Shown piece by piece: positions 1 through 64,000 of a DNA stretch of 64,000 bases. Location: positions 1,509,501-1,573,500 of the forward strand of contig BQJC01000001.1 in assembly GCA_021604505.1 (NCBI GenBank), in the 5' to 3' direction. Made by a program: the position numbers and the translations under genes. Numbering within the stretch: the first letter of the stretch is position 1; every line of letters begins with the position of its first letter. The notes below the pieces were generated by a model, which saw only the letters and a list, made by a program, of their open reading frames with translations, did not search any database and was not told the DNA's origin. This DNA comes from Nitrospinaceae bacterium (GTDB taxonomy: Bacteria > Nitrospinota > Nitrospinia > Nitrospinales > VA-1).

Positions 1-2
1 AT

Positions 3-1229
3 GAGCTGGCTCTGATAGAAAAACGCCTGCATATCCTGGCGGCTTTCGCCATTATTTTCGACAACCTCGACAAAGCCCTGAAATTGATCCGCTCATCGAC
101 GTCCCGCAAGGAGGCGCACGAAAAACTTGCAAACGCCTTTGATCTGGATGATGAACAGACCAGCGCCATCCTCGAAATTCCGCTCTACCGGCTGGTTTCG
201 ATGGAGATCGACAAAATCATCGCCGAGCAACAGGAAAAATTAAAAGAGAAGAAACGGATTGAAGGCATTCTAAAGTCCGACAAAAAAATATGGGGCGTGG
301 TCAAAGAGGAATTGCAGGAAATCAGCGAAAAATTTGGCGACAAACGCAAAACCACCATCAAGCAGATCGAAAGCGTTGAATACAACGCGGAAGATTTTAT
401 CCAGCATGAAGATGTTTCGCTGGTGATCAGCAAAAACGGCTGGTTGAGGAAGTTAAAAACTCTGAACGACCCAGGAACCCTGAAATTTAAAGAAAATGAC
501 GAACTTCTTGGAACCCTGAAATCCAATACAAAAGAACTGGCCGCATTTTTCACTTCCCAGGGTATGGTGTATGTGCAAAAGATTCACAATTTCCCGCACA
601 CCCGCAGCGGTTTTGGCGAACCCATTCAGAATCTGTTTAAATTCGCCGACGGTGAACAGGTGCTGAAAATGATGTCCCTGAATCCTCAGGATTTATTAGC
701 CGGAATAGCACCGAAGGCAGGTAAAAAATCATCCAAAGCCAAAACTAAAACCGCACAAGCCTCTTTGGACTTTTCCGCCGACGAAGCCGATTCCGATGCC
801 ATCATGGAAAAACTGGAATTCATGGTCATGAGCGAAGCGGGTTATGGCCTGCGGTTTCCCGCATCCAATCTGACGGAAACCACTAAAGCCGGTAGAAAAA
901 TAATGAACTTGAAAGGAGACGACCGCATGGTGGGCATCTCCCTGGTTCAAGCCGATCACGTTTTTATGGCGACCGCCGATGGCAAAGGACTGCGAATCGC
1001 CACCGATCAGGTTTCCAAACTCACCGGGTCTGGAATGGGAGTCAAATTGATCAAGATTCAGGACAGCCCGGTTGTGGGATTTAAATTTGTGAATAAGAAA
1101 GACAAGATCACCCTTGCTTTTGAAAGCGGAAAGACCAAAGAAATCTTAGCGAATAAGGTTCCCGTATACAACCGTGGAAGCCAGGGAGTGATCATCGCCA
1201 GACGCAATAAAATCATCCACATTGTTTAA
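3..1229 (+). CDS. parC: DNA topoisomerase IV subunit A (ParC), 3' part
   Basis: This frame is open from the first bases of the window, so the 5' part, including the catalytic tyrosine region, lies outside. It encodes the end of the breakage-reunion domain (start of the coiled coil with EKRLHILAAF and IRSSTSRKEA, then the ILEIPLYRL segment) and a C-terminal beta-pinwheel with recurring blade motifs such as GMGVKLI and RGSQGVII. The product with ParE decatenates DNA in the cytoplasm. I see no canonical GyrA box (QRRGGKG) in the pinwheel, which favours ParC over GyrA. A Lys-rich linker lies near 720-770. parE follows after 12 bp, so the two are probably one operon. GyrA remains possible because the paralogue cannot be compared here. 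Confidence 0.88.
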   Translation, partial: ELALIEKRLHILAAFAIIFDNLDKALKLIRSSTSRKEAHEKLANAFDLDDEQTSAILEIPLYRLVSMEIDKIIAEQQEKLKEKKRIEGILKSDKKIWGVVKEELQEISEKFGDKRKTTIKQIESVEYNAEDFIQHEDVSLVISKNGWLRKLKTLNDPGTLKFKENDELLGTLKSNTKELAAFFTSQGMVYVQKIHNFPHTRSGFGEPIQNLFKFADGEQVLKMMSLNPQDLLAGIAPKAGKKSSKAKTKTAQASLDFSADEADSDAIMEKLEFMVMSEAGYGLRFPASNLTETTKAGRKIMNLKGDDRMVGISLVQADHVFMATADGKGLRIATDQVSKLTGSGMGVKLIKIQDSPVVGFKFVNKKDKITLAFESGKTKEILANKVPVYNRGSQGVIIARRNKIIHIV

Positions 1230-1241
1230 CTAAAAGGAATT

Positions 1242-3131
1242 ATGGGGACTTACAGCGCAGACGACATACAGATTTTAGAAGGCCTGGAGCCGGTCCGGAA
1301 GCGGCCTGGAATGTACATTGGGTCGACCTCATCCACGGGACTGCACCACCTGTTGTGGGAAATTCTCGACAATTGCGTGGATGAAGCGTTGAACGGGCAT
1401 TGCAACATGATCGAAATTTCTCTCGATAAAGACGATGGAGTCACGATCACCGATAACGGGCGCGGAATTCCCATCGACATGTTCCGCAAAACCAAACGCA
1501 GCGCCATGGAAATCCTGTTCACCACCTTGCATTCCGGAGGCAAGTTCAGCCAGGACAACTACAAAGTCTCAGGCGGCCTGCACGGTGTGGGCATGGCTGT
1601 GGTCTGTGCCCTGTCGGAAACCTTGAAGGCAACCTCGCGCCGCGACGGGTTCGAATGGACACAAACCTATTCCTGCGGAAAACCGACCTCAAAATTAAAA
1701 AAAGGCAAAGCGGTCCGTAATTACGGAACCACGGTCTACTTCAAGCCGGATAAAAAAATATTTAAAAAGGTCGAGTTCAATACAAAATTGATTCTCGAAC
1801 AGGCGGAGTCCAAGGCTTTTTTAAATAAAGGCCTGAAAATCATCGTCCAGGAGAAAGGCAAAAAACACACCTTCGAGTATCCTGAGGGAATCAAAGACTA
1901 TATTCAAAAAATCACCGGCGACCTGCCCACCCTCATGGAAGAACCTTTTTATATCGAAAAGGAAGATTCCAATATGAAAGTGGAAACCGCCTTCCTTTGG
2001 ACTTCCAATACCGATGCCAACCTGATGTCCTACGCCAACGCCATCAAAACGGTGGACGGGGGGTCCCATGAAAACGGCTTCAGAAACGGCATCACAAAGG
2101 CACTCCGGGCCTATATCGAGCGCAGAAATTTACTGCCAAAAGGCGTGACCAACATCACCAGTGACGATGTTAAAGAAGGGCTGGTGGCCATCATCAATAT
2201 CTATCTGCAAGGAGAGGTGGAGTTTCAAGGGCAAACCAAGGGCCGGTTAAATTCCGATATCACCTCCCAGGTGGAGGCCATTGTTAAACACTCCCTCGAG
2301 CACCATCTCCACAACAATCAAACGCTCGGAGACATGATCGCCAACCGGGTGGTGCTGTCAGCCCAGGCCCGCATCGCCTCCCGTCAGGCCAAGGAAGCGG
2401 TGCAACGCAAAACCCTGGTATCGCACCGGCTCAATCTGCCAGGCAAACTTTCCGATTGCTCTACGGTGGACAAAGAACAGGCAGAGCTTTTTATCTGCGA
2501 AGGGGATTCCGCCGGCGGATCGAGCAAACAGGCCAGGGACCGGAAAACTCAGGCGATTCTCCCCATCCGCGGAAAAATCATCAATGTCGAGACCGCCACC
2601 ATGGGAAAAGCGCTGGCAAACAATGAAATTCAAAATATCATTTCCGCCATAGGGACCGGGATCGAACCCAAGTTTGATTACAATAAACTGCGTTACGGAA
2701 AAATTATCATCATGACCGATGCCGATGTCGATGGGGCCCATATCTGCACCCTGCTACTGACATTCTTTTACCGCTATATGCCCGAACTGATCAAAAAAGG
2801 CAATCTCTTCATCGCCCAGCCTCCCCTGTATCGCATCGATGCCGGCAAAAAATTGTTTTACGCCATCGACGAAAGCGAAAAAGATCAAATCATCAAAAAA
2901 TTAAACGGCTCCACCTACGAGATTGGGCGTTTTAAAGGTTTGGGAGAAATGCCTCCCTCGGATTTAAAAGAAACCACCATGAATAAAAGCACCCGCTCCA
3001 TGATCCGCGTCGAAATTGGCAATCACGAGATGACGCACAAAGTTTTTGGCCAGCTCATGGGAAAAGATTCTGAACCCCGATTCAAATTCATCAAAGAAAA
3101 GGCAATTTTCGCCAAAGATCTCGATATTTGA
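1242..3131 (+). CDS. parE: DNA topoisomerase IV subunit B (ParE)
   Basis: ATPase subunit of a type IIA topoisomerase, 629 residues, the usual ParE or short GyrB length. The N-terminal GHKL ATPase domain shows the EILDNCVDEA, DNGRGIP and GGLHGVG motifs. The Toprim domain shows EGDSAGGS from Glu420 and the metal-binding triplet Asp493/Asp495/Asp497 in MTDADVDGAH. The C-terminal segment has the GRFKGLGEM motif. The ATG is preceded by AAAGGAA at suitable spacing. It is co-transcribed with the upstream subunit A gene, so the pair forms an A2B2 enzyme. GyrB is the alternative name, since the two families differ little at this length. Confidence 0.92.
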   Translation: MGTYSADDIQILEGLEPVRKRPGMYIGSTSSTGLHHLLWEILDNCVDEALNGHCNMIEISLDKDDGVTITDNGRGIPIDMFRKTKRSAMEILFTTLHSGGKFSQDNYKVSGGLHGVGMAVVCALSETLKATSRRDGFEWTQTYSCGKPTSKLKKGKAVRNYGTTVYFKPDKKIFKKVEFNTKLILEQAESKAFLNKGLKIIVQEKGKKHTFEYPEGIKDYIQKITGDLPTLMEEPFYIEKEDSNMKVETAFLWTSNTDANLMSYANAIKTVDGGSHENGFRNGITKALRAYIERRNLLPKGVTNITSDDVKEGLVAIINIYLQGEVEFQGQTKGRLNSDITSQVEAIVKHSLEHHLHNNQTLGDMIANRVVLSAQARIASRQAKEAVQRKTLVSHRLNLPGKLSDCSTVDKEQAELFICEGDSAGGSSKQARDRKTQAILPIRGKIINVETATMGKALANNEIQNIISAIGTGIEPKFDYNKLRYGKIIIMTDADVDGAHICTLLLTFFYRYMPELIKKGNLFIAQPPLYRIDAGKKLFYAIDESEKDQIIKKLNGSTYEIGRFKGLGEMPPSDLKETTMNKSTRSMIRVEIGNHEMTHKVFGQLMGKDSEPRFKFIKEKAIFAKDLDI

Positions 3132-3321
3132 TCAATTTTCGCCATCTCCCGAGCGAAAACAAAACCACGAAAAACTCTGAAAAACCCCCCTTTCCGCATG
3201 CTCCCCACCACTCTATATAGCACCCCAAATATATTTACCTAGAAAGTTTATATAAATTATAAAAATCCACGTAATCATAATAAAAACAATGATCTTTTTG
3301 ATTGGTAAAAAATGATTCGCC

Positions 3322-3350
3322 TTGAGTTTTCGCAAAGTTGATTGTAAAAT
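3322..3350 (+). promoter_or_regulatory. Predicted sigma70-type promoter of the GAF-PilB cluster
   Basis: TTGAGT (3322-3327) and TAAAAT (3345-3350) are separated by exactly 17 bp, in an AT-rich stretch about 50 bp before the first GAF-PilB gene. The rest of the 266-bp gap after parE holds no gene. A short TTTTCGC/GCGAAAA hairpin at 3136-3159 lies just after the parE stop but has no T-run. Confidence 0.5.
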
Positions 3351-3397
3351 AGAACTTCAATTCCAAAAATATTTTTACAATTCCTGAATACCGGAAA

Positions 3398-6300
3398 ATG
3401 GCATTTTTCTCCAAACTCATGCGCTCTGCAAAGCCCCGGGACCCCCGCTACGGGCCGGCTCCGAGCGAAGACTTTTATCCCGTTGATTTTGAGGAAAACC
3501 TCCCGGAGAACGAAGACGACGCTCCGCAAAATGCTGAAATTTCTACAATCGACGAAGAGTTGGATCTTCTGCTGGAAGTAGAAGACATTCAGGTGCAAGC
3601 CGAGCCTGCTCCAGCAAAGACGGAAACCCAGGAATCCAAAAAGCCGCCGACGATCCCGGAGAAAACAGACCCCCCCACTCCCTTGAAGATTCCTGACAGA
3701 CAACTTGGAAGAAGAGCCTCGGATCAAATCAAACCGCTGGTCAATAAGATCCTTTCTGCTGGAAGCACACGGGAGGTTTTATTGTCTCTGACAGAGGATC
3801 TCAAAAATATTTTCAAAAGCCAGACCGTGTTCATTCATTCCATCGACCGGGGAAAAAGACGATTGCTGGTACAAAATCACGAAATGGAAAATGGAAAAGA
3901 ACTGTTTCTGGAGATCACATCCAAAAGCCTCTCTGGATTTTGCGCGGCTACAGGAAAAACTCTCAACATTGCCGATGCCCATTCTTCAGCCGAACTCAAG
4001 CAATATGATCCCGACCTGAAACACGACAAAGCCTGGGATAAAGCAACCAGCATCAAAACCCGGTCCGCTCTGGTAGTCGCCTTACCTTATGAAAAAAGGC
4101 TTGTCGGGGTCCTGGAAATCGTCAACAAGGTAGAAGAAAAGAAATTTAACGACGACGATGTGCGACAGGCCAAGGAACTGGCAACCACTCTGGGCCATGC
4201 GCTGGTCAAACTGGGGCTCGAGCAGGTCGAAGAAAAAGTGAAAGTCACGGCGCATGCCATCCACTCAGCGAAAAAACTGGACGACATTCTCTTAGGTCTC
4301 AAAGACAGCATTCTGGACCTTTTCGATGCCGACATGATAACCATTTATGCCATCGACCCGAAAAAGAACGAAATTTATTCCAAACTGAAAACAGAGAATA
4401 TCATCAACGAAATACGGGTTCCCATTTCATCCAAAAGCATTGCCGGCTGGGTCGCCGAGCAAAAGCGGCCCATCAATATCGCCGATGTTTATAATCAGGA
4501 AGACTTGAGAAAGTATCATCCGGAGATCACCTTTGACAGTTCCTGGGATAAAAAGTCCGGCCTCAGAACAAAGTCCATGCTGGTCTACCCCTTGATCCAC
4601 AATGGCAAAACCATGGGGGTCTTACAGCTCATCAATAAAAAGTATGGAGAAACCTTCACTAAATTCGATCAAAAAAATATTCTGATCATCGCCGACCATC
4701 TGGCTTTGGCGTTCTCCAACCAGCAAAACACAGCTCCAAAAAAGAAAAGCAAATTCGGATACCTTGTGGACAACGGAATCATTACTCAAGAGGAGTTGAA
4801 CAAAGGCATTTACAAAGCACGCGAAGCGCAGGCCGATATTGAAGATATCATGTTGGGGGAATGGAAGCTCAAGCGAAAGGATGTCGGGAAATCTCTGGAA
4901 ATTTTTTATGAAATCCCTTACTCCGGATACAACGACTCCATCGTATTGCCTCAGCATGTGCTAGCCGGGTTGAACAAGAACTATCTTGCCAAAAACGGTT
5001 GGGTTCCTATTGAGAACACAGCGTCGCAAATGACGATTCTAGTCGATGACCCCGCCGATCAGGACAAAATCAACAATATAAAAATGATTCTGCCTAAAAA
5101 GCAGATCAACTTTCACATCGGCCTGAAAGCCGATATCCGTGACTTTTTAAATACCGGAGTCTCTGGTGAGAGTTTGTTTGCCGAAGAGGAGGAGGAAGAA
5201 AAAAGCAATACGGAAGAACTATCATCTCTTCTCGACGCCCTGGTCGATGAGCAGGCGGACGCTTCGTTCGATAGCACCGGGCCAGATGACGACGCAGTAA
5301 ATGCGATCAGCGAAACTGACAGCACCATCGTCCGGCTGGTCAACAAAATCATGACCGATGCTTTTGACCAGGGAATTTCCGATATCCACGTAGAGCCGGG
5401 CGTGGGGAAAAAGGATGTCAAGGTCCGCTTTAGAAAGGACGGCACCTGTCGAATCTACCAGCAAATACCTTACCTCTACAAACAGGCGATCATTTCCCGT
5501 TTAAAAATAATGGCCCGTTTAGACATCGCCGAAAAAAGAATGCCTCAGGACGGAAAAATCAAAATGAAGTACGGCAGAAGGGAGATTGAATTTCGCGTTG
5601 CCACCTGCCCAACCGTCGGGGGGAATGAAGATGCCGTACTCAGAATACTTGCTTCCAGCAAACCGATTCCTCTTGATGAAATGAGATTCAGCCAGCGCAA
5701 TTTGGAGTGGATCAAGCAAAAAATTGCCATGCCCTATGGCCTTGTTTTAGTGGTCGGACCGACCGGGTCCGGAAAAACAACCACGCTTCATTCGTGCCTG
5801 GGACATATCAATACCGATGAACGAAAAATCTGGACTGCGGAAGATCCCGTCGAAATCACCCAGGAAGGTTTAAGGCAAGTGCAGATGCTGGACAAAATAG
5901 GCTTGAACTTTGCCCGCGCCATGCGTTCGTTTCTTCGCGGAGACCCTGATGTGATCATGGTGGGTGAAATGCGCGACACCGAAACCGCCGCCATTGGCCT
6001 GGAAGCCTCTTTGACCGGGCATCTTGTATTCAGCACGCTGCACACGAACTCCGCTCCGGAAACCATCACCCGTCTCCTCGACATGGGAATGAATCCGCTT
6101 AATTTTGCCGATGCCCTGTTATTGATCGCCGCTCAAAGGCTGGTCAAAACCCTGTGCAAGGAATGCGCGGAAGAATACCATCCGGATAAAAATGAGTTCG
6201 AAATCCTTGTGCAGGAATATGGAGAAAAGGAATTTAAAGAATTGAATATCAAACACAATAAGGATCTGCGCTTAAAAAAACCCGTCGGATGCTCCGCTTG

Positions 6301-6514
6301 TATGGATTCAGGCTATTCCGGTCGCATGGCTCTGCACGAGGTGCTTTTAGGAACGCCGGAAATAAAAAAGAAAATCATGCAGAAATCGCTGGTGAACGAA
6401 CTCCGGGAATTAGCTATGCAGGAAGGAATGGTCACTCTAAAGCAGGATGGAATCCAAAAAGTTTTTCAAGGTCACTGTGATCTCAAGCAAGTGCTGACCG
6501 TCTCGGCAGTCTAA
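3398..6514 (+). CDS. GAF-GAF-PilB/GspE-type secretion ATPase, paralogue 1
   Basis: A 1038-residue protein built as an acidic N-terminus (1-100), GAF domain (about 110-265), second GAF domain (about 280-440), MshEN/T2SSE-N-like domain (about 450-595), an acidic linker, and a PilB/GspE-type hexameric ATPase. The ATPase shows Walker A GPTGSGKTT near 787, an intact Asp box/Walker B (GDPDVIMVGEMRD, about 847) and His box (TGHLVFSTLHTN, about 873). A four-cysteine zinc site follows (CKEC near 920, CSAC near 965). Such ATPases drive type IV pilus or type II secretion assembly at the inner membrane; two GAF domains suggest control by a small ligand such as a cyclic nucleotide, which is inference. No pilC, pilin or pilT neighbours are present. 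Plain PilB is about 560 residues. Confidence 0.9.
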   Translation: MAFFSKLMRSAKPRDPRYGPAPSEDFYPVDFEENLPENEDDAPQNAEISTIDEELDLLLEVEDIQVQAEPAPAKTETQESKKPPTIPEKTDPPTPLKIPDRQLGRRASDQIKPLVNKILSAGSTREVLLSLTEDLKNIFKSQTVFIHSIDRGKRRLLVQNHEMENGKELFLEITSKSLSGFCAATGKTLNIADAHSSAELKQYDPDLKHDKAWDKATSIKTRSALVVALPYEKRLVGVLEIVNKVEEKKFNDDDVRQAKELATTLGHALVKLGLEQVEEKVKVTAHAIHSAKKLDDILLGLKDSILDLFDADMITIYAIDPKKNEIYSKLKTENIINEIRVPISSKSIAGWVAEQKRPINIADVYNQEDLRKYHPEITFDSSWDKKSGLRTKSMLVYPLIHNGKTMGVLQLINKKYGETFTKFDQKNILIIADHLALAFSNQQNTAPKKKSKFGYLVDNGIITQEELNKGIYKAREAQADIEDIMLGEWKLKRKDVGKSLEIFYEIPYSGYNDSIVLPQHVLAGLNKNYLAKNGWVPIENTASQMTILVDDPADQDKINNIKMILPKKQINFHIGLKADIRDFLNTGVSGESLFAEEEEEEKSNTEELSSLLDALVDEQADASFDSTGPDDDAVNAISETDSTIVRLVNKIMTDAFDQGISDIHVEPGVGKKDVKVRFRKDGTCRIYQQIPYLYKQAIISRLKIMARLDIAEKRMPQDGKIKMKYGRREIEFRVATCPTVGGNEDAVLRILASSKPIPLDEMRFSQRNLEWIKQKIAMPYGLVLVVGPTGSGKTTTLHSCLGHINTDERKIWTAEDPVEITQEGLRQVQMLDKIGLNFARAMRSFLRGDPDVIMVGEMRDTETAAIGLEASLTGHLVFSTLHTNSAPETITRLLDMGMNPLNFADALLLIAAQRLVKTLCKECAEEYHPDKNEFEILVQEYGEKEFKELNIKHNKDLRLKKPVGCSACMDSGYSGRMALHEVLLGTPEIKKKIMQKSLVNELRELAMQEGMVTLKQDGIQKVFQGHCDLKQVLTVSAV

Positions 6515-6559
6515 AAAATTCAAAACTCTTAAAGTCGTAACAATCAAACAGAGATAGCG

Positions 6560-9500
6560 ATGGGAAACACCATAAACAAAATAGATTTTGACAGGGAAAA
6601 CAGCGAAATTGCTGGTGACATACTTCATCAAACCAAAACGGCAGAGGATATCGATGCATTCATTCCAGGTTTAATGGAGGATTTGAAAGATCATTTCGAC
6701 TGTGAAGCGATAACCCTGTTTGCAGTCGACTATTCCACTCATCAACTATTTTCCAAAAATCACGTTTCCCCTATTATTTCTGAAATAAGAGTCGATATTT
6801 CCCTCAACAGCCTTGCAGGTTTCGTGGCCGGGACGGGAAATTCCTTAAATATCATCGATGTCAATGACAAGGAGGAACTGGTTCAATACCATCCGCAATT
6901 AACTCATGAGGACAGTTGGGATGACCTTCTGGACTTCAAAACCAAGTCGGTGATTGCCGTTCCTCTACCCTACAATCGAAATCTCATTGGAGTTCTCGAG
7001 ATAGTCAACAAGAAAAATAATGGCTATTTTTCATTAGTGGAATTCCAGTTTGCAAAAAATATTTCAACGGCGCTGGGTTGGGCGGTCGCCAGAATGAATA
7101 ACCACGTTACAGCGCAAGACAACCCCGTCTCGGAAAAGACGGAACCCGATTCATCCGAACCTAACACAGACAATCCACAAGCGACTGAACAGGAAGAGTC
7201 GGAAAAGATTCTCAACTCCGTAACGATCGTTAAACGGGACCCCGAAGAAGTCACCCCGGAGACCTGCGAACCTCTTGAAAGTATAGAAAGGTCCGTCGAA
7301 AAAAGCGATTGTCAGGCACCGCCCATGATTGTGAGCCCCATGAAAAAAGTGCCTGTCGAAAATAATCCCGAAGCGTCGGACCCTCACCAGCATAGTGAAT
7401 ACTCACCCGATAAAAACCCCTCGAACGATGTTTACGAGGTTGCTCCGGATATCGAAGAGACGCCAACGGTAAATGACGCAGCAGAGTCCGGGCTTCGAGA
7501 CCAGATCGACAAATTACACGATGAAGATACGTCGATTGAAGTTCCCGAGGTTGCTCTGGATATCGAAGAACAGCCAACTGTAAGTGACGCAGAAGAGTCC
7601 GAGCTTCAAGACCAGATCGATAAATTACACGATGAAGATATGTCGATTGAAGTTTCCGAGGTGGTTCCGGATATCGAAGAAGCGCCGCCTGAGAACAACA
7701 TTGAACACCTGGAATCCGAACATCGAAACTTTGAAACTGAATCCTATGACGAAAATAAAAAGAATCCAAGTGAAGAAGAATTCCAGAAATTATTAGAAAG
7801 CATCAAAGCAAATCCTTTTTCGGACAACACGCTAAAAAACTGCCAGAGTTCCATCAGGAAATTTTTTGATGCTGAAATTGTCATTCTTTACAGATTCAAT
7901 CAGGCAAAAAACGAACTCTACGTATCCCCAGACCCGGATAATCAAATACCAGAAATTCATCTGCCGATTTCACCCAGCAGCATCGCCGGATATGCCGCGC
8001 TGATTGAAAGCCCAATCAACATTGCCGATGTGACCCATCCTGAAGAACTCAGCACGCTTCATCCGGAATTGCGCTCCAACGGTATGTGGGATGATAAGTT
8101 CAATATCAAAACCGCAGAGATATTAGCGGTTCCCCTGATACAAGACAAAACCCTATTGGGTGTGCTTCAGTTTCTAAATAAAAAAGGTCCCGGTCCATTC
8201 ACCCAGAACGACAACAAAAACGCCACTGCTTTAGCAGAGAGCTTCGCGCATGTCATATTTAAGCGGAATCGTGAAGCCTCAGAAAACGCAACTCCCTTCA
8301 GCTACCTGATTGAAAATGGTTTGATCACTGAAAAAGCGCTGGCGTCCTCCATAGCCCATGCCGAAAGAAGCAACCTGGAAGTGGAGTCTGTTTTATTAAA
8401 ACAGGTAGAAATAAAACGGGAAGACCTGGGATTATCGCTTGCCAATTTTTACGATCTCCCCTATTTCGGTTTTCGCAATTCCGTCATACTCCCGCAAAAA
8501 ATTATTGGCGGGTTGAATAAAAACTTTTTAGCCAAAAACTATTGGATCCCTATCAAGTCGGACGATTCAAAGGTGGTTATTTTAATCAACGATCCGGGCA
8601 ATCAGGACAAGCTGCAAAATATAAAACACATATTTTCAAGAAAAGAAGTCGAATTTAAAATCGGCCTCAAAGTAGACATCATCGATTATCTCAATTCGGT
8701 TTTAGAACAGGGGGAAGCTAAATTTGAAGATGTGAAGTCCGAAAATATGTCGAGCCTGATAAACACTCTTCAGGAAAAACCAGACAGTGATTTATGTGTT
8801 ACATCGGAAAAGGATGAAGCCGAGGAAATTCAAACCGTCAAGGAAACCGACAGCGCCACCATTCGACTGGTCAATAAAATACTGATCGACGCTTACGAAC
8901 GGGAAGCGTCAGACATCCATTTTGAACCTGGCGTCGGGAAGGAAAACTTATTGATACGATTTCGAAAAGAAGGTGAATGCCACGCTTACGAAGAAATCCC
9001 CGCCATTTACAAGCAGGGCATCATCTCCAGAATAAAAATCATGGCGCAGTTGGATATTGCTGAAAAGCGCCTGCCGCAGGATGGGAAATTCAAGGCCAGG
9101 TATGGAGGAAAGGAAGTCGAATTCCGGGTGGCTACCTGCCCCACGGTCGGAGGAAACGAAGACGCGGTATTGAGGATCCTCGCGCAGAGCCAAATGAATC
9201 CCTTGGAAAAAATGAATTTCAGCTCCCGGAACCTCGAATTGATCAAAAATACGATCGTCAAGCCCTATGGGTTGGTTCTCGTGGTGGGACCCACCGGTTC
9301 AGGAAAAACAACCACGCTTCATTCCTGCCTCAACTTGATAAATACCCCAAAGAAAAAGATCTGGACGGCGGAAGATCCCGTCGAAATCACCCAGAAAGGA
9401 TTAAGACAAGTGCAAATGCTGGAGAAAAAGGGGTTGAATTTCGCCAGGGCCATGCGCTCCTTCTTAAGGGGAGACCCCGACGTCATCATGGTGGGGGAAA

Positions 9501-10045
9501 TGCGCGACAAGGAAACCGCCGACATCGGATTGGAAGCTTCTCTAACCGGTCACCTTGTGTTCACCACGCTGCACACCAACTCCGCTCCCGAAACAATCAC
9601 ACGGCTCTTGGACATGGGGATGAATCCGCTAAACTTCGCCGATTCCCTGTTGCTGATCATTGCCCAGCGGCTGGTCAAAACCCTTTGCAAGGAATGCGCG
9701 GAAGACTACCATCCTTCGATAGAAGAATACGATATATTGGTCAAAGAATACGGTCCGGAGCATTTTGAAAAACTGGGCATCGAATACAACAACGATTTGA
9801 CACTCAAAAGAGCCAAAGGTTGCCAGGTATGTGAAAAAACCGGCTACTTAGGACGCACGGCGATTCACGAGGTTTTAGAAGGAACGCTTGACATTAACAG
9901 GCTGATCGTTAAACAGGGAACCGTTGAACAACTGCGGACCCAGGCAATGCAGGAAGGAATGACCACCCTCAAACAAGACGGAATCCAGAAAATTTTTAAT
10001 GGCGATTGCGATCTCAAACAAGTGCTTTCCGTTTGCACACTCTAG
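6560..10045 (+). CDS. GAF-GAF-PilB/GspE-type secretion ATPase, paralogue 2
   Basis: An 1161-residue paralogue of the preceding gene, 45 bp downstream in the same direction. GAF 1 (about 20-165) is followed by a long acidic Pro/Glu/Asp-rich linker (170-390) that includes a 37-residue tandem repeat. GAF 2 (about 400-560), an MshEN-like domain (from about 579) and the ATPase (about 760-1155) follow. Walker A GPTGSGKTT lies near 909; the Asp box GDPDVIMVGEMRD, the His box TGHLVFTTLHTN and both CxxC pairs are intact, so it should be an active ATPase. The long linker separates the two GAF domains, unlike paralogue 1, where they are adjacent. Function beyond the family is unknown; pilus or secretion assembly is the default inference. 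Confidence 0.9.
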   Translation: MGNTINKIDFDRENSEIAGDILHQTKTAEDIDAFIPGLMEDLKDHFDCEAITLFAVDYSTHQLFSKNHVSPIISEIRVDISLNSLAGFVAGTGNSLNIIDVNDKEELVQYHPQLTHEDSWDDLLDFKTKSVIAVPLPYNRNLIGVLEIVNKKNNGYFSLVEFQFAKNISTALGWAVARMNNHVTAQDNPVSEKTEPDSSEPNTDNPQATEQEESEKILNSVTIVKRDPEEVTPETCEPLESIERSVEKSDCQAPPMIVSPMKKVPVENNPEASDPHQHSEYSPDKNPSNDVYEVAPDIEETPTVNDAAESGLRDQIDKLHDEDTSIEVPEVALDIEEQPTVSDAEESELQDQIDKLHDEDMSIEVSEVVPDIEEAPPENNIEHLESEHRNFETESYDENKKNPSEEEFQKLLESIKANPFSDNTLKNCQSSIRKFFDAEIVILYRFNQAKNELYVSPDPDNQIPEIHLPISPSSIAGYAALIESPINIADVTHPEELSTLHPELRSNGMWDDKFNIKTAEILAVPLIQDKTLLGVLQFLNKKGPGPFTQNDNKNATALAESFAHVIFKRNREASENATPFSYLIENGLITEKALASSIAHAERSNLEVESVLLKQVEIKREDLGLSLANFYDLPYFGFRNSVILPQKIIGGLNKNFLAKNYWIPIKSDDSKVVILINDPGNQDKLQNIKHIFSRKEVEFKIGLKVDIIDYLNSVLEQGEAKFEDVKSENMSSLINTLQEKPDSDLCVTSEKDEAEEIQTVKETDSATIRLVNKILIDAYEREASDIHFEPGVGKENLLIRFRKEGECHAYEEIPAIYKQGIISRIKIMAQLDIAEKRLPQDGKFKARYGGKEVEFRVATCPTVGGNEDAVLRILAQSQMNPLEKMNFSSRNLELIKNTIVKPYGLVLVVGPTGSGKTTTLHSCLNLINTPKKKIWTAEDPVEITQKGLRQVQMLEKKGLNFARAMRSFLRGDPDVIMVGEMRDKETADIGLEASLTGHLVFTTLHTNSAPETITRLLDMGMNPLNFADSLLLIIAQRLVKTLCKECAEDYHPSIEEYDILVKEYGPEHFEKLGIEYNNDLTLKRAKGCQVCEKTGYLGRTAIHEVLEGTLDINRLIVKQGTVEQLRTQAMQEGMTTLKQDGIQKIFNGDCDLKQVLSVCTL
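7436..7690 (+). repeat. Tandem 111-bp (37-residue) coding repeat
   Basis: Units begin at 7436, 7547 and 7658, exactly 111 bp apart, giving two full units and a partial third inside GAF-PilB paralogue 2. Units share the DQIDKLHDED and DIEE cores and are very similar at DNA level, so the duplication looks recent. The segment is strongly acidic and probably a flexible spacer between GAF domains. Confidence 0.9.
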
Positions 10046-10244
10046 CCCTTTAAAATATTGTTTTTCTGGAAATTCAGTAAATTTTTCTCCCTCCCGCCCT
10101 TTTTTATTTTCCCAAAATTTTCAAATTTATGGTATTACCTTATAGATAACTATAAATTTTTCAACTAACCAACACCGCAAAATCGGAAAGCGTCCCCTTT
10201 CAATTCTTTCGCATTTGTTTTTGGCGTACCGATAAAGCATTCGA

Positions 10245-13109
10245 ATGAAATCAAGCAGATTAAACGACCCAGAATCCGCGAATGGTGAATCCAACGGAAA
10301 AGGAGAATTTGATTCGTTTGCATCTCAAGTACGAAATATTGACCTCACCAATACCTCGCTGGAATCTCTGGGCGAAAGCCTGAAAAACATATTCGATTGC
10401 CAGGCGGCAAACATCTTTGTTTACGACAATTCCAGGAAAGACCTTTATCTTAAAGGCTCCCAACCCAACAATCAGGACGAAATCCGCCTTGATATTTCGT
10501 TCAACAACCTGACAAGCTATGTCGCCGCCACAGGCAAACCGATAAACATTAAAAACGTTCATTCGAAGGAAGAACTCAACAGGTACCACGAAGGCTTAAA
10601 ATACGATTCTGCCCGTGATGCCAATCAACCCTTCAAAACGCAGTCTGTAATGTTGATTCCCCTGCCCCACAAAAACAGGCTTGTGGGCGTGGTCGAATTC
10701 ATCAACAAAAAAAACGGCAACCACTTTCACGATTATGATTTTGTCAGGGCCAAAGCCATTTCGCTGGTGATTGGATTGGCTGTCATAAAAATTGAAGAGC
10801 GGGAAGAAAAAAATGCGAATCAGCAGGGGCAGATAATTGATCTCGAAGACAAAATCGTCACCCTTGCCAAAGCCATCAACGATATAAGCCATCCGGACGA
10901 GATTTTTTCAAAAATTCAGCAGCCCCTGCTGGAAGCATTTGATGCTACGGATGCCATTATTTTTGCAGTCGATATGGATAAAAATGAGATTTATTCCAAA
11001 ACCCAATGGAATGAATTCAAGCAGGAAATCCGGGTTCCCATTGATTCATCAAGTATTGCAGGATTTGTAGCCGCCAGGGATCAATCGCTTAATATCGCAG
11101 ACGCTCAAAACCAGAAGGAGCTGAGTCAACACCAACCCGACCTGCAGGTCAATGAACCGTGGAATAAAAATACCGGATCTACCACCAAAACCCTTTTAAC
11201 CATTCCTTTAAATCATTCTTTTCAGCTTTTGGGTGTCTTGCAAATTATTGATAAGAAAGGTGAAACTGGATTTAGCCCCGAGGATGAGAAAAACGCCCTG
11301 AAAATTGCCGAATCCTTAGCACAGGTATTTCATGATCAGAAAGTTTTCATTGAACCAAAACCCACAAAATTCAGTTACTTAATTGACAACGGCTACCTCA
11401 CCGAGGATGAGCTGAACCTGACAATAGAAAAGGGCAAGAAAACAGGGCTGGATATTGAAGAATTGTTGATCAATGAGTTGTATCTCCGGTCCATAGATGT
11501 TGGAAAATCCCTGGAAAGCTTTTACAATATCCCCTACGCCAGTTACAATGCATCCCTCGTGCCACTCCATCTCGAGGATTTTGATATTGACGCTAAAATC
11601 CTCAGGGAAAGAAACTGGGTTCCTTTAATAAATGGCGACTCTGACATAATCGTATTGATCAACGATCCCTCCGACAAAGATACCGTTGAGGAAATCAAAC
11701 GAACCTTTCTTCAACACAAAATCGACTTTCGAGTGGGATTGAAAATGGATATTTTGAAATACCTCGATACTTATCAGGAGTCGGAGAAAATGCCTGAATC
11801 CATTGAAACAAATATTCTAACGGGAGACGATAAATTGGAACTGACACTCGATGAAGAATCTCACGCAATCAGATCCGAGGTTCAAGATTCAAGTTCGGAT
11901 CGCTCTGGACAATTGTTCGATGAAATTATCTCCATCGCCATCGGGCAAGGTGTCACCGACATACACATTGAGCCCGGTATGGACGATAAAAACCTGCTGG
12001 TCAGGCTTCGCAAAGAAGGCGCCTGCCGGGTTTTTGAGGAAATTCCTTCCCACTTTCAAAAAGACATCATAAGCCACGTCAAAAAACTGGCTGATCTGGA
12101 TCCTTCAGTGACCAAACTCCCGCAGAACGGTAAATTTGTTTGGTCGCAGGGGCACAACAAATACGAGCTCAGCATCGTCGTGTTTCCCACAATCGGTGAC
12201 CTTGAAGACGCCATGATCCGGGTGACCCAGGTCGGGAAATCCGTTCCTGAGTTTATGTCGATGACGGACATGGAGTTTTCCGATCCCAACCTCGACAAAA
12301 TCATGTCCCGCATCCACACATCAAAGGGATTGATCCTCGTCACCGGCCCGGAAGGAACAGGAAAGACCACGTCTTTGCACGCGTTGTTAAACCATTTGAA
12401 CACGCCCGACAAAAAAATTGTCACCGCTGAAAATCCCGTGGAAATCGTTCAAACAGGATTGCGGCAACTTCAAATGAATGAGGAAAACGGCCTCAACTAC
12501 GCGCTCGCTCTGGAAACGTTCTTATTGGGAAATCCGGATATTATTTTACTCGGAGAAATCGACAAGGACGAGACATTAAAGCTCTGTGTTGAAGCCGCAA
12601 AACAGCGTCTCGTTTTTACTTCCATGAAAGGCAAGTCCACCATGGACGCCATTCGTAAAATGCGGGAAATGCATATCGATCCCGATCTGCTGGCAGATGC
12701 TTTTGTCCTGATCATGGCGCAAAAACTCGTCCCCAGCCTTTGCGACCACTGCAAGGAGGATTATCATCCTTCTCCGGACGAGTTCAATATGCTGGAAAAA
12801 TTCTACGGGGACAAAAACTTTTCCGAACTGGGTTTCCAATACAATGACAATTTAACCCTGAAAAAAGCCGTAGGATGCAAACAATGCATCTTCACGGGCT
12901 ACTCAGGAGAAATCGCACTGCAGGAAGTTCTGGAAAGGACGCCTGAATTGAACCGCCTGATCGCTCAGAAAGCTCCCATGGAAGAAATTCATAATCAAGC
13001 GTTACAAGACGGTATGATCACCCTGAACCAAGATGGTATTTATAAGATCATGAATGGCGATTGCGATTTCAAGAAAATCCAGGAAGCTTTTTTACCAGGC
13101 AGGTTTTAG
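10245..13109 (+). CDS. GAF-GAF-PilB-like ATPase, paralogue 3 with degenerate ATPase boxes
   Basis: A 954-residue third paralogue, 199 bp after paralogue 2 and likely with its own control. Two GAF domains (about 25-170 and 195-365), an MshEN-like domain (from about 376) and a PilB-fold ATPase (about 540-950) are kept. Walker A survives as GPEGTGKTT near 701 and all four zinc-site cysteines remain. The Asp box has become GNPDIILLGEIDKDET, losing the arginines seen in paralogues 1 and 2 (FLRGDPD, GEMRD). The His box TGHLVFTTLHTN has become KQRLVFTSMKGK. The equivalents of conserved arginine and histidine residues are therefore missing. Reading frame and length are intact, so it is not a pseudogene. 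A regulatory or structural partner of the other two is a reasonable inference. Confidence 0.88.
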   Translation: MKSSRLNDPESANGESNGKGEFDSFASQVRNIDLTNTSLESLGESLKNIFDCQAANIFVYDNSRKDLYLKGSQPNNQDEIRLDISFNNLTSYVAATGKPINIKNVHSKEELNRYHEGLKYDSARDANQPFKTQSVMLIPLPHKNRLVGVVEFINKKNGNHFHDYDFVRAKAISLVIGLAVIKIEEREEKNANQQGQIIDLEDKIVTLAKAINDISHPDEIFSKIQQPLLEAFDATDAIIFAVDMDKNEIYSKTQWNEFKQEIRVPIDSSSIAGFVAARDQSLNIADAQNQKELSQHQPDLQVNEPWNKNTGSTTKTLLTIPLNHSFQLLGVLQIIDKKGETGFSPEDEKNALKIAESLAQVFHDQKVFIEPKPTKFSYLIDNGYLTEDELNLTIEKGKKTGLDIEELLINELYLRSIDVGKSLESFYNIPYASYNASLVPLHLEDFDIDAKILRERNWVPLINGDSDIIVLINDPSDKDTVEEIKRTFLQHKIDFRVGLKMDILKYLDTYQESEKMPESIETNILTGDDKLELTLDEESHAIRSEVQDSSSDRSGQLFDEIISIAIGQGVTDIHIEPGMDDKNLLVRLRKEGACRVFEEIPSHFQKDIISHVKKLADLDPSVTKLPQNGKFVWSQGHNKYELSIVVFPTIGDLEDAMIRVTQVGKSVPEFMSMTDMEFSDPNLDKIMSRIHTSKGLILVTGPEGTGKTTSLHALLNHLNTPDKKIVTAENPVEIVQTGLRQLQMNEENGLNYALALETFLLGNPDIILLGEIDKDETLKLCVEAAKQRLVFTSMKGKSTMDAIRKMREMHIDPDLLADAFVLIMAQKLVPSLCDHCKEDYHPSPDEFNMLEKFYGDKNFSELGFQYNDNLTLKKAVGCKQCIFTGYSGEIALQEVLERTPELNRLIAQKAPMEEIHNQALQDGMITLNQDGIYKIMNGDCDFKKIQEAFLPGRF

Positions 13110-13149
13110 AAGGACGGTCTTTGATTTGAAGCGTGTGCTTTTAAAACCG

Positions 13150-14481
13150 TCAGACAGCGGAATCCACTTTTTCAGTTAAAGGGTCCATCCAGCGGTCCAG
13201 GCTTTCCAAAGCGTTTTCGACGATTTTCTGGTTTCTCACCTGTTTATTTTTGATTCCCATCTCCTTCACTAGAAAAAGCCCGAAATTAATGTTCATGGGC
13301 TGATAATTTTGTGGACGCTTGGTGGTGACATAATGATATAAAGCACCCATCGCCGTATCGATGGGTGGCGGATTGAATTTTTCTCCGGAAATTCTCTTGA
13401 CGGCGCTCAAACCCGCCAGCAATCCCAGGGTAGATGACTCCACATAGCCTTCCACGCCAACGATCTGGCCGGCAAAGTAGATTCCCGGTCGGGACTTAAG
13501 ATCCAGATCCCCGGTCAATAAATCGGGGGCATTGATATAGGTGTTTCGGTGAATCGCCCCGAATCTGAAAAACTCCGCATTCTCCAGACCTGGAATCATC
13601 TGGAACACCCGCTTCTGCTCGGGGTAGGTCAGTTTGGTCTGAAAACCCACCAGATTGAAGGCCGTTCCGGCTTTATTTTCCCGGCGCAACTGCACAACCG
13701 CATGCGGCAGCTTCCCCGTTTCCGGGTGCGGCAGACCGACAGGTTTCAGGGGGCCAAATGCCAGGGTTTTTAAACCACGCGATGCCAGTTCTTCGACCGG
13801 CAGGCACCCTTCAAAGTAGATTGGTTTTTCAAACGAGGCAAAGGGAACTTTTTGCGCCTGATTCAGTTCATCCACCAACCGCCGGTATTGTTCGGCATTC
13901 ATCGGGCAATTCAGATAATCGTCACTTCCCTTGCCATAGCGCGAGGCAAAAAAGGCCTTGTCATAGTCGATCGAATTGGCATCGACAATGGGCGACAAGG
14001 CGTCATAAAAATATAAATACTTTTGCCCGATGATTCGTTTGATGTCTTCGGAAAGTTTAGGCGACGTCAGGGGACCGGTGGCGATGATAACCGGACCTTC
14101 ATCCGGAATTTGCGCCACTTCGTCGCGCTTCAAAGTGATGTTGGGATGAGATTCTATCCGCTCGGTGATTTGCTGGGAAAATAAATCCCGGTCCACAGCA
14201 AGGGCGCCGCCTGCCGGAACCGCATGTTCATCCGCGGCGCCGATGACAACGGAGTTGAATTTTCGCAATTCTTGCTTTAAAAGAAAAGGAGCCGAGTGGG
14301 GCAGATTATTACCCAGAGAATTACTGCAAACCAGTTCCGCGCATTGATCCGTTTTATGAACCGGCGTCTTGGTTTGCGAGCGCATTTCGTACAACACGAC
14401 CGGAACTCCACGCTCCGCCACTTGCCAGGCCGCTTCCGACCCGGCCAACCCGCCGCCTATCACCGTCAAATGAGATTTCAT
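13150..14481 (-). CDS. trmFO: tRNA (uracil-5-)-methyltransferase TrmFO
   Basis: Folate- and FAD-dependent enzyme that makes 5-methyluridine at position 54 of tRNA. The 443-residue length matches the family. The N-terminal dinucleotide-binding motif is GGGLAGSEAAW (residues 9-19). The conserved CSNSLGNNLPHSAPFLLKQE region carries Cys52, matching the family catalytic cysteine position. A second candidate cysteine lies in EGCLPVEELASRG. The gene starts 12 bp after topA, with an AAGGG ribosome-binding site inside the topA tail, forming a dprA-topA-trmFO operon, an order also known in Firmicutes. Confidence 0.95.
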   Translation of the reverse strand: MKSHLTVIGGGLAGSEAAWQVAERGVPVVLYEMRSQTKTPVHKTDQCAELVCSNSLGNNLPHSAPFLLKQELRKFNSVVIGAADEHAVPAGGALAVDRDLFSQQITERIESHPNITLKRDEVAQIPDEGPVIIATGPLTSPKLSEDIKRIIGQKYLYFYDALSPIVDANSIDYDKAFFASRYGKGSDDYLNCPMNAEQYRRLVDELNQAQKVPFASFEKPIYFEGCLPVEELASRGLKTLAFGPLKPVGLPHPETGKLPHAVVQLRRENKAGTAFNLVGFQTKLTYPEQKRVFQMIPGLENAEFFRFGAIHRNTYINAPDLLTGDLDLKSRPGIYFAGQIVGVEGYVESSTLGLLAGLSAVKRISGEKFNPPPIDTAMGALYHYVTTKRPQNYQPMNINFGLFLVKEMGIKNKQVRNQKIVENALESLDRWMDPLTEKVDSAV

Positions 14482-14493
14482 ACAAACAGACCC

Positions 14494-16752
14494 TTAAGCC
14501 GCCACGTGGGCTTTCTTGAACCCACACTGCGGACAGACGATGGAAAGCCCCTCTTCTTTTTTAAATTTCTCCACCATATAGGGTTGCTTACATTCCGGGC
14601 AGGCTTCCGCAACCGGTTTTTCCCAGGAAGTGAATTTACAATCAGGGTATTTACTGCACCCATAGAAAGTTCTGCCTTTTTTGGTTCTTCGCGGGGAGAT
14701 TTCACCTTCACAGTTTTCTTCCGGGCAGGAAATGCCGAGACTCACCGGTTTTGTGAATTTGCATTCAGGGTAATTCGAGCAGGCAATGAATTTTCCAAAC
14801 CGGCCCATTTTCATGATCAAAGGAGATTCACATTTTTCGCAGTTGCCTTCCACCTCCTCAGCCACCGGGGCACCTTTTCCATCTTCGCCAAGGTTTTTGG
14901 TGCTTTTGCAATCGGGGTAACCCGTGCAGGCCATGAATTTCCCAAAGCGGCCCCATTTAATGATCATCGGTTGCCCGCATTTTTCACAGACCTCATCGGT
15001 TTCCTCCACCTGGCTTTTCAGGTCCTTCATTTTCTTTTCAGCCTGTTCCAGATCCACCTGAAACGGTTTATAGAAATCCTTCAGGGCCTGCACCCACTCC
15101 ATTTTTCCTTCTTCAATTTCATCCAGCCGGCCTTCCATCTTGGCGGTAAACTCAGAGTTCATGATGTCCGGGAAATTTTCCACTAAAGCGTCTGAAACCA
15201 GAAACCCCAATTCAGAAGGCGCCAGTCTGCGCTCTTCGGAGCGAATATAATCCCGGTCCTTGATCACGCTGATGATAGCCGCATACGTACTGGGTCTGCC
15301 GATTCCCTGGTCCTCAAGCTCCTTGACCAACAGAGCTTCGGTAAACCGGGGAGGCGGTTGCGTGAAATGCTGATCGGGGGAAATTTTCAGTAATTTTAAA
15401 ATGTCTCCCTTATCAAGCTCTGGAAGCAGACGATCGCTGTCACTTTTGGATTTATCAGCTCCCGCATCCACCTTATCCTCGGTCACTTCCACATAAACTT
15501 TCATGAATCCGGCAAACTTCAAGATCGATCCATTACTACGAAATAAATAATCACCGGTGCGGATATCAAACTGAGTCGTATCGAGCACGGCAGGAACCAT
15601 CTGGCATGCAACGAACCGGGACCAGATCAACTGGTAAAGATTGAAAAGATCCTTTTCAAGGTATTCCTTGATCGCTTTGGGCTCGATGTTGACATCCGAG
15701 GGCCGGATCGCTTCATGGGCCTCTTGAGCGGATTTCTTGCTTTTATAAAAATTCGGAGACGCGGGCAAATACTCTTTTCCGTAACGCTCGGGAATGAATT
15801 CCCGTACTGCGTTCAACGCGTCGTCAGACAAGCGAACCGAGTCCGTACGCATGTAGGTGATCAAACCCACCGTTCCCTTGGACCCTAACGCCAGCCCCTC
15901 GTACAATCGTTGCGCCAGCATCATGGTCTTTTTAGGAGTAAAATTTAGTTTCCGCGAAGCTTCCTGTTGCAAGGTGCTGGTGATAAAAGGCGCCGTCGGA
16001 TTGCGTTTTCTTTCTTTTTTGGTGATCTTTTCCAGGACCAGCTCCGCTCCATCCACGGCCTTTACGATTTTGTCCGCTTCCTCCTGGTTATTGACTTCAG
16101 CTTTTTCATCCTTGATTTTGAAAAGTTTGGATTCAAACGGCGGAGGCACCTTGCCTTCCAGATCGAGAGTGATCGACCAGTATTCCACAGGTTTGAAGGC
16201 TTGGATTTCCCGTTCACGATCGACCACCAATCGTAAAGCAACAGATTGCACTCTGCCCGCGCTTAGGCCGCGGTGGATTTTCTTCCAAAGAATAGGGCTG
16301 ATTTTATAGCCCACCAGCCGATCCAGGATGCGCCTGGCCTGCTGCGCATTCACCCGGTTGGAATTGAGCTCCGTGGGGTTGTCGAGAGCTTCTTTCACCG
16401 CTTTTTTGGTGATTTCGTTGAAAGAGACCCGGTAGATTTTTCCTTTGGTGAACTTGGCCACTTCGTTCCCGATATGGTAAGCAATGGCTTCCCCTTCCCG
16501 GTCCGGGTCGGGAGCCAGGTAGATATGATCCGCTTTTTTTGCCGCGGCCTTGAGTTCGCTGAGAATTTTTCCTTTTCCGCGAATCGTGATGTATTCAGGA
16601 GCAAAATCGTTATCTACATCCACCCCCAGTTTCTTTTTTGGGAGGTCTTTGAGATGACCGACAGATGCTTTGATGATAAAGTCCTTTCCCACAATTTTCT
16701 TCAACGTATTTACCTTTGTGGGTGACTCCACAATCAACAATGACTTTCCCAT
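14494..16752 (-). CDS. topA: DNA topoisomerase I (TopA)
   Basis: Type IA topoisomerase that relaxes negative supercoils, 752 residues. The Toprim domain opens with LLIVESPTKV and includes PDPDREGEA (residues 81-89). The catalytic tyrosine is Tyr300 in LITYMRTDS. The C-terminus carries four zinc-ribbon units: two CEKC-type modules with GRFGKF, one CPEENC module and a terminal CPEC/CPQC pair. An AAAGGGG ribosome-binding site precedes the ATG. It lies between dprA and trmFO on the same strand. Confidence 0.97.
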   Translation of the reverse strand: MGKSLLIVESPTKVNTLKKIVGKDFIIKASVGHLKDLPKKKLGVDVDNDFAPEYITIRGKGKILSELKAAAKKADHIYLAPDPDREGEAIAYHIGNEVAKFTKGKIYRVSFNEITKKAVKEALDNPTELNSNRVNAQQARRILDRLVGYKISPILWKKIHRGLSAGRVQSVALRLVVDREREIQAFKPVEYWSITLDLEGKVPPPFESKLFKIKDEKAEVNNQEEADKIVKAVDGAELVLEKITKKERKRNPTAPFITSTLQQEASRKLNFTPKKTMMLAQRLYEGLALGSKGTVGLITYMRTDSVRLSDDALNAVREFIPERYGKEYLPASPNFYKSKKSAQEAHEAIRPSDVNIEPKAIKEYLEKDLFNLYQLIWSRFVACQMVPAVLDTTQFDIRTGDYLFRSNGSILKFAGFMKVYVEVTEDKVDAGADKSKSDSDRLLPELDKGDILKLLKISPDQHFTQPPPRFTEALLVKELEDQGIGRPSTYAAIISVIKDRDYIRSEERRLAPSELGFLVSDALVENFPDIMNSEFTAKMEGRLDEIEEGKMEWVQALKDFYKPFQVDLEQAEKKMKDLKSQVEETDEVCEKCGQPMIIKWGRFGKFMACTGYPDCKSTKNLGEDGKGAPVAEEVEGNCEKCESPLIMKMGRFGKFIACSNYPECKFTKPVSLGISCPEENCEGEISPRRTKKGRTFYGCSKYPDCKFTSWEKPVAEACPECKQPYMVEKFKKEEGLSIVCPQCGFKKAHVAA

Positions 16753-16773
16753 AACGTTACGCCCCTTTACTTT

Positions 16774-17868
16774 TCATACAACAACAAACAATTTACCTTC
16801 GAATTGCCGGACAAAACCTTTCAATTCCAACTGAACCAGTGTAGCTGAAACTTCTGCCGGTGACAATCGACTGTTTTCTATAATAAGATCGATGTGTTTT
16901 TCTTCTTTGGTCAAAACTGCAATGATTTGTTTCTCTAGGGTCGTCAAATCTTTATTATCAGCAGCCTTCCCTTGAACCGGCCTGAGATAATTGCGAACAG
17001 AATTTGAAAGTTCCTCCACAATCGATTCAGGACCATCCACGAGGATCGCTCCGGTTTTAATCAACCGGTTGGTCTCGCGGCTCTTTGACGAATTGATATT
17101 GCCGGGAACCGCAAAAACTTCCCGTCCCTGCTCCAGTGCAAACTGCGCGGTGATCAGCGCTCCGCTTTTTTCGCCTGCTTCAATCACCAGGGTTCCGTGG
17201 GAAAGGCCGCTGATGACCCGGTTGCGCGCTGGAAAATTATTTCTCTCCGGTCGCATGGTGACCGGAAACTCAGAAACGATGGCTCCCTGATCAATGATCT
17301 TGTCTCGCAAATACCGGTTCTCCGGCGGATACGTATGCGACAGCCCACAGCCAAACACCGCCACGGTCTCCCCCCCGGTTTGCAGAGCCTTTTTGTGAGC
17401 ACAGGTGTCGATGCCGCGTGCAAACCCGCTCACAATGCATACTCCCATGGAAGCCAGCCCTTCACATAGGGCCTCGGTCACAATTTTCCCATAATTCGTA
17501 GGAGCTCTTGTTCCTACAACGGCAAGCGGTACCTGAAACTGATCGAGATCTTTTCCTTTAAAGTATAAAACCGGAGGCGGATCATAAATTTCCTTGAGCA
17601 GCGAGGGGTAACTGGAACACTGCGAGGTGACAACCTTTAGCCCCAATTTCTCTATGAAATGCCATTCACGTTCGACATGCTTATCGACTTCAAATTTTAG
17701 AATCTCTCCGGCAACCTTTTCCCCGATGCCTTCGACCTGCAGCAGATCTTTTCTGGAAGAACGAAAAACCTGCTCCGGTGACTCCAGGCCGTTCACCAAA
17801 CGGTGAAACAGAGTTTTTCCAACTCCCACGACCATGTTTAGAGCCACCCAATAAACTTTGGGGTCCAT
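16774..17868 (-). CDS. dprA: DNA processing protein DprA
   Basis: A 364-residue protein that in other bacteria loads RecA onto incoming single-stranded DNA during transformation. An N-terminal helix-hairpin-helix/SAM-like region (LLQVEGIGEKVAGEIL) precedes the Rossmann-like DprA core, with SGFARGIDTCAHK, GCGLSHTYPPENR, SEFP, FPARNRVISGLS and GALITAQFALEQGREVFAVPG. A C-terminal winged-helix module follows (about 300-364). It is the first gene of the dprA-topA-trmFO group; the start codon has only a weak ribosome-binding site. Competence cannot be inferred from this gene alone, although PilB-type ATPases lie close by. Confidence 0.95.
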   Translation of the reverse strand: MDPKVYWVALNMVVGVGKTLFHRLVNGLESPEQVFRSSRKDLLQVEGIGEKVAGEILKFEVDKHVEREWHFIEKLGLKVVTSQCSSYPSLLKEIYDPPPVLYFKGKDLDQFQVPLAVVGTRAPTNYGKIVTEALCEGLASMGVCIVSGFARGIDTCAHKKALQTGGETVAVFGCGLSHTYPPENRYLRDKIIDQGAIVSEFPVTMRPERNNFPARNRVISGLSHGTLVIEAGEKSGALITAQFALEQGREVFAVPGNINSSKSRETNRLIKTGAILVDGPESIVEELSNSVRNYLRPVQGKAADNKDLTTLEKQIIAVLTKEEKHIDLIIENSRLSPAEVSATLVQLELKGFVRQFEGKLFVVV

Positions 17869-17952
17869 GAGGAATCAATTAAGGGAAGAAAAAACGGAAT
17901 TGGAATTTTTCAAAACGGATCATGGGTTCAATTATTTGGAGGAACCGCCAAC

Positions 17953-18756
17953 TCATTTTTTCTCCAGTTCACGGTTCAGTGCCGCCACAGCGATATTAAA
18001 ATTGTAAACGGTCTCATAATAACCGCTCAGTACACGGGTATAAATTATGAGCGCTTGAAACAACTCTCCGGAGTTCCCAATGCCAAAATCATAATTGGCC
18101 ACTTCCGTAACCAGAAGAGCACGGGTTATTTTGCGGCTGTCCTGTGCAAGCTCCATCTGAGCGCGCGCTTCCTCAACCTTCAATAAAGCTTTTTTAAGAT
18201 CAAATAGAGAAAACTCATACGCTTTCCCGAAAACTTTTTCAAAACTCTGTTTCGGGAACTTGACCGGCAGGATGGTGTCTTCTTCCAACTCACTTTCAGA
18301 AGTCAGATCCAGACCCGTCATTCCAGCCAACACCAGTTTATTGATCAGGATTTCATTTTCCAGTTCGATGATGTCATTCAACGATCCGGAAAGCCCCAAT
18401 TGCAACTTGGTAATATCGGATTGCGTAACCTCCCCTTCCCCCTTATCGTACCTCTCCTCCGCTTTTTCGATCGCTGTTCCAAACCGTTTTTTAACCTCCT
18501 CAGCTACACCCAGCTGATTGGTTTTGAATTGGATCTGATAGTAGTGTTCTTTTGTTAAAAATAAAACTTCAGACGCCGGCAGAGAGCTATTTTGTTTATT
18601 TTCAAGTGCCAGGGGAATGATTTTATCCAGAGGCGGGATGGTGAACGCTCCACCGCCCCCCTCGGAGGCGTGCGCAGTCGAAATCACCAGCAGGGTCACT
18701 GAAAAACCGTGCCTTATCCATCGGAACAATTTTTTATAAGGAACCTTGACCCCCAT
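17953..18756 (-). CDS. TolC-family-like periplasmic/outer-membrane protein (single-repeat length)
   Basis: A 267-residue secreted protein. I chose the ATG at 18756, which has AAAGGT just upstream, over an in-frame TTG at 18771. A basic N-terminus and hydrophobic run ending in STAHA form a signal peptide. The rest is mainly alpha-helical, with a TolC/outer-membrane-efflux flavour: a long amphipathic region around ITKLQLGLSGSLNDIIELE and a typical end with YYETVYNFNIAVAALNREL. At about half the TolC length it looks like one TolC repeat, so it may not form a full channel by itself. No inner-membrane pump genes are adjacent. It follows a 444-bp region containing a candidate structured RNA and may be controlled by it. 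Confidence 0.6.
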   Translation of the reverse strand: MGVKVPYKKLFRWIRHGFSVTLLVISTAHASEGGGGAFTIPPLDKIIPLALENKQNSSLPASEVLFLTKEHYYQIQFKTNQLGVAEEVKKRFGTAIEKAEERYDKGEGEVTQSDITKLQLGLSGSLNDIIELENEILINKLVLAGMTGLDLTSESELEEDTILPVKFPKQSFEKVFGKAYEFSLFDLKKALLKVEEARAQMELAQDSRKITRALLVTEVANYDFGIGNSGELFQALIIYTRVLSGYYETVYNFNIAVAALNRELEKK

Positions 18757-18843
18757 CAATTGACCTTTCAAATCGGGTTTTGTTCGGGATACAGAACAAA
18801 AAAGGTTTTTAAAGCAAACCTTCAGGGAGAATACCGGGAATCT

Positions 18844-18952
18844 AAAAAGAAAGGGGTGCTGAACCCCCTAAAGAAACCTTGATGGCAACCAAGATCGTTC
18901 TAAAAAGGAAATGTCCGCTAATGAGGACAGAAGTTCAGCACCCCTCAGAGAT
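18844..18952 (-). ncRNA. Candidate ~109-nt structured RNA with intrinsic terminator
   Basis: Read on the minus strand, a predicted start near 18952 is followed within 8 nt by the arm AGGGGTGCTGAAC. Its perfect 13-bp complement GTTCAGCACCCCT lies about 70 nt later (plus-strand arms 18852-18864 and 18933-18945) and runs into a T-rich tail (CCCCTTTCTTTTT, ending near 18844). The enclosed part can form TGTCC/GGACA and CTTG/CAAG hairpins, each with an 8-nt loop. A local GGGGT/ACCCC terminator hairpin is an alternative to the long closing stem. It lacks the SRP RNA apical motif and I recognise no riboswitch consensus. It sits about 90 nt before the TolC-like gene, so it is either a stand-alone small RNA or an attenuating leader. 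Confidence 0.6.
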
Positions 18953-18958
18953 AGACAA

Positions 18959-18987
18959 AATTTATCACATGGCCTATACCCTGTCAA
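18959..18987 (-). promoter_or_regulatory. Predicted sigma70-type promoter of the candidate RNA
   Basis: On the minus strand a perfect TTGACA (plus coordinates 18982-18987) and TAAATT (18959-18964) are separated by 17 bp. The predicted start near 18952 coincides with the 5' end of the stem-closed RNA. Confidence 0.6.
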
Positions 18988-19215
18988 TACAATTCTAGGA
19001 AAACCCAGGCCGATTTCCGCCAAATATATAAATATAACTTATTTAAAAACAAATAGTTATGATAATGCCTTAAAATTCTGCCTAATTTTTAAGCATTAAA
19101 TAGCCTTGTAAATCAATGGGTTACAGATTTGGAAAATTCCCCTTTTTCAGGGATTCAATCTGCACCGATTCGACGCGAATACGCAAATAACTGATTAATT
19201 TTAAAAGCATTAAAA

Positions 19216-20022
19216 CTATACCACGGCAAAGGGAACCGGTATAAACGTCAGCAGGAAAATAATTATGGAAGCAAAACCCAAAAGCCGGCGCCGCCTGTCG
19301 GGAAGCACCGACTCGTCAACCAGCGGGGCTGGTTTGAAACCCATCAGAGCGATCATGACCGCCCAGAAAAACCATCCCGGCCAAAAATAACCGAGGGGAA
19401 ACAACAAAACAAAAAAACCCTTGGAAAAAATTCCATACTTTTCCTTGAATAAAGAATAAAGGATATGGCCGCCATCCAGTTGCCCTATTGGTAAAAGATT
19501 CAAAGCAGTAACAAAAAGTCCGATCCATCCGGCAAAGGCGATGGGATGTAAATTGATATTGACCTCTGTGGAAAACGGCGTCACCCCCAGAATCAGTTTG
19601 GAAAGAACGGTGAGAAGAATCGAACTTCCGAACGTCAACCCCTGACCGGTATGCACCTGGGTCGTTTCAGAAAGGAAAAGCCCGAGGATCAGCGTCGGAA
19701 CCGCAACGATGAATCCGGCGATCGGCCCCGCCGCTCCGATTTCCATCAGCACCCGCCGGTTCGGAATCAGTTCTTTGATCTGGATGAAGGCGCCAAAGGT
19801 TCCGAAGATAAAAACAGGAGGTGCCGGAATAAAAAAAGGAAGCGTCGCTTTGACGTTGTTTTTTCGGCTGGCCCAATAATGACCGAACTCATGCGTTCCA
19901 AGAATGAGCATGAGAAAAATCGAAAAAAGGAATCCACCCGCAAGGTAAGTCGTAACTAAAGTTCCCGCCAAAAGCAGAGAAAAGATGATCCAGTTTTTAA
20001 TGTTGGGAGAAGAAGCCGGCAA
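19216..20022 (-). CDS. Site-2 protease family (M50) membrane metalloprotease
   Basis: A 268-residue polytopic membrane protein of the S2P/M50 family, which cuts substrates within the membrane. Zinc-binding motif HEFGH is at residues 44-48, and the second metal-site motif is in GQLDGGHILYSLF near residue 180. Several hydrophobic segments cover most of the length. The start is TTG, with GGAG about 10 nt upstream; the next in-frame ATG would remove part of the first helices. It begins 14 bp after proA and is probably co-transcribed with it. No PDZ domain is visible, so it resembles the short rhomboid-like or SpoIVFB-like group rather than RseP. The substrate is unknown. Confidence 0.9.
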   Translation of the reverse strand: MPASSPNIKNWIIFSLLLAGTLVTTYLAGGFLFSIFLMLILGTHEFGHYWASRKNNVKATLPFFIPAPPVFIFGTFGAFIQIKELIPNRRVLMEIGAAGPIAGFIVAVPTLILGLFLSETTQVHTGQGLTFGSSILLTVLSKLILGVTPFSTEVNINLHPIAFAGWIGLFVTALNLLPIGQLDGGHILYSLFKEKYGIFSKGFFVLLFPLGYFWPGWFFWAVMIALMGFKPAPLVDESVLPDRRRRLLGFASIIIFLLTFIPVPFAVV

Positions 20023-20036
20023 AGTTTTGCTCCGGG

Positions 20037-21353
20037 TTACTTCGGTACGGAGGGATTGTTGCCTGGAGTCAAAGGACGATGGGTGAATTCTTTAGCACCT
20101 TCTCCAGAATAATCTGCGACCGTCTGTCCCTTTCCGATGAGTTTGTATTTGTAAATGATCAAACCCTCCAGACCAACCGGGCCGCGCGCGTGGGTTTTAT
20201 TGGTACTGATACCGATTTCGGCTCCAAGGCCGTACCGAAACCCATCCGCAAAACGGGTGGATGCGTTCCACAAAACACTCGCGGAATCGACGTCGTTCAA
20301 AAACCTTTCCGCGTGCTGAGAATCTTCCGTAAGAATCGTATCGGTGTGACCGGAACCGTGCACATTGATAAATTCAATGGCCTCGCCAATATCGGCGACC
20401 ACCTTCAAAGCCAGCTTCAGGTCGTTGTACTCCGTATCCCATTCCTTATCGTCCGCTCCCATAATTCCCGAAGCCAGTTGGCAGGTTTTTTCACAGCCCA
20501 CGAGCACAACATTCTGTTCGCTGAGTTTTTTCACCAGAACCGGCACAATTTTTTTCGCAACATCCTGATGGATCAATAAAGTTTCCAGAGCATTGCAGGC
20601 CGCGGGATATTGCAGTTTTGAATCCAGAACCACCCGCACCGCCATTTCAGGATCGGCGCTTTGGTCTATGTAGCCGTGACAGATTCCTTCTGAATGCCCC
20701 AGAACGGGGATTTTAGTGTTGTCCTGAATATAACGGACAAACGCGTTACTGCCTCTCGGAACGATCAAGTTGATATTTTTGTCCTCATTGAGCATTTCCG
20801 CAACTTCCGCCCGGGTTTCTATCATCTGGATTGCGGTTTTTGGAACGCCTTCAACCTGGGAAACGGCATCCGCCAACAAAGAGACGATGACTTTGTTGGT
20901 GTTTTGCGCCTCACGTCCGCCTTTCAGAATCACCGCATTGCTGGATTTCAAACACAGTGCGGAAATTTGCGGAACCGCATCGGGCCGCGACTCAAAAATT
21001 GCGCCGATGACGCCGATGGGACAAGTCACCTGATGCAAAACCAAGTCCTGGTCCATCTCCATCACACTTTTTTCCCGGCCCACCGGGTCGGCTAGCCTGG
21101 CGACACTGCGGATGCCCCTGGCCATGCTCTTTATCTTTTCATCATCCAAAACCAGACGAGAAATCAAAGGACCGGGGATATTCTCCTGCCTGGCAAATTG
21201 CAAATCCTTACCGTTGGCCTCCAGGATTAGAGGCGCATTGTTCTCCAAGGCTTGCGCCATTTTTTCCAGAGCCGCATTTTTCTCATCCGTCATGAGGTGC
21301 GTCAACTTGCGGGCGGCGGCTTTAGCTTGCACTGAAATTTCTCTGACTGTCAT
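20037..21353 (-). CDS. proA: Glutamate-5-semialdehyde dehydrogenase (ProA)
   Basis: Second step of proline synthesis: NADPH-dependent reduction of gamma-glutamyl phosphate. The 438-residue length is typical (417-440). Recognisable blocks are GVIGAIFESRPDAVPQISAL, ILKGGREAQ, LIVPRGSNAFVRYI, the active-site cysteine region YPAACNALETLL, and the C-terminal ARGPVGLEGL. AAGGA lies just before the ATG. proB is not adjacent. A small coupled ORF and a secreted LRR gene lie directly upstream, and a site-2 protease gene directly downstream. Confidence 0.97.
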   Translation of the reverse strand: MTVREISVQAKAAARKLTHLMTDEKNAALEKMAQALENNAPLILEANGKDLQFARQENIPGPLISRLVLDDEKIKSMARGIRSVARLADPVGREKSVMEMDQDLVLHQVTCPIGVIGAIFESRPDAVPQISALCLKSSNAVILKGGREAQNTNKVIVSLLADAVSQVEGVPKTAIQMIETRAEVAEMLNEDKNINLIVPRGSNAFVRYIQDNTKIPVLGHSEGICHGYIDQSADPEMAVRVVLDSKLQYPAACNALETLLIHQDVAKKIVPVLVKKLSEQNVVLVGCEKTCQLASGIMGADDKEWDTEYNDLKLALKVVADIGEAIEFINVHGSGHTDTILTEDSQHAERFLNDVDSASVLWNASTRFADGFRYGLGAEIGISTNKTHARGPVGLEGLIIYKYKLIGKGQTVADYSGEGAKEFTHRPLTPGNNPSVPK

Positions 21354-21380
21354 TTGGGTCCTTAAAGGAGGATCTAATTA

Positions 21381-21530
21381 CTAGGGAAAATGGTGAACGG
21401 CAATGCGCACTTCCAGACCATCTTCAGCATCCAAAAAAGCCTGTGAAAGAGCGGCAAACCTCTTATTCACAGAAACCGAAAATCCCACGCACAAACAGAA
21501 AATGCCAATCATCAGGATGCGCCGCTTCAT
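21381..21530 (-). CDS. Small exported or membrane peptide, 49 residues, coupled to the LRR gene
   Basis: The start ATG (21528-21530) overlaps the TGA stop of the upstream LRR gene as ATGA, the classic arrangement of translational coupling. The product begins MKRRILMIGIFCLCVGFSVS, a basic start and hydrophobic stretch typical of a signal peptide or single membrane helix. A short tail ending in AVHHFP follows. The stop is 27 bp before proA. I recognise no family. Its length makes chance possible, but the coupling and signal-like start argue for a real gene. Confidence 0.45.
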   Translation of the reverse strand: MKRRILMIGIFCLCVGFSVSVNKRFAALSQAFLDAEDGLEVRIAVHHFP

Positions 21531-22330
21531 CGCACAATCACCTGAATGCCCTTTTCCTTTTGCATTTGGTACGCCTTGATATGAAGATTTTCCGAAAGGG
21601 GGTTCATTGCCAGGTCGAGGGTTTTAAGATTGGGAAAAAGTTTAGATTCTAATAAAGCCTGCGCTCCGGCATCGCCAATATTGTTCTGCCCCAGGTACAA
21701 CGCCTGAAGGTGGGGAAAGTTTTTAGATTTGGCAAACGCCGCCGCTCCGCCATTGCCCAATTCATTGCGAAACAAATTGAGTGTTTCCACTTGCGGCATG
21801 GTTTCCACAACGGCCAATGCTTCTGCCCCGCTTTGAGTGATCAGATTATCGTTCAACATCAGCGTCTTGATTTTTTGAAAATTCTGCGATCTTCCGACAA
21901 TTTCAAAAGCCTCATCGCCGATTTCATTCTTCCATAATTTCAAGGATTCGAGATTCTTTATATAAGGCGATTCCGCCAGAGCCTTAAGACCCAGGTCACC
22001 GACAAGGTTCCCCCACAGGTCGAGGTGCTTTAAATTGGCAAGGTGGGGAGATTTTGCCAGAGCTTTCACGCCTCGGTATTTTATTTTATTGCCCTGCAAC
22101 AGGAGGGTGGTGACGGAAGACAACTTCTCCATTTTGGCGAGTGCTTTGGCGCCTTTCTCCCCAATGACCATCCCGCTCAAATCCAACACTTTTTCGTTTT
22201 GAGCCAGCCGCTTTTGCACCAGCGCCGCAATATTTTTCTCCGCCCAGGAGGACGAGACCAAGCCTGAAAAAAACAAAAAACAGAAGAATACCGCGCCGAT
22301 AGGTTTCAAATTATACATGGAGTACCCCAT
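21527..22330 (-). CDS. Secreted leucine-rich-repeat protein (ribonuclease-inhibitor type)
   Basis: A 267-residue protein with an N-terminal signal peptide (hydrophobic run ending near SSSWAE). About seven LRR units of 24-28 residues follow, with the pattern LxxLxLxxNxIxxxGAxAL; examples are LKHLDLWGNLVGDLGLKAL and VETLNLFRNELGNGGAAAF. These form a curved solenoid used for protein binding, here in the periplasm or outside. It is a paralogue of the cytoplasmic LRR protein at 33.6-34.5 kb. It is followed by a coupled 49-codon ORF and then proA. The binding partner is unknown. Confidence 0.85.
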   Translation of the reverse strand: MGYSMYNLKPIGAVFFCFLFFSGLVSSSWAEKNIAALVQKRLAQNEKVLDLSGMVIGEKGAKALAKMEKLSSVTTLLLQGNKIKYRGVKALAKSPHLANLKHLDLWGNLVGDLGLKALAESPYIKNLESLKLWKNEIGDEAFEIVGRSQNFQKIKTLMLNDNLITQSGAEALAVVETMPQVETLNLFRNELGNGGAAAFAKSKNFPHLQALYLGQNNIGDAGAQALLESKLFPNLKTLDLAMNPLSENLHIKAYQMQKEKGIQVIVR

Positions 22331-22361
22331 AACCGATTCTGGAACTGGAAAGCCTGAATTT

Positions 22362-23045
22362 CTAGATTATCAGATATTTGAAGATGGTATAAATTATTTT
22401 TGTTCCGGCCTTCAGCGTTCCGGAAAAGGTTCCCGTTATTTTTGAAACCCCCACCCTTTCCCGATAATGCACCGGAATTTCAAGGATTCTCAGTTTTTTT
22501 TGAACCGCTTTGATCTGCATTTCCACCGTCCAGCCAAAATTGGTGTCCTGCATGCCGATTTTCACCAGAGATTCATAGCGGATGGCCCGGAATGGCCCAA
22601 GGTCGGTATAGCGGATTCCAAAAAACAACCGCATCAGAAACACCGCCAGGCGGTTTCCGTAGCGGGCTTGGGGCAGAAGGGCCGCGCGGCTTTCAGGAAG
22701 GATCATGCGGCTCCCCAGAACAAAATCCTGATTTCCGGAGGCAATCGGTTCCACCAGTTGAATGATCTCCTCAGGATAGTCGCTGAAATCACCATCGAGG
22801 AATACGACCACATCCGGTTGATTCAGTTCACTGATGCCCTTGAGACAAGCCGACCCGTAGCCCTTGCGTTTTTCTTCGACCACCCGCGCGCCGGATTCTC
22901 TGGCGACACGCGCAGTCTCATCGGTGGAGCCATTGTCGACCACGATGATTTCGTGCAGGGTCTCTTTGGGGAGAGCGTTTAAAACCAGGCCAATAGAAGA
23001 TTCTTCATTAAAGGCGGGAATGATGACCGATACGCGAAGATTCAT
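22362..23045 (-). CDS. Family 2 glycosyltransferase (dolichyl-phosphate mannose synthase-like)
   Basis: A 227-residue GT-A fold enzyme that would transfer a sugar from a nucleotide donor, often to a lipid carrier. The chosen start is the ATG giving MNLRVSVIIPAFNEE rather than the TTG 15 bp upstream. The nucleotide-binding region reads VSVIIPAFNEESSIG and IIVVDNGSTDET, and the metal-binding aspartates are in VVFLDGDFSDYPE. The acceptor-loop region TDLGPFRAIRYESL resembles DPM1-type enzymes. No C-terminal membrane domain is seen. It starts just after trpA and is probably read from the trp transcript, although its role is unrelated to tryptophan. Confidence 0.88.
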   Translation of the reverse strand: MNLRVSVIIPAFNEESSIGLVLNALPKETLHEIIVVDNGSTDETARVARESGARVVEEKRKGYGSACLKGISELNQPDVVVFLDGDFSDYPEEIIQLVEPIASGNQDFVLGSRMILPESRAALLPQARYGNRLAVFLMRLFFGIRYTDLGPFRAIRYESLVKIGMQDTNFGWTVEMQIKAVQKKLRILEIPVHYRERVGVSKITGTFSGTLKAGTKIIYTIFKYLII

Positions 23046-23061
23046 GCAACCATTCCACAAG

Positions 23062-23859
23062 CTAGGAGGAAATCGCCTGCTTCACACTGGAAACAAATTG
23101 CCCAATTTTAGCATCCCGTTCGGCAGGGTCGCTATTTTCCGCGATCAACCGGACAATCGCACTCCCGACGATCACCCCGTCCGAGACCGCCGACGCTTCT
23201 TTCGCCTGCTCGGGCCCGGAAATGCCAAACCCGACCAGTACCGGAAGGGCCGCGGCATTTTTGATGACTTGCACCTTGGGCTGAAGGTTTTCGGCGACGG
23301 TCGATTTCACACCGGTCGTCCCGGTAAGAGAGACATAATAAATGAATCCGCGGCTTTGCCGGGCGACCATCGTGACGCGATCCTCCGTGCTCGTCGGAGC
23401 CAGCAGAAAAATTGTTTCCAAACCCTTAGGATCGGCCATGGTCTGGAATTCTTTCGCTTCCTCAGGAGGAAGATCGGGAATGATTACTCCATCCACGCCG
23501 GCTTTCAAGGCGTCATCGATGAATTGCTTTTGCCCATAAACGAAAACCGGGTTGTAGCTGGTCATCAAAACAATGGGAAGTTGAGAGTTTTTGCGAATGT
23601 CAGCGACCAGCTGGATTATTTTTTTCAAATTGGTGCCACTGTTCAGCGCGCGCAGAGCGGAGGCCTGTATAACGGGACCATCCGCCAGCGGATCGGAAAA
23701 GGGGACACCCAGTTCAACGATATCCGCTCCATTTTTTTCCAACAGGGAAAATATATGCTTGGTGGTGGGCAGATCCGGGTCTCCCGCCGTCACAAACGCG
23801 ACCAGGGCTTTTTGCTTTTTTTCATCTAACTTTTTGAAACAATCTTGAATCCGGCTCAC
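23062..23859 (-). CDS. trpA: Tryptophan synthase alpha chain
   Basis: Cleaves indole-3-glycerol phosphate to indole, which is channelled to TrpB. The 265-residue TIM barrel shows [12 protein letters not shown], the catalytic-Glu region [18 protein letters not shown] with its aspartate, and [13 protein letters not shown]. The GTG start overlaps the trpB stop (GTGA), indicating translational coupling and equal production of the two subunits. Confidence 0.97.
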
Positions 23860-25067
23860 AATGACACTCCCATTCGTTCCGCAACCTGATTCACGTCCTT
23901 ATCTCCACGGCCCGAAAGGCAGATAACGATGACTTCCTCCTTTTTCATCGTAGGGGCCAGCTTGGTGACGTGGGCGATAGCGTGCGCCGACTCCAGAGCC
24001 GGGATGATCCCCTCCACTTTGGACAGCATTTGAAACCCTTGCAGGGCCTCTTCATCGGTGATAGAAACATATTGCGCCCGCCCCGTTTCGTGCAGGTGGC
24101 TGTGTTCGCACCCGACGCCGGGATAATCAAGCCCCGCCGATATGGAATGCGCTTCCTGAATCTGCCCGTCATCGTTGTATAAAAGATAACTCATCATTCC
24201 GTGCAGAACCCCTGGCTTCCCATGGCTCAAAGTGGCTCCGTGTTTCCCGGTTTCGACTCCTAACCCGGCCGCTTCCACACCGATCAAACGAATCTGCTCG
24301 TGGTTCACAAACGGGTAAAACAATCCCATCGAATTGCTTCCCCCGCCCACACAGGCCACGCAGACATCCGGCAGTCTTTTTTCAACGTCCATGATCTGCT
24401 CCGTGACTTCTTCGCCGATGATTTTCTGAAAATCGCGAACCATCATCGGATAGGGATGCGGACCAACGACGGAGCCGATAATGTAATGCGTGCTCTCCAC
24501 CGTGGTGATCCAGTTGCGAATGGCTTCACTGGTGGCGTCTTTCAAAGTGCGCGTTCCGGTCATGACCGGAATCACGTTGGCGCCCAGAAGCCGCATGCGG
24601 AAAACATTCAGGGCCTGACGCTTCATGTCCTCCTCGCCCATAAATACGTCGCATTCCAACCCGAAAAGCGAGGCCGCCGTGGCGGTTGCCACCCCGTGCT
24701 GCCCTGCCCCGGTCTCGGCGATCACGCGCTTCTTACCCATCCGCTGGGCGAGAAGCGCACTGCCGATGGTGTTGTTGATTTTGTGCGCACCCGTATGCGT
24801 GAGGTCTTCCCGCTTCAGATAGATTTTTGCCCCTCCCAGACGCCGGGTCAGGTTTTCTGCAAAATATAAAGGCGTGGGCCGGCCCACATACTGCCTGAGA
24901 TAAAAACTCAGTTCTTTTTGAAAAGCCGGGTCGTTCCAGGCCTCGGTGAAAACGTTTTCCAGTTCCTTTAAGGCGGGCATCAACGTTTCGATCACATATT
25001 TGCCGCCGAAAACGCCAAAATGACCGCTCTCGTCCGGCAACAGGGTTTGCTTCATTGACTGTTCCAT
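23856..25067 (-). CDS. trpB: Tryptophan synthase beta chain
   Basis: PLP enzyme joining indole and serine to tryptophan, 403 residues. The PLP lysine lies in [16 protein letters not shown], with the [10 protein letters not shown] loop following. The phosphate-binding loop is [10 protein letters not shown] and the C-terminus has [16 protein letters not shown] precedes the ATG at 25067. It sits between trpF and trpA on the minus strand. Confidence 0.98.
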
Positions 25068-25087
25068 CGTTCGTTCCTTAAATTATA

Positions 25088-25705
25088 TCAACAACTTTTG
25101 ACGGCTTTTATAAACGCTTTCAGTTTCACCGGACTTTTGATTCCCGGCGTTTTCTCGACCCCGGAACAAACGTCCACCCCGTAGGGTTTTGCTTTCTGAA
25201 TGGCATGCGTCACATTGGAGGAGTCCAAGCCACCCGCTAACACGACGGGGCCATATTTTTTCCCCTCCCGCACGAGGCCCCAGTCAAAAATCTGCCCGGT
25301 GCCTCCCTGCTGACTCTCCGAATAAGTATCCAATAAAAACCCGCTCACCTTATAAGAGGACAATTGTTTGAAGGAAGCGACGTCTTTCACGCGGACCACC
25401 TTGATCACTTTCCTGCGTATTTGTTTGCAGAAAGCCGGTGATTCGTCCCCATGCAACTGAACGGCATCCAGTCTACACGAATCAGCAATCCGGTTGATGT
25501 TGTCTGCCGATTCATTGACAAAAACTCCCACCGTCTCCACAAATGGCGGCAATTTAGAAATAATGGTTTTCACCTCTTTGACAGATACATAGCGGGGGCT
25601 CTTTGTGTAAAAAATAAAACCCACCGCATCGGCTCCTGCCTCAACCGCCAGCATGGCATCCTCGATGCGGGTCGTGCCGCAGATTTTTATTCTCACCCCA
25701 GACAA
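25088..25705 (-). CDS. trpF: Phosphoribosylanthranilate isomerase
   Basis: Third step of the tryptophan pathway, 205-residue TIM barrel. It has the catalytic cysteine in KICGTTRIEDA, the motif GADAVGFIF, the catalytic-aspartate region FLLDTYSESQQGGTG and the phosphate site VVLAGGLDSSNV. The start is TTG, well supported by AAAGGGAG eight bases upstream. It is separated from trpC by 710 bp that contain an opposite-strand lipoprotein gene and a minus-strand terminator, so trpFBA probably has its own promoter. Confidence 0.96.
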   Translation of the reverse strand: MSGVRIKICGTTRIEDAMLAVEAGADAVGFIFYTKSPRYVSVKEVKTIISKLPPFVETVGVFVNESADNINRIADSCRLDAVQLHGDESPAFCKQIRRKVIKVVRVKDVASFKQLSSYKVSGFLLDTYSESQQGGTGQIFDWGLVREGKKYGPVVLAGGLDSSNVTHAIQKAKPYGVDVCSGVEKTPGIKSPVKLKAFIKAVKSC

Positions 25706-25825
25706 ACGGTCACTCCCTTTTGCAATTTTCGGTGTTCTTTTAGAAAATTTTGATTTAAAATCCCACCTGAAATTGTTTAAAAAATAACTTTATTGTAACC
25801 CGGTTCCGCGCTCACTGAAAATTTC

Positions 25826-25851
25826 AAAAAAAGCTTTGGCTCGTTAGCCAA
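25826..25851 (-). terminator. Intrinsic terminator between trpC and trpF
   Basis: On the minus strand TTGGCT-AACG-AGCCAA is a perfect 6-bp stem with a 4-nt loop, followed by AGC and seven T residues. It would stop transcripts coming from trpEGDC about 120 bp before trpF. Confidence 0.6.
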
Positions 25852-25921
25852 TGGTGAAAACTTGGATTGTCCGATAAATAGTTTCAGGCTTGACCCTATC
25901 CTTAAAAAAATCAGGTGAAAA

Positions 25922-26344
25922 ATGAAAATTTATAAATGGATCGCCCTCGCTCTTATCGTTTTCCTGCCGGTTTTCTCCACCGGGTGCACATCCACCCAGG
26001 AAATTGAAGGCGTGGAGGTGGGCACCAATTTTCAAGGCCAGGGCGTCAAGCTGTTCCAGGTTTCCGTATTTCCACTTTATCAGGCCACCCTGGAGGCTCT
26101 AAAAAACATGAACCTCAAGGTGGACGATATTCAAGAGAATGGAGAAAACTACCAGGTCACCGTCAGAACCCAGGATCTTCACATCATCATCGACCTGCTG
26201 GAAGTCGGACTCAAAATCTCCAAGATGCGAGTCGAAGCGCAAGAGGGAGGATTTTTTTCCACGTCCAACAATGAAGAAATGGCCAGGGAAATCATCAAGG
26301 AAACCGCCCTCGTCCTGGAAGCGCGGGGTCATTTCCACTCTTAA
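25922..26344 (+). CDS. Small lipoprotein, DUF3568-like
   Basis: A 140-residue lipoprotein. The N-terminus is basic and hydrophobic, ending in the lipobox STGC (Cys at about 22), so the mature protein is anchored in a membrane facing the periplasm. The rest is a compact alpha/beta domain of the DUF3568 type, with the pattern VFPLYQATLEALKNMNLKVDD and a later helix EMAREIIKETALVLEARG. AGGTG precedes the ATG. It is the only plus-strand gene inside the tryptophan gene set, lying between trpC and trpF. The function of the family is unknown to me. Confidence 0.8.
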   Translation: MKIYKWIALALIVFLPVFSTGCTSTQEIEGVEVGTNFQGQGVKLFQVSVFPLYQATLEALKNMNLKVDDIQENGENYQVTVRTQDLHIIIDLLEVGLKISKMRVEAQEGGFFSTSNNEEMAREIIKETALVLEARGHFHS

Positions 26345-26415
26345 CTTGCATCTGGTTATTAAGCAAACCTGTTAAAGGAACGGAATCCTTATAATTGTCT
26401 TAGTTCTCCGTCTGA

Positions 26416-27234
26416 CTAGGGAGATTTTTCTGCTTTCTCCTCCTGTTTGACACCCCTCAGTTCCGACAATTTTTCAGCGATATTCTCCGCCTTCATCAAA
26501 CTTTCACCGATCAAAAAAGCGTGCGCTCCCAACTCACCCAATTCCTGAATCTCCTGAGCCGAGTGAATTCCGCTTTCACAAACCATCAGAGTTTTTGGAA
26601 CCTGGGCCGCCATTTTTAACAAACGGTGCGAAATGCCAAGATCGGTTTTTCCGGTTTTCAAATCCCGGTTGTTGATTCCCAGCAGATGCCCCCCGATAGC
26701 AAATGCTTTTTCCATATCTTTTTCGCAATGCGTTTCCACCAGGGCGGGCATGCCCAGCTCCTTTCCCAACTCCAGGAGATCCCGAAGATGATTTTTATCC
26801 AGCCAGGTCGCGATCAGAAGAAAAAAATCCGCGCCGAAAGCGCGCGCCTCGTGAACCTGATATTCATCGAATATAAAATCCTTGCGCAATAAAGGGACAT
26901 CGACCAGTTCCCGGACCTGACTCAAAAAATCAATACTGCCGCCGAAGTAATTGGATTCGGTGAGCACCGAAATAGCGGCGGCTCCATTTTCGGCATAAGT
27001 CCGGGCGATTTCCAATCCGTCAAAGCCTGGCCGCAACTCCCCTTTAAAAGGAGTCTTCTTTTTGATCTCAGCGATGATTCGAGTGGAAGACCCAGCCCCT
27101 AAAGCCTTCTCGACATCTTTTAAAGTCTGCTGTTGCCCGACTCTCCCTTTTATTTCAGAAAGCGGAGCATTGCGCTTGGTGCTACCCAGTTCTTCTTTTT
27201 TATGAGCAAAAATTTTGTCGAGTACAGTGGCCAT
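26416..27234 (-). CDS. trpC: Indole-3-glycerol phosphate synthase
   Basis: Fourth step of tryptophan synthesis, 272 residues. TIM-barrel signatures are IIAEIKKKTPFKGELR (catalytic lysine), LTESNYFGGS, LLRKDFIFDEYQVHEARAFG, GINNRDLKTG and VCESGIHSA. It starts 27 bp after trpD, and nothing on the minus strand follows until trpF. It is a stand-alone enzyme, not fused to TrpF as in E. coli. Confidence 0.97.
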   Translation of the reverse strand: MATVLDKIFAHKKEELGSTKRNAPLSEIKGRVGQQQTLKDVEKALGAGSSTRIIAEIKKKTPFKGELRPGFDGLEIARTYAENGAAAISVLTESNYFGGSIDFLSQVRELVDVPLLRKDFIFDEYQVHEARAFGADFFLLIATWLDKNHLRDLLELGKELGMPALVETHCEKDMEKAFAIGGHLLGINNRDLKTGKTDLGISHRLLKMAAQVPKTLMVCESGIHSAQEIQELGELGAHAFLIGESLMKAENIAEKLSELRGVKQEEKAEKSP

Positions 27235-27261
27235 GTTTTAAAAGCGCTTCCCTTCATGCAG

Positions 27262-28274
27262 TCAATTGGAATTGCTGACTCTTATGAGATCCTCAAGTTT
27301 TTGACGGGCCGCCCCGGAGAAAATGGATTTCCGGGCGATTTCCAGCCCCTCTTTCAATGAACCGGCTTCCCCTCCAGCGCGAATGGCCGCTGAGGCATTC
27401 AAAAGGACGATGTCCAGTTTCGGCCCACAGGCTCCTTCCAGCAATTCCCGGATGATGGCCGCATTTTCTTCCGGCGATCCTCCCTGGACCTTGTCAGGGG
27501 AACATCGGTCGAGACCCAGATCCTCAGGACAGAGGATGTATTCACTGATGCGATCGTTAGAAAGCTCACAGACTCTGGTTTTATCCATCAGGGAAATTTC
27601 GTCGAGCCCGTCCGCTCCGTGCACCACAAACGCATGGCGGCACCCCAGATCTTTTAAAACCTGGGCGATTGGCAAAACCCACTCACTGCCGAACACACCG
27701 ACCACCTGTGCCTGGGCCCGCGCCGGATTAGTCAACGGCCCCAACAAGTTGAAAATCGTTCGAAAACCCAATTCCTTGCGGACCCCGGCGGCGTGCTTCA
27801 TGGCCCAATGCATGAGCGGCGCAAATAGAAATCCAATGCCGGTCTCATCCAGACATTTTTCGACCACGGATTTTTCCGCTTCGATGTTGACTCCCAGACA
27901 TTTTAATACATCGGCGCTCCCAGACCGGCTGGAAACCGCCCGGTTGCCGTGCTTTGCCACGGTGATGCCCGCCCCGGCAACGACAAAAGCCGAAGCTGTG
28001 GAAATATTAAAGGTACTGCCGCCATCGCCTCCCGTGCCGCAGGTATCGACAATCTTGCCGGGCGCAACGTTCAACGATTCGGCTTTCTTACGCATGACCC
28101 GCGCCGCGCCGACGATTTCACTGATGCTTTCTCCCTTCATCCTGAGAGCGGTGAGAAAAGCGCTCATCTGCGAAACCAGGGCCTCCCCTTCCATGATCTG
28201 CCCCATCACGGAAACCATTTCCTTTTCCGTCAGATCCACCCCACCGACGACCTTATGCAGGGCTTCCTGAATTT

Positions 28275-28278
<4 letters not shown>
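27262..28278 (-). CDS. trpD: Anthranilate phosphoribosyltransferase
   Basis: Second step of the pathway, 338 residues. PRPP-binding motif [14 protein letters not shown], the anthranilate-site segment [31 protein letters not shown] and [11 protein letters not shown] are present. Its ATG overlaps the trpG stop (ATGA), so translation is coupled. It is not fused to TrpG. Confidence 0.97.
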
Positions 28279-28852
<574 letters not shown>

Positions 28853-28856
<4 letters not shown>

Positions 28857-30352
28857 TGGAACAACCCCTGCTCGGTGATCTCGATGGCTTTCAGTAAAGC
28901 CTTGCCCTTATTCATGGTTTCCTCGAATTCATTTTCCGGAACGGAATCCGCCACGATCCCCGCTCCCACTCCCAGATAAGCGGTGTTATCTTTAACCAGA
29001 AGCGTGCGAATGGCGATCGCCGTGTCCATATTGCCGCTGAAACTGATATACCCCACCGTCCCGGCGTACAGTCCCCGGCGGGTCGGTTCCAGTTCATCGA
29101 TGATTTCCATCGCCCGGATCTTGGGCGCTCCGGAAACCGTCCCGGCGGGAAACGCCGCCTTCAACACATCGAAACAGTCCAGTCCCTTTTTCAATATTCC
29201 GCGCACATTAGAAACGATGTGCATCACGTGAGAATAACGCTCGATGAGAAACCGTTCGTTCACCTCCACCGTGCTGGTTTGAGCGACCCGCCCCAGATCG
29301 TTGCGCCCCAGGTCCACCAGCATGATGTGTTCCGCCAGTTCCTTTTCATCGTGAAGCAGGTCCTCTTCCAACGCGCAATCCTCTTCTTCATTTTGACCGC
29401 GTTTGCGGGTCCCGGCAATGGGACGCACTTCCACCTTGCCTTCTTCCAGCCGCACCAGGACTTCAGGCGACGAACCGATCACATCCAGGTCGCCAAATTT
29501 TAAATAGTACATGTAGGGCGACGGGTTGACCGTCCTGAGAGCGCGGTAGATATTGAAAGGGTCCTGGCTGATCGAAACCTTGAGCCGTTGCGACAGAACC
29601 ACCTGGATCGCGTCGCCTTCGAGAATATAGTCTTTTATCTTTAAGACGGCCTTCTTAAAAGCTTCTTCCTCAAAATTGGATTCAAATTGATTTTCATTTT
29701 TTATATTGGCCTGTTTAACCCCATTTCCTTGAGCGCCATCCGGAACAGGTGCGCGCAGTTTTTTCTCCAGCGCTTCGATTTTTTCGATGGTCCGATGATA
29801 TAGGCGGTCCAGATCGCCGCCTTCGTAAAAAGCGTTGGACACGATCTTTATGGTCTGCGCAACATTATCGAACACCAACAGAGTGTCGGTGATGACAAAC
29901 AGAGAATCGGGAACATCGAGATCGTCCTCGGTGCTATCGGGAAGACCTTCAAAAAACCGGACCATGTCATAGCCCACGAACCCCACCGCTCCTCCGGCAA
30001 ACCGGGGCAGTCCTGCCGTTGGCACCGGGCGGTACTTCGCTAAAATCTTCTTGATGACCGAAAGCGGGTTGTCTCCCTCGACCTGCCCGGCTTCTTGTCT
30101 TCCATTATTCTGAATGCTGAAAGTATTCCCCTTGGTGCGCACGATCAGGGACGGGTCACAGCCGAGGAAGCAATATCGCGCCCACTTCTCCCCGCCTTCC
30201 ACGCTTTCCAGAAGAAAGGAGTAGTCCCCTCCCCTGATTTTCATATAAGCGGATACGGGCGTATCGAGGTCCGCCACGATTTCCTTATAAACGGGAATCA
30301 GGTTGCCTTGTTCAGCATTTCGTTTGAATTCTTCCAGGGAAGGCTTAACCAT
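28853..30352 (-). CDS. trpE: Anthranilate synthase component I
   Basis: Chorismate-using first enzyme of the pathway, 499 residues. The N-terminal [18 protein letters not shown] segment carries the LLES motif linked to feedback inhibition by tryptophan. The C-terminal chorismate-binding domain shows [69 protein letters not shown] and [11 protein letters not shown]. It heads the operon, with a predicted promoter about 150 bp upstream. An overlapping 19-codon upstream ORF carries no tryptophan codons, so classical leader-peptide attenuation is not supported. Confidence 0.97.
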
Positions 30353-30501
30353 GTGCTTTGCCCATCAAGAAACCGGTTGTAACAGCTATGTCTAAAGTGG
30401 CCATTTTAATGGATTGTTTGAAAATGTTCGTGCGAACCTGTTTTTGCCTCAAACGGCAAATATCTATAAATAATTAAATTTTTCAATGGTTTAGACCCGA
30501 A

Positions 30502-30531
30502 ACTGTAACATCTAACCTGAGGGAGTGTCAA
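30502..30531 (-). promoter_or_regulatory. Predicted trpE promoter
   Basis: On the minus strand TTGACA (30526-30531) and an extended -10 (TGTTACAGT, hexamer at 30502-30507) are spaced 18 bp. The predicted leader is about 140 nt. It contains two small inverted repeats, TTTGCC/GGCAAA at 30443-30460 and GTTCG/CGAAC at 30426-30437, neither followed by a T-run. Confidence 0.5.
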
Positions 30532-30548
30532 GCGACCGTCCGTGACAA

Positions 30549-31376
30549 TCAGTCCACCGGTTTCCAGTCTTCGCCATTCCAGCGCAAAATCAGGCCGTTG
30601 TCGCCCACGGCGTAGATATTCTCTTCCGAGGTGCCCCAGATGGCGGTCAGATATTCCTCAGTATTCGATTCGATGCGGGTCCACTGATCGCCATCCAGAT
30701 AGAGGATCATTCCCTCGTCCCCGACGGCAAACACCATGTCGCTGGAAGGACCCCAGACATCGAGAAAAAATTCCATCGTCCTGGAAGGCATTTCCGTGAT
30801 TTCCGAGCCATTGAATTTGAAGATGGCGCCCTCGGAACCGACGATGTACATATCCCCCGGACCAAACCCGTAAATGCCGTAAAACTCGGCGTTGGAGTTC
30901 ACCGTCAGGCGCACCCAGTGGTCGCCTTCCTGCCGGAGAATGAGGCCGTCATACCCGACCGCGTACATTCCGGTTTCCCTGCTTCCCCAGAGGCGGGTGA
31001 TGTCGGTATCGGTTCCGGTTTTGGTGTATTTCCAGGTCTCGCCATCGTAGCGCAGGATTTTCCCCAGCCGAGAGCAGGCGTAAATTTCATCTTCAGCGAG
31101 GCCAAAAATTCCCGTCATGGGCGGAAGCTTTTCCGTATCTTCCCGCGACCAGGAACTGCCGTCGAACTTAAGTATGACCCCGTCGGTGGCCACGGCGAAC
31201 AGGTTGTCCGGGGAACTGCCCCACATATTTTTTATAGCGTAGCGGCCCGCCAGATCCATTTTCTCCCATTGACTGCCATCGAAATGCAGCATGGTGCCTT
31301 CCGCGCCACCCACGAAAATGTTGTTTTCATCAAACCCGGTCACCGAAATCAGGTGGTTCTCAGTAAGACTTGTCAT
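30549..31376 (-). CDS. Seven-repeat beta-propeller protein, paralogue 1
   Basis: A 275-residue protein made almost wholly of seven repeats of about 38 residues. The pattern is (aromatic/aliphatic)-WGSS-x-DNhFAVG-x-x-GhIh-FDG-x-x-W; examples are IKNMWGSSPDNLFAVATDG and LTAIWGTSEENIYAVGDNG. Seven repeats suit a closed seven-bladed propeller. No signal peptide or membrane segment is seen, so it is predicted cytoplasmic. The repeats resemble those of YCF48-like or WD-like proteins common in myxobacteria and relatives. A close paralogue lies 1.2 kb away on the same strand, with an AT-rich cassette between them. The ligand is unknown. Confidence 0.85.
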   Translation of the reverse strand: MTSLTENHLISVTGFDENNIFVGGAEGTMLHFDGSQWEKMDLAGRYAIKNMWGSSPDNLFAVATDGVILKFDGSSWSREDTEKLPPMTGIFGLAEDEIYACSRLGKILRYDGETWKYTKTGTDTDITRLWGSRETGMYAVGYDGLILRQEGDHWVRLTVNSNAEFYGIYGFGPGDMYIVGSEGAIFKFNGSEITEMPSRTMEFFLDVWGPSSDMVFAVGDEGMILYLDGDQWTRIESNTEEYLTAIWGTSEENIYAVGDNGLILRWNGEDWKPVD

Positions 31377-31439
31377 AAATTATCCCGTGTTTCATGCCTT
31401 ATGTGATAAAAATGCAGGAACTAGGTTGAGTGGATTGAT

Positions 31440-31502
31440 CTGACAGAAAGTGTCAGATGTTCTAGAGTCTGAATGTCTGTTGTCGGCCATTAGCGGACAT
31501 TG
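31440..31502 (+). repeat. Two-hairpin repeat, copy A
   Basis: A 63-bp element. CTGACA-GAAAG-TGTCAG forms a 6-bp hairpin; it is followed by a second imperfect hairpin, AATGTCTG/CGGACATT. It shares the CTGAYAGAMAGTGTCAG and GCGGACATT blocks with copies B and C, and it is in the opposite orientation to both. Confidence 0.7.
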
Positions 31503-31583
31503 TTAGTTATAACGATGCTCATAAATTTTCAAAGTATTCTGAGGGCTTATTTCTATGTTATTTCAGTTTTTTCTTTGCACAAA

Positions 31584-32321
31584 TCAGGATATATTTTGAG
31601 TGGTTGTCATTTCCTTAAGTTTTATTGCTGAGTTATAGATATATTCGGAAATTTGATAGTTTGGTTTAAGTAATAAGGTGGATGTTAATGCTAATTGGCT
31701 AATGAGATGTGCCATATAACGTACCGTATTTTCAACTCCACTTTTCTGAAAAGTTCCGCTCGCCACAGGTCTATCCATGTTGCTGTGTAACTGTGGTCTG
31801 GTATTAGGAGAAACATGAACAAATCTTTGTGAAAAGTCGTTATATATTTTTTTATCTATTGGAATTGAGAGTCCTTTTTCATCTAATGCTTTTCTAACAG
31901 ATCCCGGATTAAATTTACTCCTTATGGTCTTTTGGTCGGACGATTTCCAGTCGTTATATTGTTCTGGGACTTGGGAGAAAAGCATAAATAAATTTGTAAT
32001 TTCAGCTGTATCTCTTATTACAGAAAAACACGAATCGTAGTGTCCACTTTTAAGTAAAACCCAACCAGCGCTTATTGAATCACACGCTTTTCCAAGTAAA
32101 TATTCTTTAGTGTGTTCTCTGTCGTTAAGACAACCCCAGTGACATATACTAAGCCGACTCAAGCATGATAACAATGTGCCAATTCCTTCAACTTTGGAAC
32201 CCAAACCAGAATTATTTTCGATGAAAGAATAAGTTTGTTGAGTACAACTGTTAAATATTTGTTCATCAAGCGTTTCAAGAAATTTAAGCCCTTCTGGGTA
32301 GTTACTATCTAAGCAAACCAT
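31584..32321 (-). CDS. Hypothetical protein in an AT-rich cassette
   Basis: A 245-residue protein I do not recognise. It is predicted soluble and mostly helical, without signal peptide or membrane segment. A central segment, GHYDSCFSVIRDTAEITNL, followed by an EQYNDWKSSD stretch, resembles an uncharacterised helical family, but I cannot name it. Base composition is clearly AT-richer than the flanking propeller genes, with AT-rich codon choices, suggesting horizontal acquisition. The gene lies between two propeller paralogues and inside an inverted pair of two-hairpin repeats (31440-31502 and 32431-32484). The start ATG lies at 32321; an obvious ribosome-binding site is lacking. Confidence 0.7.
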   Translation of the reverse strand: MVCLDSNYPEGLKFLETLDEQIFNSCTQQTYSFIENNSGLGSKVEGIGTLLSCLSRLSICHWGCLNDREHTKEYLLGKACDSISAGWVLLKSGHYDSCFSVIRDTAEITNLFMLFSQVPEQYNDWKSSDQKTIRSKFNPGSVRKALDEKGLSIPIDKKIYNDFSQRFVHVSPNTRPQLHSNMDRPVASGTFQKSGVENTVRYMAHLISQLALTSTLLLKPNYQISEYIYNSAIKLKEMTTTQNIS

Positions 32322-32430
32322 AGTTTTCCGAGACCAGAGAGATTTTTATAAAAAAAACGATTTTTGGGTTCGAGGCTACAGATTTGTTATTCCAAGTTGC
32401 CATATTTAATCAAGCTAAAAGGTGGTAATA

Positions 32431-32484
32431 GAATGTCCGCTTTGGTTCGAATCCGGCCATTCAATAACTGACACTGTCTATCAG
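32431..32484 (-). repeat. Two-hairpin repeat, copy B
   Basis: A 54-bp element in reverse orientation to copy A. On the plus strand it runs from GAATGTCCGC to CTGTCTATCAG. Hairpins GAATGtCCG/CGGcCATTC and CTGATA-GACAG-TGTCAG are visible. With copy A it brackets the 31584-32321 gene. Confidence 0.7.
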
Positions 32485-32548
32485 AGAAAGTTTGAATAGG
32501 AAAAGAAAACATTGTACGTCGTGAGCAAACCCGCCCTCCGCGTAGGAG

Positions 32549-33385
32549 TTAAAGCGACATGTCGTTCCATTGGGTGCCGTCATAGCGAATGACGGCGCCG
32601 TTGTCCCCCACCGCATAGACACAATCCGACCGGAGTCCTCTGACCTTGGTCAGGTAATCCTCGCGCGGGGACTGCATGGTTTCCCAGCTCTTGCCGTCGT
32701 AATGCAGGATGACCGCATTGTCGCCGACCACAAAAATATCGTCGTCCGACGTTCCCCATATGCTCAACAGGTATTCCTCGGTGCCTGATGGAATGGTTTT
32801 CCATTCCTCTCCATTGAAGTGCAGGATGGTGCCCTGCGAACCGACGACGTAAACGTTGTCGGTCCGGGTTCCCCAGATTCCAAAAAGAGAAACGGTCTCC
32901 TCGGTCAACTCTTCACGCCGATGAAACTGCTTGCCGTCATAATAGCGGTAAATCCCTTCCCCGCCAACGGCATGCATGTGGTCGATATCTTCTCCCCACA
33001 TGCCGAAGATATCGTGAATGGTGTTCGGTTCGCGGTATTCCCAGCCCTTGCCATTCCAGTACAACATGCGCCCGCCCACGCCAAACAGGAAAACATTGTC
33101 AGTATCGAAACCAAAAGCCGAATTCAAAGAATCGTAACTGCCGGTATCGATCTGTTCCCAGACCTTGCCTTCATACTTTAAAACCACACCGCCAATGCCG
33201 ACGGCGTAAATGCAGTTTTCATTGGCCGCCCAGATGCCCATGAGGGGATTGGTGTTTTCCGTACGCACCGGAAGCCACTCTTCGCCGTCGTAATTCTGGG
33301 GAATGCCGTCCTTGCCGACGACGTAAATATTATTTTCGTTAAATACCCAGAGATCCAGAAGATCCGGTTTTTCGCCAATAAACAT
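32549..33385 (-). CDS. Seven-repeat beta-propeller protein, paralogue 2
   Basis: A 278-residue paralogue of the protein at 30549-31376, with the same seven-unit architecture. Repeats include LMGIWAANENCIYAVGIGG, LFGIWGTRTDNVYVVGSQG and LLSIWGTSDDDIFVVGDNA. No export signal is visible. The C-terminal repeat of both paralogues ends soon after a final DG-x-x-W motif, as expected for a propeller that closes on itself. The two genes probably arose by tandem duplication before the AT-rich cassette arrived between them. The role is unknown; the fold suggests a binding or scaffold protein. Confidence 0.85.
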   Translation of the reverse strand: MFIGEKPDLLDLWVFNENNIYVVGKDGIPQNYDGEEWLPVRTENTNPLMGIWAANENCIYAVGIGGVVLKYEGKVWEQIDTGSYDSLNSAFGFDTDNVFLFGVGGRMLYWNGKGWEYREPNTIHDIFGMWGEDIDHMHAVGGEGIYRYYDGKQFHRREELTEETVSLFGIWGTRTDNVYVVGSQGTILHFNGEEWKTIPSGTEEYLLSIWGTSDDDIFVVGDNAVILHYDGKSWETMQSPREDYLTKVRGLRSDCVYAVGDNGAVIRYDGTQWNDMSL

Positions 33386-33402
33386 GGTTTCGGTACCTTT
33401 TT

Positions 33403-33517
33403 GTCATTGCGAGAAGCCAACGGCTACGAAGCCGTGATAATATTTCTGAGTTTTCGTGCCCCGCAGGGGGGAATCCGCAAACCCTGGAAGGCGCGCCGCT
33501 TTGCCGCTCGCCATGAC
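33403..33517. repeat. Inverted-repeat intergenic element (GTCATTGCGAG type)
   Basis: The ends GTCATTGCGAG (33403-33413) and CTCGCCATGAC (33507-33517) are inverted with one mismatch. They enclose GC-rich sequence, including the CCAACGGCTACGAAGCCGTGA palindrome region. This end sequence is typical of intergenic repeats common in many bacterial genomes. It holds no gene. Confidence 0.55.
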
Positions 33518-33566
33518 GGGTTGTACAAAGCTCTCTTCTATCAGGAGAAAGCATTTTCCCTGAAAC

Positions 33567-33608
33567 AAAAAAAGGGCTCCCCGGCACTCCGGCACGAGGG
33601 ACCCTTTT
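33567..33608 (-). terminator. Intrinsic terminator after the cytoplasmic LRR gene
   Basis: Stem AAAAGGG/CCCTTTT plus an inner GC-rich portion, ending in seven T residues on the minus strand, 24 bp after the LRR gene stop. The plus-strand side ends in four T residues, so it may work weakly in both directions. Confidence 0.7.
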
Positions 33609-33631
33609 CGAACGGGAAACAATTGCTGGAA

Positions 33632-34540
33632 TCAGGCTTCTCCGCCTTCCGGTCGAAACATGACCTTGGAGAGCTTTTTCAGATTTTTTGAATTTCGGAC
33701 CAGATCCTCAACCTCGGGGCTGATATCGTTGCGAATCAATATAAGCGTCTCAAGATTACCGAGGGTTTTCGACTCAGCAATGGCCCGCGCCCCGTCATTG
33801 CCGATTTCCGCTTCGTACAGATCGAGAAGCGTCATATTCTTAAAAACCGGAGAGTTGGCGATCGCGATTCCGCCGCGCGGACCGATGGGGTTATAAGTCA
33901 GAGTCAATTGCGTCAGATTCTTCACCGTCTCCGATTGCGCCAGAGCTTCGATTCCCTCCGCTTCGATGTAATTCCAGTTCAGGTTCAGTTCGGTCAGGGA
34001 AGCCAGGTTTTTAGAATTGGCGATGGCCAACACCCCTTCATTGCCGATGTTGTTGCGGTATAGCGACAGCAGGTTGAGATGAGTCAGAGTATCGGAAGTC
34101 GCCAGAGCTTCGACGCCTTCATCCCCCAGTTTATCTCCCAGCCACAGGGAAACCAGGTTGGCCAGGGTTTTGGATTGGGCGATGGCTTTCGCTCCTTCGG
34201 CGCCCACCTCGTTGTCGCTCAATATCAATTCGGAAAGGTTGATGAGGTTTTTAGAAGCCGCAAGGGCTTTCACACCTTCATCTGTAATTTTATTTTTAAA
34301 CAGATTGAGAGCGGTGAGGTGTTTGAAATGGTCCGAATCCAGAAGCGCTTTCAAGCCTTCGTCGCCGATGTCGTTGAATTCCAGAAATGCCGCGGTCACG
34401 CCTTTGACCTTGTCAGATCCAACGATGGCTTTCAAATCCTCGTCGTCAATTTCTTTTTCCCGAAGGTCCAGTTCGCTCTTATCCTCACTCAAGCTCTGCT
34501 CGATCAGGCCATCGATATCTTTTTCGGTTTTCGCCGCCAT
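33632..34540 (-). CDS. Cytoplasmic leucine-rich-repeat protein (ribonuclease-inhibitor type)
   Basis: A 302-residue protein of about nine LRR units of 28 residues with the pattern LxxLxLxxNxIxxEGAxAIAxSxxL, such as LTALNLFKNKITDEGVKAL and LTELNLNWNYIEAEGIEAL. There is no signal peptide, in contrast to the secreted paralogue at 21.5-22.3 kb. The N-terminus is highly charged (DIDGLIEQSLSEDKSELDLR). AAGGATAGG lies upstream of the ATG and an intrinsic terminator follows, so it is a single-gene unit. The partner is unknown. Confidence 0.85.
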   Translation of the reverse strand: MAAKTEKDIDGLIEQSLSEDKSELDLREKEIDDEDLKAIVGSDKVKGVTAAFLEFNDIGDEGLKALLDSDHFKHLTALNLFKNKITDEGVKALAASKNLINLSELILSDNEVGAEGAKAIAQSKTLANLVSLWLGDKLGDEGVEALATSDTLTHLNLLSLYRNNIGNEGVLAIANSKNLASLTELNLNWNYIEAEGIEALAQSETVKNLTQLTLTYNPIGPRGGIAIANSPVFKNMTLLDLYEAEIGNDGARAIAESKTLGNLETLILIRNDISPEVEDLVRNSKNLKKLSKVMFRPEGGEA

Positions 34541-34857
34541 ACGTCCTATCCTTGGAAAAAAATGAATCTTTAAAGTTGAAGTTTTGCCTGTGAAGTATTT
34601 TATTATTCAGTTTGTATTCATTATTGTAAAGCTTAAATTGCCTAAAATTCCGCCCCAGGCAGGAGAAACTATTCTGGGAAGGCAAATGAAACGAGTGGAT
34701 TGTAATTTCAATGCAATGGGTTAAAATAATTTAAACATTTTTTTGAGAAATTTTATAATTTTTTTTTGCGGATTTTCATGGATTTAAATTTTATCCCCAC
34801 GGTGAGACAGGATTATCCCCTTCCCAAAACTCAACTTATAAACCCGAATCACGACTC
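34541..34857. other. Divergent intergenic region between LRR and moxR genes
   Basis: AT-rich, no gene seen. It must hold promoters for both flanking genes; a candidate moxR promoter at 34731-34759 is listed separately. Confidence 0.6.
34731..34759 (+). promoter_or_regulatory. Possible moxR promoter
   Basis: A perfect TATAAT (34754-34759) is 17 bp after a weak -35, TTAAAC. The surrounding AT-richness makes chance matches likely. Confidence 0.3.
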
Positions 34858-35850
34858 ATGCAACACAAGATAGACGAAATAACGCATCAGGTGAAAGAGG
34901 CCGGAGCCTTTATTTCACCGCTCCTTCAGGAACTGGAAAAGGTTCTCGTCGGCCAGAAATACCTGACCGAACGGTTGATTCTGGGCCTGCTGACAGGCGA
35001 GCACATCCTGGTGGAAGGCGTTCCCGGCCTGGCCAAGACGACCGCCGTCAAAACCCTGTCCCAGACCGTCCGGGCTGATTTCAAGCGCATCCAGTTCACG
35101 CCCGACCTCCTGCCGGCGGATCTTCTGGGAACGCAAATATACCAGCCGAAAACCGGAGAATTCAGCATCAAAAAAGGGCCGCTTTTCGCCAATATCATTT
35201 TGGCCGACGAAATCAACCGGGCTCCCGCAAAGGTGCAAAGCGCCCTGCTGGAAGCCATGCAGGAGAGGCAGATCACCATCGGCGGGCAAACCTTCAACCT
35301 GGAAGAGCCCTTCATGGTCATCGCCACGCAGAATCCCATTGAACAGGAGGGAACCTATCCCCTTCCCGAAGCGCAGGTGGACCGTTTCATGTTCAAATTG
35401 CACATCGATTATCCTTCCAGGGAAGAAGAAAAACTCATCATGCAGCGAATGGCCACCACCAATAACCATCAGAAAGTCATGCCCGTACTTCATCCCGAAG
35501 AGCTGGTGAAAGCAAGAGGGGTGTTCGACTCCATATACATTGATGAAAATCTGCAGGATTACATCATCAACCTGGTGTCCTGCACCCGCGAACCCGCACA
35601 ATACAATCTGGAGGCGTTGACGAAAACCATCCAGTACGGAGCTTCTCCCAGGGCTTCCATTTTCCTGAACCGCGTGGCCAAAGCCTATGCCTTCATGCAG
35701 GGGCGCGGCTATGTGGTCCCGCACGACATCAAGACCATCGGACGGGACGTTCTCAGGCACCGTGTCATTCTCTCCTACGAGGCCGAGGCGGAAAACCTGA
35801 CTTCCGACGACATCCTGCAAAAAATCTTCGACACCGTGGAAGTGCCTTAG
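34858..35850 (+). CDS. moxR: MoxR-type AAA+ ATPase
   Basis: A 330-residue MoxR-family ATPase that acts as a chaperone for VWA-domain partners. Walker A GVPGLAKTT begins near residue 54. Walker B is IILADEINRAPAKVQSALLEAMQE, sensor 1 lies in MVIATQNPIEQEGTYPLPEAQ, and the lid domain contains GASPRASIFLNRVAKA. It is the first gene of a plus-strand series with DUF58 and VWA genes, the usual MoxR context. It shares the Bat-type (aerotolerance) cluster layout known from Bacteroidetes and spirochaetes. Confidence 0.96.
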   Translation: MQHKIDEITHQVKEAGAFISPLLQELEKVLVGQKYLTERLILGLLTGEHILVEGVPGLAKTTAVKTLSQTVRADFKRIQFTPDLLPADLLGTQIYQPKTGEFSIKKGPLFANIILADEINRAPAKVQSALLEAMQERQITIGGQTFNLEEPFMVIATQNPIEQEGTYPLPEAQVDRFMFKLHIDYPSREEEKLIMQRMATTNNHQKVMPVLHPEELVKARGVFDSIYIDENLQDYIINLVSCTREPAQYNLEALTKTIQYGASPRASIFLNRVAKAYAFMQGRGYVVPHDIKTIGRDVLRHRVILSYEAEAENLTSDDILQKIFDTVEVP

Positions 35851-35867
35851 GAGCCGCCCAAGCGATC

Positions 35868-36812
35868 ATGAGTTCAAACTTCGTTACAACATTTTTTGAC
35901 TGGTTTCACGTTCCTCCTCCGCCAGAACCGGAAGCCGGAATTTCCCCGGATTTACTTCAAAAAGTTCGAGCCATTCAAGTCAAGACCAATTATCTCGTCA
36001 ACGACATCATGACCGGCGAATACGTCTCGGCATTTAAAGGCCGGGGAATGGAGTTCAGCGGGGTCCGGGAATACCAGCCGGGAGACGACATCCGCCTGAT
36101 AGAATGGAACGTCACGGCCAGAATGGGCATTCCTTTTATTAAGGAATTCAAGGAAGAGCGGGAGTTGACCCTGATGCTACTCGTCGATGTCAGTTCTTCC
36201 GGAGGGTTCGGTTCGGTGGGAAAATTGAAAAGTGAGATCGCCGCCGAAATCGCTTCCATTCTGGCGTTCGCGGCCATCAAAAATAACGACAAAATCGGTC
36301 TGATCGTTTTCTCGGATAATATCGAGCATTATGTCCCGCCCAAAAAGGGCAAATCCCATGTCTGGAATATCATCCGCACCATCCTGGATTTCAACCCGGA
36401 AGGGAAAGGCACCGATTTGAACATTCCCCTCGAATATTTATTAAAAATCCAGAAACGCAAAACGGTGACGTTTTTAATTTCAGACTTTCAGGCCAAAGGC
36501 TATGAAAACACCCTCAAACTGGCCAAGCAGAAACACGACCTCATCGCTCTCTGGATCTACGATCCTAATGAACGCAACCTTCCCGATGTCGGCCTGGCCA
36601 CGCTGGAAGATGCGGAAACCGGGGAATCGATTCTTGTCGATACCTCCGATAAGGCAATGGTTGAGCAATTTGCTCAACTGAGCAAAAAGGACTTCTTAAA
36701 GATGAAACGATTCCTAAACTCCATCGGCATCGATATCATCGAAATACGGACCGACGGCTCACTGGTCGAGCCCATCATCCGTTATTTCAAAATGAGAGAA
36801 AAAAGGCACTAG
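35868..36812 (+). CDS. DUF58 / VWA-like protein
   Basis: A 314-residue protein of the DUF58 family, the usual partner of MoxR. The N-terminal conserved block is GRGMEFSGVREYQPGDDIRLIEWNVTARMG. The VWA-like fold follows, with LLVDVSSSGGFGS in the metal-site position and LIVFSDNIEHYVPP. No membrane segment is seen. It lies 17 bp after moxR. The family is thought to be folded or remodelled by MoxR; the exact role is not known. Confidence 0.92.
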   Translation: MSSNFVTTFFDWFHVPPPPEPEAGISPDLLQKVRAIQVKTNYLVNDIMTGEYVSAFKGRGMEFSGVREYQPGDDIRLIEWNVTARMGIPFIKEFKEERELTLMLLVDVSSSGGFGSVGKLKSEIAAEIASILAFAAIKNNDKIGLIVFSDNIEHYVPPKKGKSHVWNIIRTILDFNPEGKGTDLNIPLEYLLKIQKRKTVTFLISDFQAKGYENTLKLAKQKHDLIALWIYDPNERNLPDVGLATLEDAETGESILVDTSDKAMVEQFAQLSKKDFLKMKRFLNSIGIDIIEIRTDGSLVEPIIRYFKMREKRH

Positions 36813-36813
36813 G

Positions 36814-37284
36814 ATGGATAATCAGGACAAACCCGATAGCGGCGTCAGCCTGAAAATCAAAGTTTTCGTGATCCTGCTGACCATCGTGACCGTGATCGCT
36901 TTCAGTGCATTTTTCCTGAGGTTAATCATTAAATTTTCTTCATCAGCTAAAACGTCTTCGTCCGAAAAAGTTTCTTCGCAAGTAATAGAAGAATCCTGGC
37001 ATCAGGAATTGCAAGTTGTAGGAGACAAATTGAAAAAGGCCGGCCTCAGAAAACAGGCCATCGAACAGTATTCAGAATTTTTGCAACGCGCTAGAGTGGA
37101 CTCTAAAACCCGTGCCCAGGTTTCTGAAACCATCGGAGAGCTTTATGTCGAGCTTGGCGACTGCCGCGCAGGGTTGGCCTGGTTTTACCGTGCCCAGGCC
37201 GCCGGGCCCGATGCCGGACGCGTGCAGGGTCTGGAATCGCAAATCGCCGCCTGCCTGAAAGAAATAAATTCCAGCCAGCCTTAA
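36814..37284 (+). CDS. Membrane-anchored TPR-like protein of the Bat cluster
   Basis: A 156-residue protein with one N-terminal membrane helix (about 14-38, VFVILLTIVTVIAFSAFFL). A Ser-rich linker and a helical repeat region resembling two TPR units follow (KKAGLRKQAIEQYSEFLQRA, ETIGELYVELGDCRAGLAWF). It follows DUF58 by 1 bp, with AAGG upstream of the ATG, and precedes the BatD-like gene by 2 bp. Probably a periplasmic scaffold part of the same complex; no specific family recognised. Confidence 0.75.
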   Translation: MDNQDKPDSGVSLKIKVFVILLTIVTVIAFSAFFLRLIIKFSSSAKTSSSEKVSSQVIEESWHQELQVVGDKLKKAGLRKQAIEQYSEFLQRARVDSKTRAQVSETIGELYVELGDCRAGLAWFYRAQAAGPDAGRVQGLESQIAACLKEINSSQP

Positions 37285-37286
37285 AA

Positions 37287-38306
37287 ATGGTTTTCGTAAC
37301 TTTTTATCACAAGCACCTCCCACAAATGTTCGCCGGCCTCCTGTACCTTGTCTGGAGCCTGACGTCGGCATACGCTCAAGCAGGCGATGCCGAAATCAGA
37401 TCGCCGATTTCCGTAGAAGTCCATGTCGCTCCGACTCAGGCCACGATTGGCGACATCATCACCTACTCGATCCGCGTGCGGCACGACCCCGGCATCGAAC
37501 CCGCTCCACCGAAATTCGCGCCGCCCGAGGGACTGGAGTCCGTCGATCAGGGAACAAGAAAACTACCCAAAAAACGAAACCAGTTGGAGCGGGAGTTTTG
37601 GTTCAGTTTGAGGGCGGATCGAGTGGGCTCATACACCTTCCCACCGATTCCCCTGCCCTTCCAGGCTGTCAAAGCTGAAAATGGAAGCAAAAAAATTCCC
37701 GGATACGTTTCCACACCCAAAGCGGATTTGGAAATTCAATCGATTCTCCATCTTGAGGGCCCGCCGACCGACATCCGCGACATCAAACCCCTTGAAGAAA
37801 TCGGCAGAGACTGGCTTCCCTGGATAATGGGGACCATCGCCGCGATCATTGCCATAGCTTTGATCGTTTTTCTGATCCGCAGGCGCGGTAAAAACGCAAA
37901 GGTTACGCCATCCCCTCTGCCCGAAAACCTTTCACCGCAAGAGGCCGCGTTGCGGGAACTTGAAATTCTAAAAAACAAGGAACTGCTCGAAAAGGGATTG
38001 GTCCGGGAACACTATTTCGAGTTGTCGGAAATATTTCGCCGCTACCTGGGCGCCCGGTATGAATTCCAGGCCCTGGATTGGACCACGGAAGAAATTAAAA
38101 ACCATCTCGCAAGTTCATTTTTAATGGAAGCACCCTTTAAAGACAGAGTTCGCAATATTCTCGAGCGCACCGACCTTGTGAAATTCGCCGAAATTCCCAC
38201 GCCCCCCCAGGAAAATATAATGGAAGAAATCACACTCTTCGTGCAAGCCACCTCCCGCACCGAAGAGCCCGATCCGGCTCTCAACCACTCATCGGGGGAT
38301 GCATGA
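37287..38306 (+). CDS. BatD/DUF4381-like membrane protein
   Basis: A 339-residue protein with a signal peptide (Met1 or Met14 start, ending near SAYAQA) and an Ig-like periplasmic domain (SVEVHVAPTQATIGDIITYSIRVRHD, up to about 170). One membrane helix (about 178-200, LPWIMGTIAAIIAIALIVFLI) precedes a helical cytoplasmic tail with REHYFELSEIFRRYLGARYEF. The same tail motif occurs at the end of the larger BatD protein at 42-44 kb (GRELSEIFREYIGDKL), so the two share design. Its stop overlaps the following VWA gene (ATGA). Confidence 0.8.
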   Translation: MVFVTFYHKHLPQMFAGLLYLVWSLTSAYAQAGDAEIRSPISVEVHVAPTQATIGDIITYSIRVRHDPGIEPAPPKFAPPEGLESVDQGTRKLPKKRNQLEREFWFSLRADRVGSYTFPPIPLPFQAVKAENGSKKIPGYVSTPKADLEIQSILHLEGPPTDIRDIKPLEEIGRDWLPWIMGTIAAIIAIALIVFLIRRRGKNAKVTPSPLPENLSPQEAALRELEILKNKELLEKGLVREHYFELSEIFRRYLGARYEFQALDWTTEEIKNHLASSFLMEAPFKDRVRNILERTDLVKFAEIPTPPQENIMEEITLFVQATSRTEEPDPALNHSSGDA

Positions 38307-39301
38307 CATTTTTTCGTTTTGAAGATCCCTGGTATCTATTCCTTTTCTTCCTGTTTCCCCTGTTCGCCGTTTGGACCTATAAAAACCGAGAGGCGGTCAT
38401 CCCCTACTCTTCCATCGGGCATTTAAAGACCGTCCAGACCGCCCGAACGAATATTATTTCCGCCACACCAAAAGTTCTGCGGGCTCTGGCGTGCGCTTTT
38501 CTGATCCTCGCCCTGGCCAAGCCGCAGGAAGGACAAAAACGCGCCGAAATCCTTTCGGCAGGCGTGGACATCATCCTGGCCATCGACACCTCCGGCAGTA
38601 TGCAGGCACTGGATTTCACTAAGGATGGCAATCGCATCGACCGCCTGGAGGTGGTCAAGGACGTCGTTTCCGGATTCATAAAAAACCGCGAGAACGACCG
38701 CATGGGCATGGTGGTTTTCGGCGAGGAAGCGTTCACTCAGTGCCCCCTGACCCTCGACCACGACATTCTGCTTGCCTTTCTGCGCAATCTGGAAATCGGC
38801 ATCGCGGGCGATTCCACCGCCATCGGCTCCGCTGTGGGAATTGCGGTCAAGCGTCTGAAGGATCTGAAATCGAAATCGAAAGTCATCATTCTTTTAACCG
38901 ACGGGCGCAACAACGCCGGAAGTATCTCACCCGTGCAGGCAGCGGAAATCGGCAAAGCCTACGGGATTAAAATCTATACAATCGGCGTAGGAACGCACGG
39001 CAAAGCCCCTTTTCTTGTGGACTCCATCTTTGGCAAGCAATACATCTATCAGGATGTAAAAATCGATGAAAAAACCCTGAAAGAAATTGCCGGGAAAACA
39101 GGAGCTCAATATTTCCGGGCCACGGACACGGAATCTCTAAAGACCATTTATGACCAGATCGACCGTCTGGAAAAGTCGGAAGTCAAAATTCTCGACCGCT
39201 CGGAATACAAAGAACTCTTTCACTATTTCCTCATTCCCGGATTTCTTCTGGTCCTTCTGGAAATCATTTTAACCAATACCTGGCTGCGGAGGATTCCTTA
39301 A
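38303..39301 (+). CDS. batA: BatA-like VWA membrane protein
   Basis: A 332-residue protein with two N-terminal membrane helices, a periplasm-facing von Willebrand A domain (about 85-290) and a C-terminal helix (FLIPGFLLVLLEIIL). The MIDAS metal site is intact: DTSGSM near residue 95, a central Thr region, and LLTDGRNNAG. It overlaps the preceding gene by 4 bp and is followed at once by a second VWA gene of the same layout. In other bacteria BatA and BatB act together with MoxR; phenotypes include oxygen tolerance. Confidence 0.93.
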   Translation: MTFFRFEDPWYLFLFFLFPLFAVWTYKNREAVIPYSSIGHLKTVQTARTNIISATPKVLRALACAFLILALAKPQEGQKRAEILSAGVDIILAIDTSGSMQALDFTKDGNRIDRLEVVKDVVSGFIKNRENDRMGMVVFGEEAFTQCPLTLDHDILLAFLRNLEIGIAGDSTAIGSAVGIAVKRLKDLKSKSKVIILLTDGRNNAGSISPVQAAEIGKAYGIKIYTIGVGTHGKAPFLVDSIFGKQYIYQDVKIDEKTLKEIAGKTGAQYFRATDTESLKTIYDQIDRLEKSEVKILDRSEYKELFHYFLIPGFLLVLLEIILTNTWLRRIP

Positions 39302-39302
39302 G

Positions 39303-40313
39303 GTGCGTTTTGGCGACCCCATGTATTTCAACTTACTCTGGCTGGTGCCGGTATTGATCTTTTTTCTGGCGTGGGCCCTGCGGAAAAAACGCGCCCTGAC
39401 CGCACAATTTTGCAGTCCGGCTCTGGCGGCCAAATTCGTCGAAGAAACGACCCGCCGCCGGCAGAAAATGAAAGCGGCTTTTATTCTTTTAGCCGTGATT
39501 TTTATGACCCTGGCCCTCACCCAGCCCCGTTGGGGGTATGAATGGAAAGACCTCACTCAGGAAGGCGTGGACATCGTCGTCGCTCTGGACGTTTCAAAAA
39601 GCATGCTGGCCGAAGACATCAAACCCAACCGCTTGAGCCGCGCCAAACGGAAAATCTCCGACCTATTGGATATGCTGGAAGGCGACCGCATCGGCCTCGT
39701 GGCCTTTGCGGGAACGGCTTTCGTGCAATGCCCTCTCACGCTGGATTATTCCGCCGCCAAACTTTTTCTCGACGCCACCGACACCGAGCTTCTTTCCGCC
39801 CAGGGAACGGCATTGGCCGGGGCCATCCGCAAAAGCGTGGCAGCATTCCGGTCTCTGGAGAAAAAATCCAAAGCTATCATTCTGATCACCGACGGCGAAA
39901 GCCACGAAGACGATCCTTTAAAAGCCGCACAATGGGCCGCCGAGCAAGGGGTGAAAATTTTTACCATCGGCATCGGGAAAGACACCGGAGCGCCCATCCC
40001 GGATGCCACTGGTGGTTTCAAAAAGGATGAAAAGGGTGAAATCGTGCTGACCCGGCTGGATGAGACCACCCTACAGCAAATCGCTCTGGAAACCGGAGGC
40101 GCCTATGTGCGGTCGGTCACAGGCGACCTCGACCTCGAAAAAATCTATCTGGAAAACATCAAACCCAAAATCGATAAAAAGGAGCTGAAAACCCAGCGCC
40201 GAAAACTGTGGACGGAGCGCTTTCAATGGCCGATTTTTCTGGCGCTTGCCTGCCTTCTCATTGAATTTATGATCCGTGAGCGGCCGCTTCGGCACCCCTT
40301 TTCCAATCAATAA
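39303..40313 (+). CDS. batB: BatB-like VWA membrane protein
   Basis: A 336-residue paralogue of BatA: two N-terminal membrane helices, VWA domain and C-terminal membrane helix (WPIFLALACLLIEFMI). MIDAS residues are in ALDVSKSM and LITDGESHED. The start is GTG, with GGAGG 11 bases upstream; an ATG six codons later is the alternative. One base separates it from batA. It is followed by a terminator-like hairpin and a Bax-inhibitor-1 gene. Confidence 0.92.
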   Translation: MRFGDPMYFNLLWLVPVLIFFLAWALRKKRALTAQFCSPALAAKFVEETTRRRQKMKAAFILLAVIFMTLALTQPRWGYEWKDLTQEGVDIVVALDVSKSMLAEDIKPNRLSRAKRKISDLLDMLEGDRIGLVAFAGTAFVQCPLTLDYSAAKLFLDATDTELLSAQGTALAGAIRKSVAAFRSLEKKSKAIILITDGESHEDDPLKAAQWAAEQGVKIFTIGIGKDTGAPIPDATGGFKKDEKGEIVLTRLDETTLQQIALETGGAYVRSVTGDLDLEKIYLENIKPKIDKKELKTQRRKLWTERFQWPIFLALACLLIEFMIRERPLRHPFSNQ

Positions 40314-40374
40314 TTATTCCACCCGGAAGGCCGGATTTTGTTAAAATGGAATAGAATGCTTCATTGGCGTGTCC

Positions 40375-40403
40375 TTGACAATCCAAAGGAGCGGTCTTAT
40401 CTA
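40375..40403 (+). promoter_or_regulatory. Possible promoter of the Bax-inhibitor-1 gene
   Basis: A perfect TTGACA (40375-40380) is followed after 17 bp by a poor -10 (TATCTA). It lies just upstream of a terminator hairpin. Confidence 0.3.
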
Positions 40404-40423
40404 TTTCCCTGTGAAGGAATAAA

Positions 40424-40451
40424 CCGAATCCCGGAGATTCGGATTATTTTT
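40424..40451 (+). terminator. Intrinsic terminator or attenuator between batB and the BI-1 gene
   Basis: CCGAATC-CCGGA-GATTCGG is a perfect 7-bp stem with a 5-nt loop, followed by ATTATTTTT. It ends the batB transcript or attenuates the BI-1 gene, whose ATG lies about 27 bp further on behind AAAGGA. Confidence 0.65.
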
Positions 40452-40477
40452 AACTTTTTGAAAGGATTATCGTAATT

Positions 40478-41179
40478 ATGGAAAATATGCCAAGAACAAT
40501 GAGCGTGGACGCAGTCGCGGCGGAACAACAGCGTTTCATGGTTCGGGTTTACAACTGGATGACAGCCGGTTTGGGTGTGACCGGGTTTTTAGCTTTCTAC
40601 GTCTCGACGAGTGAGACGATGATGAATATTGTCCACGGCAACCCGATCGTTCCCATCGTACTGATCGTCGCGCAGTTGGGTTTGGTGATTTACCTGTCCG
40701 GCTGGATTGAAAAAATGTCTGCCAGTCAGGCCACAGGTATCTTCATGTTATATGCGGGGCTGACCGGACTGACGTTTTCCTTTATCTTTATGGCTTATAC
40801 GACCGCCTCCATCACCTCGACATTTTTCGTCACTGCCGGGACGTTCGCAGCGATGAGCTTTTATGGGTACACCACCAAAAAGGATCTGACCTCCTGGGGA
40901 AGCTTCCTTTTTATGGGGTTGATCGGAATCATCATCGCTTCCCTGGTCAACCTGTTTTTGCAGAATGAGGCCATGCATTGGATCATCACCTATGCAGGCG
41001 TGCTCATATTTGTGGGGTTGACAGCCTACGATACCCAGAAAATCAAGGAAATGAATATCCTGGGAAACGAAGGCACGGATGAAGACACCAAAGAAGCGGT
41101 ATCCGGCGCACTGCGGCTTTACCTGGATTTCATCAACCTCTTCCTGATGCTCCTGAGGATTATGGGAGACAGAAGGTAA
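40478..41179 (+). CDS. Bax inhibitor-1 / YccA family membrane protein
   Basis: A 233-residue protein with seven predicted membrane helices, of the BI-1 (UPF0005, YccA/YbhL) family. Signatures are FMVRVYNWMTAGLGVTG at the start, MLYAGLTGLTFSFIF in the middle and AYDTQKIKEM with ALRLYLDFINLFLMLLRI at the end. The aspartates of the last segment match the family pH-sensing/calcium-leak pair. It lies within the Bat cluster but has its own upstream hairpin, so expression may be separate. AAAGGA supports the start. Confidence 0.94.
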   Translation: MENMPRTMSVDAVAAEQQRFMVRVYNWMTAGLGVTGFLAFYVSTSETMMNIVHGNPIVPIVLIVAQLGLVIYLSGWIEKMSASQATGIFMLYAGLTGLTFSFIFMAYTTASITSTFFVTAGTFAAMSFYGYTTKKDLTSWGSFLFMGLIGIIIASLVNLFLQNEAMHWIITYAGVLIFVGLTAYDTQKIKEMNILGNEGTDEDTKEAVSGALRLYLDFINLFLMLLRIMGDRR

Positions 41180-41261
41180 TATTTTTTAGGTGAGCCTCGA
41201 AAGATTCGGCATGAACTATGAGTCGATACCATTTGTTTTTGATAGGAAAGATTTCTCAAGA

Positions 41262-41304
41262 AAATCCTCCTACCCCCCTTTTTTAAAGGGGGGTAGGGGG
41301 ATTT
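41262..41304. repeat. Long perfect-stem palindrome (AAATCCYCCTACCCCCC type)
   Basis: Two 20-bp arms (41262-41281 and 41285-41304) are complementary except for one T/G pair. They carry poly-C and poly-G runs around a 3-nt loop. It belongs to the same kind of element as 59814-59886. It lies between the BI-1 gene and the TPR gene and may act as a terminator or mRNA-stabilising hairpin. Confidence 0.75.
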
Positions 41305-41371
41305 ATTCTCTCCTAACATCATCGAGAAGAACCGGAGTCAACCAAAAATCTCTATAATAAAACTCCTGACA

Positions 41372-42187
41372 GTGATCATGTTCGGGTTCCATCGCGCATT
41401 AAAAACTTCAACCGCTTCACTCGCCCGTTCCGGTCTGATCCCCACTCTCTCTGCTATTCTTTTATTTTTTCCAGCCCAATGGGTGCAAGCTGAATCGGTC
41501 AATGCGACCATCCGGAAAGGCATCGACAACTACCATCAAAATGAATTTGAGCAGGCGGAATCGAATTTTTTTCAGGCTACAGAGGAACTCCCCGACAACC
41601 CGAAACTGAATTACAACCTAGGAAACAGCCGGTACAAAACCGGAAAATTCCAAGAGGCCCTGCAAACGTACACCCAGGCGATGGCCGATGACACGCCCTC
41701 GAAAATAAAGCAAAATTCCTTATTCAATAGTGGGAACACCCTTTTCCGTTTGGGAAAGCTTGAAGAGTCGGCGGCGGCTTATAAAAAAGTTCTGGAAATG
41801 AATCCCAGGGACATGGACGCCAAATTTAATCTGGAGTTCGTCCGCGAACAATTAAAGAAGAAAGAGGAAAATCAGCAAAAGCAAAAAAATCAAAATAAAC
41901 CTTCGGATTCAAACTCAGAGGGGGATAAGGATCAGGACCAAAATCCCTCGCCAGAAAACAATGAGAGTCTGAAGGATCAAAACTCCCCCTCCGCAGGAAA
42001 GGCAGAGCAAAACCCAGAGCCACAAGAACCACCAAAAACACAACTCGCCCAGCCTCAGGAGGGTTCGATCTCAAAGGATCAGGCCGACCATTGGTTGAGC
42101 GCCCTCGATGAAGATCTTAAGAAATTCCGCCAGAAACAGGCCCGGAAAGAGAAAACCGGAACGCACAACCAAAACAGGGATTGGTAA
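41372..42187 (+). CDS. batC: BatC-like TPR protein
   Basis: A 271-residue protein with a signal peptide (Met1 from GTG or Met3 from ATG; cleavage near WVQAE). Three TPR units follow (about 45-165; YHQNEFEQAESNFFQATEEL, GKFQEALQTYTQAMAD, GKLEESAAAYKKVLEMNP). The C-terminal half is a low-complexity Gln/Asn/Lys/Asp-rich tail. This TPR-plus-tail layout is typical of BatC. It is directly followed by BatD. Confidence 0.85.
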   Translation: MIMFGFHRALKTSTASLARSGLIPTLSAILLFFPAQWVQAESVNATIRKGIDNYHQNEFEQAESNFFQATEELPDNPKLNYNLGNSRYKTGKFQEALQTYTQAMADDTPSKIKQNSLFNSGNTLFRLGKLEESAAAYKKVLEMNPRDMDAKFNLEFVREQLKKKEENQQKQKNQNKPSDSNSEGDKDQDQNPSPENNESLKDQNSPSAGKAEQNPEPQEPPKTQLAQPQEGSISKDQADHWLSALDEDLKKFRQKQARKEKTGTHNQNRDW

Positions 42188-42200
42188 TCCAAATCATTTC

Positions 42201-44018
42201 ATGCACCCGAGGCTCTCAAAAATAATCAGCGGTTTATTTCTCGCAGGTGTTGCGCTCGCAGCGTCTGTAGGACTTCCAAATCTGGCCGGAGCCGATGAAA
42301 TAAAGATTTCCGCAAGCGTCGACAAAAACCAGCTGTCCCTGGAAGACAGCGTCCGCCTGTCCCTCACCGTCCAGGGAGTACAAAACGCTCCGGAACCGCA
42401 ACTGCCTGAGCTTCCCGATTTTCAGATTCGGTCCGCCGGCACGTCCTCATCCACGCAAATCGTCAACGGAACCATGAACGTTTCAGTCACTTACAATTAT
42501 TTGCTCATTCCGCACAGTACAGGAACTTTTACCGTAGGGTCTGCAAGCCTGGAACTGGCGGGGGTGACTTATCGCACCGAACCCATCACTCTGACAGTTG
42601 CCCCAGCGGGCCAGAGCGCCGTAAAAAGCGAATCACCGGCCTTCATAGAAACTTCGGTTTCCAATGACAGCCCCTTCGTCAATGAGCAGTTGACATACAC
42701 GTTCAAACTGTACCGCCGGATGGAAGCAAAAAATTTCAACCTCATCATGGCTTATGAAGATGAGGATTTCCGCAAAGAGGACATGGGCGATGCTAAAACC
42801 TACTCCAGTCTGATCAATGGAGTGCAATACCAGATCCACGAGTTATCGGCGGCCCTTTACCCGATCCATGCCGGGCAGGTTGAAATTCCACCGGCAACGC
42901 TTGAACTCGATCTCATCAACCGGCCGAGAAATTCCAGGCATCGGAATCCATTTCCAGGTTTTTTTGACGATTCTTTTTTTGGCTCCAGGGCTTCATCCGT
43001 CCACAAGGTGCTGCGTTCCGATCCCATCCCGGTGACGGTCCGCCCTCTCCCTGAAAAGGGAAAACCGCGGGACTTTTCAAATCTGGTGGGGAAGCTGCAA
43101 CTTTCGTCCACGCTTGGCAAAGATAAATTGCAGGTGGGTGACACCACCACACTGACCCTCACCGTGACCGGGCCGGGAAACGTCAAAGAGTTATCGCTTG
43201 CCCTTCCTGAGATGGAAGATGCGTTTAAAATTTATCCGGACCAGCCCGAATCGCGAACCCTCGCTAAAGGCAATGAACTGGTCGGTGAAAAGGTTTTTAA
43301 ATTTGCGCTGGTTCCTTTAAAAAGTGGACGGCTGACCCTGCCCTCGATAACAATACCCTATTTTGACCCGGTCTCAGAAACCTATCAAACCGCAACAACG
43401 AGCCCCAGGGAACTGACTGTCCTTCCCGGCAGTGGCACAGAAAAGTTGAACCTGGCCGAATCGACCCTTTCCACCGGGAATGAATCAGGGAACAATATTA
43501 AAATCCTGGGAGAGGACATTCTTCCCATCCACACCCGGCTGTCGGATTTTGAAACTCAATCGACAGACCGCTCCAATCTATTGCCGTACACCGCGGGATT
43601 GATGATTCCTCCTGTCCTTTTTCTAATGTTCACGGCCTATATGCGCTATAACCTTCGACTTAGATACGACATAGCCTTTGTCCGCAACCGCAAAGCCTAT
43701 AAAGTCGCCCAGCAAAAATTAAAGCACCTTTCATCAGCCCCTCCTGAAAACAACCCCAGGAACTTTGGCAGGGAATTATCGGAGATTTTCCGGGAATACA
43801 TCGGTGACAAACTGAACCTGCCGGGAAAAGCCATCACTTCATCGGAGGTGGAACGCAAACTCATCGACCGCCACTATTCCGAGGCGCAGGCGGTTTCGAC
43901 GCGTAAATTGCTGGAAAAATATGAAAACCTGCAATACGCTCCCGGCAATCTCGGCAAAAATGAAGACCTGATCAATGAATCCAGAGATTTATTGAACCAA
44001 CTGGAGAAGCAGGCATGA
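42201..44018 (+). CDS. batD: BatD-like oxygen-tolerance protein
   Basis: A 605-residue protein beginning at the ATG at 42201 (MHPRLSKIISGLF), 13 bp after the TPR gene. The in-frame ATG at 42108 would overlap that gene by 80 bp and destroy the signal peptide. A signal peptide is followed by several Ig-like periplasmic domains (EIKISASVDKNQLSLEDSVRLSL onward). One membrane helix (about 475-500) and a cytoplasmic helical tail with GRELSEIFREYIGDKL close it. Such proteins are thought to assist VWA proteins at the membrane. Its stop overlaps the next gene (ATGA). Confidence 0.9.
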   Translation: MHPRLSKIISGLFLAGVALAASVGLPNLAGADEIKISASVDKNQLSLEDSVRLSLTVQGVQNAPEPQLPELPDFQIRSAGTSSSTQIVNGTMNVSVTYNYLLIPHSTGTFTVGSASLELAGVTYRTEPITLTVAPAGQSAVKSESPAFIETSVSNDSPFVNEQLTYTFKLYRRMEAKNFNLIMAYEDEDFRKEDMGDAKTYSSLINGVQYQIHELSAALYPIHAGQVEIPPATLELDLINRPRNSRHRNPFPGFFDDSFFGSRASSVHKVLRSDPIPVTVRPLPEKGKPRDFSNLVGKLQLSSTLGKDKLQVGDTTTLTLTVTGPGNVKELSLALPEMEDAFKIYPDQPESRTLAKGNELVGEKVFKFALVPLKSGRLTLPSITIPYFDPVSETYQTATTSPRELTVLPGSGTEKLNLAESTLSTGNESGNNIKILGEDILPIHTRLSDFETQSTDRSNLLPYTAGLMIPPVLFLMFTAYMRYNLRLRYDIAFVRNRKAYKVAQQKLKHLSSAPPENNPRNFGRELSEIFREYIGDKLNLPGKAITSSEVERKLIDRHYSEAQAVSTRKLLEKYENLQYAPGNLGKNEDLINESRDLLNQLEKQA

Positions 44019-44776
44019 AACATCCGCTCTCTATTTTCTTCGGCTCCTTCATTCTGATGTTTCTGGTTACGGCTGTTCCCTGCGCGGCGCAGGACGACGC
44101 GGCCCTCGCCCAAATCGCCAAGGCCAACGACCACTATGCAAAGAGCCAGTACAAGGAAGCCGCCAGTTTGTATCAGGACCTGATCAACCGGGGATTCGAA
44201 AACGGTTACCTGTACTACAATCTGGGAAACACCTATATCCGTATGGGACAGACCGGGCCTTCCATCCTCAATTACATTCGCGCCAAACGGCTCCTGCCGC
44301 GTGACGAATCTCTGACCGCCAATTTGAATTACGCCATCCAGAAGACCAAAGACCAACTGGAGCCCAAATCCTCCACAGGCTTGAGTTCGGTCTTTTTCTG
44401 GGTAAACAATTTCAACCTTTCCGAGCACTTGAATTTTTTGCTGATCGTCAACCTGCTTTTTTGGACGTCCCTGGGAGGTTGGACCGTCCGTCGAACGGAA
44501 TTCTGGAGTCTGGCGAAGAAAATCACAATGACGTTTCTTTTTATCGCGGTTCTGTCATTTGGGGTTAAAATGAATATAGATTCCCAATCGGACACCGGTG
44601 TCATCCTGGCCGGGGAAGTAGCTGTGAAATCGGCCCAGGGTGTAGACAACGTCACTTTGTTCCAGTTGCACGAAGGGGCAGTGGTTTCTATCGTTGAGCG
44701 GAAAAAAGACTGGGTTCAGATAGAATTGAACGATGGAAAAAAAGGCTGGACGCAAAGCAGATTCATCGGCGTCTAA
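44015..44776 (+). CDS. batE: BatE-like TPR-SH3 protein
   Basis: A 253-residue protein. A signal peptide ends near PCAAQ. Two TPR units follow (YAKSQYKEAASLYQDLINRG and GYLYYNLGNTYIRMGQTGPSIL), then two membrane helices (about 135-190) and a C-terminal bacterial SH3 domain (about 195-253, with VSIVERKKDWVQIELNDGKKGW). This is the BatE architecture. The ATG overlaps the BatD stop. It completes a moxR-DUF58-TPR-DUF4381-batA-batB-BI1-batC-batD-batE series. Confidence 0.9.
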   Translation: MKHPLSIFFGSFILMFLVTAVPCAAQDDAALAQIAKANDHYAKSQYKEAASLYQDLINRGFENGYLYYNLGNTYIRMGQTGPSILNYIRAKRLLPRDESLTANLNYAIQKTKDQLEPKSSTGLSSVFFWVNNFNLSEHLNFLLIVNLLFWTSLGGWTVRRTEFWSLAKKITMTFLFIAVLSFGVKMNIDSQSDTGVILAGEVAVKSAQGVDNVTLFQLHEGAVVSIVERKKDWVQIELNDGKKGWTQSRFIGV

Positions 44777-44799
44777 CCTCTGAAAATCGGAGAGCAACT

Positions 44800-47007
44800 A
44801 TGGCTTTTAAAACGCGCCATTCGGCTGGTGGTTGGGGGGCCATACTTTTTTCCCTGAAATGGGCCCGGAAGGCGGGCGGCCTGTGGCCCATGTTGCGGGC
44901 CTTGTATTCCCGGAACAGCTGTAAAAGCTGTGCTCTGGGCATGGGCGGGCAACAGGGCGGGATGAAAAACGAACGGGGAAGTTTCCCGGAGGTTTGCAAC
45001 AAATCGTTTCTCGCCCAGGCGTCGGATATGCAGGGTGCCCTGCCCATCGATTTCTTCGACCGTCACGATATAGCGACATTGTCCCAATGGTCGCCCAGGC
45101 AACTCGAATTGAGCGGACGTCTGACTCAGCCGGTTCTCTGTGAACCCAATGCCACTCATTACCGCCCCATTTCCTGGACCGATGCCGCAGAACGCATCGT
45201 TGACAAGATCCAGGCAACCTCTCCGGACCGGACATTTTTTTATTCCAGCGGGCGCTCCTCCAACGAAGCCGGGTTTCTGCTTCAGCTTTTCGCCCGGTCT
45301 TTCGGAACCAACAACGTCAACAACTGTTCTTACTATTGCCACCAGGCATCGGGAGTGGGTTTATCGCAGAGCATCGGCTCCGGGACGGCTACGGTGCAAC
45401 TGGAAGACCTGGATGCAACGGATCTGATCTTTTTGATAGGCGCCAACCCCGCATCCAATCATCCGCGCTTCATGCGCACCCTCATGGAAATCCGCCGCCG
45501 GGGCGGAAAAGTCGTCGTCATCAACCCGGCCCGGGAACCGGGTCTGGAAAATTTCAGCGTTCCATCGGATGTCAGAAGCCTGCTCTTTGGTTCGGAAATT
45601 GCCAGCACCTATGTGCAACCCAATATCGGCGGCGACATCGCGCTTTTAAAAGGAATTGGCAAGGCACTCATCGAAATTTCGGGAAAAGAACCTGAAATTC
45701 TCGTCCCGGAATTTATTGAAAACCACACCGAAGATTATCTCGCTTACAAAAAAGATCTGGAAGAAACATCCTGGGAAATTTTGGAAAAGGACTCAGGCAT
45801 CGCTCAGGAAGTCATGCAGGACATCGCCCGCCAATATTCCCGTGCGAAAAATGTCGTCTTCGCCTGGGCGATGGGCATCACCCACCATGCTCATGGCGTC
45901 GAAAACGTGCATTCCATCGTCAATCTGGCGTTGATGCGCGGCATGGTGGCCCGCAAAAACGCCGGCCTTTTGCCTTTGCGCGGTCACAGTAACGTTCAGG
46001 GAATCGGTTCCATCGGCTTTACGCCGGAGTTAAAACAGAAAATTTTTAACAATCTTGAAACCTCCTGCAAAATATCCCTTCCATCCCAAAAGGGGCTGGA
46101 CACGCTGGGCTGTATGGAAGCGAGTAAAGAAGGACAATTCGATTTTGCCTGGAACCTGGGCGGCAACCTGTTCGGCTCCAATCCCGATTCAAAATTCGCC
46201 AGAGAGGCATTGAGCAATATCGATTTTGTCCTGTACATGAACACCACTCTCAATCAGAGCCATTTCCTGGGCAGAGGCAAAACCTCACTCATCCTCCCGG
46301 TTCTGGCCCGCGATGAAGAACCGCAAGCCACCACTCAGGAAAGCATGTTCAGTTATGTCCGCATGAGCGACGGTGGCGACCCCCGCCATTTGGGCCCTCG
46401 AAGCGAAGTGAGCGTGATCGCGGAAATTGCCGCAAGGGTTCTCGATCAACATCCCATTCCCTGGAACGAACTCAGACAACATGAAAATATCCGGAAACTG
46501 ATCGGGACCGTCATCCCGGGGTTTGAAAAAATGCAGGAAATAGACGCCACCCGAAAGGAGTTTCATATTAACGGCAGGATTCTGCATTCCCCGAATTTTC
46601 CAACGGAAACCGGGAAAGCCAGGTTTCAGATATGCGCACTTCCCAACATTTCCCATACGGATAGGGGAAAAAATTCCTTTCAACTGATGACCGTTCGGTC
46701 GGAAGGGCAATTCAATACCGTTGTGTACGACCTGGAAGATCGATACCGGGGAATTCCGTCGAGGGATGTGGTTCTGATGAATCCTGAAGACATCCGGTCA
46801 CACGGATTTCAGGAGGGGCAAAAAGTTACGGTGGCAAACGACACGGGTGAGTTGACCAGTCTGAAAATCATTTCTTTTCCGATCAAATCAGGAAATATCA
46901 TGATGTACTACCCGGAAGCCAATGTCCTGGTTCCCAGGCATCACGACAAACAATCCAGAACGCCTTCATTTAAATCCGTGCCTGTGGCGGTAAACGCGGA
47001 GGGATGA
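44800..47007 (+). CDS. YdeP-type molybdopterin oxidoreductase (formate dehydrogenase alpha-like)
   Basis: A 735-residue FdhF-related protein of the YdeP/Fdhalpha-like type. N-terminal cysteines (SCKSCALGMGGQQGGM) may bind an iron-sulfur cluster. The Mo-ligand position of formate dehydrogenase H (VUHGPS) corresponds to Cys180 in YYCHQASGVGL, so this is a cysteine rather than a selenocysteine form. Molybdopterin-binding segments include DLIFLIGANPASNHPR, LLPLRGHSNVQGIGSIG and a C-terminal MopB-like domain with NTVVYDLEDRYRGI. No Tat signal is evident. CGGAGAG precedes the ATG, 23 bp after batE, so it may share the Bat transcript. True substrates of YdeP proteins are not established; the E. coli member is linked to acid resistance. 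Confidence 0.88.
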   Translation: MAFKTRHSAGGWGAILFSLKWARKAGGLWPMLRALYSRNSCKSCALGMGGQQGGMKNERGSFPEVCNKSFLAQASDMQGALPIDFFDRHDIATLSQWSPRQLELSGRLTQPVLCEPNATHYRPISWTDAAERIVDKIQATSPDRTFFYSSGRSSNEAGFLLQLFARSFGTNNVNNCSYYCHQASGVGLSQSIGSGTATVQLEDLDATDLIFLIGANPASNHPRFMRTLMEIRRRGGKVVVINPAREPGLENFSVPSDVRSLLFGSEIASTYVQPNIGGDIALLKGIGKALIEISGKEPEILVPEFIENHTEDYLAYKKDLEETSWEILEKDSGIAQEVMQDIARQYSRAKNVVFAWAMGITHHAHGVENVHSIVNLALMRGMVARKNAGLLPLRGHSNVQGIGSIGFTPELKQKIFNNLETSCKISLPSQKGLDTLGCMEASKEGQFDFAWNLGGNLFGSNPDSKFAREALSNIDFVLYMNTTLNQSHFLGRGKTSLILPVLARDEEPQATTQESMFSYVRMSDGGDPRHLGPRSEVSVIAEIAARVLDQHPIPWNELRQHENIRKLIGTVIPGFEKMQEIDATRKEFHINGRILHSPNFPTETGKARFQICALPNISHTDRGKNSFQLMTVRSEGQFNTVVYDLEDRYRGIPSRDVVLMNPEDIRSHGFQEGQKVTVANDTGELTSLKIISFPIKSGNIMMYYPEANVLVPRHHDKQSRTPSFKSVPVAVNAEG

Positions 47008-47018
47008 ACCCGAAGGGT

Positions 47019-47573
47019 TTATTCCGTGTCGAGGCGCAACTTAAGGTTTTTCTTTTTTTCCTTTACGGCCACGTCGTAGGTAGAAATCAATTGATGCAGA
47101 ATCTGTTGCCGGTTGAGGGAAATGGAATGCTGTGTCCCGTTGTATTGCACCCTGAGATGCTCTTTATCCTTTTCCTCAATCAGGATACAACCCTTGTTGA
47201 CCATTTCCGCGGTCCGGGACAGCAAACTGCCCTTGTCCCAGGGTTTGAAAAAATGCAGATCCGCGCCTGACTCGAGACCCGTGAGAAGAGTTTTCATGTC
47301 CCATGAAGCGGTGAGCAAAACGACAGGGATATGTGACAGTTCGGGGTCTTTTTTGATCACCCGGCACAGTTCGAACCCATCCATTTCAGGCATCTGAATA
47401 TCAGTGAACACGACATTCGGGGCTTTTTCGCGGATCATGGCCAAAGCGTCTTCGCCATTCATGGCCACCTTGACGACATAATCCTGTTTTGTGAGGGTGT
47501 GGCGCAGAAGCTCTCCCTGCTCCTTACAATCCTCTACAATCAATAAATACGTTGGTTCAACTTCATTTTGCAT
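47019..47573 (-). CDS. Response-regulator receiver protein with kinase-linker tail
   Basis: A 184-residue protein. Receiver domain (1-125) with acidic pocket VED (Glu14/Asp15), phosphoacceptor Asp58 in FTDIQMPEMDG and the lysine in FFKPW. The C-terminal 60 residues (EKDKEHLRVQYNGTQHSISL, then NRQQILHQLISTYDVAVKEK) resemble the linker that joins receiver domains to PAS/histidine-kinase modules in hybrid proteins. No kinase follows, since the next gene on that side is on the opposite strand. It may be the trimmed front part of a hybrid kinase or a true stand-alone regulator. Confidence 0.85.
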   Translation of the reverse strand: MQNEVEPTYLLIVEDCKEQGELLRHTLTKQDYVVKVAMNGEDALAMIREKAPNVVFTDIQMPEMDGFELCRVIKKDPELSHIPVVLLTASWDMKTLLTGLESGADLHFFKPWDKGSLLSRTAEMVNKGCILIEEKDKEHLRVQYNGTQHSISLNRQQILHQLISTYDVAVKEKKKNLKLRLDTE

Positions 47574-47723
47574 TGGAAGGGCTTAAGTTAAAATTAATAG
47601 TTTGGCCGAGGTCTCAAGACCGTTGTAACCCATTAAGCGAAAAGGGCTATGCCCTCCCCTGGAAATTCCTGACAAGGAGATCGAAAACACCCTCTTTAAG
47701 CTGGCTTAAACCGTCTCAATGGT

Positions 47724-48149
47724 TCAGGAATTATCCGGGTCAGCTCCAACCAGAAAACCTTCCAAATGTGCTTTCTTCTCCGTATCCCCTCTGCGGTAGA
47801 CGCGGATGACTTTCTCTATGATTTCTCTTAATTTTTGATCCTGGAGAAGTTGAGCAAATTCTTTTTGGAAAATGGATTTTTCGACACTCTCTGATTCCTG
47901 CCGGATCATGGGACCCCGACCAGTGAGAAGCCAGTAGATATTGATATCGGAAAATAAGCACAAATTGGCCAAGGTCGTTGCGGAAGGAAGAGATTTGTCG
48001 TTTTCCAAATCCGAAAGGGAACCCTGAGAAACGCGGATTTTTTTGGACAACTCCACCAGTTTGAGCAGGGAATATTTGCGCCAGGCTTTCAGCCGCTTCC
48101 CCACCGTCGTGATCGTAATCGTTTCCTGCGATCCATTGCTTTCATTCGT
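47724..48149 (-). CDS. XRE-family transcriptional regulator
   Basis: A 141-residue protein starting at the ATG at 48149, which has GAGGGA upstream; the ATG at 48164 is the alternative. An N-terminal Cro/C1-type helix-turn-helix (about 15-75, LKLVELSKKIRVSQGSLSDLENDKSLPSATTL in two pieces) is followed by a helical C-terminus of unknown role. Such regulators usually bind operators near their own gene. The nearest candidates for control are the receiver gene downstream and its own promoter region upstream. Confidence 0.88.
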   Translation of the reverse strand, partial: TNESNGSQETITITTVGKRLKAWRKYSLLKLVELSKKIRVSQGSLSDLENDKSLPSATTLANLCLFSDINIYWLLTGRGPMIRQESESVEKSIFQKEFAQLLQDQKLREIIEKVIRVYRRGDTEKKAHLEGFLVGADPDNS

Positions 48150-48455
48150 CATAGCTTCCCTCATCGTATATAGCCCTTAGTCTTAAAAAGATTAAATAAA
48201 TAAATCGAGATTCCTTGAAAAATCAGGATTCACCGGAAGGAGACGCTTCCTTGATTCGTGTTTTATTAGAATAGGGAGACCGTATGGCGATATCGTTAAG
48301 CGAAAGTCACAGTTCTGCAACGTTTCTGGAGATCGGGGCACGGGAAGAAAAGGCTGGAAAAATCAGGGAAAACTGAGGAAGGAAGGGTGGAATGACCCGC
48401 ACGGGCGACAGGAAAAATTTTAAATTTTCCGGCACAATTTTTAAAATTTAAAACG

Positions 48456-49142
48456 CTACTTTTGATCCTGAAACCGGTAACCCACACCGCGGACGGTTTC
48501 AATATAACCACCGGCATCCTTTAGCTTAGAGCGGAGCCTTTGGATGTGAGTGTCTATCGTCCGCGAAAAAACGCCGTCTCCGTATTCCCAAATCTGTTCA
48601 AGGAGAACATCGCGAGGCTTGATTTTCCCCGGGCTTTCAATCAAACGCGCAAGAAGTTTGAACTCCGTCAGGGTCAAATCCACTTCCTTATTTTTTACCG
48701 TGACCGCGTGATTGGCAAGGTTCACGAATAGACATCCATATTTAAACTGCTCCTTAGCTTCCGGCGGAGCATAAACGCGTTTCAAAACGCTTTTGATTCG
48801 AAGCACCAGCTCTCGCGTATTGAAAGGTTTCGTCATATAATCGTCGGCGCCAAACTCCAACCCCAGGACGCGGTCGATTTCTTCATCCCGCGCAGTCAAC
48901 ATAATGATGGGAACGGTGGCCGTGCGGTTTTCGGAACGCAGGGTCTTACAGACATCCATGCCGCTCATGCCCGGCATATTGACATCCAAAACCAACAGGT
49001 CGGGAACTTTTAAGCGGATTTTCTTGATAGCGCCTTCGCCATCGGAAGCCGTTTCGACTTTGAACCCCTCTTTACTCAGCTTCAGTTCCAGGGCCGCAAC
49101 CAAATCCTTGTCGTCATCCACCAATAAAATATTATTTTTCAT
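48456..49142 (-). CDS. OmpR/PhoB-family response regulator
   Basis: A 228-residue two-domain regulator. The receiver (1-120) has DDDK, phosphoacceptor Asp53 in VLDVNMPGMSG and lysine in YMTKPFNTREL. The winged-helix DNA-binding domain (about 130-226) has LTLTEFKLLARLIESPGKI and SRTIDTHIQRLRSKLKD. AAGGAACG precedes the ATG. No sensor kinase is adjacent, so it is an orphan regulator in this window. The 291-bp region on its downstream side holds no clear gene apart from a possible 30-codon ORF. Confidence 0.94.
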   Translation of the reverse strand: MKNNILLVDDDKDLVAALELKLSKEGFKVETASDGEGAIKKIRLKVPDLLVLDVNMPGMSGMDVCKTLRSENRTATVPIIMLTARDEEIDRVLGLEFGADDYMTKPFNTRELVLRIKSVLKRVYAPPEAKEQFKYGCLFVNLANHAVTVKNKEVDLTLTEFKLLARLIESPGKIKPRDVLLEQIWEYGDGVFSRTIDTHIQRLRSKLKDAGGYIETVRGVGYRFQDQK

Positions 49143-49191
49143 TTTAGACGTTCCTTGAAAAAATGATCCCGATTTTAGATCCGTTTAAAAG

Positions 49192-49746
49192 TCAACCTGC
49201 CGTCAGACCCTTCAACTCCTCGGTGTGTAATTTGTTCACCGCAATCCACTTATGCCTGAATTCCTTTTGCGCCGCCATTCCATCAGAAGAAATTTTTCCC
49301 AACTGGTCCAGGTATTTTTTCCAGCGAAGCAACATACAGGTTCGTCGATTGGAGTCGATAGCCCGCGAACTCAAAATATTGTCCTCGATGTCGCACAATT
49401 TTATTTTCTTCGACTCCAGACTCCAGGTGCCAATTTCAGCCGCGTATTCCTCGCTGGAAAAATGATCCGGCTTGGTCAAATCCGACACGATTTCCCGTAC
49501 TTCCATGCCAAAAACACCTTCAATCTCTTCAATCGAGAGCGCTGTGTCTTCCACCAGATCATGACAAATGGAGGCCAGCATCCCGGCTATCGATTTTTGC
49601 TTATAGGTCAAATAGTATTTACAGACACGACGGGGATGATTGTAAAACGCCTCCCCTTTCGGTCCCTTTCGAACCTGACCGGCATGAAACTTTCTTGCCA
49701 GAACAACGGCTTTTTTGACTTGCCTGATTTGACTTGTTTTATCCAT
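49192..49746 (-). CDS. HD-domain hydrolase (SpoT/MESH1-like)
   Basis: A 184-residue HD phosphohydrolase. Metal-site residues are visible as NHPRRV (His37), CHDLVEDT (His62, Asp63, Glu66, Asp67) and a later Asp in KLCDIEDNI. The layout matches the hydrolase half of RelA/SpoT proteins and the small MESH1-type enzymes. It may therefore remove the pyrophosphate of (p)ppGpp or a related nucleotide; the substrate is inferred. No synthetase, TGS or ACT domains are present. It lies upstream of the OmpR-type regulator on the same strand. Confidence 0.85.
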   Translation of the reverse strand: MDKTSQIRQVKKAVVLARKFHAGQVRKGPKGEAFYNHPRRVCKYYLTYKQKSIAGMLASICHDLVEDTALSIEEIEGVFGMEVREIVSDLTKPDHFSSEEYAAEIGTWSLESKKIKLCDIEDNILSSRAIDSNRRTCMLLRWKKYLDQLGKISSDGMAAQKEFRHKWIAVNKLHTEELKGLTAG

Positions 49747-49760
49747 TTAAAATTTGTTTT

Positions 49761-50411
49761 TTAAATCAGGCCCTTGCTTCTAAAAAAAGAAAAACAGTCG
49801 TCTACGATCCAGTCGATATGGGAAATCAATTGATGATCCGAATCCAATTCCTGCAATTGACACCACGAATGCGCCTCAACAAAGTTCCGGGACTCTAAAA
49901 TATCGACAGTGTCGTCATGAATTCCATGAACGATCCGCGTCGGCAATTCCCTGTCCAACGTCATTCGGTTCCATTTTTCAGCGTCGCGAAAAATATCGGT
50001 ACTCAAGTGCATCTCTTTATTATACCGATAATGAAACACTTTGATCAAGTCTGGAATGTCGTTAGAGCGCATAAAATGGCCCTGAACGAGGGACTGCCAT
50101 CTATTGAGAAAATTAAAACCCGGCGCCATGAGATAAATTGCGGAGACTTCTTTGCGCATTTGCGCTGTCAGTGTCGCAAGGTATCCCCCCATACTGCTGC
50201 CGATCAAACCGAATTGTTCGCCTGGGGTTTCGTCCATACAGGCTTCAATTATTTTTATCTGTCCGGACAACGATAACCTTTGAAAATCCCCGCCTTCCAA
50301 ATCGGGAATCGTCAGGGGCACGGAAAACCCGTCAAAAAACTTTTTAAACGCAGTCGCCTTGGTCGATCCCGGCCCGGAGGCAAACCCATGCAGATAAATT
50401 ATCCGCGCCAC
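49761..50411 (-). CDS. YqiA/YcfP-type alpha/beta-hydrolase (esterase)
   Basis: A 216-residue alpha/beta-hydrolase. It opens with IIYLHGFASGPGSTKA, characteristic of the YqiA/UPF0227 type. The nucleophile serine is in GLIGSSMGGYLA, the likely acid is in GIHDDTVD, and the histidine is in LDSDHQLI near the C-terminus. The start is GTG, with only a weak ribosome-binding site. It precedes the HD hydrolase by 14 bp. Small acyl esters are the likely substrates; the physiological one is unknown. Confidence 0.88.
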   Translation of the reverse strand: MARIIYLHGFASGPGSTKATAFKKFFDGFSVPLTIPDLEGGDFQRLSLSGQIKIIEACMDETPGEQFGLIGSSMGGYLATLTAQMRKEVSAIYLMAPGFNFLNRWQSLVQGHFMRSNDIPDLIKVFHYRYNKEMHLSTDIFRDAEKWNRMTLDRELPTRIVHGIHDDTVDILESRNFVEAHSWCQLQELDSDHQLISHIDWIVDDCFSFFRSKGLI

Positions 50412-50483
50412 AATTGAGTTGCCCGTATTTGCCAGTTTTTCAAAACTTTCTCCTTCTTTCCAAAAGCTTCCAGGAGTAAACCG

Positions 50484-51755
50484 TCAACCGCTTGCCTGCT
50501 TTTCGGAACCGCTGTGATTCATGCCTTGAACGGTTTCCCGCATCCACCACAAAAGCCCCAGGCCAGGGAGAGCCACCAGAAAGGTAATAAAAAAGAAAAC
50601 CGGCCAACCTGTCACATCCGCAAGAAACCCGGAAGGCGGGCCCACAAACACCCGCCCCAGCGATGCCAAGGCCGACAACAAGGCAAATTGGGTCGCGGTA
50701 TAACGGTGGTCACAAAGCGCCATGAGGAATCCGACAAACGATGCGGTGCCCATGCCTCCGGCCAGGTTTTCAAAGGCCACTGCAAACACCATCATGGTGT
50801 AATTCTTGCCCAGCATGGCGAGAACCATGAACGACAGGTTCGAAACCGCCTGCAAAATTCCAAAGTATAATAGAGAGCGAAACATCCCCAGTCGGGCCAT
50901 GATCACCCCGCCGAAAAGCGCTCCTATGATGGTGGCGAACAAACCCATGCCCTTATTGATGGCCCCCACCTCAGCGACGGAAAACTCCGGTCCGCGTATC
51001 AAAAAAGCCGTGGTCAAGGTCCCTGCAAAGGCGTCGCCCAGCTTATAAAGAACGATCAATGCCAAAAGCGCCCAGGCGCCAGGCCTTGAAAAAAATTCCT
51101 TGAGCGGCCCGCCCACCGCTTCTGCAAGCGTCCGGGGTGGAATCACCTTTTCCTCCGGTTCCGGCCCGAAAAGGGTTGCCAGCACTCCTATCGTCAATAA
51201 GGCCGCCATCAGGAGGTAGGTCAACCGCCAGCCCAATACCTCTGAAAAAATCAGGGCCAGGGCTCCTGAAACCAGCATGGCAATCCGGTACCCGGTCACA
51301 AAGACCCCGGCGCCCAATCCTCGTTCGCGCTCCCGCAAGACGTCCGTGCGGTAGGCATCCACAACCACATCCTGCGAGGCCGACATAAAAGTAATCATCA
51401 CCGCCAAAAAAGCCACGATCCAGGGAAAGCTTTTTGGCGAAAATCCGCCCATTGTCGCAATGAGGCCCATCAGCGCAAGCTGACAAATCAGCATCCAACC
51501 CCGCCTTCTTCCCAGAAACGGGGGAACAAATCGATCCAGAATGGGCGACCAGATGAATTTAAGGGTGTAGGGCAAACCCACCAGGGTGAATATTCCTATC
51601 GTCCCCAGATCCACCCCTTCCACCGCCATCCAGGCTTGCAGGGTGCCCCCCGTCAAAGCCAGTGGCAATCCAGAGGAAAACCCCAGCACAAGCACCGTTC
51701 CAATACGGACGTTCGCCAGGGACCTCAATGTCGGAAGGTTATTTTCGCTAGCCAC
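50484..51755 (-). CDS. Major facilitator superfamily transporter, AmpG-like
   Basis: A 423-residue membrane protein with twelve predicted helices. AmpG-type features include FSSGLPLALTGGTLQAWM near the start, PYTLKFIWSPILDRF, RRRGWMLICQLAL and SASQDVVVDAYRTDVL, where AmpG permeases have SASQDIVFDAY. AmpG imports anhydro-muropeptides during peptidoglycan recycling; that role is plausible here but not proven. GTG start. It is the first gene of a minus-strand series with the esterase and HD hydrolase. Confidence 0.88.
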   Translation of the reverse strand: MASENNLPTLRSLANVRIGTVLVLGFSSGLPLALTGGTLQAWMAVEGVDLGTIGIFTLVGLPYTLKFIWSPILDRFVPPFLGRRRGWMLICQLALMGLIATMGGFSPKSFPWIVAFLAVMITFMSASQDVVVDAYRTDVLRERERGLGAGVFVTGYRIAMLVSGALALIFSEVLGWRLTYLLMAALLTIGVLATLFGPEPEEKVIPPRTLAEAVGGPLKEFFSRPGAWALLALIVLYKLGDAFAGTLTTAFLIRGPEFSVAEVGAINKGMGLFATIIGALFGGVIMARLGMFRSLLYFGILQAVSNLSFMVLAMLGKNYTMMVFAVAFENLAGGMGTASFVGFLMALCDHRYTATQFALLSALASLGRVFVGPPSGFLADVTGWPVFFFITFLVALPGLGLLWWMRETVQGMNHSGSEKQASG

Positions 51756-52071
51756 AGAAAAAGGATAACAGAAATTCCTTTATTTTCAATAGTTTAAATA
51801 AATTTACATCAAATTTATGGTTTTTTATTGATAAATGACCAGGGCGAAAGTTTCAGCTAATTATTTGTTTTTACTGATTTTGAATTGAAAAACCGGCAGT
51901 TGTTGCGCTATCGGCGATCTCAACCCAAAAGCCAATTGACAAAATCCGGATAAGTCAAATAAAATCAATATATAACTTAAATTTCTCCGTTTTTTTATAA
52001 TCTTTATCCAGGCTGTAAATGCATCGTCCCGCTAACGTTTCCGGGAGGGTCATTTCGCGGAATTCAAGGCA
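51756..52071. other. Divergent intergenic region with the stator-operon promoter
   Basis: No gene seen. AT-rich. It holds the predicted promoter at 51936-51965, and near 52030-52052 a CCCG/CGGG inverted repeat just before the MotB-like start. Confidence 0.6.
51936..51965 (+). promoter_or_regulatory. Predicted sigma70-type promoter of the stator/cyclase operon
   Basis: Perfect TTGACA (51936-51941) and TAAAAT (51960-51965) with an 18-bp spacer, about 105 bp before the MotB-like start codon. Confidence 0.55.
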
Positions 52072-53394
52072 ATGCACAACCCTGTCAATTTGCAAAAATT
52101 TAAAGAGCAAATTAAAAAGCAGTCCCTTGAGTTGAAAAAAATCAAGACGGAGAAGGAAAAGTCCCTGGAGGATCTCAGGAGTTTAATTGCGAACAACCGG
52201 GTTGAGATCAACGCCCTCAAAGAAACCATAAAGAGAAATGAAGAGCAACTGATTCGGCGGCGCTCCCTGGTTTTCGAACCGCGAAAGACCGTTTCTCACT
52301 CCTCTTCACCAGATAGCCTCAATGACCTCCCGCAAAAAATCCGGCAGGAAAATGAAGACATTTTAAAGAACAAATTGTTGATCAAAAAATACGAGAGCTT
52401 TCTCTATGGAGATACCGCCGCGGATAAAAAGGGAGTCCCTCCGGCAACCATCATTCAAGGGCTGAAGGCGGACCTGGAAAAGCACTACGAAAAAAACAAA
52501 AAACTGGCGATGGAGATGGAGTTTCTTCTGGAAGAAAACCGCGAGCTGGAATCCAAAATGATGATGCTCAAGGAGCAGGGCATCGTAGAGGCCGCCGAAA
52601 ACAGACCCAACACAGAAAGCCGTATCGCGGTCACCACGGAATTTTCCGGAGGACTGGAAAGTTTTCTCGTGACCTATTCCGATCTGATCACGCTCATCCT
52701 GGTCATTTTCGTCCTGCTGTATTCCGTTTCGAACATCGATCACGAAAAATTTTCGGAAGCATTTTCTTCTTTTCAGGAAAACGAACAACGCTATGAAAGC
52801 CAAAATGTCTGGCTGAACAAAAAAGAACTGGAAATGCTCAAACGGGTGCGGGAATTGGTCAAGGACAACGTCGACCCGGAAAGCCTGGTCCGCAGTGATG
52901 TGAGAACCGTTCTGATCCGCTTGAAATCATCCGACCTGTTCCTTCCGGGCAGTGCGGAATTGATTCCAGGAGCAGAGGAGTTGATCCTCGATTCGATAAA
53001 AGAGGAAATGCAGGACGGGGTCAAGCAGGTCGATGTCAACGGGCACACCGACGACGTTCCAATAAAACCTAACAGTGAATTCCCATCCAACTGGGAACTT
53101 TCCGCCGTGCGGGCCGCTCATGTGGCGAGGGTCATCATCGACAAATTTAAATTCTCCGGGGATCGCATGGTGGTTACCGGATACGGGCAACACCGGCCAT
53201 TCAAACCCAATAACAGCGATTTGAATCGCGGCCTGAATCGGCGGGTGGATATTAAAATACTTAAAGATGTCCAGCTTGAGGATGAAAAAAAGGGATTCGA
53301 CCCTGCCAAAAGTCCGGATGCGAAGTCGCAATTGGGGAGAAATATCATTCTTCCGACGCGCCCTCCTTCAGCGGCTTCTGCCCAAAACCCTTAA
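52072..53394 (+). CDS. MotB/OmpA-like stator protein with long cytoplasmic coiled coil
   Basis: A 440-residue protein. Residues 1-190 are a charged, heptad-rich coiled coil (KKIKTEKEKSLEDLRSLI and following). A single membrane helix at about 198-220 reads FLVTYSDLITLILVIFVLLY; Asp204 is in the position of the proton-carrying aspartate of MotB. The C-terminal OmpA/MotB peptidoglycan-binding domain (about 290-410) has DVNGHTDDVPI, WELSAVRAAHVARVI, GYGQHRPF and NRGLNRRVDIKI. Flagellar MotB has only a short cytoplasmic tail before the helix, so the extension is unusual. The matching MotA-like gene is two genes downstream, with an adenylate cyclase gene between. No flagellar genes are present. Confidence 0.9.
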   Translation: MHNPVNLQKFKEQIKKQSLELKKIKTEKEKSLEDLRSLIANNRVEINALKETIKRNEEQLIRRRSLVFEPRKTVSHSSSPDSLNDLPQKIRQENEDILKNKLLIKKYESFLYGDTAADKKGVPPATIIQGLKADLEKHYEKNKKLAMEMEFLLEENRELESKMMMLKEQGIVEAAENRPNTESRIAVTTEFSGGLESFLVTYSDLITLILVIFVLLYSVSNIDHEKFSEAFSSFQENEQRYESQNVWLNKKELEMLKRVRELVKDNVDPESLVRSDVRTVLIRLKSSDLFLPGSAELIPGAEELILDSIKEEMQDGVKQVDVNGHTDDVPIKPNSEFPSNWELSAVRAAHVARVIIDKFKFSGDRMVVTGYGQHRPFKPNNSDLNRGLNRRVDIKILKDVQLEDEKKGFDPAKSPDAKSQLGRNIILPTRPPSAASAQNP

Positions 53395-53499
53395 TATTCC
53401 GCGAGAAATTTGACGTCTGAATAATATTTTTTCATTTCCATCAAAATCGCCTTATAATATTGATATATATATACTTATGAACTTCTTCAGGGGGGAATT

Positions 53500-53574
53500 A
53501 TGCCCTGCGGACCCGGATTTTTCAAGCGCACGCCATGCATGATTTTTTGCACGACAACTCGTCGAAATTGTTAA
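53500..53574 (+). CDS. Possible 24-residue leader peptide overlapping the cyclase start
   Basis: ATG 53500 has the best Shine-Dalgarno in the cluster (AGGGGGG at 53489-53495, 4 nt away). The peptide (MPCGPGFFKRTPC onward, four Cys) runs out of frame across the cyclase ATG at 53535 and ends 40 bp inside it. The cyclase start itself has no visible ribosome-binding site, so this ORF could govern cyclase translation. Confidence 0.35.
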   Translation: MPCGPGFFKRTPCMIFCTTTRRNC

Positions 53575-55613
53575 AAAACCGTGGGGTTTTTCTGCAATTC
53601 AACCAATACAAAATTCAGCGGGCGTTGGCGTCATTTTCCGAAACCGCCCGCATGGTATTTATGGTCATTCCCAGACTCCTGCATGTGAACCAGGAGGGTT
53701 TGCCGGGTTACCTGGGAGACGAAGTGCCTTGCGGAATTCATAATTATACGATCGACCCACAGACTCAGGTTTATACGGAGAAACTTTTTCCCAAGACCAT
53801 CAGCCGGCGTCCCAAAAACTTGAATCCGGTCATTCATTCTCTGTTACTGGTGGGAAGCGTGGGTTCCATTGCGCAGAATCAAAAGTCGGATCTGGACTAC
53901 ACTCTTTTGGTCGATAAATCCAGTCTCTCTGAAAACGACATTAAGGTTCTGAAAAAAAAGCTGAAGTTGATCGAACGGTGGGTGATGTTCGAGTTTGAAC
54001 TGGAAACCCACTTCTTCATCAACGATATTCAGGAAGTCAAAGACAATATCTTCGGAGAAAGTGACAGTGAGAGCACAGGTTCCGCCCTCGCGAAACTGCT
54101 CAAGGAGGAGATGTACCGGACCATGATTCTCGCCGCGGGAAAAATTCCGTTTTGGTGGATCGTGCCGGTGGAAACCGATGATGAAAACTATGAACGCCTG
54201 TTTCATGAAGTCCATGCAGGAAAGACCCTCCTCAATGGAGACGAGTTTATTGACATCGGCAATATCGCTGATATCTCCGATGGAGAATTTTTTGGCGGCT
54301 CTATCTGGACCCTGATCAAATCGTTCAAATCACCGTTCAAAACATTACTGAAGATGGGTCTGCTGGAGGATTATATGTTCAACAAGACCTCCTTCAATCT
54401 CCTTTGCCACCAGATCAAGGAAAAAGTGTTTTCCGGTGACTCCCCTCACCTGGCCGACCCTTACATCATGTTGTACGAACGTGTCGAAAGGTTTTTTCAA
54501 GGCTCAAAATCCGAAAAGGAAACCGATGCCCTGCGCATCGCTTTTTATATGAAAATAGGAGCCAAGGTCGACTCCAGCGAACCGGATGCAACCTTGGACG
54601 ATTCAAAAAAATCCATCCTGGCAGACAAGCTGACCGAATGGGAATGGCCCGACACCAAATTGAAGCATCTAAACGCCTACAATACCTGGCAAATGAACCA
54701 AAAGGTTGCCATGGGGAATCGCATCAATAAAATTCTCATGAATTCCTACGAGGCTATTTCGGAAAAGAACAAAACTCTGGACCCGGCGGAAACTTTGATA
54801 ACCAAAAAGGACACGCATCTATTGGGCCGCAAGCTATTCAGTTTCTACCGCAAGGCCCCAAACAAGGTCGAAAACCTGTATTCCCTTGTAGATGGGAACA
54901 CCGCGGAAGCCACCCTGACCTTCCTTCTGGATAAGAACAACTCCAGTAAAAACCCGGTCTGGTATCTGATCCGTGGAAAGTTCTCGACCGATATCTCCAG
55001 GGTGGGCCAGGAAAATATCATTAAGAAGGCGTCTTCTCTACAGTTTCTGATCGCCTTCACCGCTTTCAACCAATTGTTCCAAAATTCGACAGAGCTTTTC
55101 ATCCGCCCGGAAACGCTGTCGATAACAAAAACCAATCTGGAAACCACTCTGACTCAACTGGACACCTTTTTGGGTCCGGTGAGCATCAACGCCATTCACA
55201 ACAAAGATTTGATGTCGCCGGTACGCATCACCAGACTGTACATGATCCTCGACTTTGGAATTCCCGTTCCCAAAGAAATTCTTACAGGAAATATTAAACA
55301 GTGCAAAACCAATGCAGACTTGAAGCTATTCATCAACAAACGAATGGATAAGATTCAAAGTTTATCGACGATCTACCGCACCTCCTGGGGTGAGGTATTT
55401 TGCAAAACTTATTCAGGGCTTCACTCCTTACATCGCTGTATGGAAGAAATAAGCGGCCAGATCGTACCGGAAACCTTTGAAGACCGGGATTTCTTAAAAG
55501 TATTTATTCCCAGCCAGGAAAGCAAACCTCTGGAGATTCCCTGGTTGAACAAATACCTGATCCGGTCCATGAAAAATAAGAAACCCGCTGTCGCTCATCA
55601 AGAGGCTTGCTGA
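53535..55613 (+). CDS. cyaA: Class I adenylate cyclase-like protein
   Basis: A 692-residue protein matching the class I (enterobacterial CyaA) type, which makes cAMP from ATP in the cytoplasm. The nucleotidyltransferase motif is LLVGSVGSIAQNQKSDLDYT (Gly107-Ser108, then Asp119 and Asp121). Downstream class I hallmarks are WVMFEFELETHFFIND, LLKEEMYRTMILAAGKIPFW with WIVP, and DPYIMLYERVERFF. The C-terminal regulatory part is shorter than in E. coli CyaA (848 residues). It starts with ATG but without a visible ribosome-binding site. It lies between the MotB-like and MotA-like genes, an unexpected place for a cyclase. Both GAF-PilB proteins and Crp-type regulators could be readers of the product, but that is inference. 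Confidence 0.88.
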   Translation: MHDFLHDNSSKLLKNRGVFLQFNQYKIQRALASFSETARMVFMVIPRLLHVNQEGLPGYLGDEVPCGIHNYTIDPQTQVYTEKLFPKTISRRPKNLNPVIHSLLLVGSVGSIAQNQKSDLDYTLLVDKSSLSENDIKVLKKKLKLIERWVMFEFELETHFFINDIQEVKDNIFGESDSESTGSALAKLLKEEMYRTMILAAGKIPFWWIVPVETDDENYERLFHEVHAGKTLLNGDEFIDIGNIADISDGEFFGGSIWTLIKSFKSPFKTLLKMGLLEDYMFNKTSFNLLCHQIKEKVFSGDSPHLADPYIMLYERVERFFQGSKSEKETDALRIAFYMKIGAKVDSSEPDATLDDSKKSILADKLTEWEWPDTKLKHLNAYNTWQMNQKVAMGNRINKILMNSYEAISEKNKTLDPAETLITKKDTHLLGRKLFSFYRKAPNKVENLYSLVDGNTAEATLTFLLDKNNSSKNPVWYLIRGKFSTDISRVGQENIIKKASSLQFLIAFTAFNQLFQNSTELFIRPETLSITKTNLETTLTQLDTFLGPVSINAIHNKDLMSPVRITRLYMILDFGIPVPKEILTGNIKQCKTNADLKLFINKRMDKIQSLSTIYRTSWGEVFCKTYSGLHSLHRCMEEISGQIVPETFEDRDFLKVFIPSQESKPLEIPWLNKYLIRSMKNKKPAVAHQEAC

Positions 55614-55621
55614 CCAATATT

Positions 55622-56452
55622 ATGGCAAATCCAATCGCAAACGAAGCTGAGTTTTTAGACCCCATTCCGGGCCGGCCGCCGCAGGAAAGCGCCCAAATGG
55701 ACAAGGGAACCGTTCTGGGTGTTCTCTCAGGAGTCTTTTTAATCGTTCTCGCCATTCTGAACGGCGGCTCACCTGGGGTTTTTATCAATCTGAACAGCGC
55801 TCTCATCGTGTTGGGAGGAACGGCGGCCACCACCTTCATTGCTTTTTCATCCAAGAAAATTTTCATGATGGTTCCCGTGGTGATCAACGCTTTCAAGCCG
55901 GAGGTTTTTCAACCTTCGGATTACGTCGAAGAAATCATAGACCTTGCCTCCACTTACCGTTCCGGAGGGACGAAACGGCTGGAGTCGGAAGAACAGTTTT
56001 TGAAGAACCGCTTGATCAAAAGCGGTGTGTCGATGGTTGTGGATGGCTATAACTCCCGTGAGATTCAGGAAATCATGGACCGCGAACTTTCCTCCATGGT
56101 GGAAAGACACAACGCAGGGCAGAAAATCCTGCGGTTCATGGGAGTCCAGGCGCCGGTATTCGGAATGTGCGGAACCTTGATCGGCCTGATCCAGATGCTC
56201 ATCAATGTGAACAATCCGGCAACCATCGGGCCGTCCCTGGCGACCGCTTTGATCACCACGTTTTACGGGCTCATTCTGGCCAATCTGGTGATCACTCCGA
56301 TCGTGTCCAAACTGCACACGCGGACGGAAAGTGAAACCATGCTCTACCGGGCCATCAAAGTGGGCGTATTAGGAATCTATGAGCGCACCAATCCTAAAAA
56401 AATTCGCAAAAATATGAACGCATTATTACCTCCTGACCAGCAAAGGGATTAA
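55622..56452 (+). CDS. MotA/TolQ/ExbB-type proton-channel protein
   Basis: A 276-residue protein of the MotA type. I chose ATG 55622 over the TTG at 55607, which would overlap the cyclase gene. Four membrane helices are visible: GTVLGVLSGVFLIVLAILN, FINLNSALIVLGGTAATTFI, a third in MGVQAPVFGMCGTLIGLIQM and a fourth in ATALITTFYGLILANLVITP. Prolines in the last two helices sit where MotA Pro173 and Pro222 lie. The cytoplasmic loop between helices 2 and 3 is rich in Glu/Arg. It would form the channel with the MotB-like protein. The 3-bp gap to the pentapeptide gene indicates one operon. Confidence 0.92.
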   Translation: MANPIANEAEFLDPIPGRPPQESAQMDKGTVLGVLSGVFLIVLAILNGGSPGVFINLNSALIVLGGTAATTFIAFSSKKIFMMVPVVINAFKPEVFQPSDYVEEIIDLASTYRSGGTKRLESEEQFLKNRLIKSGVSMVVDGYNSREIQEIMDRELSSMVERHNAGQKILRFMGVQAPVFGMCGTLIGLIQMLINVNNPATIGPSLATALITTFYGLILANLVITPIVSKLHTRTESETMLYRAIKVGVLGIYERTNPKKIRKNMNALLPPDQQRD

Positions 56453-56455
56453 CCC

Positions 56456-57307
56456 ATGTCCAACGTCAACGAATTTCTTTCGGCAATCGGTTCGAGTAAG
56501 GACCAACAGGGAGCCAACTTCAGTTCCTATCAACTCAAGGGAGTCGGCCTGAACGGACTGAATTTCGAAAATTCAATTTTCGACGGTACCGACTTCGAAG
56601 GAGCCGAAATCATCGAGGTCAAATTTTCCAACTCACGGCTCAACAACGTCTCGTTTCAAAAAGCAAAAATAAAGAACACGGACTTTTCCGGAGCCCAGCT
56701 TCAGGGCGTGAATTTCCAGAAGGCCCTGCTGATCAACTGCAATTTCAATAACGCTTCCCTTGAAAACGGTGCATTGGACTCGGCAACCCTGGAAGGCTGT
56801 GATTTGAGGGGAAGTAACCTCAGCCATGTCAACCTGTCTTCAGCGAAATTGAACAAATGCGACCTGTCTTTCGCAAGGTTGATGTACGGATACCTGTGGA
56901 AAGTTGAAATCCACGACTCGCAATTGAATGGCATCAACCTCAGGGGATCGGATTTGAGTTTTTGTAAAATTGAGGGAACGGATTTTCGCGGCTCCGTATT
57001 AAAATACACCGACCTCAACTCCTGCACCTTCGACAAAGTCAACTTGAGCAACGCCAACCTGATGGGGGCGGAAATGAAGGACGCTCATTGTCAGAAAATT
57101 ACCATCAAAGAAGCCAATCTGGAAGGGGTCGATCTGACGTACGCCAACCTGGAAGGTTCCGATTTGGAGAACGCATTTCTTCTGGAAGCCAATCTGCACG
57201 GCGCCAACTTGTCAAACGCCAACCTCAAGGACGCCTACGTTGTCGATGCCAACATCGCCAAGGCCAACACCCAGGGAGCCAACCTGGAAAACACCATTTT
57301 GCAATGA
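56456..57307 (+). CDS. Pentapeptide-repeat protein
   Basis: A 283-residue protein composed of about forty A(D/N)LxX-type pentapeptides forming a right-handed quadrilateral beta helix. Clear runs are GANLSNANLKDAYVVDANIA and NLEGVDLTYANLEGSDLENA. The first 20 residues form a short non-repeat cap. There is no signal peptide. AGGG lies upstream of the ATG. It follows the MotA-like gene by 3 bp. Some family members mimic DNA and protect gyrase, others are scaffolds; here a role with the membrane channel or cyclase is only inferred from position. Confidence 0.9.
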   Translation: MSNVNEFLSAIGSSKDQQGANFSSYQLKGVGLNGLNFENSIFDGTDFEGAEIIEVKFSNSRLNNVSFQKAKIKNTDFSGAQLQGVNFQKALLINCNFNNASLENGALDSATLEGCDLRGSNLSHVNLSSAKLNKCDLSFARLMYGYLWKVEIHDSQLNGINLRGSDLSFCKIEGTDFRGSVLKYTDLNSCTFDKVNLSNANLMGAEMKDAHCQKITIKEANLEGVDLTYANLEGSDLENAFLLEANLHGANLSNANLKDAYVVDANIAKANTQGANLENTILQ

Positions 57308-57401
57308 CCTTCTGCTTGAAGAATGTCCTTTCCCAAAGTTTGCATCCGGCCTAAAATGAGGGTAGTTAAAAAAACCTGACCCGCCCTGACCGGGACAGCC
57401 G

Positions 57402-57752
57402 ATGGCCACCTTCATTCTCATCCTGCATTTACTCGTCATACTTTTCTTCATCGTGGGGTTTCCCATTGGCCTGAAGGTGAATCACCGCGGGTTCCGGATT
57501 TTTCACAGCGCCGCCCTTGCCATTGTGACCCTGCTCATGGTGCTCGGCATCCCCTGCCCTCTCACAACCCTGGAGGAAGCCATGCGCGATTCATCCTATG
57601 CGGGATCGTTCATCGCTTCCTGGCTCAACCGCATCATTTATCTTGAGTGGTTCGATCCCGTCCACGTCCTGATACTGGATCTTTGTTTCGCCGCATTGGT
57701 GTTTTCGTCTTTTATCTGGCATCCCGTGAAAAAAACACCTAAGACTCAGTAG
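57402..57752 (+). CDS. DUF2784 membrane protein
   Basis: A 116-residue integral membrane protein with three to four helices. Family features are an early HLLVILFFIVGFPIG helix, GIPCPLTTLEEAMR and SYAGSFIASWLNRIIYLEW. The C-terminal helix ends in a short basic tail. The function of DUF2784 is unknown. Its stop overlaps the end of the convergent SUMF1-like gene by 14 bp, so each transcript covers the tail of the other. Confidence 0.85.
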   Translation: MATFILILHLLVILFFIVGFPIGLKVNHRGFRIFHSAALAIVTLLMVLGIPCPLTTLEEAMRDSSYAGSFIASWLNRIIYLEWFDPVHVLILDLCFAALVFSSFIWHPVKKTPKTQ

Positions 57753-58587
57753 CCGAAGCCACACAGCGGAAACCGACATTTTCGAAATATTCATCCGGCG
57801 GCACTTCCGTCCGGTTGAACGCATAACGGTAGGCATCGAGAAAATAATGACCGGCTTTTTGGAAACCGTTGCCCCGCAGAACTTTCATTTTTTTCCCAAA
57901 ACGCGGATCTTTGTGAGTGTTCCCCGGGTACGCCTCGTACCAGTCCAGCGTCCACTCCATCACGTTGCCCGCCATGCCATAAACCTGATAGGGGCTGACA
58001 TCCTCCGGTTTGCTGCCCACGGGAACGGTGGTTTTCTCCCCCTCGATGCCGACATTGGCCTTGCCCTTCACATACTCGTTGCCCCAGGGAAAAGAGAGCC
58101 CGTCCGGGCCACGAGCGGCTTTCTCCCACTGCTCTTCACTGGGCAGACGCTTGCCCGCCCACAGGCAATAAGCCAGCGCTTCCTGCCAGATGACATTATT
58201 CACCGGGTGATCTCCCTTACCCTCCAGATAGGTCCCATCCACCCAGTGAGCCGGAAAATCCGGATATTTGATGTCGTCCATGTACACCTTGTACTCGGCA
58301 TTGGTCACTTCATAACGGTCGATGTAATAGGCATCCAGATGAACTTTTCTCTCCGGATGCTGATCCTGGTATAGAGGTTTCACCGTGCCGATTTTCTGCT
58401 GCGTGTTTTCAGGGTCGGTTTTATCCGTCCCCATGATGAATTCCCCGGCAGGAATCAGAACCATTTCCTTTTCAGCGACCGGGGAGATTTCCGCAGGCTT
58501 TAATTCCTCTCCCGAATCACCGCATCCCGGCAGGAAAATCAAAAGACAGATTGAAAGTGTTATTATATATTTCTCAAGATCAGGCAT
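57739..58587 (-). CDS. SUMF1/FGE-fold lipoprotein without the catalytic cysteines
   Basis: A 282-residue lipoprotein: hydrophobic N-terminus with lipobox LPGC (Cys22), Pro/Glu linker, then a formylglycine-generating-enzyme-fold domain (about 40-280). Domain markers are MVLIPAGEFIMGTD, IDRYEVTNAEYKVYM, HPVNNVIWQEALAYCLWAGK, RLPSEEQWEKAARGP, GNVMEWTLDWYEAYPG, VLRGNGF and ENVGFRCV. Between RGNGF and the YRYAFN segment, active enzymes carry the redox cysteines; none is present here. So it is probably a binding or structural member rather than a sulfatase activator. Convergent with the DUF2784 gene. Confidence 0.9.
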   Translation of the reverse strand: MPDLEKYIITLSICLLIFLPGCGDSGEELKPAEISPVAEKEMVLIPAGEFIMGTDKTDPENTQQKIGTVKPLYQDQHPERKVHLDAYYIDRYEVTNAEYKVYMDDIKYPDFPAHWVDGTYLEGKGDHPVNNVIWQEALAYCLWAGKRLPSEEQWEKAARGPDGLSFPWGNEYVKGKANVGIEGEKTTVPVGSKPEDVSPYQVYGMAGNVMEWTLDWYEAYPGNTHKDPRFGKKMKVLRGNGFQKAGHYFLDAYRYAFNRTEVPPDEYFENVGFRCVASATES

Positions 58588-58641
58588 TTTTGCAACCCAT
58601 GTGATTTTTATATGTAACTACCAGGCCAACCCTATCACTAT

Positions 58642-59802
58642 ATGAAAAGATTGCCGTTTCTCCTAATACTTTCGATACTTGCGGGGTTTCTCCCGGCTCC
58701 GGCAGACGCCTTTGAAAAACGCCTGGCCGCCAAAACCATCGGCAAGGCTTATTCGCATATTCTTAGAACCGATGAGTTTTCCCTGAACACCCGCAACGTG
58801 AAGGTTCTCACAGCACAGGGGAAAACCCTGTGGATCGGCACCGCCAACGGAGTCCTCAAATACGACACCACCACCGCCAACCAATACGAAATTTTTGACA
58901 ACAAAAACGGACTGTTGAGCAACGGAATTTTCGGCATCGTCATCGACGGCAACAAAAACCCATGGGTCGCGACCTATGGCGGCGGCCTCAGCCATTTCGA
59001 CGGCAAGCAATGGATCAACATCAACACGCCACACGGACTGTGCGATTCGTTCGTCTACGATCTGGAGTCTCAATCCGGAAACACCCTGTGGATCGCCACC
59101 TGGAGCGGCGCGAATCGAGTCCGTGGTGATTTGTGGGATCGAAAGTCATGGGAAAGTTTCACTAGGGAAAACACAAACGGCGGATTGATCGACGACTGGG
59201 TCTACGCCATAGAAGTGGGCGAAGACGGACGCGTGTGGTTCGGCACCGAATCCGGCATCTCCATGTACGACGGATCAAAATGGAAAGCCTGGAACCATGA
59301 AAACGGCCTCGGCGCGGAACTCAAGCATGTGAAAAACGACAACCAGGGGGCCATGTCGCAATTCGCAGGAACCCATCACAACCAGCACGCCGCCGACCTG
59401 CCCAATGTCGCAAGCGCCGACTATAGGCCCAACTACGTCGTCTCCATGTTGCTCGATCAAAAAGGACGGCTGTGGATCGGGACCTGGGGTGGAGGCTTGA
59501 GCGTGTTCGACACCCGCACGGAAAATTTCCGCAACTTCACCGTACAGGACGGACTGCCGGGAAACTACATCTTGTCTATCGAGGAAGGGCCTTATGGCAA
59601 CCTGTGGATCGGCTCCAACGGCGGCTTGAGCCGCTTCAATGGGATGACGTTCGTGAACTATTCGGAACTGAACGGCATGATCGGATCGTACGTCTTCAGC
59701 ATCGCTTTCAGTGAAGATCACTCCTTGTGGATGGGAAGCCATCGCGGCATGAACCGCTTCAAATTCGATCCCCAGTCGCGGGAGTTGATTAAGGTAGATT
59801 GA
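58642..59802 (+). CDS. Secreted propeller protein of the two-component-regulator type (Reg_prop)
   Basis: A 386-residue protein with a signal peptide (ending near PADAFE). Seven repeats follow with the pattern LWIGTxxGhxxFDGxxW: LWIGTANGVLKYD, WVATYGGGLSHFDG, LWIATWSGANRVR, VWFGTESGISMYDG, LWIGTWGGGLSVFD, LWIGSNGGLSRFNG and LWMGSHRGMNRFK. Such repeats normally form the periplasmic sensor propeller of hybrid two-component proteins. Here no membrane helix, kinase or output domain follows, so only the sensor-like part is encoded. It may bind a ligand or partner in the periplasm. Confidence 0.88.
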   Translation: MKRLPFLLILSILAGFLPAPADAFEKRLAAKTIGKAYSHILRTDEFSLNTRNVKVLTAQGKTLWIGTANGVLKYDTTTANQYEIFDNKNGLLSNGIFGIVIDGNKNPWVATYGGGLSHFDGKQWININTPHGLCDSFVYDLESQSGNTLWIATWSGANRVRGDLWDRKSWESFTRENTNGGLIDDWVYAIEVGEDGRVWFGTESGISMYDGSKWKAWNHENGLGAELKHVKNDNQGAMSQFAGTHHNQHAADLPNVASADYRPNYVVSMLLDQKGRLWIGTWGGGLSVFDTRTENFRNFTVQDGLPGNYILSIEEGPYGNLWIGSNGGLSRFNGMTFVNYSELNGMIGSYVFSIAFSEDHSLWMGSHRGMNRFKFDPQSRELIKVD

Positions 59803-59813
59803 AAAAAAACTGA

Positions 59814-59886
59814 AAATCCCCCTGCCCCCCCTTTATAAAGGGGGAAAATCATGCTCCCCCTTCTGTGAAGGGGGCTGGGGGGATTT
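59814..59886. repeat. Compound palindromic repeat (AAATCCCCC...GGGGGGATTT)
   Basis: The outer arms AAATCCCCC and GGGGGGATTT enclose two further C-run/G-run hairpins. It is the same kind of element as 41262-41304. It lies right after the propeller gene and could act as its terminator. Confidence 0.7.
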
Positions 59887-59947
59887 GATTTCACCGCAAA
59901 GACGCAAAGGACGCAGAGGAAAGATAAGGTATTTATTGGCATCCAAT

Positions 59948-59961
59948 CTGACAGACAGTGT
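59948..59961 (+). repeat. Possible remnant of the two-hairpin repeat (copy D)
   Basis: CTGACAGACAGTGT matches the start of copies A-C, in the orientation of copy A, but the rest has decayed. It lies at one edge of the AT-rich segment whose other edge carries copy C. Confidence 0.3.
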
Positions 59962-60019
59962 AAAAGGTTCTCGGACCTTGAAAAACCGCTATCTGCAAAA
60001 GCAGACGGTGACGCTAATA

Positions 60020-60544
60020 TCAAAAGCCGCCGATTACTGCGGCCTGACTAGCAAAATATTCGCCGTATGCTCCACGTCCCTCAAAATGTGTTGGATAAAG
60101 TCCCTCCGGCAACAATTCACGGGTGCGAAGTCGAAACGTTTCCCTTCGAGCATCCCATGTTGGGATATCTTCGCCGAGTAGCCACGGCGAAATCCCCGCT
60201 ATAATACCTATAACAAATAGGGATTCGACATCATTTTGAATATTTGCCGCGAACGTTTCGTATACGTTGTGAAACAGGGAATCCAATATTAATAATGGAG
60301 AAAGATCTTCATCCAATCCGGTTATATGTGAAGGCTCAAGGTTGCAGTACCAGGAAAGATAAAGTAGATGCAGACGAAGTTCTCTATCACGATTGCCCGA
60401 TCGCCATTCTTTTATAGCCAGAAGAAGTGCATTTCCAAGCGTCGGTTCCCCGTCGGGCCCGATGTGACGGTTTTCAAGTTGTAATATCGCGTCTGGCAGA
60501 CTCAATCCATGCCTGTGGAACAGCTGATTCTGGTTTTGAAGCAA
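60020..60544 (-). CDS. Hypothetical protein
   Basis: A 174-residue protein I do not recognise. It is predicted soluble and helical, with the segment RDRELRLHLLYLSWYCNLEP and later LFVIGIIAGISPWLLGEDIP. The C-terminal part RTRELLPEGLYPTHFEGRGAYGEYF is rich in glycine and aromatics. No signal peptide. It lies between a palindromic repeat and a 426-bp AT-rich gap, in a stretch that looks acquired. The start ATG (60544) lacks a clear ribosome-binding site; overlapping ORFs on both strands are less convincing. Confidence 0.5.
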   Translation of the reverse strand: MLQNQNQLFHRHGLSLPDAILQLENRHIGPDGEPTLGNALLLAIKEWRSGNRDRELRLHLLYLSWYCNLEPSHITGLDEDLSPLLILDSLFHNVYETFAANIQNDVESLFVIGIIAGISPWLLGEDIPTWDARRETFRLRTRELLPEGLYPTHFEGRGAYGEYFASQAAVIGGF

Positions 60545-60970
60545 TATTTGATAGACAAAATTGGCATAGGATAATTGTGTATGAATTTTTCGAAATATTT
60601 AACGTCCGCTTTTCCATACCAACTATTATCACACTGGCGACTATGTTTAGATAACCCCTCGGTACTCGGTACGTAGTATTATGAATCAATGCAACCGTAA
60701 TAATTCTTCTGAAAATTCGTATTTCTATAAATTACTCATACCGTAAACATATAAATTAAAAAATATATTTTTATTGTGAATAATTTTTATGTATTCTGCC
60801 TCTTCACTAACAATGCGGGATAGAAAGATTGTCGAACAGAATTATACGCGACCTGCTGCTTTGAAGAACAAGGTTATAAGGTTCTTCGTAGAACTTATCT
60901 TAACCGGGAAATCCTGACTCTTCTTTACTGCAAATCTTCGCCTGTAAACGCTTTTCTCATCTACTCCAGC
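60545..60970. other. AT-rich intergenic stretch without a recognisable gene
   Basis: No protein or RNA gene can be supported. A hairpin with arms GGTTA/TAACC and GTTCT/AGAAC around TCGT lies at 60872-60905, about 65 bp beyond the mechanosensitive-channel stop. It has no T-run on either strand. The middle (60700-60800) is strongly AT-rich. Confidence 0.5.
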
Positions 60971-62254
60971 TCAAGCATTTCCGTTCTTCTCTACTAGCGA
61001 TCTAACATCATTTCCCGTCGGTGCTTCATGGGCGCGAAGCCCGAATTCTGGCAACACAGAAAATATGTGGTCAAAAATGTCCGACTGTATGTCTTCATAT
61101 TCATTCCATTCTGTCGTCTTGGTAAAGGCGTAGATTTGGATTGGAAGACCTTCGTTGGTCGGGTCGAGTTGCCGAACCATCAGTGTCAAGCCTTGATGTA
61201 TATCTGGATGCGCTTTCAAATAGGAAACTAGATATGCTCTAAATGTTCCGACGTTTGTCAATCTGCGGCCATTTATTTGAATGGACATATCCATCGGGGG
61301 TTTTTTGTTTGCGTGTTCGATTGCCTTTATCTTTTCTTCCAGGTAAATGTCCAGCAGATGAGCTTTTTTAAGTCGCTGAAGTAACTCTTTATCCAAAAAC
61401 CGGATACTGGCGGTTTCTATCAGAACGCTTCGTTTGATCCGGCGCCCGCCTGCCTCCGACATACCACGCCAATTCTTAAACGAATCAGAGATCAGCGCAT
61501 AGGTCGGTATTGTGGTGATCGTTTTATCCCAATTCTGAACCTTGACAGTTGTTAAAGCGATATCGATGACGTCGCCATCGGCGCCGTACTTTGGCATTTC
61601 CAACCAGTCGCCAATAGACAACATTTCATTCGCGGATAACTGGATACCTGCTACCAACCCGAGAATGGGGTCTTTGAATACCAACAGCAAGACCGCTGAC
61701 AATGCACCTAAACCACTAAACAGAATAAGTGGCGACTTATCCATCAAAAATGAAATAGCCAATAAACCAATAAGAACGCTGGAAATCAATTTGACCGTTT
61801 GAATCAGCCCGCGTATTGGAAAATGCATGGGACCCGGACGCTGATACATCAAAGTTTGGAAGACATTGAGCAAAGAAAAAAATGCGAGGAGACCGAATAG
61901 AAGAATCCATTGATTGCTCGCGGTTTTAATTAGCCGTAGCAAAGATGATGACTCATCGAGCCAAAGACCTGCTTGATCATGAACTACCACGCCCTGGAGC
62001 ACATACGATAGTCGTCGAAATAAATAATGTGCCAATAGGACGCGGTGCCAGCGTTGCCCTCGTTTGCTGACAAGGAGCACCAGCCGGCTACGCAAAAATT
62101 TGTGCAGAAAGAAGTGCAAGGCAATAGCAAAAAGGACGACCCACAACACCACGAGACCACCAAATACGATTTCGGAAATACCGGGAACATGAAGCTCAAG
62201 CCACGACATTAGAAATTGTTTGAACTCGCTGCGTCGGGTATCCAAGTTACTCAT
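60971..62254 (-). CDS. MscS-family mechanosensitive channel, YbdG-like
   Basis: A 427-residue membrane protein. Several N-terminal helices (about 25-185) are followed by the MscS pore and beta domain: LGALSAVLLLVFKDPILGLVAG, LSANEMLSIGDWLEMP, GDVIDIALTTVKVQNWDKT and TIPTYALISDSFKNWRGMSE. This last pair is highly typical of the YbdG/MscM group. The C-terminal cytoplasmic vestibule follows. Such channels release solutes on osmotic downshift. The start overlaps the stop of a small upstream ORF (TAATG), so the two are translationally coupled. It lies in an AT-rich segment bounded by two-hairpin repeat sequences. Confidence 0.93.
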   Translation of the reverse strand: MSNLDTRRSEFKQFLMSWLELHVPGISEIVFGGLVVLWVVLFAIALHFFLHKFLRSRLVLLVSKRGQRWHRVLLAHYLFRRLSYVLQGVVVHDQAGLWLDESSSLLRLIKTASNQWILLFGLLAFFSLLNVFQTLMYQRPGPMHFPIRGLIQTVKLISSVLIGLLAISFLMDKSPLILFSGLGALSAVLLLVFKDPILGLVAGIQLSANEMLSIGDWLEMPKYGADGDVIDIALTTVKVQNWDKTITTIPTYALISDSFKNWRGMSEAGGRRIKRSVLIETASIRFLDKELLQRLKKAHLLDIYLEEKIKAIEHANKKPPMDMSIQINGRRLTNVGTFRAYLVSYLKAHPDIHQGLTLMVRQLDPTNEGLPIQIYAFTKTTEWNEYEDIQSDIFDHIFSVLPEFGLRAHEAPTGNDVRSLVEKNGNA

Positions 62255-62508
62255 TACAGACGCCGTGCCGTGAGGGTCGAACCGTTCGCTGTGATCAGTA
62301 TCAGTGCGCCAGTTCTGTTGATTTTGTAGCGCTTCACGATAGGTTGTAGGTCGGGCAGGCTCCGCTCCTGAACCTTTGAAGGGTTGTTATTTTCTGAGGC
62401 ATCGATCAACTCTCGATCCATTTTATTTATTGGAATAGCAAGGTCAGCCAGCCCAAAAATACCTACGATTACGACCCTACTCACCAGGATTGTTCTTACT
62501 GTTTTCAT
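62254..62508 (-). CDS. Small protein coupled to the mechanosensitive channel gene
   Basis: An 84-residue product with a basic, hydrophobic N-terminus (MKTVRTILVSRVVIVGIFGL) that may be a signal peptide or membrane anchor. A polar, charged tail follows. Its stop overlaps the channel start as TAATG. I recognise no family. Translational coupling supports it, but composition is unremarkable and a chance ORF cannot be excluded. Confidence 0.45.
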   Translation of the reverse strand: MKTVRTILVSRVVIVGIFGLADLAIPINKMDRELIDASENNNPSKVQERSLPDLQPIVKRYKINRTGALILITANGSTLTARRL

Positions 62509-62627
62509 GTTTTTCTATTTATTTTTTTTCGGAAAGGCTTATTTGACCCAAAAAATGATCGTTCAATTTGTGGCTAGATTTTAATTTACGTAGGCAGACA
62601 AACATGAACTACTTACAAATGGGTTAA

Positions 62628-62687
62628 GAATGTCCGCTTTGAGTTGCGACTTCAACCGGTCATTCCAAATCTGACACTTTCTATCAG
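62628..62687 (-). repeat. Two-hairpin repeat, copy C
   Basis: A 60-bp element in the orientation of copy B (plus strand GAATGTCCGC to CTTTCTATCAG). It has the same two hairpins and the CTGATAGAAAGTGTCAG block on the minus strand. It lies at the outer edge of the channel-gene segment. Confidence 0.7.
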
Positions 62688-62726
62688 GTAAAGCCTGAGT
62701 TTTTACGCTTTAAACGATTTCATAAA

Positions 62727-63011
62727 CTAAAAATCATCATCGTCGTCATCGTCGTCCGTTATAGACTCGTCCACTTCGGCCTGTTCCGCTTCGTCGATCA
62801 GGTCCTTGATCTGCTGGTAGCCGGCGGCCAGTTTTTGGATATTGACCAGCAGGGTGATGAGTTTGGCGTCCGGAATCTCCCGCATGCCCGCGACCAGGGC
62901 GCCACGCTCATCTTCGGCGTATTTTTCGTCAAATTCGTCAAACGTTGACAGAATTTTGTCTTTGCAGTGGATCAGGTCGTAAAAAAAGCTTTGAATCTCA
63001 ATCTTGGGCAT
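62727..63011 (-). CDS. Small acidic protein with poly-aspartate tail
   Basis: A 94-residue protein, probably all-helical (YDLIHCKDKILSTFDEFDEK and LITLLVNIQKLAAGYQQIKD). It ends in a run of eight aspartates and a final phenylalanine. No signal peptide and no family I can name. It is divergent from the DUF1566 gene; a perfect inverted repeat lies in the 180-bp space between them. The extreme acidity hints at metal, cation or protein binding. Confidence 0.7.
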   Translation of the reverse strand: MPKIEIQSFFYDLIHCKDKILSTFDEFDEKYAEDERGALVAGMREIPDAKLITLLVNIQKLAAGYQQIKDLIDEAEQAEVDESITDDDDDDDDF

Positions 63012-63069
63012 GGTTCACCTTCTAAAAAGGAATCGGGGCCGTGTGCAACCCCTTGATTGATAAATTTGG

Positions 63070-63087
63070 ATGGTATAAAAATACCAT
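63070..63087. promoter_or_regulatory. Perfect inverted repeat in a divergent promoter region
   Basis: ATGGTAT-AAAA-ATACCAT is an 18-bp perfect palindrome with 7-bp arms. It lies 59 bp upstream of the acidic-protein gene and about 105 bp before the DUF1566 gene. It looks like an operator for a dimeric regulator. Confidence 0.4.
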
Positions 63088-63191
63088 ATAAAATTTATTT
63101 ACAGGCAAAAAGCATTAATACTATTATAGTTCTCAGGAAGCGCGATATTTTGCTGGATTAACACTATTTCAACGGACTAAGGATTATCAGT

Positions 63192-63677
63192 ATGGCAGAA
63201 GAAGGAGAACGCTTCGTCGACAACGGCGATGGCACCGTCACCGACACCAAATACAATAAGATGTGGACAAAAGAGGACAGTTACCAGATGCGCGGCAAAT
63301 GGATCACCTGGAAAGCCGCTCATAAATTCGTGGATTGGCTGAACGAGCAGAAATTCGCCGGATACGACGACTGGCGCGTGCCCAAGAATCAGGAATGCCG
63401 CAATCTCTACGATCACGAGTGCAAAAACACCGATTTCGACGGGGACATCGTCCACATCGATTACGTGTTTCCGGAAGGCTGCGGCTCCACCTATTGGTGC
63501 GCCGAAGAACAGGGGATCAACGCCATGGCGTATAATTTTTACAGCGACCGGGGGTATCAGGTGCGCAAGAAATCTTCCGACGAAGGCAACATGGTATGCC
63601 GGCCCATTCGGTCTTCCGGCCCGGAGCTCAAAAAACAGGGCCGCCTGTCCGCCACCGGAAGAACCCGGCGCGAATGA
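63192..63677 (+). CDS. DUF1566 (Lcl-type) domain protein
   Basis: A 161-residue protein that is almost entirely one DUF1566 domain. It opens with RFVDNGDGTVTDTKYNKMWT, the hallmark start, and continues with FAGYDDWRVPKNQECRNLYD. It ends with GNMVCRPIRSSG. There is no signal peptide, although many family members are secreted. AAGGA lies 9 bases before the ATG. A terminator follows, so it is a single-gene transcript. Function unknown; the fold is related to C-type-lectin/FGE-like domains. Confidence 0.85.
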   Translation: MAEEGERFVDNGDGTVTDTKYNKMWTKEDSYQMRGKWITWKAAHKFVDWLNEQKFAGYDDWRVPKNQECRNLYDHECKNTDFDGDIVHIDYVFPEGCGSTYWCAEEQGINAMAYNFYSDRGYQVRKKSSDEGNMVCRPIRSSGPELKKQGRLSATGRTRRE

Positions 63678-63700
63678 CCTGAACTCGATTCACGGAACAC

Positions 63701-63728
63701 CCCTGACCGGCCGCAATCAGGGTTTTTT
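63701..63728 (+). terminator. Intrinsic terminator after the DUF1566 gene
   Basis: CCCTGA and TCAGGG form a 6-bp stem around a GC-rich 10-nt loop, followed by six T residues. Confidence 0.8.
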
Positions 63729-63753
63729 AAATTTCATCCCGAAATCCCTCTCT

Positions 63754-64000
63754 ATGTCAAACCACCGGGCAACCGTCGCCCAAATCGACCTCGACGCTTT
63801 CAAGCACAATTTAAAGGAGATTCGTTCCCTTGTGGCTCCGCAGGTCAAAATCATGGCCGTCGTCAAAGCAGACGCTTATGGGCACGGAGCGGTCCCCTGC
63901 GCCAAAGCCGCGGTCGAAGCCAGGACCAACTGGCTCGGTGTCGCCATCCTCGAAGAAGGCATCGAACTCCGGGAAAACGGCATCACGGTTCCCATCCTGG
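63754..64000 (+). CDS. alr: Alanine racemase, 5' part
   Basis: The first 82 codons of alr, cut by the window end. The start gives MSNHRATVAQIDLDAFKHNL, and the PLP-binding lysine is in MAVVKADAYGHGA near residue 40. The enzyme converts L-alanine to D-alanine for peptidoglycan. The ribosome-binding site is weak. The gene stands 26 bp after a strong terminator, so a promoter must lie very close or within the terminator tail. Confidence 0.93.
   Translation, partial: MSNHRATVAQIDLDAFKHNLKEIRSLVAPQVKIMAVVKADAYGHGAVPCAKAAVEARTNWLGVAILEEGIELRENGITVPIL

Follow-up and report, generated by a model that had tools for sequence, protein, structure and literature searches.

In E. coli, the trans-acting RNA DsrA lowers the amount of a nucleoid protein by way of the start region of the hns mRNA; it is Hfq-dependent and has multiple targets. 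The kissing-loop antisense RNAs of plasmids, for example CopA/CopT, are encoded in cis opposite their target, with long, near-perfect complementarity and mirrored hairpins. RaiZ of Salmonella represses hupA, which encodes HU-alpha (PMC5391140). IhtA of Chlamydia represses hctA, the gene for the histone H1-like protein Hc1; it is a 107-nt transcript with a hairpin loop that occludes the hctA start codon (PMC4355289, PMC3469542). IhtA pairs over about 7 nt at the AUG, not with the Shine-Dalgarno sequence, and has a second target (PMC4355289, PMC3469542). Both in IhtA/hctA (PMC4355289) and in RaiZ/hupA (PMC5391140), pairing in the start region blocks initiation.

The RNA gene described here was found in a genome of the order Nitrospinales, within a stretch of 64,000 nucleotides (the window). 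It is intergenic, with its own promoter and rho-independent terminator, both of which are kept in the homologues. As is characteristic of trans-encoded repressor small RNAs, this promoter and terminator are combined with a conserved loop complementary to the start of a distant mRNA. That mRNA encodes an H1-like nucleoid protein, and the predicted pairing includes its start codon, as in IhtA-type regulation. The RNA resembles IhtA in length, in the succession of stem-loops and a rho-independent terminator, and in having a loop that would lie over the start codon of a trans-encoded H1-like gene. It differs from IhtA in a predicted pairing of about 25 nt that includes the Shine-Dalgarno sequence, in having one apparent target, and in belonging to another phylum. 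It most likely works like IhtA/hctA; the likeness is one of description and not of demonstrated homology. With DsrA it shares the predicted action in trans on the start of a nucleoid-protein mRNA, and with CopA/CopT the mirrored hairpins; in contrast to the latter, it lies at a locus separate from its target and its duplex contains three G-U wobbles.

DsrA and RaiZ also differ from this RNA with regard to chaperones. Whereas DsrA requires Hfq, no Hfq (PF17209) was found in any of 41 Nitrospinales genomes, and small-RNA regulation of any kind in this order would thus need another chaperone or none. Unlike RaiZ, the RNA is transcribed from a promoter of its own by prediction, and ProQ (PF04352) was not found in the genome that carries the window; positive controls were detected in both searches. 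Because neither protein was found, the RNA would act without Hfq or ProQ, and chaperone-free action is plausible for such a long, strong duplex. The RNA is a previously undescribed family, which we place among the trans-encoded antisense RNAs as a new one, unusual in its one apparent target, its pairing over about 25 nt, and the failure to find Hfq or ProQ. Among open-access papers we found no earlier report of Nitrospina small RNAs or of the H1-like protein.

A sequence-only reading of the window had described a promoter on the minus strand (TTGACA, a 17-bp spacer, and TAAATT), a perfect 13-bp closing stem running into a T-tract, and two internal hairpins with 8-nt loops. All of these are present, and the promoter has an extended -10 TG in addition (Table 1). 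The stems of the two hairpins are TGTCC/GGACA and CTTG/CAAG. The same reading had put the start point almost exactly at the closing stem; the two are indeed close, but the coincidence is not exact, as the stem opens about 7 nt inside the transcript when the start is placed about 7 nt after the -10 element. A 117-nt stretch of the locus folds at -45.6 kcal/mol, compared to -26.3 ± 3.4 kcal/mol in 200 shuffles, none of which reached the native energy (z -5.7). The A/U-rich hairpin that follows the RNA (AAGGTTT...AAACCTTTTTT) folds at -7.1 kcal/mol (z -2.3).

Table 1. Positions of the RNA gene and its parts in the window.
Feature	Position	Strand	Remarks
Sigma-70-type promoter of the small RNA	18959..18987	-	TTGACA (18987-18982), 17 bp, TAAATT (18964-18959); extended -10 TG
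Predicted small RNA, about 109 nt	18844..18952	-	Start inferred from the -10 element, end inferred from the T-tract
Closing stem, 5' arm AGGGGTGCTGAAC, 13 bp	18933..18945	-	Changes on both sides at 8 of 13 pairs
Left hairpin, TGTCC-8 nt-GGACA	18912..18929	-	Sequence and length vary between genera
Antisense core UCUUGGUUGCCAUCAAGGUUUCUUU	18870..18894	-	25 consecutive predicted pairs (3 G-U) with the H1-like mRNA start
Closing stem, 3' arm GTTCAGCACCCCT, also the terminator stem	18852..18864	-	Resembles an element of the target mRNA 3' UTR
Intrinsic terminator U-tract	18844..18851	-	Closing stem runs into TTTCTTTTT, to 18844
Second terminator-like hairpin, A/U-rich	18795..18823	-	Lies downstream of the small RNA, before the TolC-like gene

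The RNA had been said to fit no familiar riboswitch or housekeeping RNA consensus, and in the Rfam scan it had no match at the gathering score (0 families). With E values up to 10, there were two weak, chance-level matches, neither of them to IhtA. A permissive match to STnc390 was rejected, as it overlaps the adjoining A/U-rich hairpin. A micro-protein on the antisense strand (MATK...) was also rejected; the frames comprise 4 to 59 residues, with nothing in common after MATK.

Homologues were collected through a DNA search of 60 relatives and a scan of 84,980 species genomes for an exact 21-nt core pattern. In the scan, 76 of the 77 matches belong to Nitrospinota/Nitrospinae/Nitrospina records, or to a few Nitrospirae/Nitrospirota records that share contigs with the 60 relatives. 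A covariance model (R1), built from 38 sequences, found full-length copies in 51 genomes, all from four families of one order, and one further copy split over two contigs. The RNA is thus present in 52 of the 64 Nitrospinales genomes, including 27 of the 28 with a completeness of at least 90%. The same search found none in the five other families of the class; the phylum-wide search with R1 returned no genomes beyond the 77 of the class search. Genomes of the order carry one RNA each, except for two (G002 and G044) with two each; in G002, the two copies are located on contigs that duplicate one gene neighborhood. In its own genome (3.64 Mb), the RNA is a single copy, and the possibility that it is a dispersed miniature element, against which the original observation was to be checked, was rejected for this reason. 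In family f2, parts of family f4, and genus g7, about 20 additional nucleotides, in many cases forming a hairpin, directly precede the antisense core; in L022 they read, for instance, AGATAATTTCGATTATCT, and the homologous loci include L016 and L019.

The gene shows signs of selection in its promoter, its fold, and its core. TTGACA is present in all 45 upstream regions of homologues, and an extended -10 element follows at 17-18 bp in 44 of them; its lack in the 45th is a trimming artefact. In the closing stem, 97% of cells are paired. A covariance search across relatives, as proposed at the outset, did find compensatory changes: the named structure contains 31 cells with changes on both sides, compared to 10.0 ± 2.4 in shuffled alignments (0 of 500 reached this number), and slid controls were far lower. 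Column entropy is 0 in the core CUUGGUUGCCAUCAAG and its 3' flank versus a mean of 1.34 bits in the left hairpin, which has no invariant column; the core with this flank is the sole invariant internal part of the RNA. This invariance is partly by construction, because the rows contributed by the exact-core scan were selected for an unchanged core; the BLAST and pattern searches are less biased.

The sequence-only reading did not extend to a target. That target is an H1-like gene elsewhere in the genome, to whose ribosome-binding site the core is complementary. With its flanks, it is the reverse complement, allowing G-U, of AAGGAGAUCUUG-AUG-GCA-ACC-AAG, which comprises the Shine-Dalgarno sequence, the start codon, and codons 2-4. 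The complementary stretch is located at G000:C1:79,690-79,718, while the RNA lies at G000:C1:1,528,3xx. The open reading frame begins MATKKKAAKKKTAKRKVAKKK... at G000:C1:79,69x and encodes 81 residues, nearly all of them Lys, Ala, Val, Thr, and Arg; its match to HC2 (histone H1-like) is sub-threshold, at 19 bits with a cut-off of 40. In this genome, the duplex has 25 consecutive pairs, three of which are G-U. The energy with the H1-like start is -41.5, whereas 1452 other candidate starts in the same genome have a mean of -19.5 (sd 3.9), with a best value of -30.9; the z-score of the H1-like start is -5.6. The four next-best core matches in the genome were rejected as further targets, as they were without a convincing Shine-Dalgarno-AUG context.

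The complementarity is to the start of the same H1-like gene in all four families that carry the RNA. Across 42 matched genome pairs, the duplex energy ranges from -45 to -65 kcal/mol. The pattern GGAG-N5-8-ATG-GCN-ACN-AAR, in which the spacer and the synonymous positions are left free, recovers the start of the H1-like gene from almost every Nitrospinales genome. Wherever it finds the gene, in all four families, the start reads GGAG[A/T][T/C]CTTG ATG GCA ACC AAG. Other genes that fit the pattern use varying codons, and further down the H1-like genes GCA, ACC, and AAG make up 39%, 21%, and 35% of their codons, respectively. In 48 distinct leaders, the stretch from the Shine-Dalgarno sequence to AAG hardly changes, in contrast to the variable nucleotides that immediately precede it.

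RNA and target are each found in 27 of the 28 near-complete Nitrospinales genomes, and neither was found in other families of the class. In one draft genome (G012) the RNA is present and the target was not found, and in another (G062) the target is present and the RNA was not found. In family f2, the target has changed from A to U at position -6, where the RNA still has U or a comparable mismatch. The evidence for trans-compensation is weak, because the RNA leaves this change uncompensated.

The 77th exact-core match is not an RNA gene; it is the start of an H1-like gene in a Burkholderiales record from another phylum (L097; CP070661.1, Burkholderiales bacterium bin78), identical over 22 nt to the target in Nitrospinales (GGAGATCTTGATGGCAACCAAG). 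Among the matches listed, this record has no second exact core match. Since this start occurs without a detected RNA, the start sequence alone can arise in other ways; coincidence, transfer, or a misbinned record may account for it.

In the mechanism that we propose, the RNA would be transcribed from its own strong promoter and would end at its own terminator, the stem of which would be the long closing stem. The hairpin CUUGG-loop-CAAGG would present a loop that, together with its 3' flank, is complementary to the Shine-Dalgarno sequence, the start codon, and codons 2-4. The RNA and the mRNA start are predicted to fold as mirror hairpins, so that a natural model begins with contact between the loops, from which pairing would spread into a long duplex of about 25 bp over the Shine-Dalgarno sequence and the AUG. 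The duplex would cover the ribosome-binding site and block the loading of the 30S subunit; decay of the mRNA may also result. We consider it probable, at roughly 0.86, that this is a trans-encoded antisense RNA that acts without Hfq or ProQ and prevents the H1-like mRNA from being translated by blocking initiation. The layout of the gene, its covariation and conservation, and the complementarity to one gene start throughout the order are shown; we infer that the RNA is transcribed, that it pairs with this mRNA in the cell and represses it, and that it needs no chaperone of the Hfq/ProQ families.

The H1-like mRNA has a structural feature of its own. In the target region (L032, positions ~4,340-4,780; G000:C1 ~79,340-79,780) and its homologues, the leader contains a 14-nt element that is complementary to a stretch beyond the stop codon. 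The leader element, UGRGCGCUGAARCR, lies about 30-57 nt before the AUG, and in most genomes checked its partner follows the stop codon at a distance of 34-140 nt. A tabulation of 29 genomes shows pairing in 97% of the cells of the helix, with changes on both sides at positions 3, 5, 7, 12, and 14, and G-U pairs at positions 2, 10, 11, and 12. These changes give good support to a long-range "panhandle" helix between the 5' and 3' UTRs of the H1-like mRNA.

The closing stem of the RNA (GGGGYRCUGAAC / GUUCAGYRCCCC) resembles the two elements of this panhandle. The 3' arm of the RNA binds the leaders with a mean predicted energy of -16.9 kcal/mol versus -11.7 for shuffled leaders. However, matched pairs of 3' arm and leader were no better than permuted pairs (p 0.84), and because these pairs show no co-evolution we keep the second contact as a mere possibility. 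It is an attractive but unproven idea that the RNA arose when a copy of its target was inverted and shortened; the closing stem would then derive from the mRNA panhandle, and the core would go back to the strand opposite the start of the gene. The RNA may be a domesticated copy of the target, inverted and with an internal deletion, that would silence the mRNA both through invasion of the panhandle and through covering the start codon; this is a tentative proposal, to which we give clearly less than even odds. If true, it would be a case of two-site, chaperone-free silencing of a closed bacterial mRNA.

Gene order around the RNA is proA - M50 peptidase - RNA - TolC-like - dprA - topA in most of the order. 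In one genome (G017; L014, L085), the RNA is present and neither the M50-peptidase gene nor the TolC-like gene was found beside it. This is a reduced genome of 1.7 Mb, 97% complete, in which the RNA adjoins dprA-topA and proA, too, was not found beside it.

In most genomes the TolC-like gene lies downstream of the RNA, as one would expect if the RNA were a cis-acting leader of that gene, be it a riboswitch, an attenuator, or a terminator element. The persistence of the RNA in G017, without the TolC-like or the M50 gene beside it, and a locus (L009) in which the TolC-like match starts 670 nt from the core argue against a cis switch; a cis-acting leader would be expected always to stay linked to the gene that it regulates. 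Moreover, the RNA ends in its own terminator, which is followed by the second terminator-like hairpin, and the trans target accounts for the conserved core. The sequence-only reading had seen no antiterminator, and the fold analysis likewise saw no competing antiterminator fold. We regard a leader function as very improbable. The original observation is real, and its preference for a stand-alone small RNA over a switch for the TolC-like gene is supported by the conserved promoter and terminator, the covariation, the single copy in the genome, the lack of an Rfam match at the gathering score, and the persistence without neighbors.

Two further explanations accept the relationship with the H1-like gene and differ in what it would mean. 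The RNA could pair with the H1-like mRNA as an activator or a decoy, or could itself be sponged by the mRNA. Since its 3' arm could compete with the covarying 5'-3' UTR helix, the RNA could open a closed form of the mRNA. Against these roles, the core covers the Shine-Dalgarno sequence and the AUG themselves, start pairing blocks initiation in the IhtA and RaiZ systems cited above, and the second contact shows no co-evolution; we consider them improbable, though slightly less so than a leader function. Alternatively, the complementarity could reflect common descent only, the RNA being either a functionless remnant of an inverted H1-like gene start in decay, or one that mainly serves some other function. 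Apart from the missing coding part, the RNA in fact follows the order of the H1-like unit read in antisense, namely 3' element, start, and leader element. However, the core has stayed the same in four families and the left hairpin has diverged without constraint, and the promoter and the closing stem are under selection, which leaves common descent alone as hard to credit as a cis-acting leader. Repression of the H1-like mRNA by antisense pairing at its start is the reading that we prefer, and because the pairing is near-perfect, order-wide, and directed at one gene, it lends itself to a direct test in E. coli with two plasmids.

The Nitrospinota are major marine nitrite oxidizers, and the Nitrospinales occur in marine environments and in groundwater. 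With this RNA, the phylum would have a regulatory RNA that acts by base pairing and whose target can be named, in genomes without a detected Hfq or ProQ. It would also be a further, apparently independent, small RNA that acts over the start codon of a nucleoid-protein gene, after IhtA/hctA, RaiZ/hupA, and DsrA/hns, which suggests that antisense RNAs have come to control histone-like proteins repeatedly in evolution.

Follow-up and report, generated by a model that had tools for sequence, protein, structure and literature searches.

A class I-type cyclase gene between flagellar-type stator genes of Nitrospinales: a candidate for flagellum-linked signalling

How flagellar load or surface contact is converted into a second messenger has been asked for a long time, with most of the work done in Pseudomonas and Caulobacter. 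A gene cluster from Nitrospinales, a marine order that includes nitrite oxidisers, raises this question in compact form: a gene of the class I adenylate cyclase family lies between genes for MotB- and MotA-like stator subunits. The initial annotation suggested that ion flux or cell-wall attachment sets cAMP output here, or the reverse. The gene set, of which stator and cyclase are lost with the flagellum, lends itself to a direct test of stator-to-messenger coupling. Here we explore the cluster in its own genome and in relatives, asking what kind of stator and what kind of cyclase it encodes and how one could act on the other.

Gene arrangement and conservation of the cluster

The window, i.e. 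the whole stretch of 64,000 nucleotides analysed, is part of a Nitrospinota genome of 3.64 Mb in 14 contigs. At 52072-57307 it holds, in the order initially read, four intact, co-directional open reading frames on the forward strand: a MotB-like stator B subunit (52072-53394, 440 aa; MotB_plug 5.7e-14, OmpA 1.1e-13), a class I adenylate cyclase family protein (53535-55613, 692 aa; PF12633 1.2e-50, PF01295 3.4e-74), a MotA-like stator A subunit (55622-56452, 276 aa; PF01618 7.5e-28) and a pentapeptide-repeat protein (56456-57307, 283 aa; PF00805 1.2e-53). MotA is numbered from its most likely start, the ATG at 55622; the ORF lister begins at the TTG at 55607. Spacing 3' of the cyclase is indeed tight, with gaps of 8 bp before MotA and 3 bp before the pentapeptide gene. 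The MotB gene, separated from the cyclase by 140 bp (53395-53534; 24-220 bp in relatives), is set further off than the others and may have its own promoter. The gap contains a forward-strand promoter-like match, TTTTCA-18-TATAAT, that does not stand above chance, promoter matches being no commoner than chance overall (8 seen versus 6.3 expected). The cluster is flanked by an opposite-strand MFS transporter gene and by a DUF2784 gene. Outside the cluster, a large ORF at window 44800-47007 encodes a molybdopterin oxidoreductase, and response-regulator genes come after it.

A scan of genome contigs with the single protein gave no relatives, and a scan with a cyclase alignment gave 171, which belong to Nitrospinota and mostly to Nitrospinaceae. 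PF12633 was identified in 45 of the 60 genomes of the relative set. Adjacency of the cyclase to MotA and MotB, the check initially proposed, is kept order-wide, in 38 of the 50 Nitrospinales cyclases placed on the tree. Mapped on this tree, presence or absence of Mot neighbours takes six gain or loss changes, compared with 13.9 in shuffles, and strong branches force five of the six. The syntenic order in Nitrospinales is MFS, MotB, cyclase, MotA, pentapeptide protein, DUF2784, FGE-sulfatase-like protein and regulator-propeller protein; since this arrangement recurs in four families of the order, it is not a matter of chance. Adjacency is retained in two permuted loci, L074 and L166, where MotA precedes the cyclase; MotB comes first in L166 and is cut off by the contig end in L074. 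The simplest reading is that the cluster is ancestral to Nitrospinales, having arisen once at the root of the order and been lost several times thereafter.

MotA and MotB were lost jointly, several times. The cyclase and the pentapeptide gene remain after such loss in g14, g16, G009 and G024, the cyclase alone in g2; the pentapeptide gene is retained with the cyclase in most lineages without MotA/MotB, and its product aligns nearly gap-free across the order. No Mot gene adjoins the cyclases found outside the order, i.e. in family f5 of the class, Tectomicrobia, Myxococcales, Alteromonas and others. A cyclase beside unrelated genes, which the initial annotation had regarded as evidence against a link, is thus found outside the order and in lineages that lost the Mot genes. 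Since it occurs without Mot genes in both settings, the cyclase is not strictly dependent on this stator. The reverse does not apply: of the 45 genomes that bear a cyclase, 31 also have the cyclase-linked stator clade, and of the 15 others none has it. In two relatives from the genus of the window, the cluster MotB is broken up into two ORFs (L039 8796-10390; L042 5577-7049), by assembly error or real change. G009 (L061, L229; 92% completeness) has FliG, FlhA, cyclase and pentapeptide gene with no MotA match.

The stator and its relation to the flagellum

The closest solved relative of MotA is PomA (E=2e-48), with a near gap-free alignment through the rotor-facing loop. MotA residues R113 and E121 correspond to E. 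coli R90 and E98, which contact FliG (PMC12505986), and P178 and P226 to P173 and P222. Equivalents of R90, E98, P173, P222 and T209 are kept in all 37 sequences of the cyclase-linked clade, and the ion-binding Asp204 of MotB (E. coli D32) is present in all 32 sequences aligned. The window MotB has both a plug domain (PF13677) and an OmpA-like peptidoglycan-binding domain (PF00691) over cut-off. Because the ion-binding Asp, the MotA prolines and the FliG-contact charges are conserved, the pair is, by sequence, a flagellar-type stator and not a Tol/Exb/Zorya-like motor. Zorya or another defence system was considered and rejected: MotA matches no PADLOC model and MotB matches ZorB through the general MotB/OmpA domains only.

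The first description reported no flagellar gene and implied a non-flagellar unit. The former holds for the annotated flanking genes but not for the genome, which is flagellated and encodes FliG, FlhA and fliW-csrA away from the cluster; together with the stator features above, this speaks against the latter. The genome has three MotA/MotB pairs, and the MotA tree contains three old clades. Members of the cyclase-linked clade share 58-73% identity with the window MotA throughout the order, the other pairs about 35%. Both other pairs lie beside c-di-GMP-type genes: one clade, in which MotB is short, comes after a REC-HD_5 protein (L121), the other has a long MotB with a PilZ gene 3' (L122, L125, L128, L129) and Ser or Gly at the E98 position. 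In family f2 a cNMP-PAS-GGDEF-EAL gene lies upstream of the PilZ-linked pair. Examples of these signalling-linked pairs are L121 7437-10427, L122 7981-10650, L125 4249-9822 and L128 4152-9742; a GYP motif was seen in just one of six HD_5 proteins. Two further loci are unusual. At L118 1922-3745 (G019:C188) a 607-aa protein fuses a response-regulator receiver domain to the MotB N-terminal coil and adjoins, in opposite orientation, a relative of the cyclase-linked MotA. At L256 5423-9085 (G059:C60), in a single genome, a class III cyclase gene whose start is FHA-like lies divergent to a different MotA/MotB pair, which may be a second pairing of cyclase and stator.

We compared genomes of at least 90% completeness: 24 of the 26 that encode FlhA also have the cyclase, as against none of the five that lack FlhA (p=1.2e-4, phylogeny not corrected for). 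One genome counted as cyclase-negative among the FlhA-positive ones is G008, whose contig ends beside the cluster's MotB, so the absence is probably an assembly artefact. In G010, G011, G017 and G031, which span three genera and have no FlhA or a disrupted one (in two pieces in G011), the whole four-gene cassette is missing between intact flanking genes, which lie 0.4-2.6 kb apart instead of 5.6-6 kb; no cassette remnant was detected at these sites. Because the cluster is absent from relatives that lost flagella, the cyclase probably signals about, or to, the flagellum. The functional link between cyclase and channel that was first proposed thus gains support from the order-wide neighbourhood, from a stator clade never found without the cyclase in 60 genomes and from the absence of the cassette in non-flagellated relatives.

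Cyclase active site, MotB coil and possible readers

The initial annotation described class I cyclases as enzymes known from enterobacteria; the family is in fact widespread in this phylum. The window cyclase scores 172.7 (Adenyl_cycl_N) and 250.9 bits (Adenylate_cycl) against a cut-off of 27 and misses the NCBIfam equivalog cut-off (best 462 versus 802 bits). Its Pol-beta-type motif reads G107S108...S118D119LD121YT123. Equivalents of E. coli CyaA Ser103, Ser113, Asp114 and Asp116 are invariant in 50 of 50 Nitrospinales sequences, and 42 positions are invariant with E. coli and all sampled homologues. The structure model (mean pLDDT 82.8) gave weak matches to solved nucleotidyltransferases, AAD(9)/AadA at E=3e-3, which are in line with a Pol-beta-like fold and no more. 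That the metal and phosphate residues are conserved speaks for an active enzyme. The position of E. coli Trp118, reportedly found by Linder in 2008 to be essential in that enzyme, is Thr in all 50 Nitrospinales sequences (window Thr123) and Trp in E. coli and all 35 homologues collected outside the order. Since an otherwise invariant active-site Trp is replaced, it is not certain that the product is cAMP, and the order-wide change makes the enzyme well suited to the question of which products class I cyclases can form.

A candidate for contact between stator and cyclase is found in MotB. The window MotB has a cytoplasmic N-terminal coiled coil of about 195 aa, predicted to be helical, before the transmembrane helix with Asp204; in most relatives the stretch before this helix is longer, at about 270-300 residues. 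Within it cyclase-linked MotBs share the motif KYExMLYG...GMLPxEII..LK, conserved about as well as the OmpA domain, which in the window reads KYESFLYG...GVPPATII..LK (residues 106-132, forward strand 52387-52467). The LYG-motif pattern was not found in the MotBs of other clades checked. We infer from this conservation that the coil, with its operon-specific KYExxLYG...PxxII motif, is the best docking-site candidate. In the MotB structure model, whose overall confidence is low (pTM 0.35), the motif is not resolved.

The four-gene cluster itself encodes no cyclic-nucleotide-binding domain. Elsewhere in the genome are genes for several cNMP-domain proteins whose phosphate-binding cassette is canonical, and for two class III cyclases, each next to a cNMP effector of its own: a CRP gene lies tail-to-tail with one of them and divergent to csrA-fliW, which are flagellar regulators (C1, L230 2544-6864), and a cNMP-GGDEF-EAL gene is divergent to another. 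CRP was rejected as a universal signal reader, the family being missing from most cyclase-bearing relatives, and the class I cyclase as sole cyclic-nucleotide source, class III cyclases being common. A stand-alone cyclic-nucleotide-binding protein is encoded among pilC-/pilT-like genes identified by eye (C2, L231 4257-4667) and possibly links the signal to type IV pili.

Candidate mechanisms and comparison with known systems

The explanation that we prefer, with belief and doubt about evenly balanced, is that the cluster encodes a dedicated flagellar-type stator and a class I-type nucleotidyl cyclase for flagellum-linked signalling, with the state of the stator relayed to the cyclase. A MotA5MotB2 unit would become part of the flagellar motor, and the cytoplasmic coiled coil of MotB would convey the docking, load or ion flow of this unit to the cyclase. 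A cyclic nucleotide, probably cAMP, would change in level as a result and be read by proteins encoded elsewhere (stand-alone cNMP proteins, cNMP-GGDEF-EAL and, in some species, CRP), which would adjust motility, pili and c-di-GMP. The pentapeptide protein would probably act with the cyclase as scaffold or regulator. What has the best support in this scheme is that the cyclase serves flagellum-linked signalling and, across most of the order, has a stator pair of its own. Two features make us favour the direction from stator to cyclase: the cyclase gene is enclosed by those of the two subunits, and the cytoplasmic arm of MotB is long. We infer the physical contact, the direction and the product, and ion flux may be coupled directly to cyclase output. 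Against this explanation stand the variable length of the MotB coil, the MotB ORF split in two assemblies of the genus, the class III cyclases as alternative sources and the Trp to Thr change. A stricter form, in which a mechano-chemical cyclase at the tip of the coil would be gated directly by motor engagement or ion flow and might make a product other than cAMP, appears unlikely to us.

Signal flow could also be reversed, the cyclase product controlling stator engagement in the manner of PilZ/c-di-GMP brakes; the receptor would be the pentapeptide protein or one that binds cNMP. Addition of cAMP to P. aeruginosa alters rotation only in the presence of MotAB (PMC6855561), and the PilZ gene 3' of another stator pair here represents a known type of second-messenger stator control; yet the cluster encodes no cyclic-nucleotide-binding domain and the cyclase is retained where the stator was lost, and we consider this direction rather improbable. 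That loss has a wider bearing: since MotA/MotB disappeared from g14, g16, g2, G009, G015 and G024, which keep both cyclase and flagellum, the cyclase works without this stator. Such a working-looking enzyme left after repeated loss, the tight spacing of cyclase, MotA and pentapeptide genes and the general tracking of flagella by the cyclase would all fit mere co-expression, i.e. stator and cyclase transcribed together in one motility regulon with no mutual action. We doubt this, as it leaves unexplained the position of the cyclase between two subunit genes, the cluster-specific conserved motif in cytoplasmic MotB and the adjacency that persists after gene-order change.

The chemistry itself may have been altered or lost, making the protein another nucleotidyl transferase, a maker of another cyclic nucleotide or a nucleotide-binding stator regulator. 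The order-wide loss of the reportedly essential Trp gives this weight as a minority view, and we take it seriously while thinking it on the whole improbable, given the four invariant Ser and Asp equivalents and the cyclic-nucleotide-binding cassettes in the genome. Very improbable, finally, is an envelope motor of a non-flagellar, Tol/Exb/Zorya/gliding-like kind that would sense the cell wall and set the output of cyclic nucleotide: its placement away from flagellar genes and the two other stator pairs available to the flagellum would suit such a motor, but rotor-contact charges in 37/37 MotA, PomA as best solved match, absence from non-flagellated genomes and the lack of a ZorA-like match do not.

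In the open-access literature we found no described class I cyclase encoded within a stator cluster and no paper on Nitrospina/Nitrospinae with adenylate cyclase; the components are each of known kind. With the MotAB/PomAB flagellar stators (FIT class, TGI4-like) the pair shares the full-length MotA-PomA match, the MotB ion-binding Asp, plug and OmpA domain, the rotor-contact Arg and Glu and the conserved prolines; it differs in its long cytoplasmic MotB coil, in genes split by a cyclase and in being the third stator of a flagellated genome. The cyclase shares both Pfam domains and the Pol-beta-type GS...SDxD motif with the E. coli CyaA family, whereas it has 692 aa instead of 848, Thr for Trp118 order-wide and linkage to stator and pentapeptide genes. 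In P. aeruginosa flagellar load and MotAB are linked to cAMP, with FlhF and FimV (PMC6855561). This likeness, flagellar load and a stator pair tied to cAMP, lends support to both signal directions; the cyclases there are separate and not described as stator-linked, whereas here the cyclase gene lies between the stator genes. PilZ-type c-di-GMP control of stators (YcgR, FlgZ, MotL) likewise brings a second messenger to the stator, and Bd1971, a cAMP-activated EAL enzyme (PMC6717892), has its counterpart in the cNMP-GGDEF-EAL proteins found here. In contrast to both, the messenger-making enzyme here is encoded inside the stator cluster and is of the cyclic-mononucleotide type.
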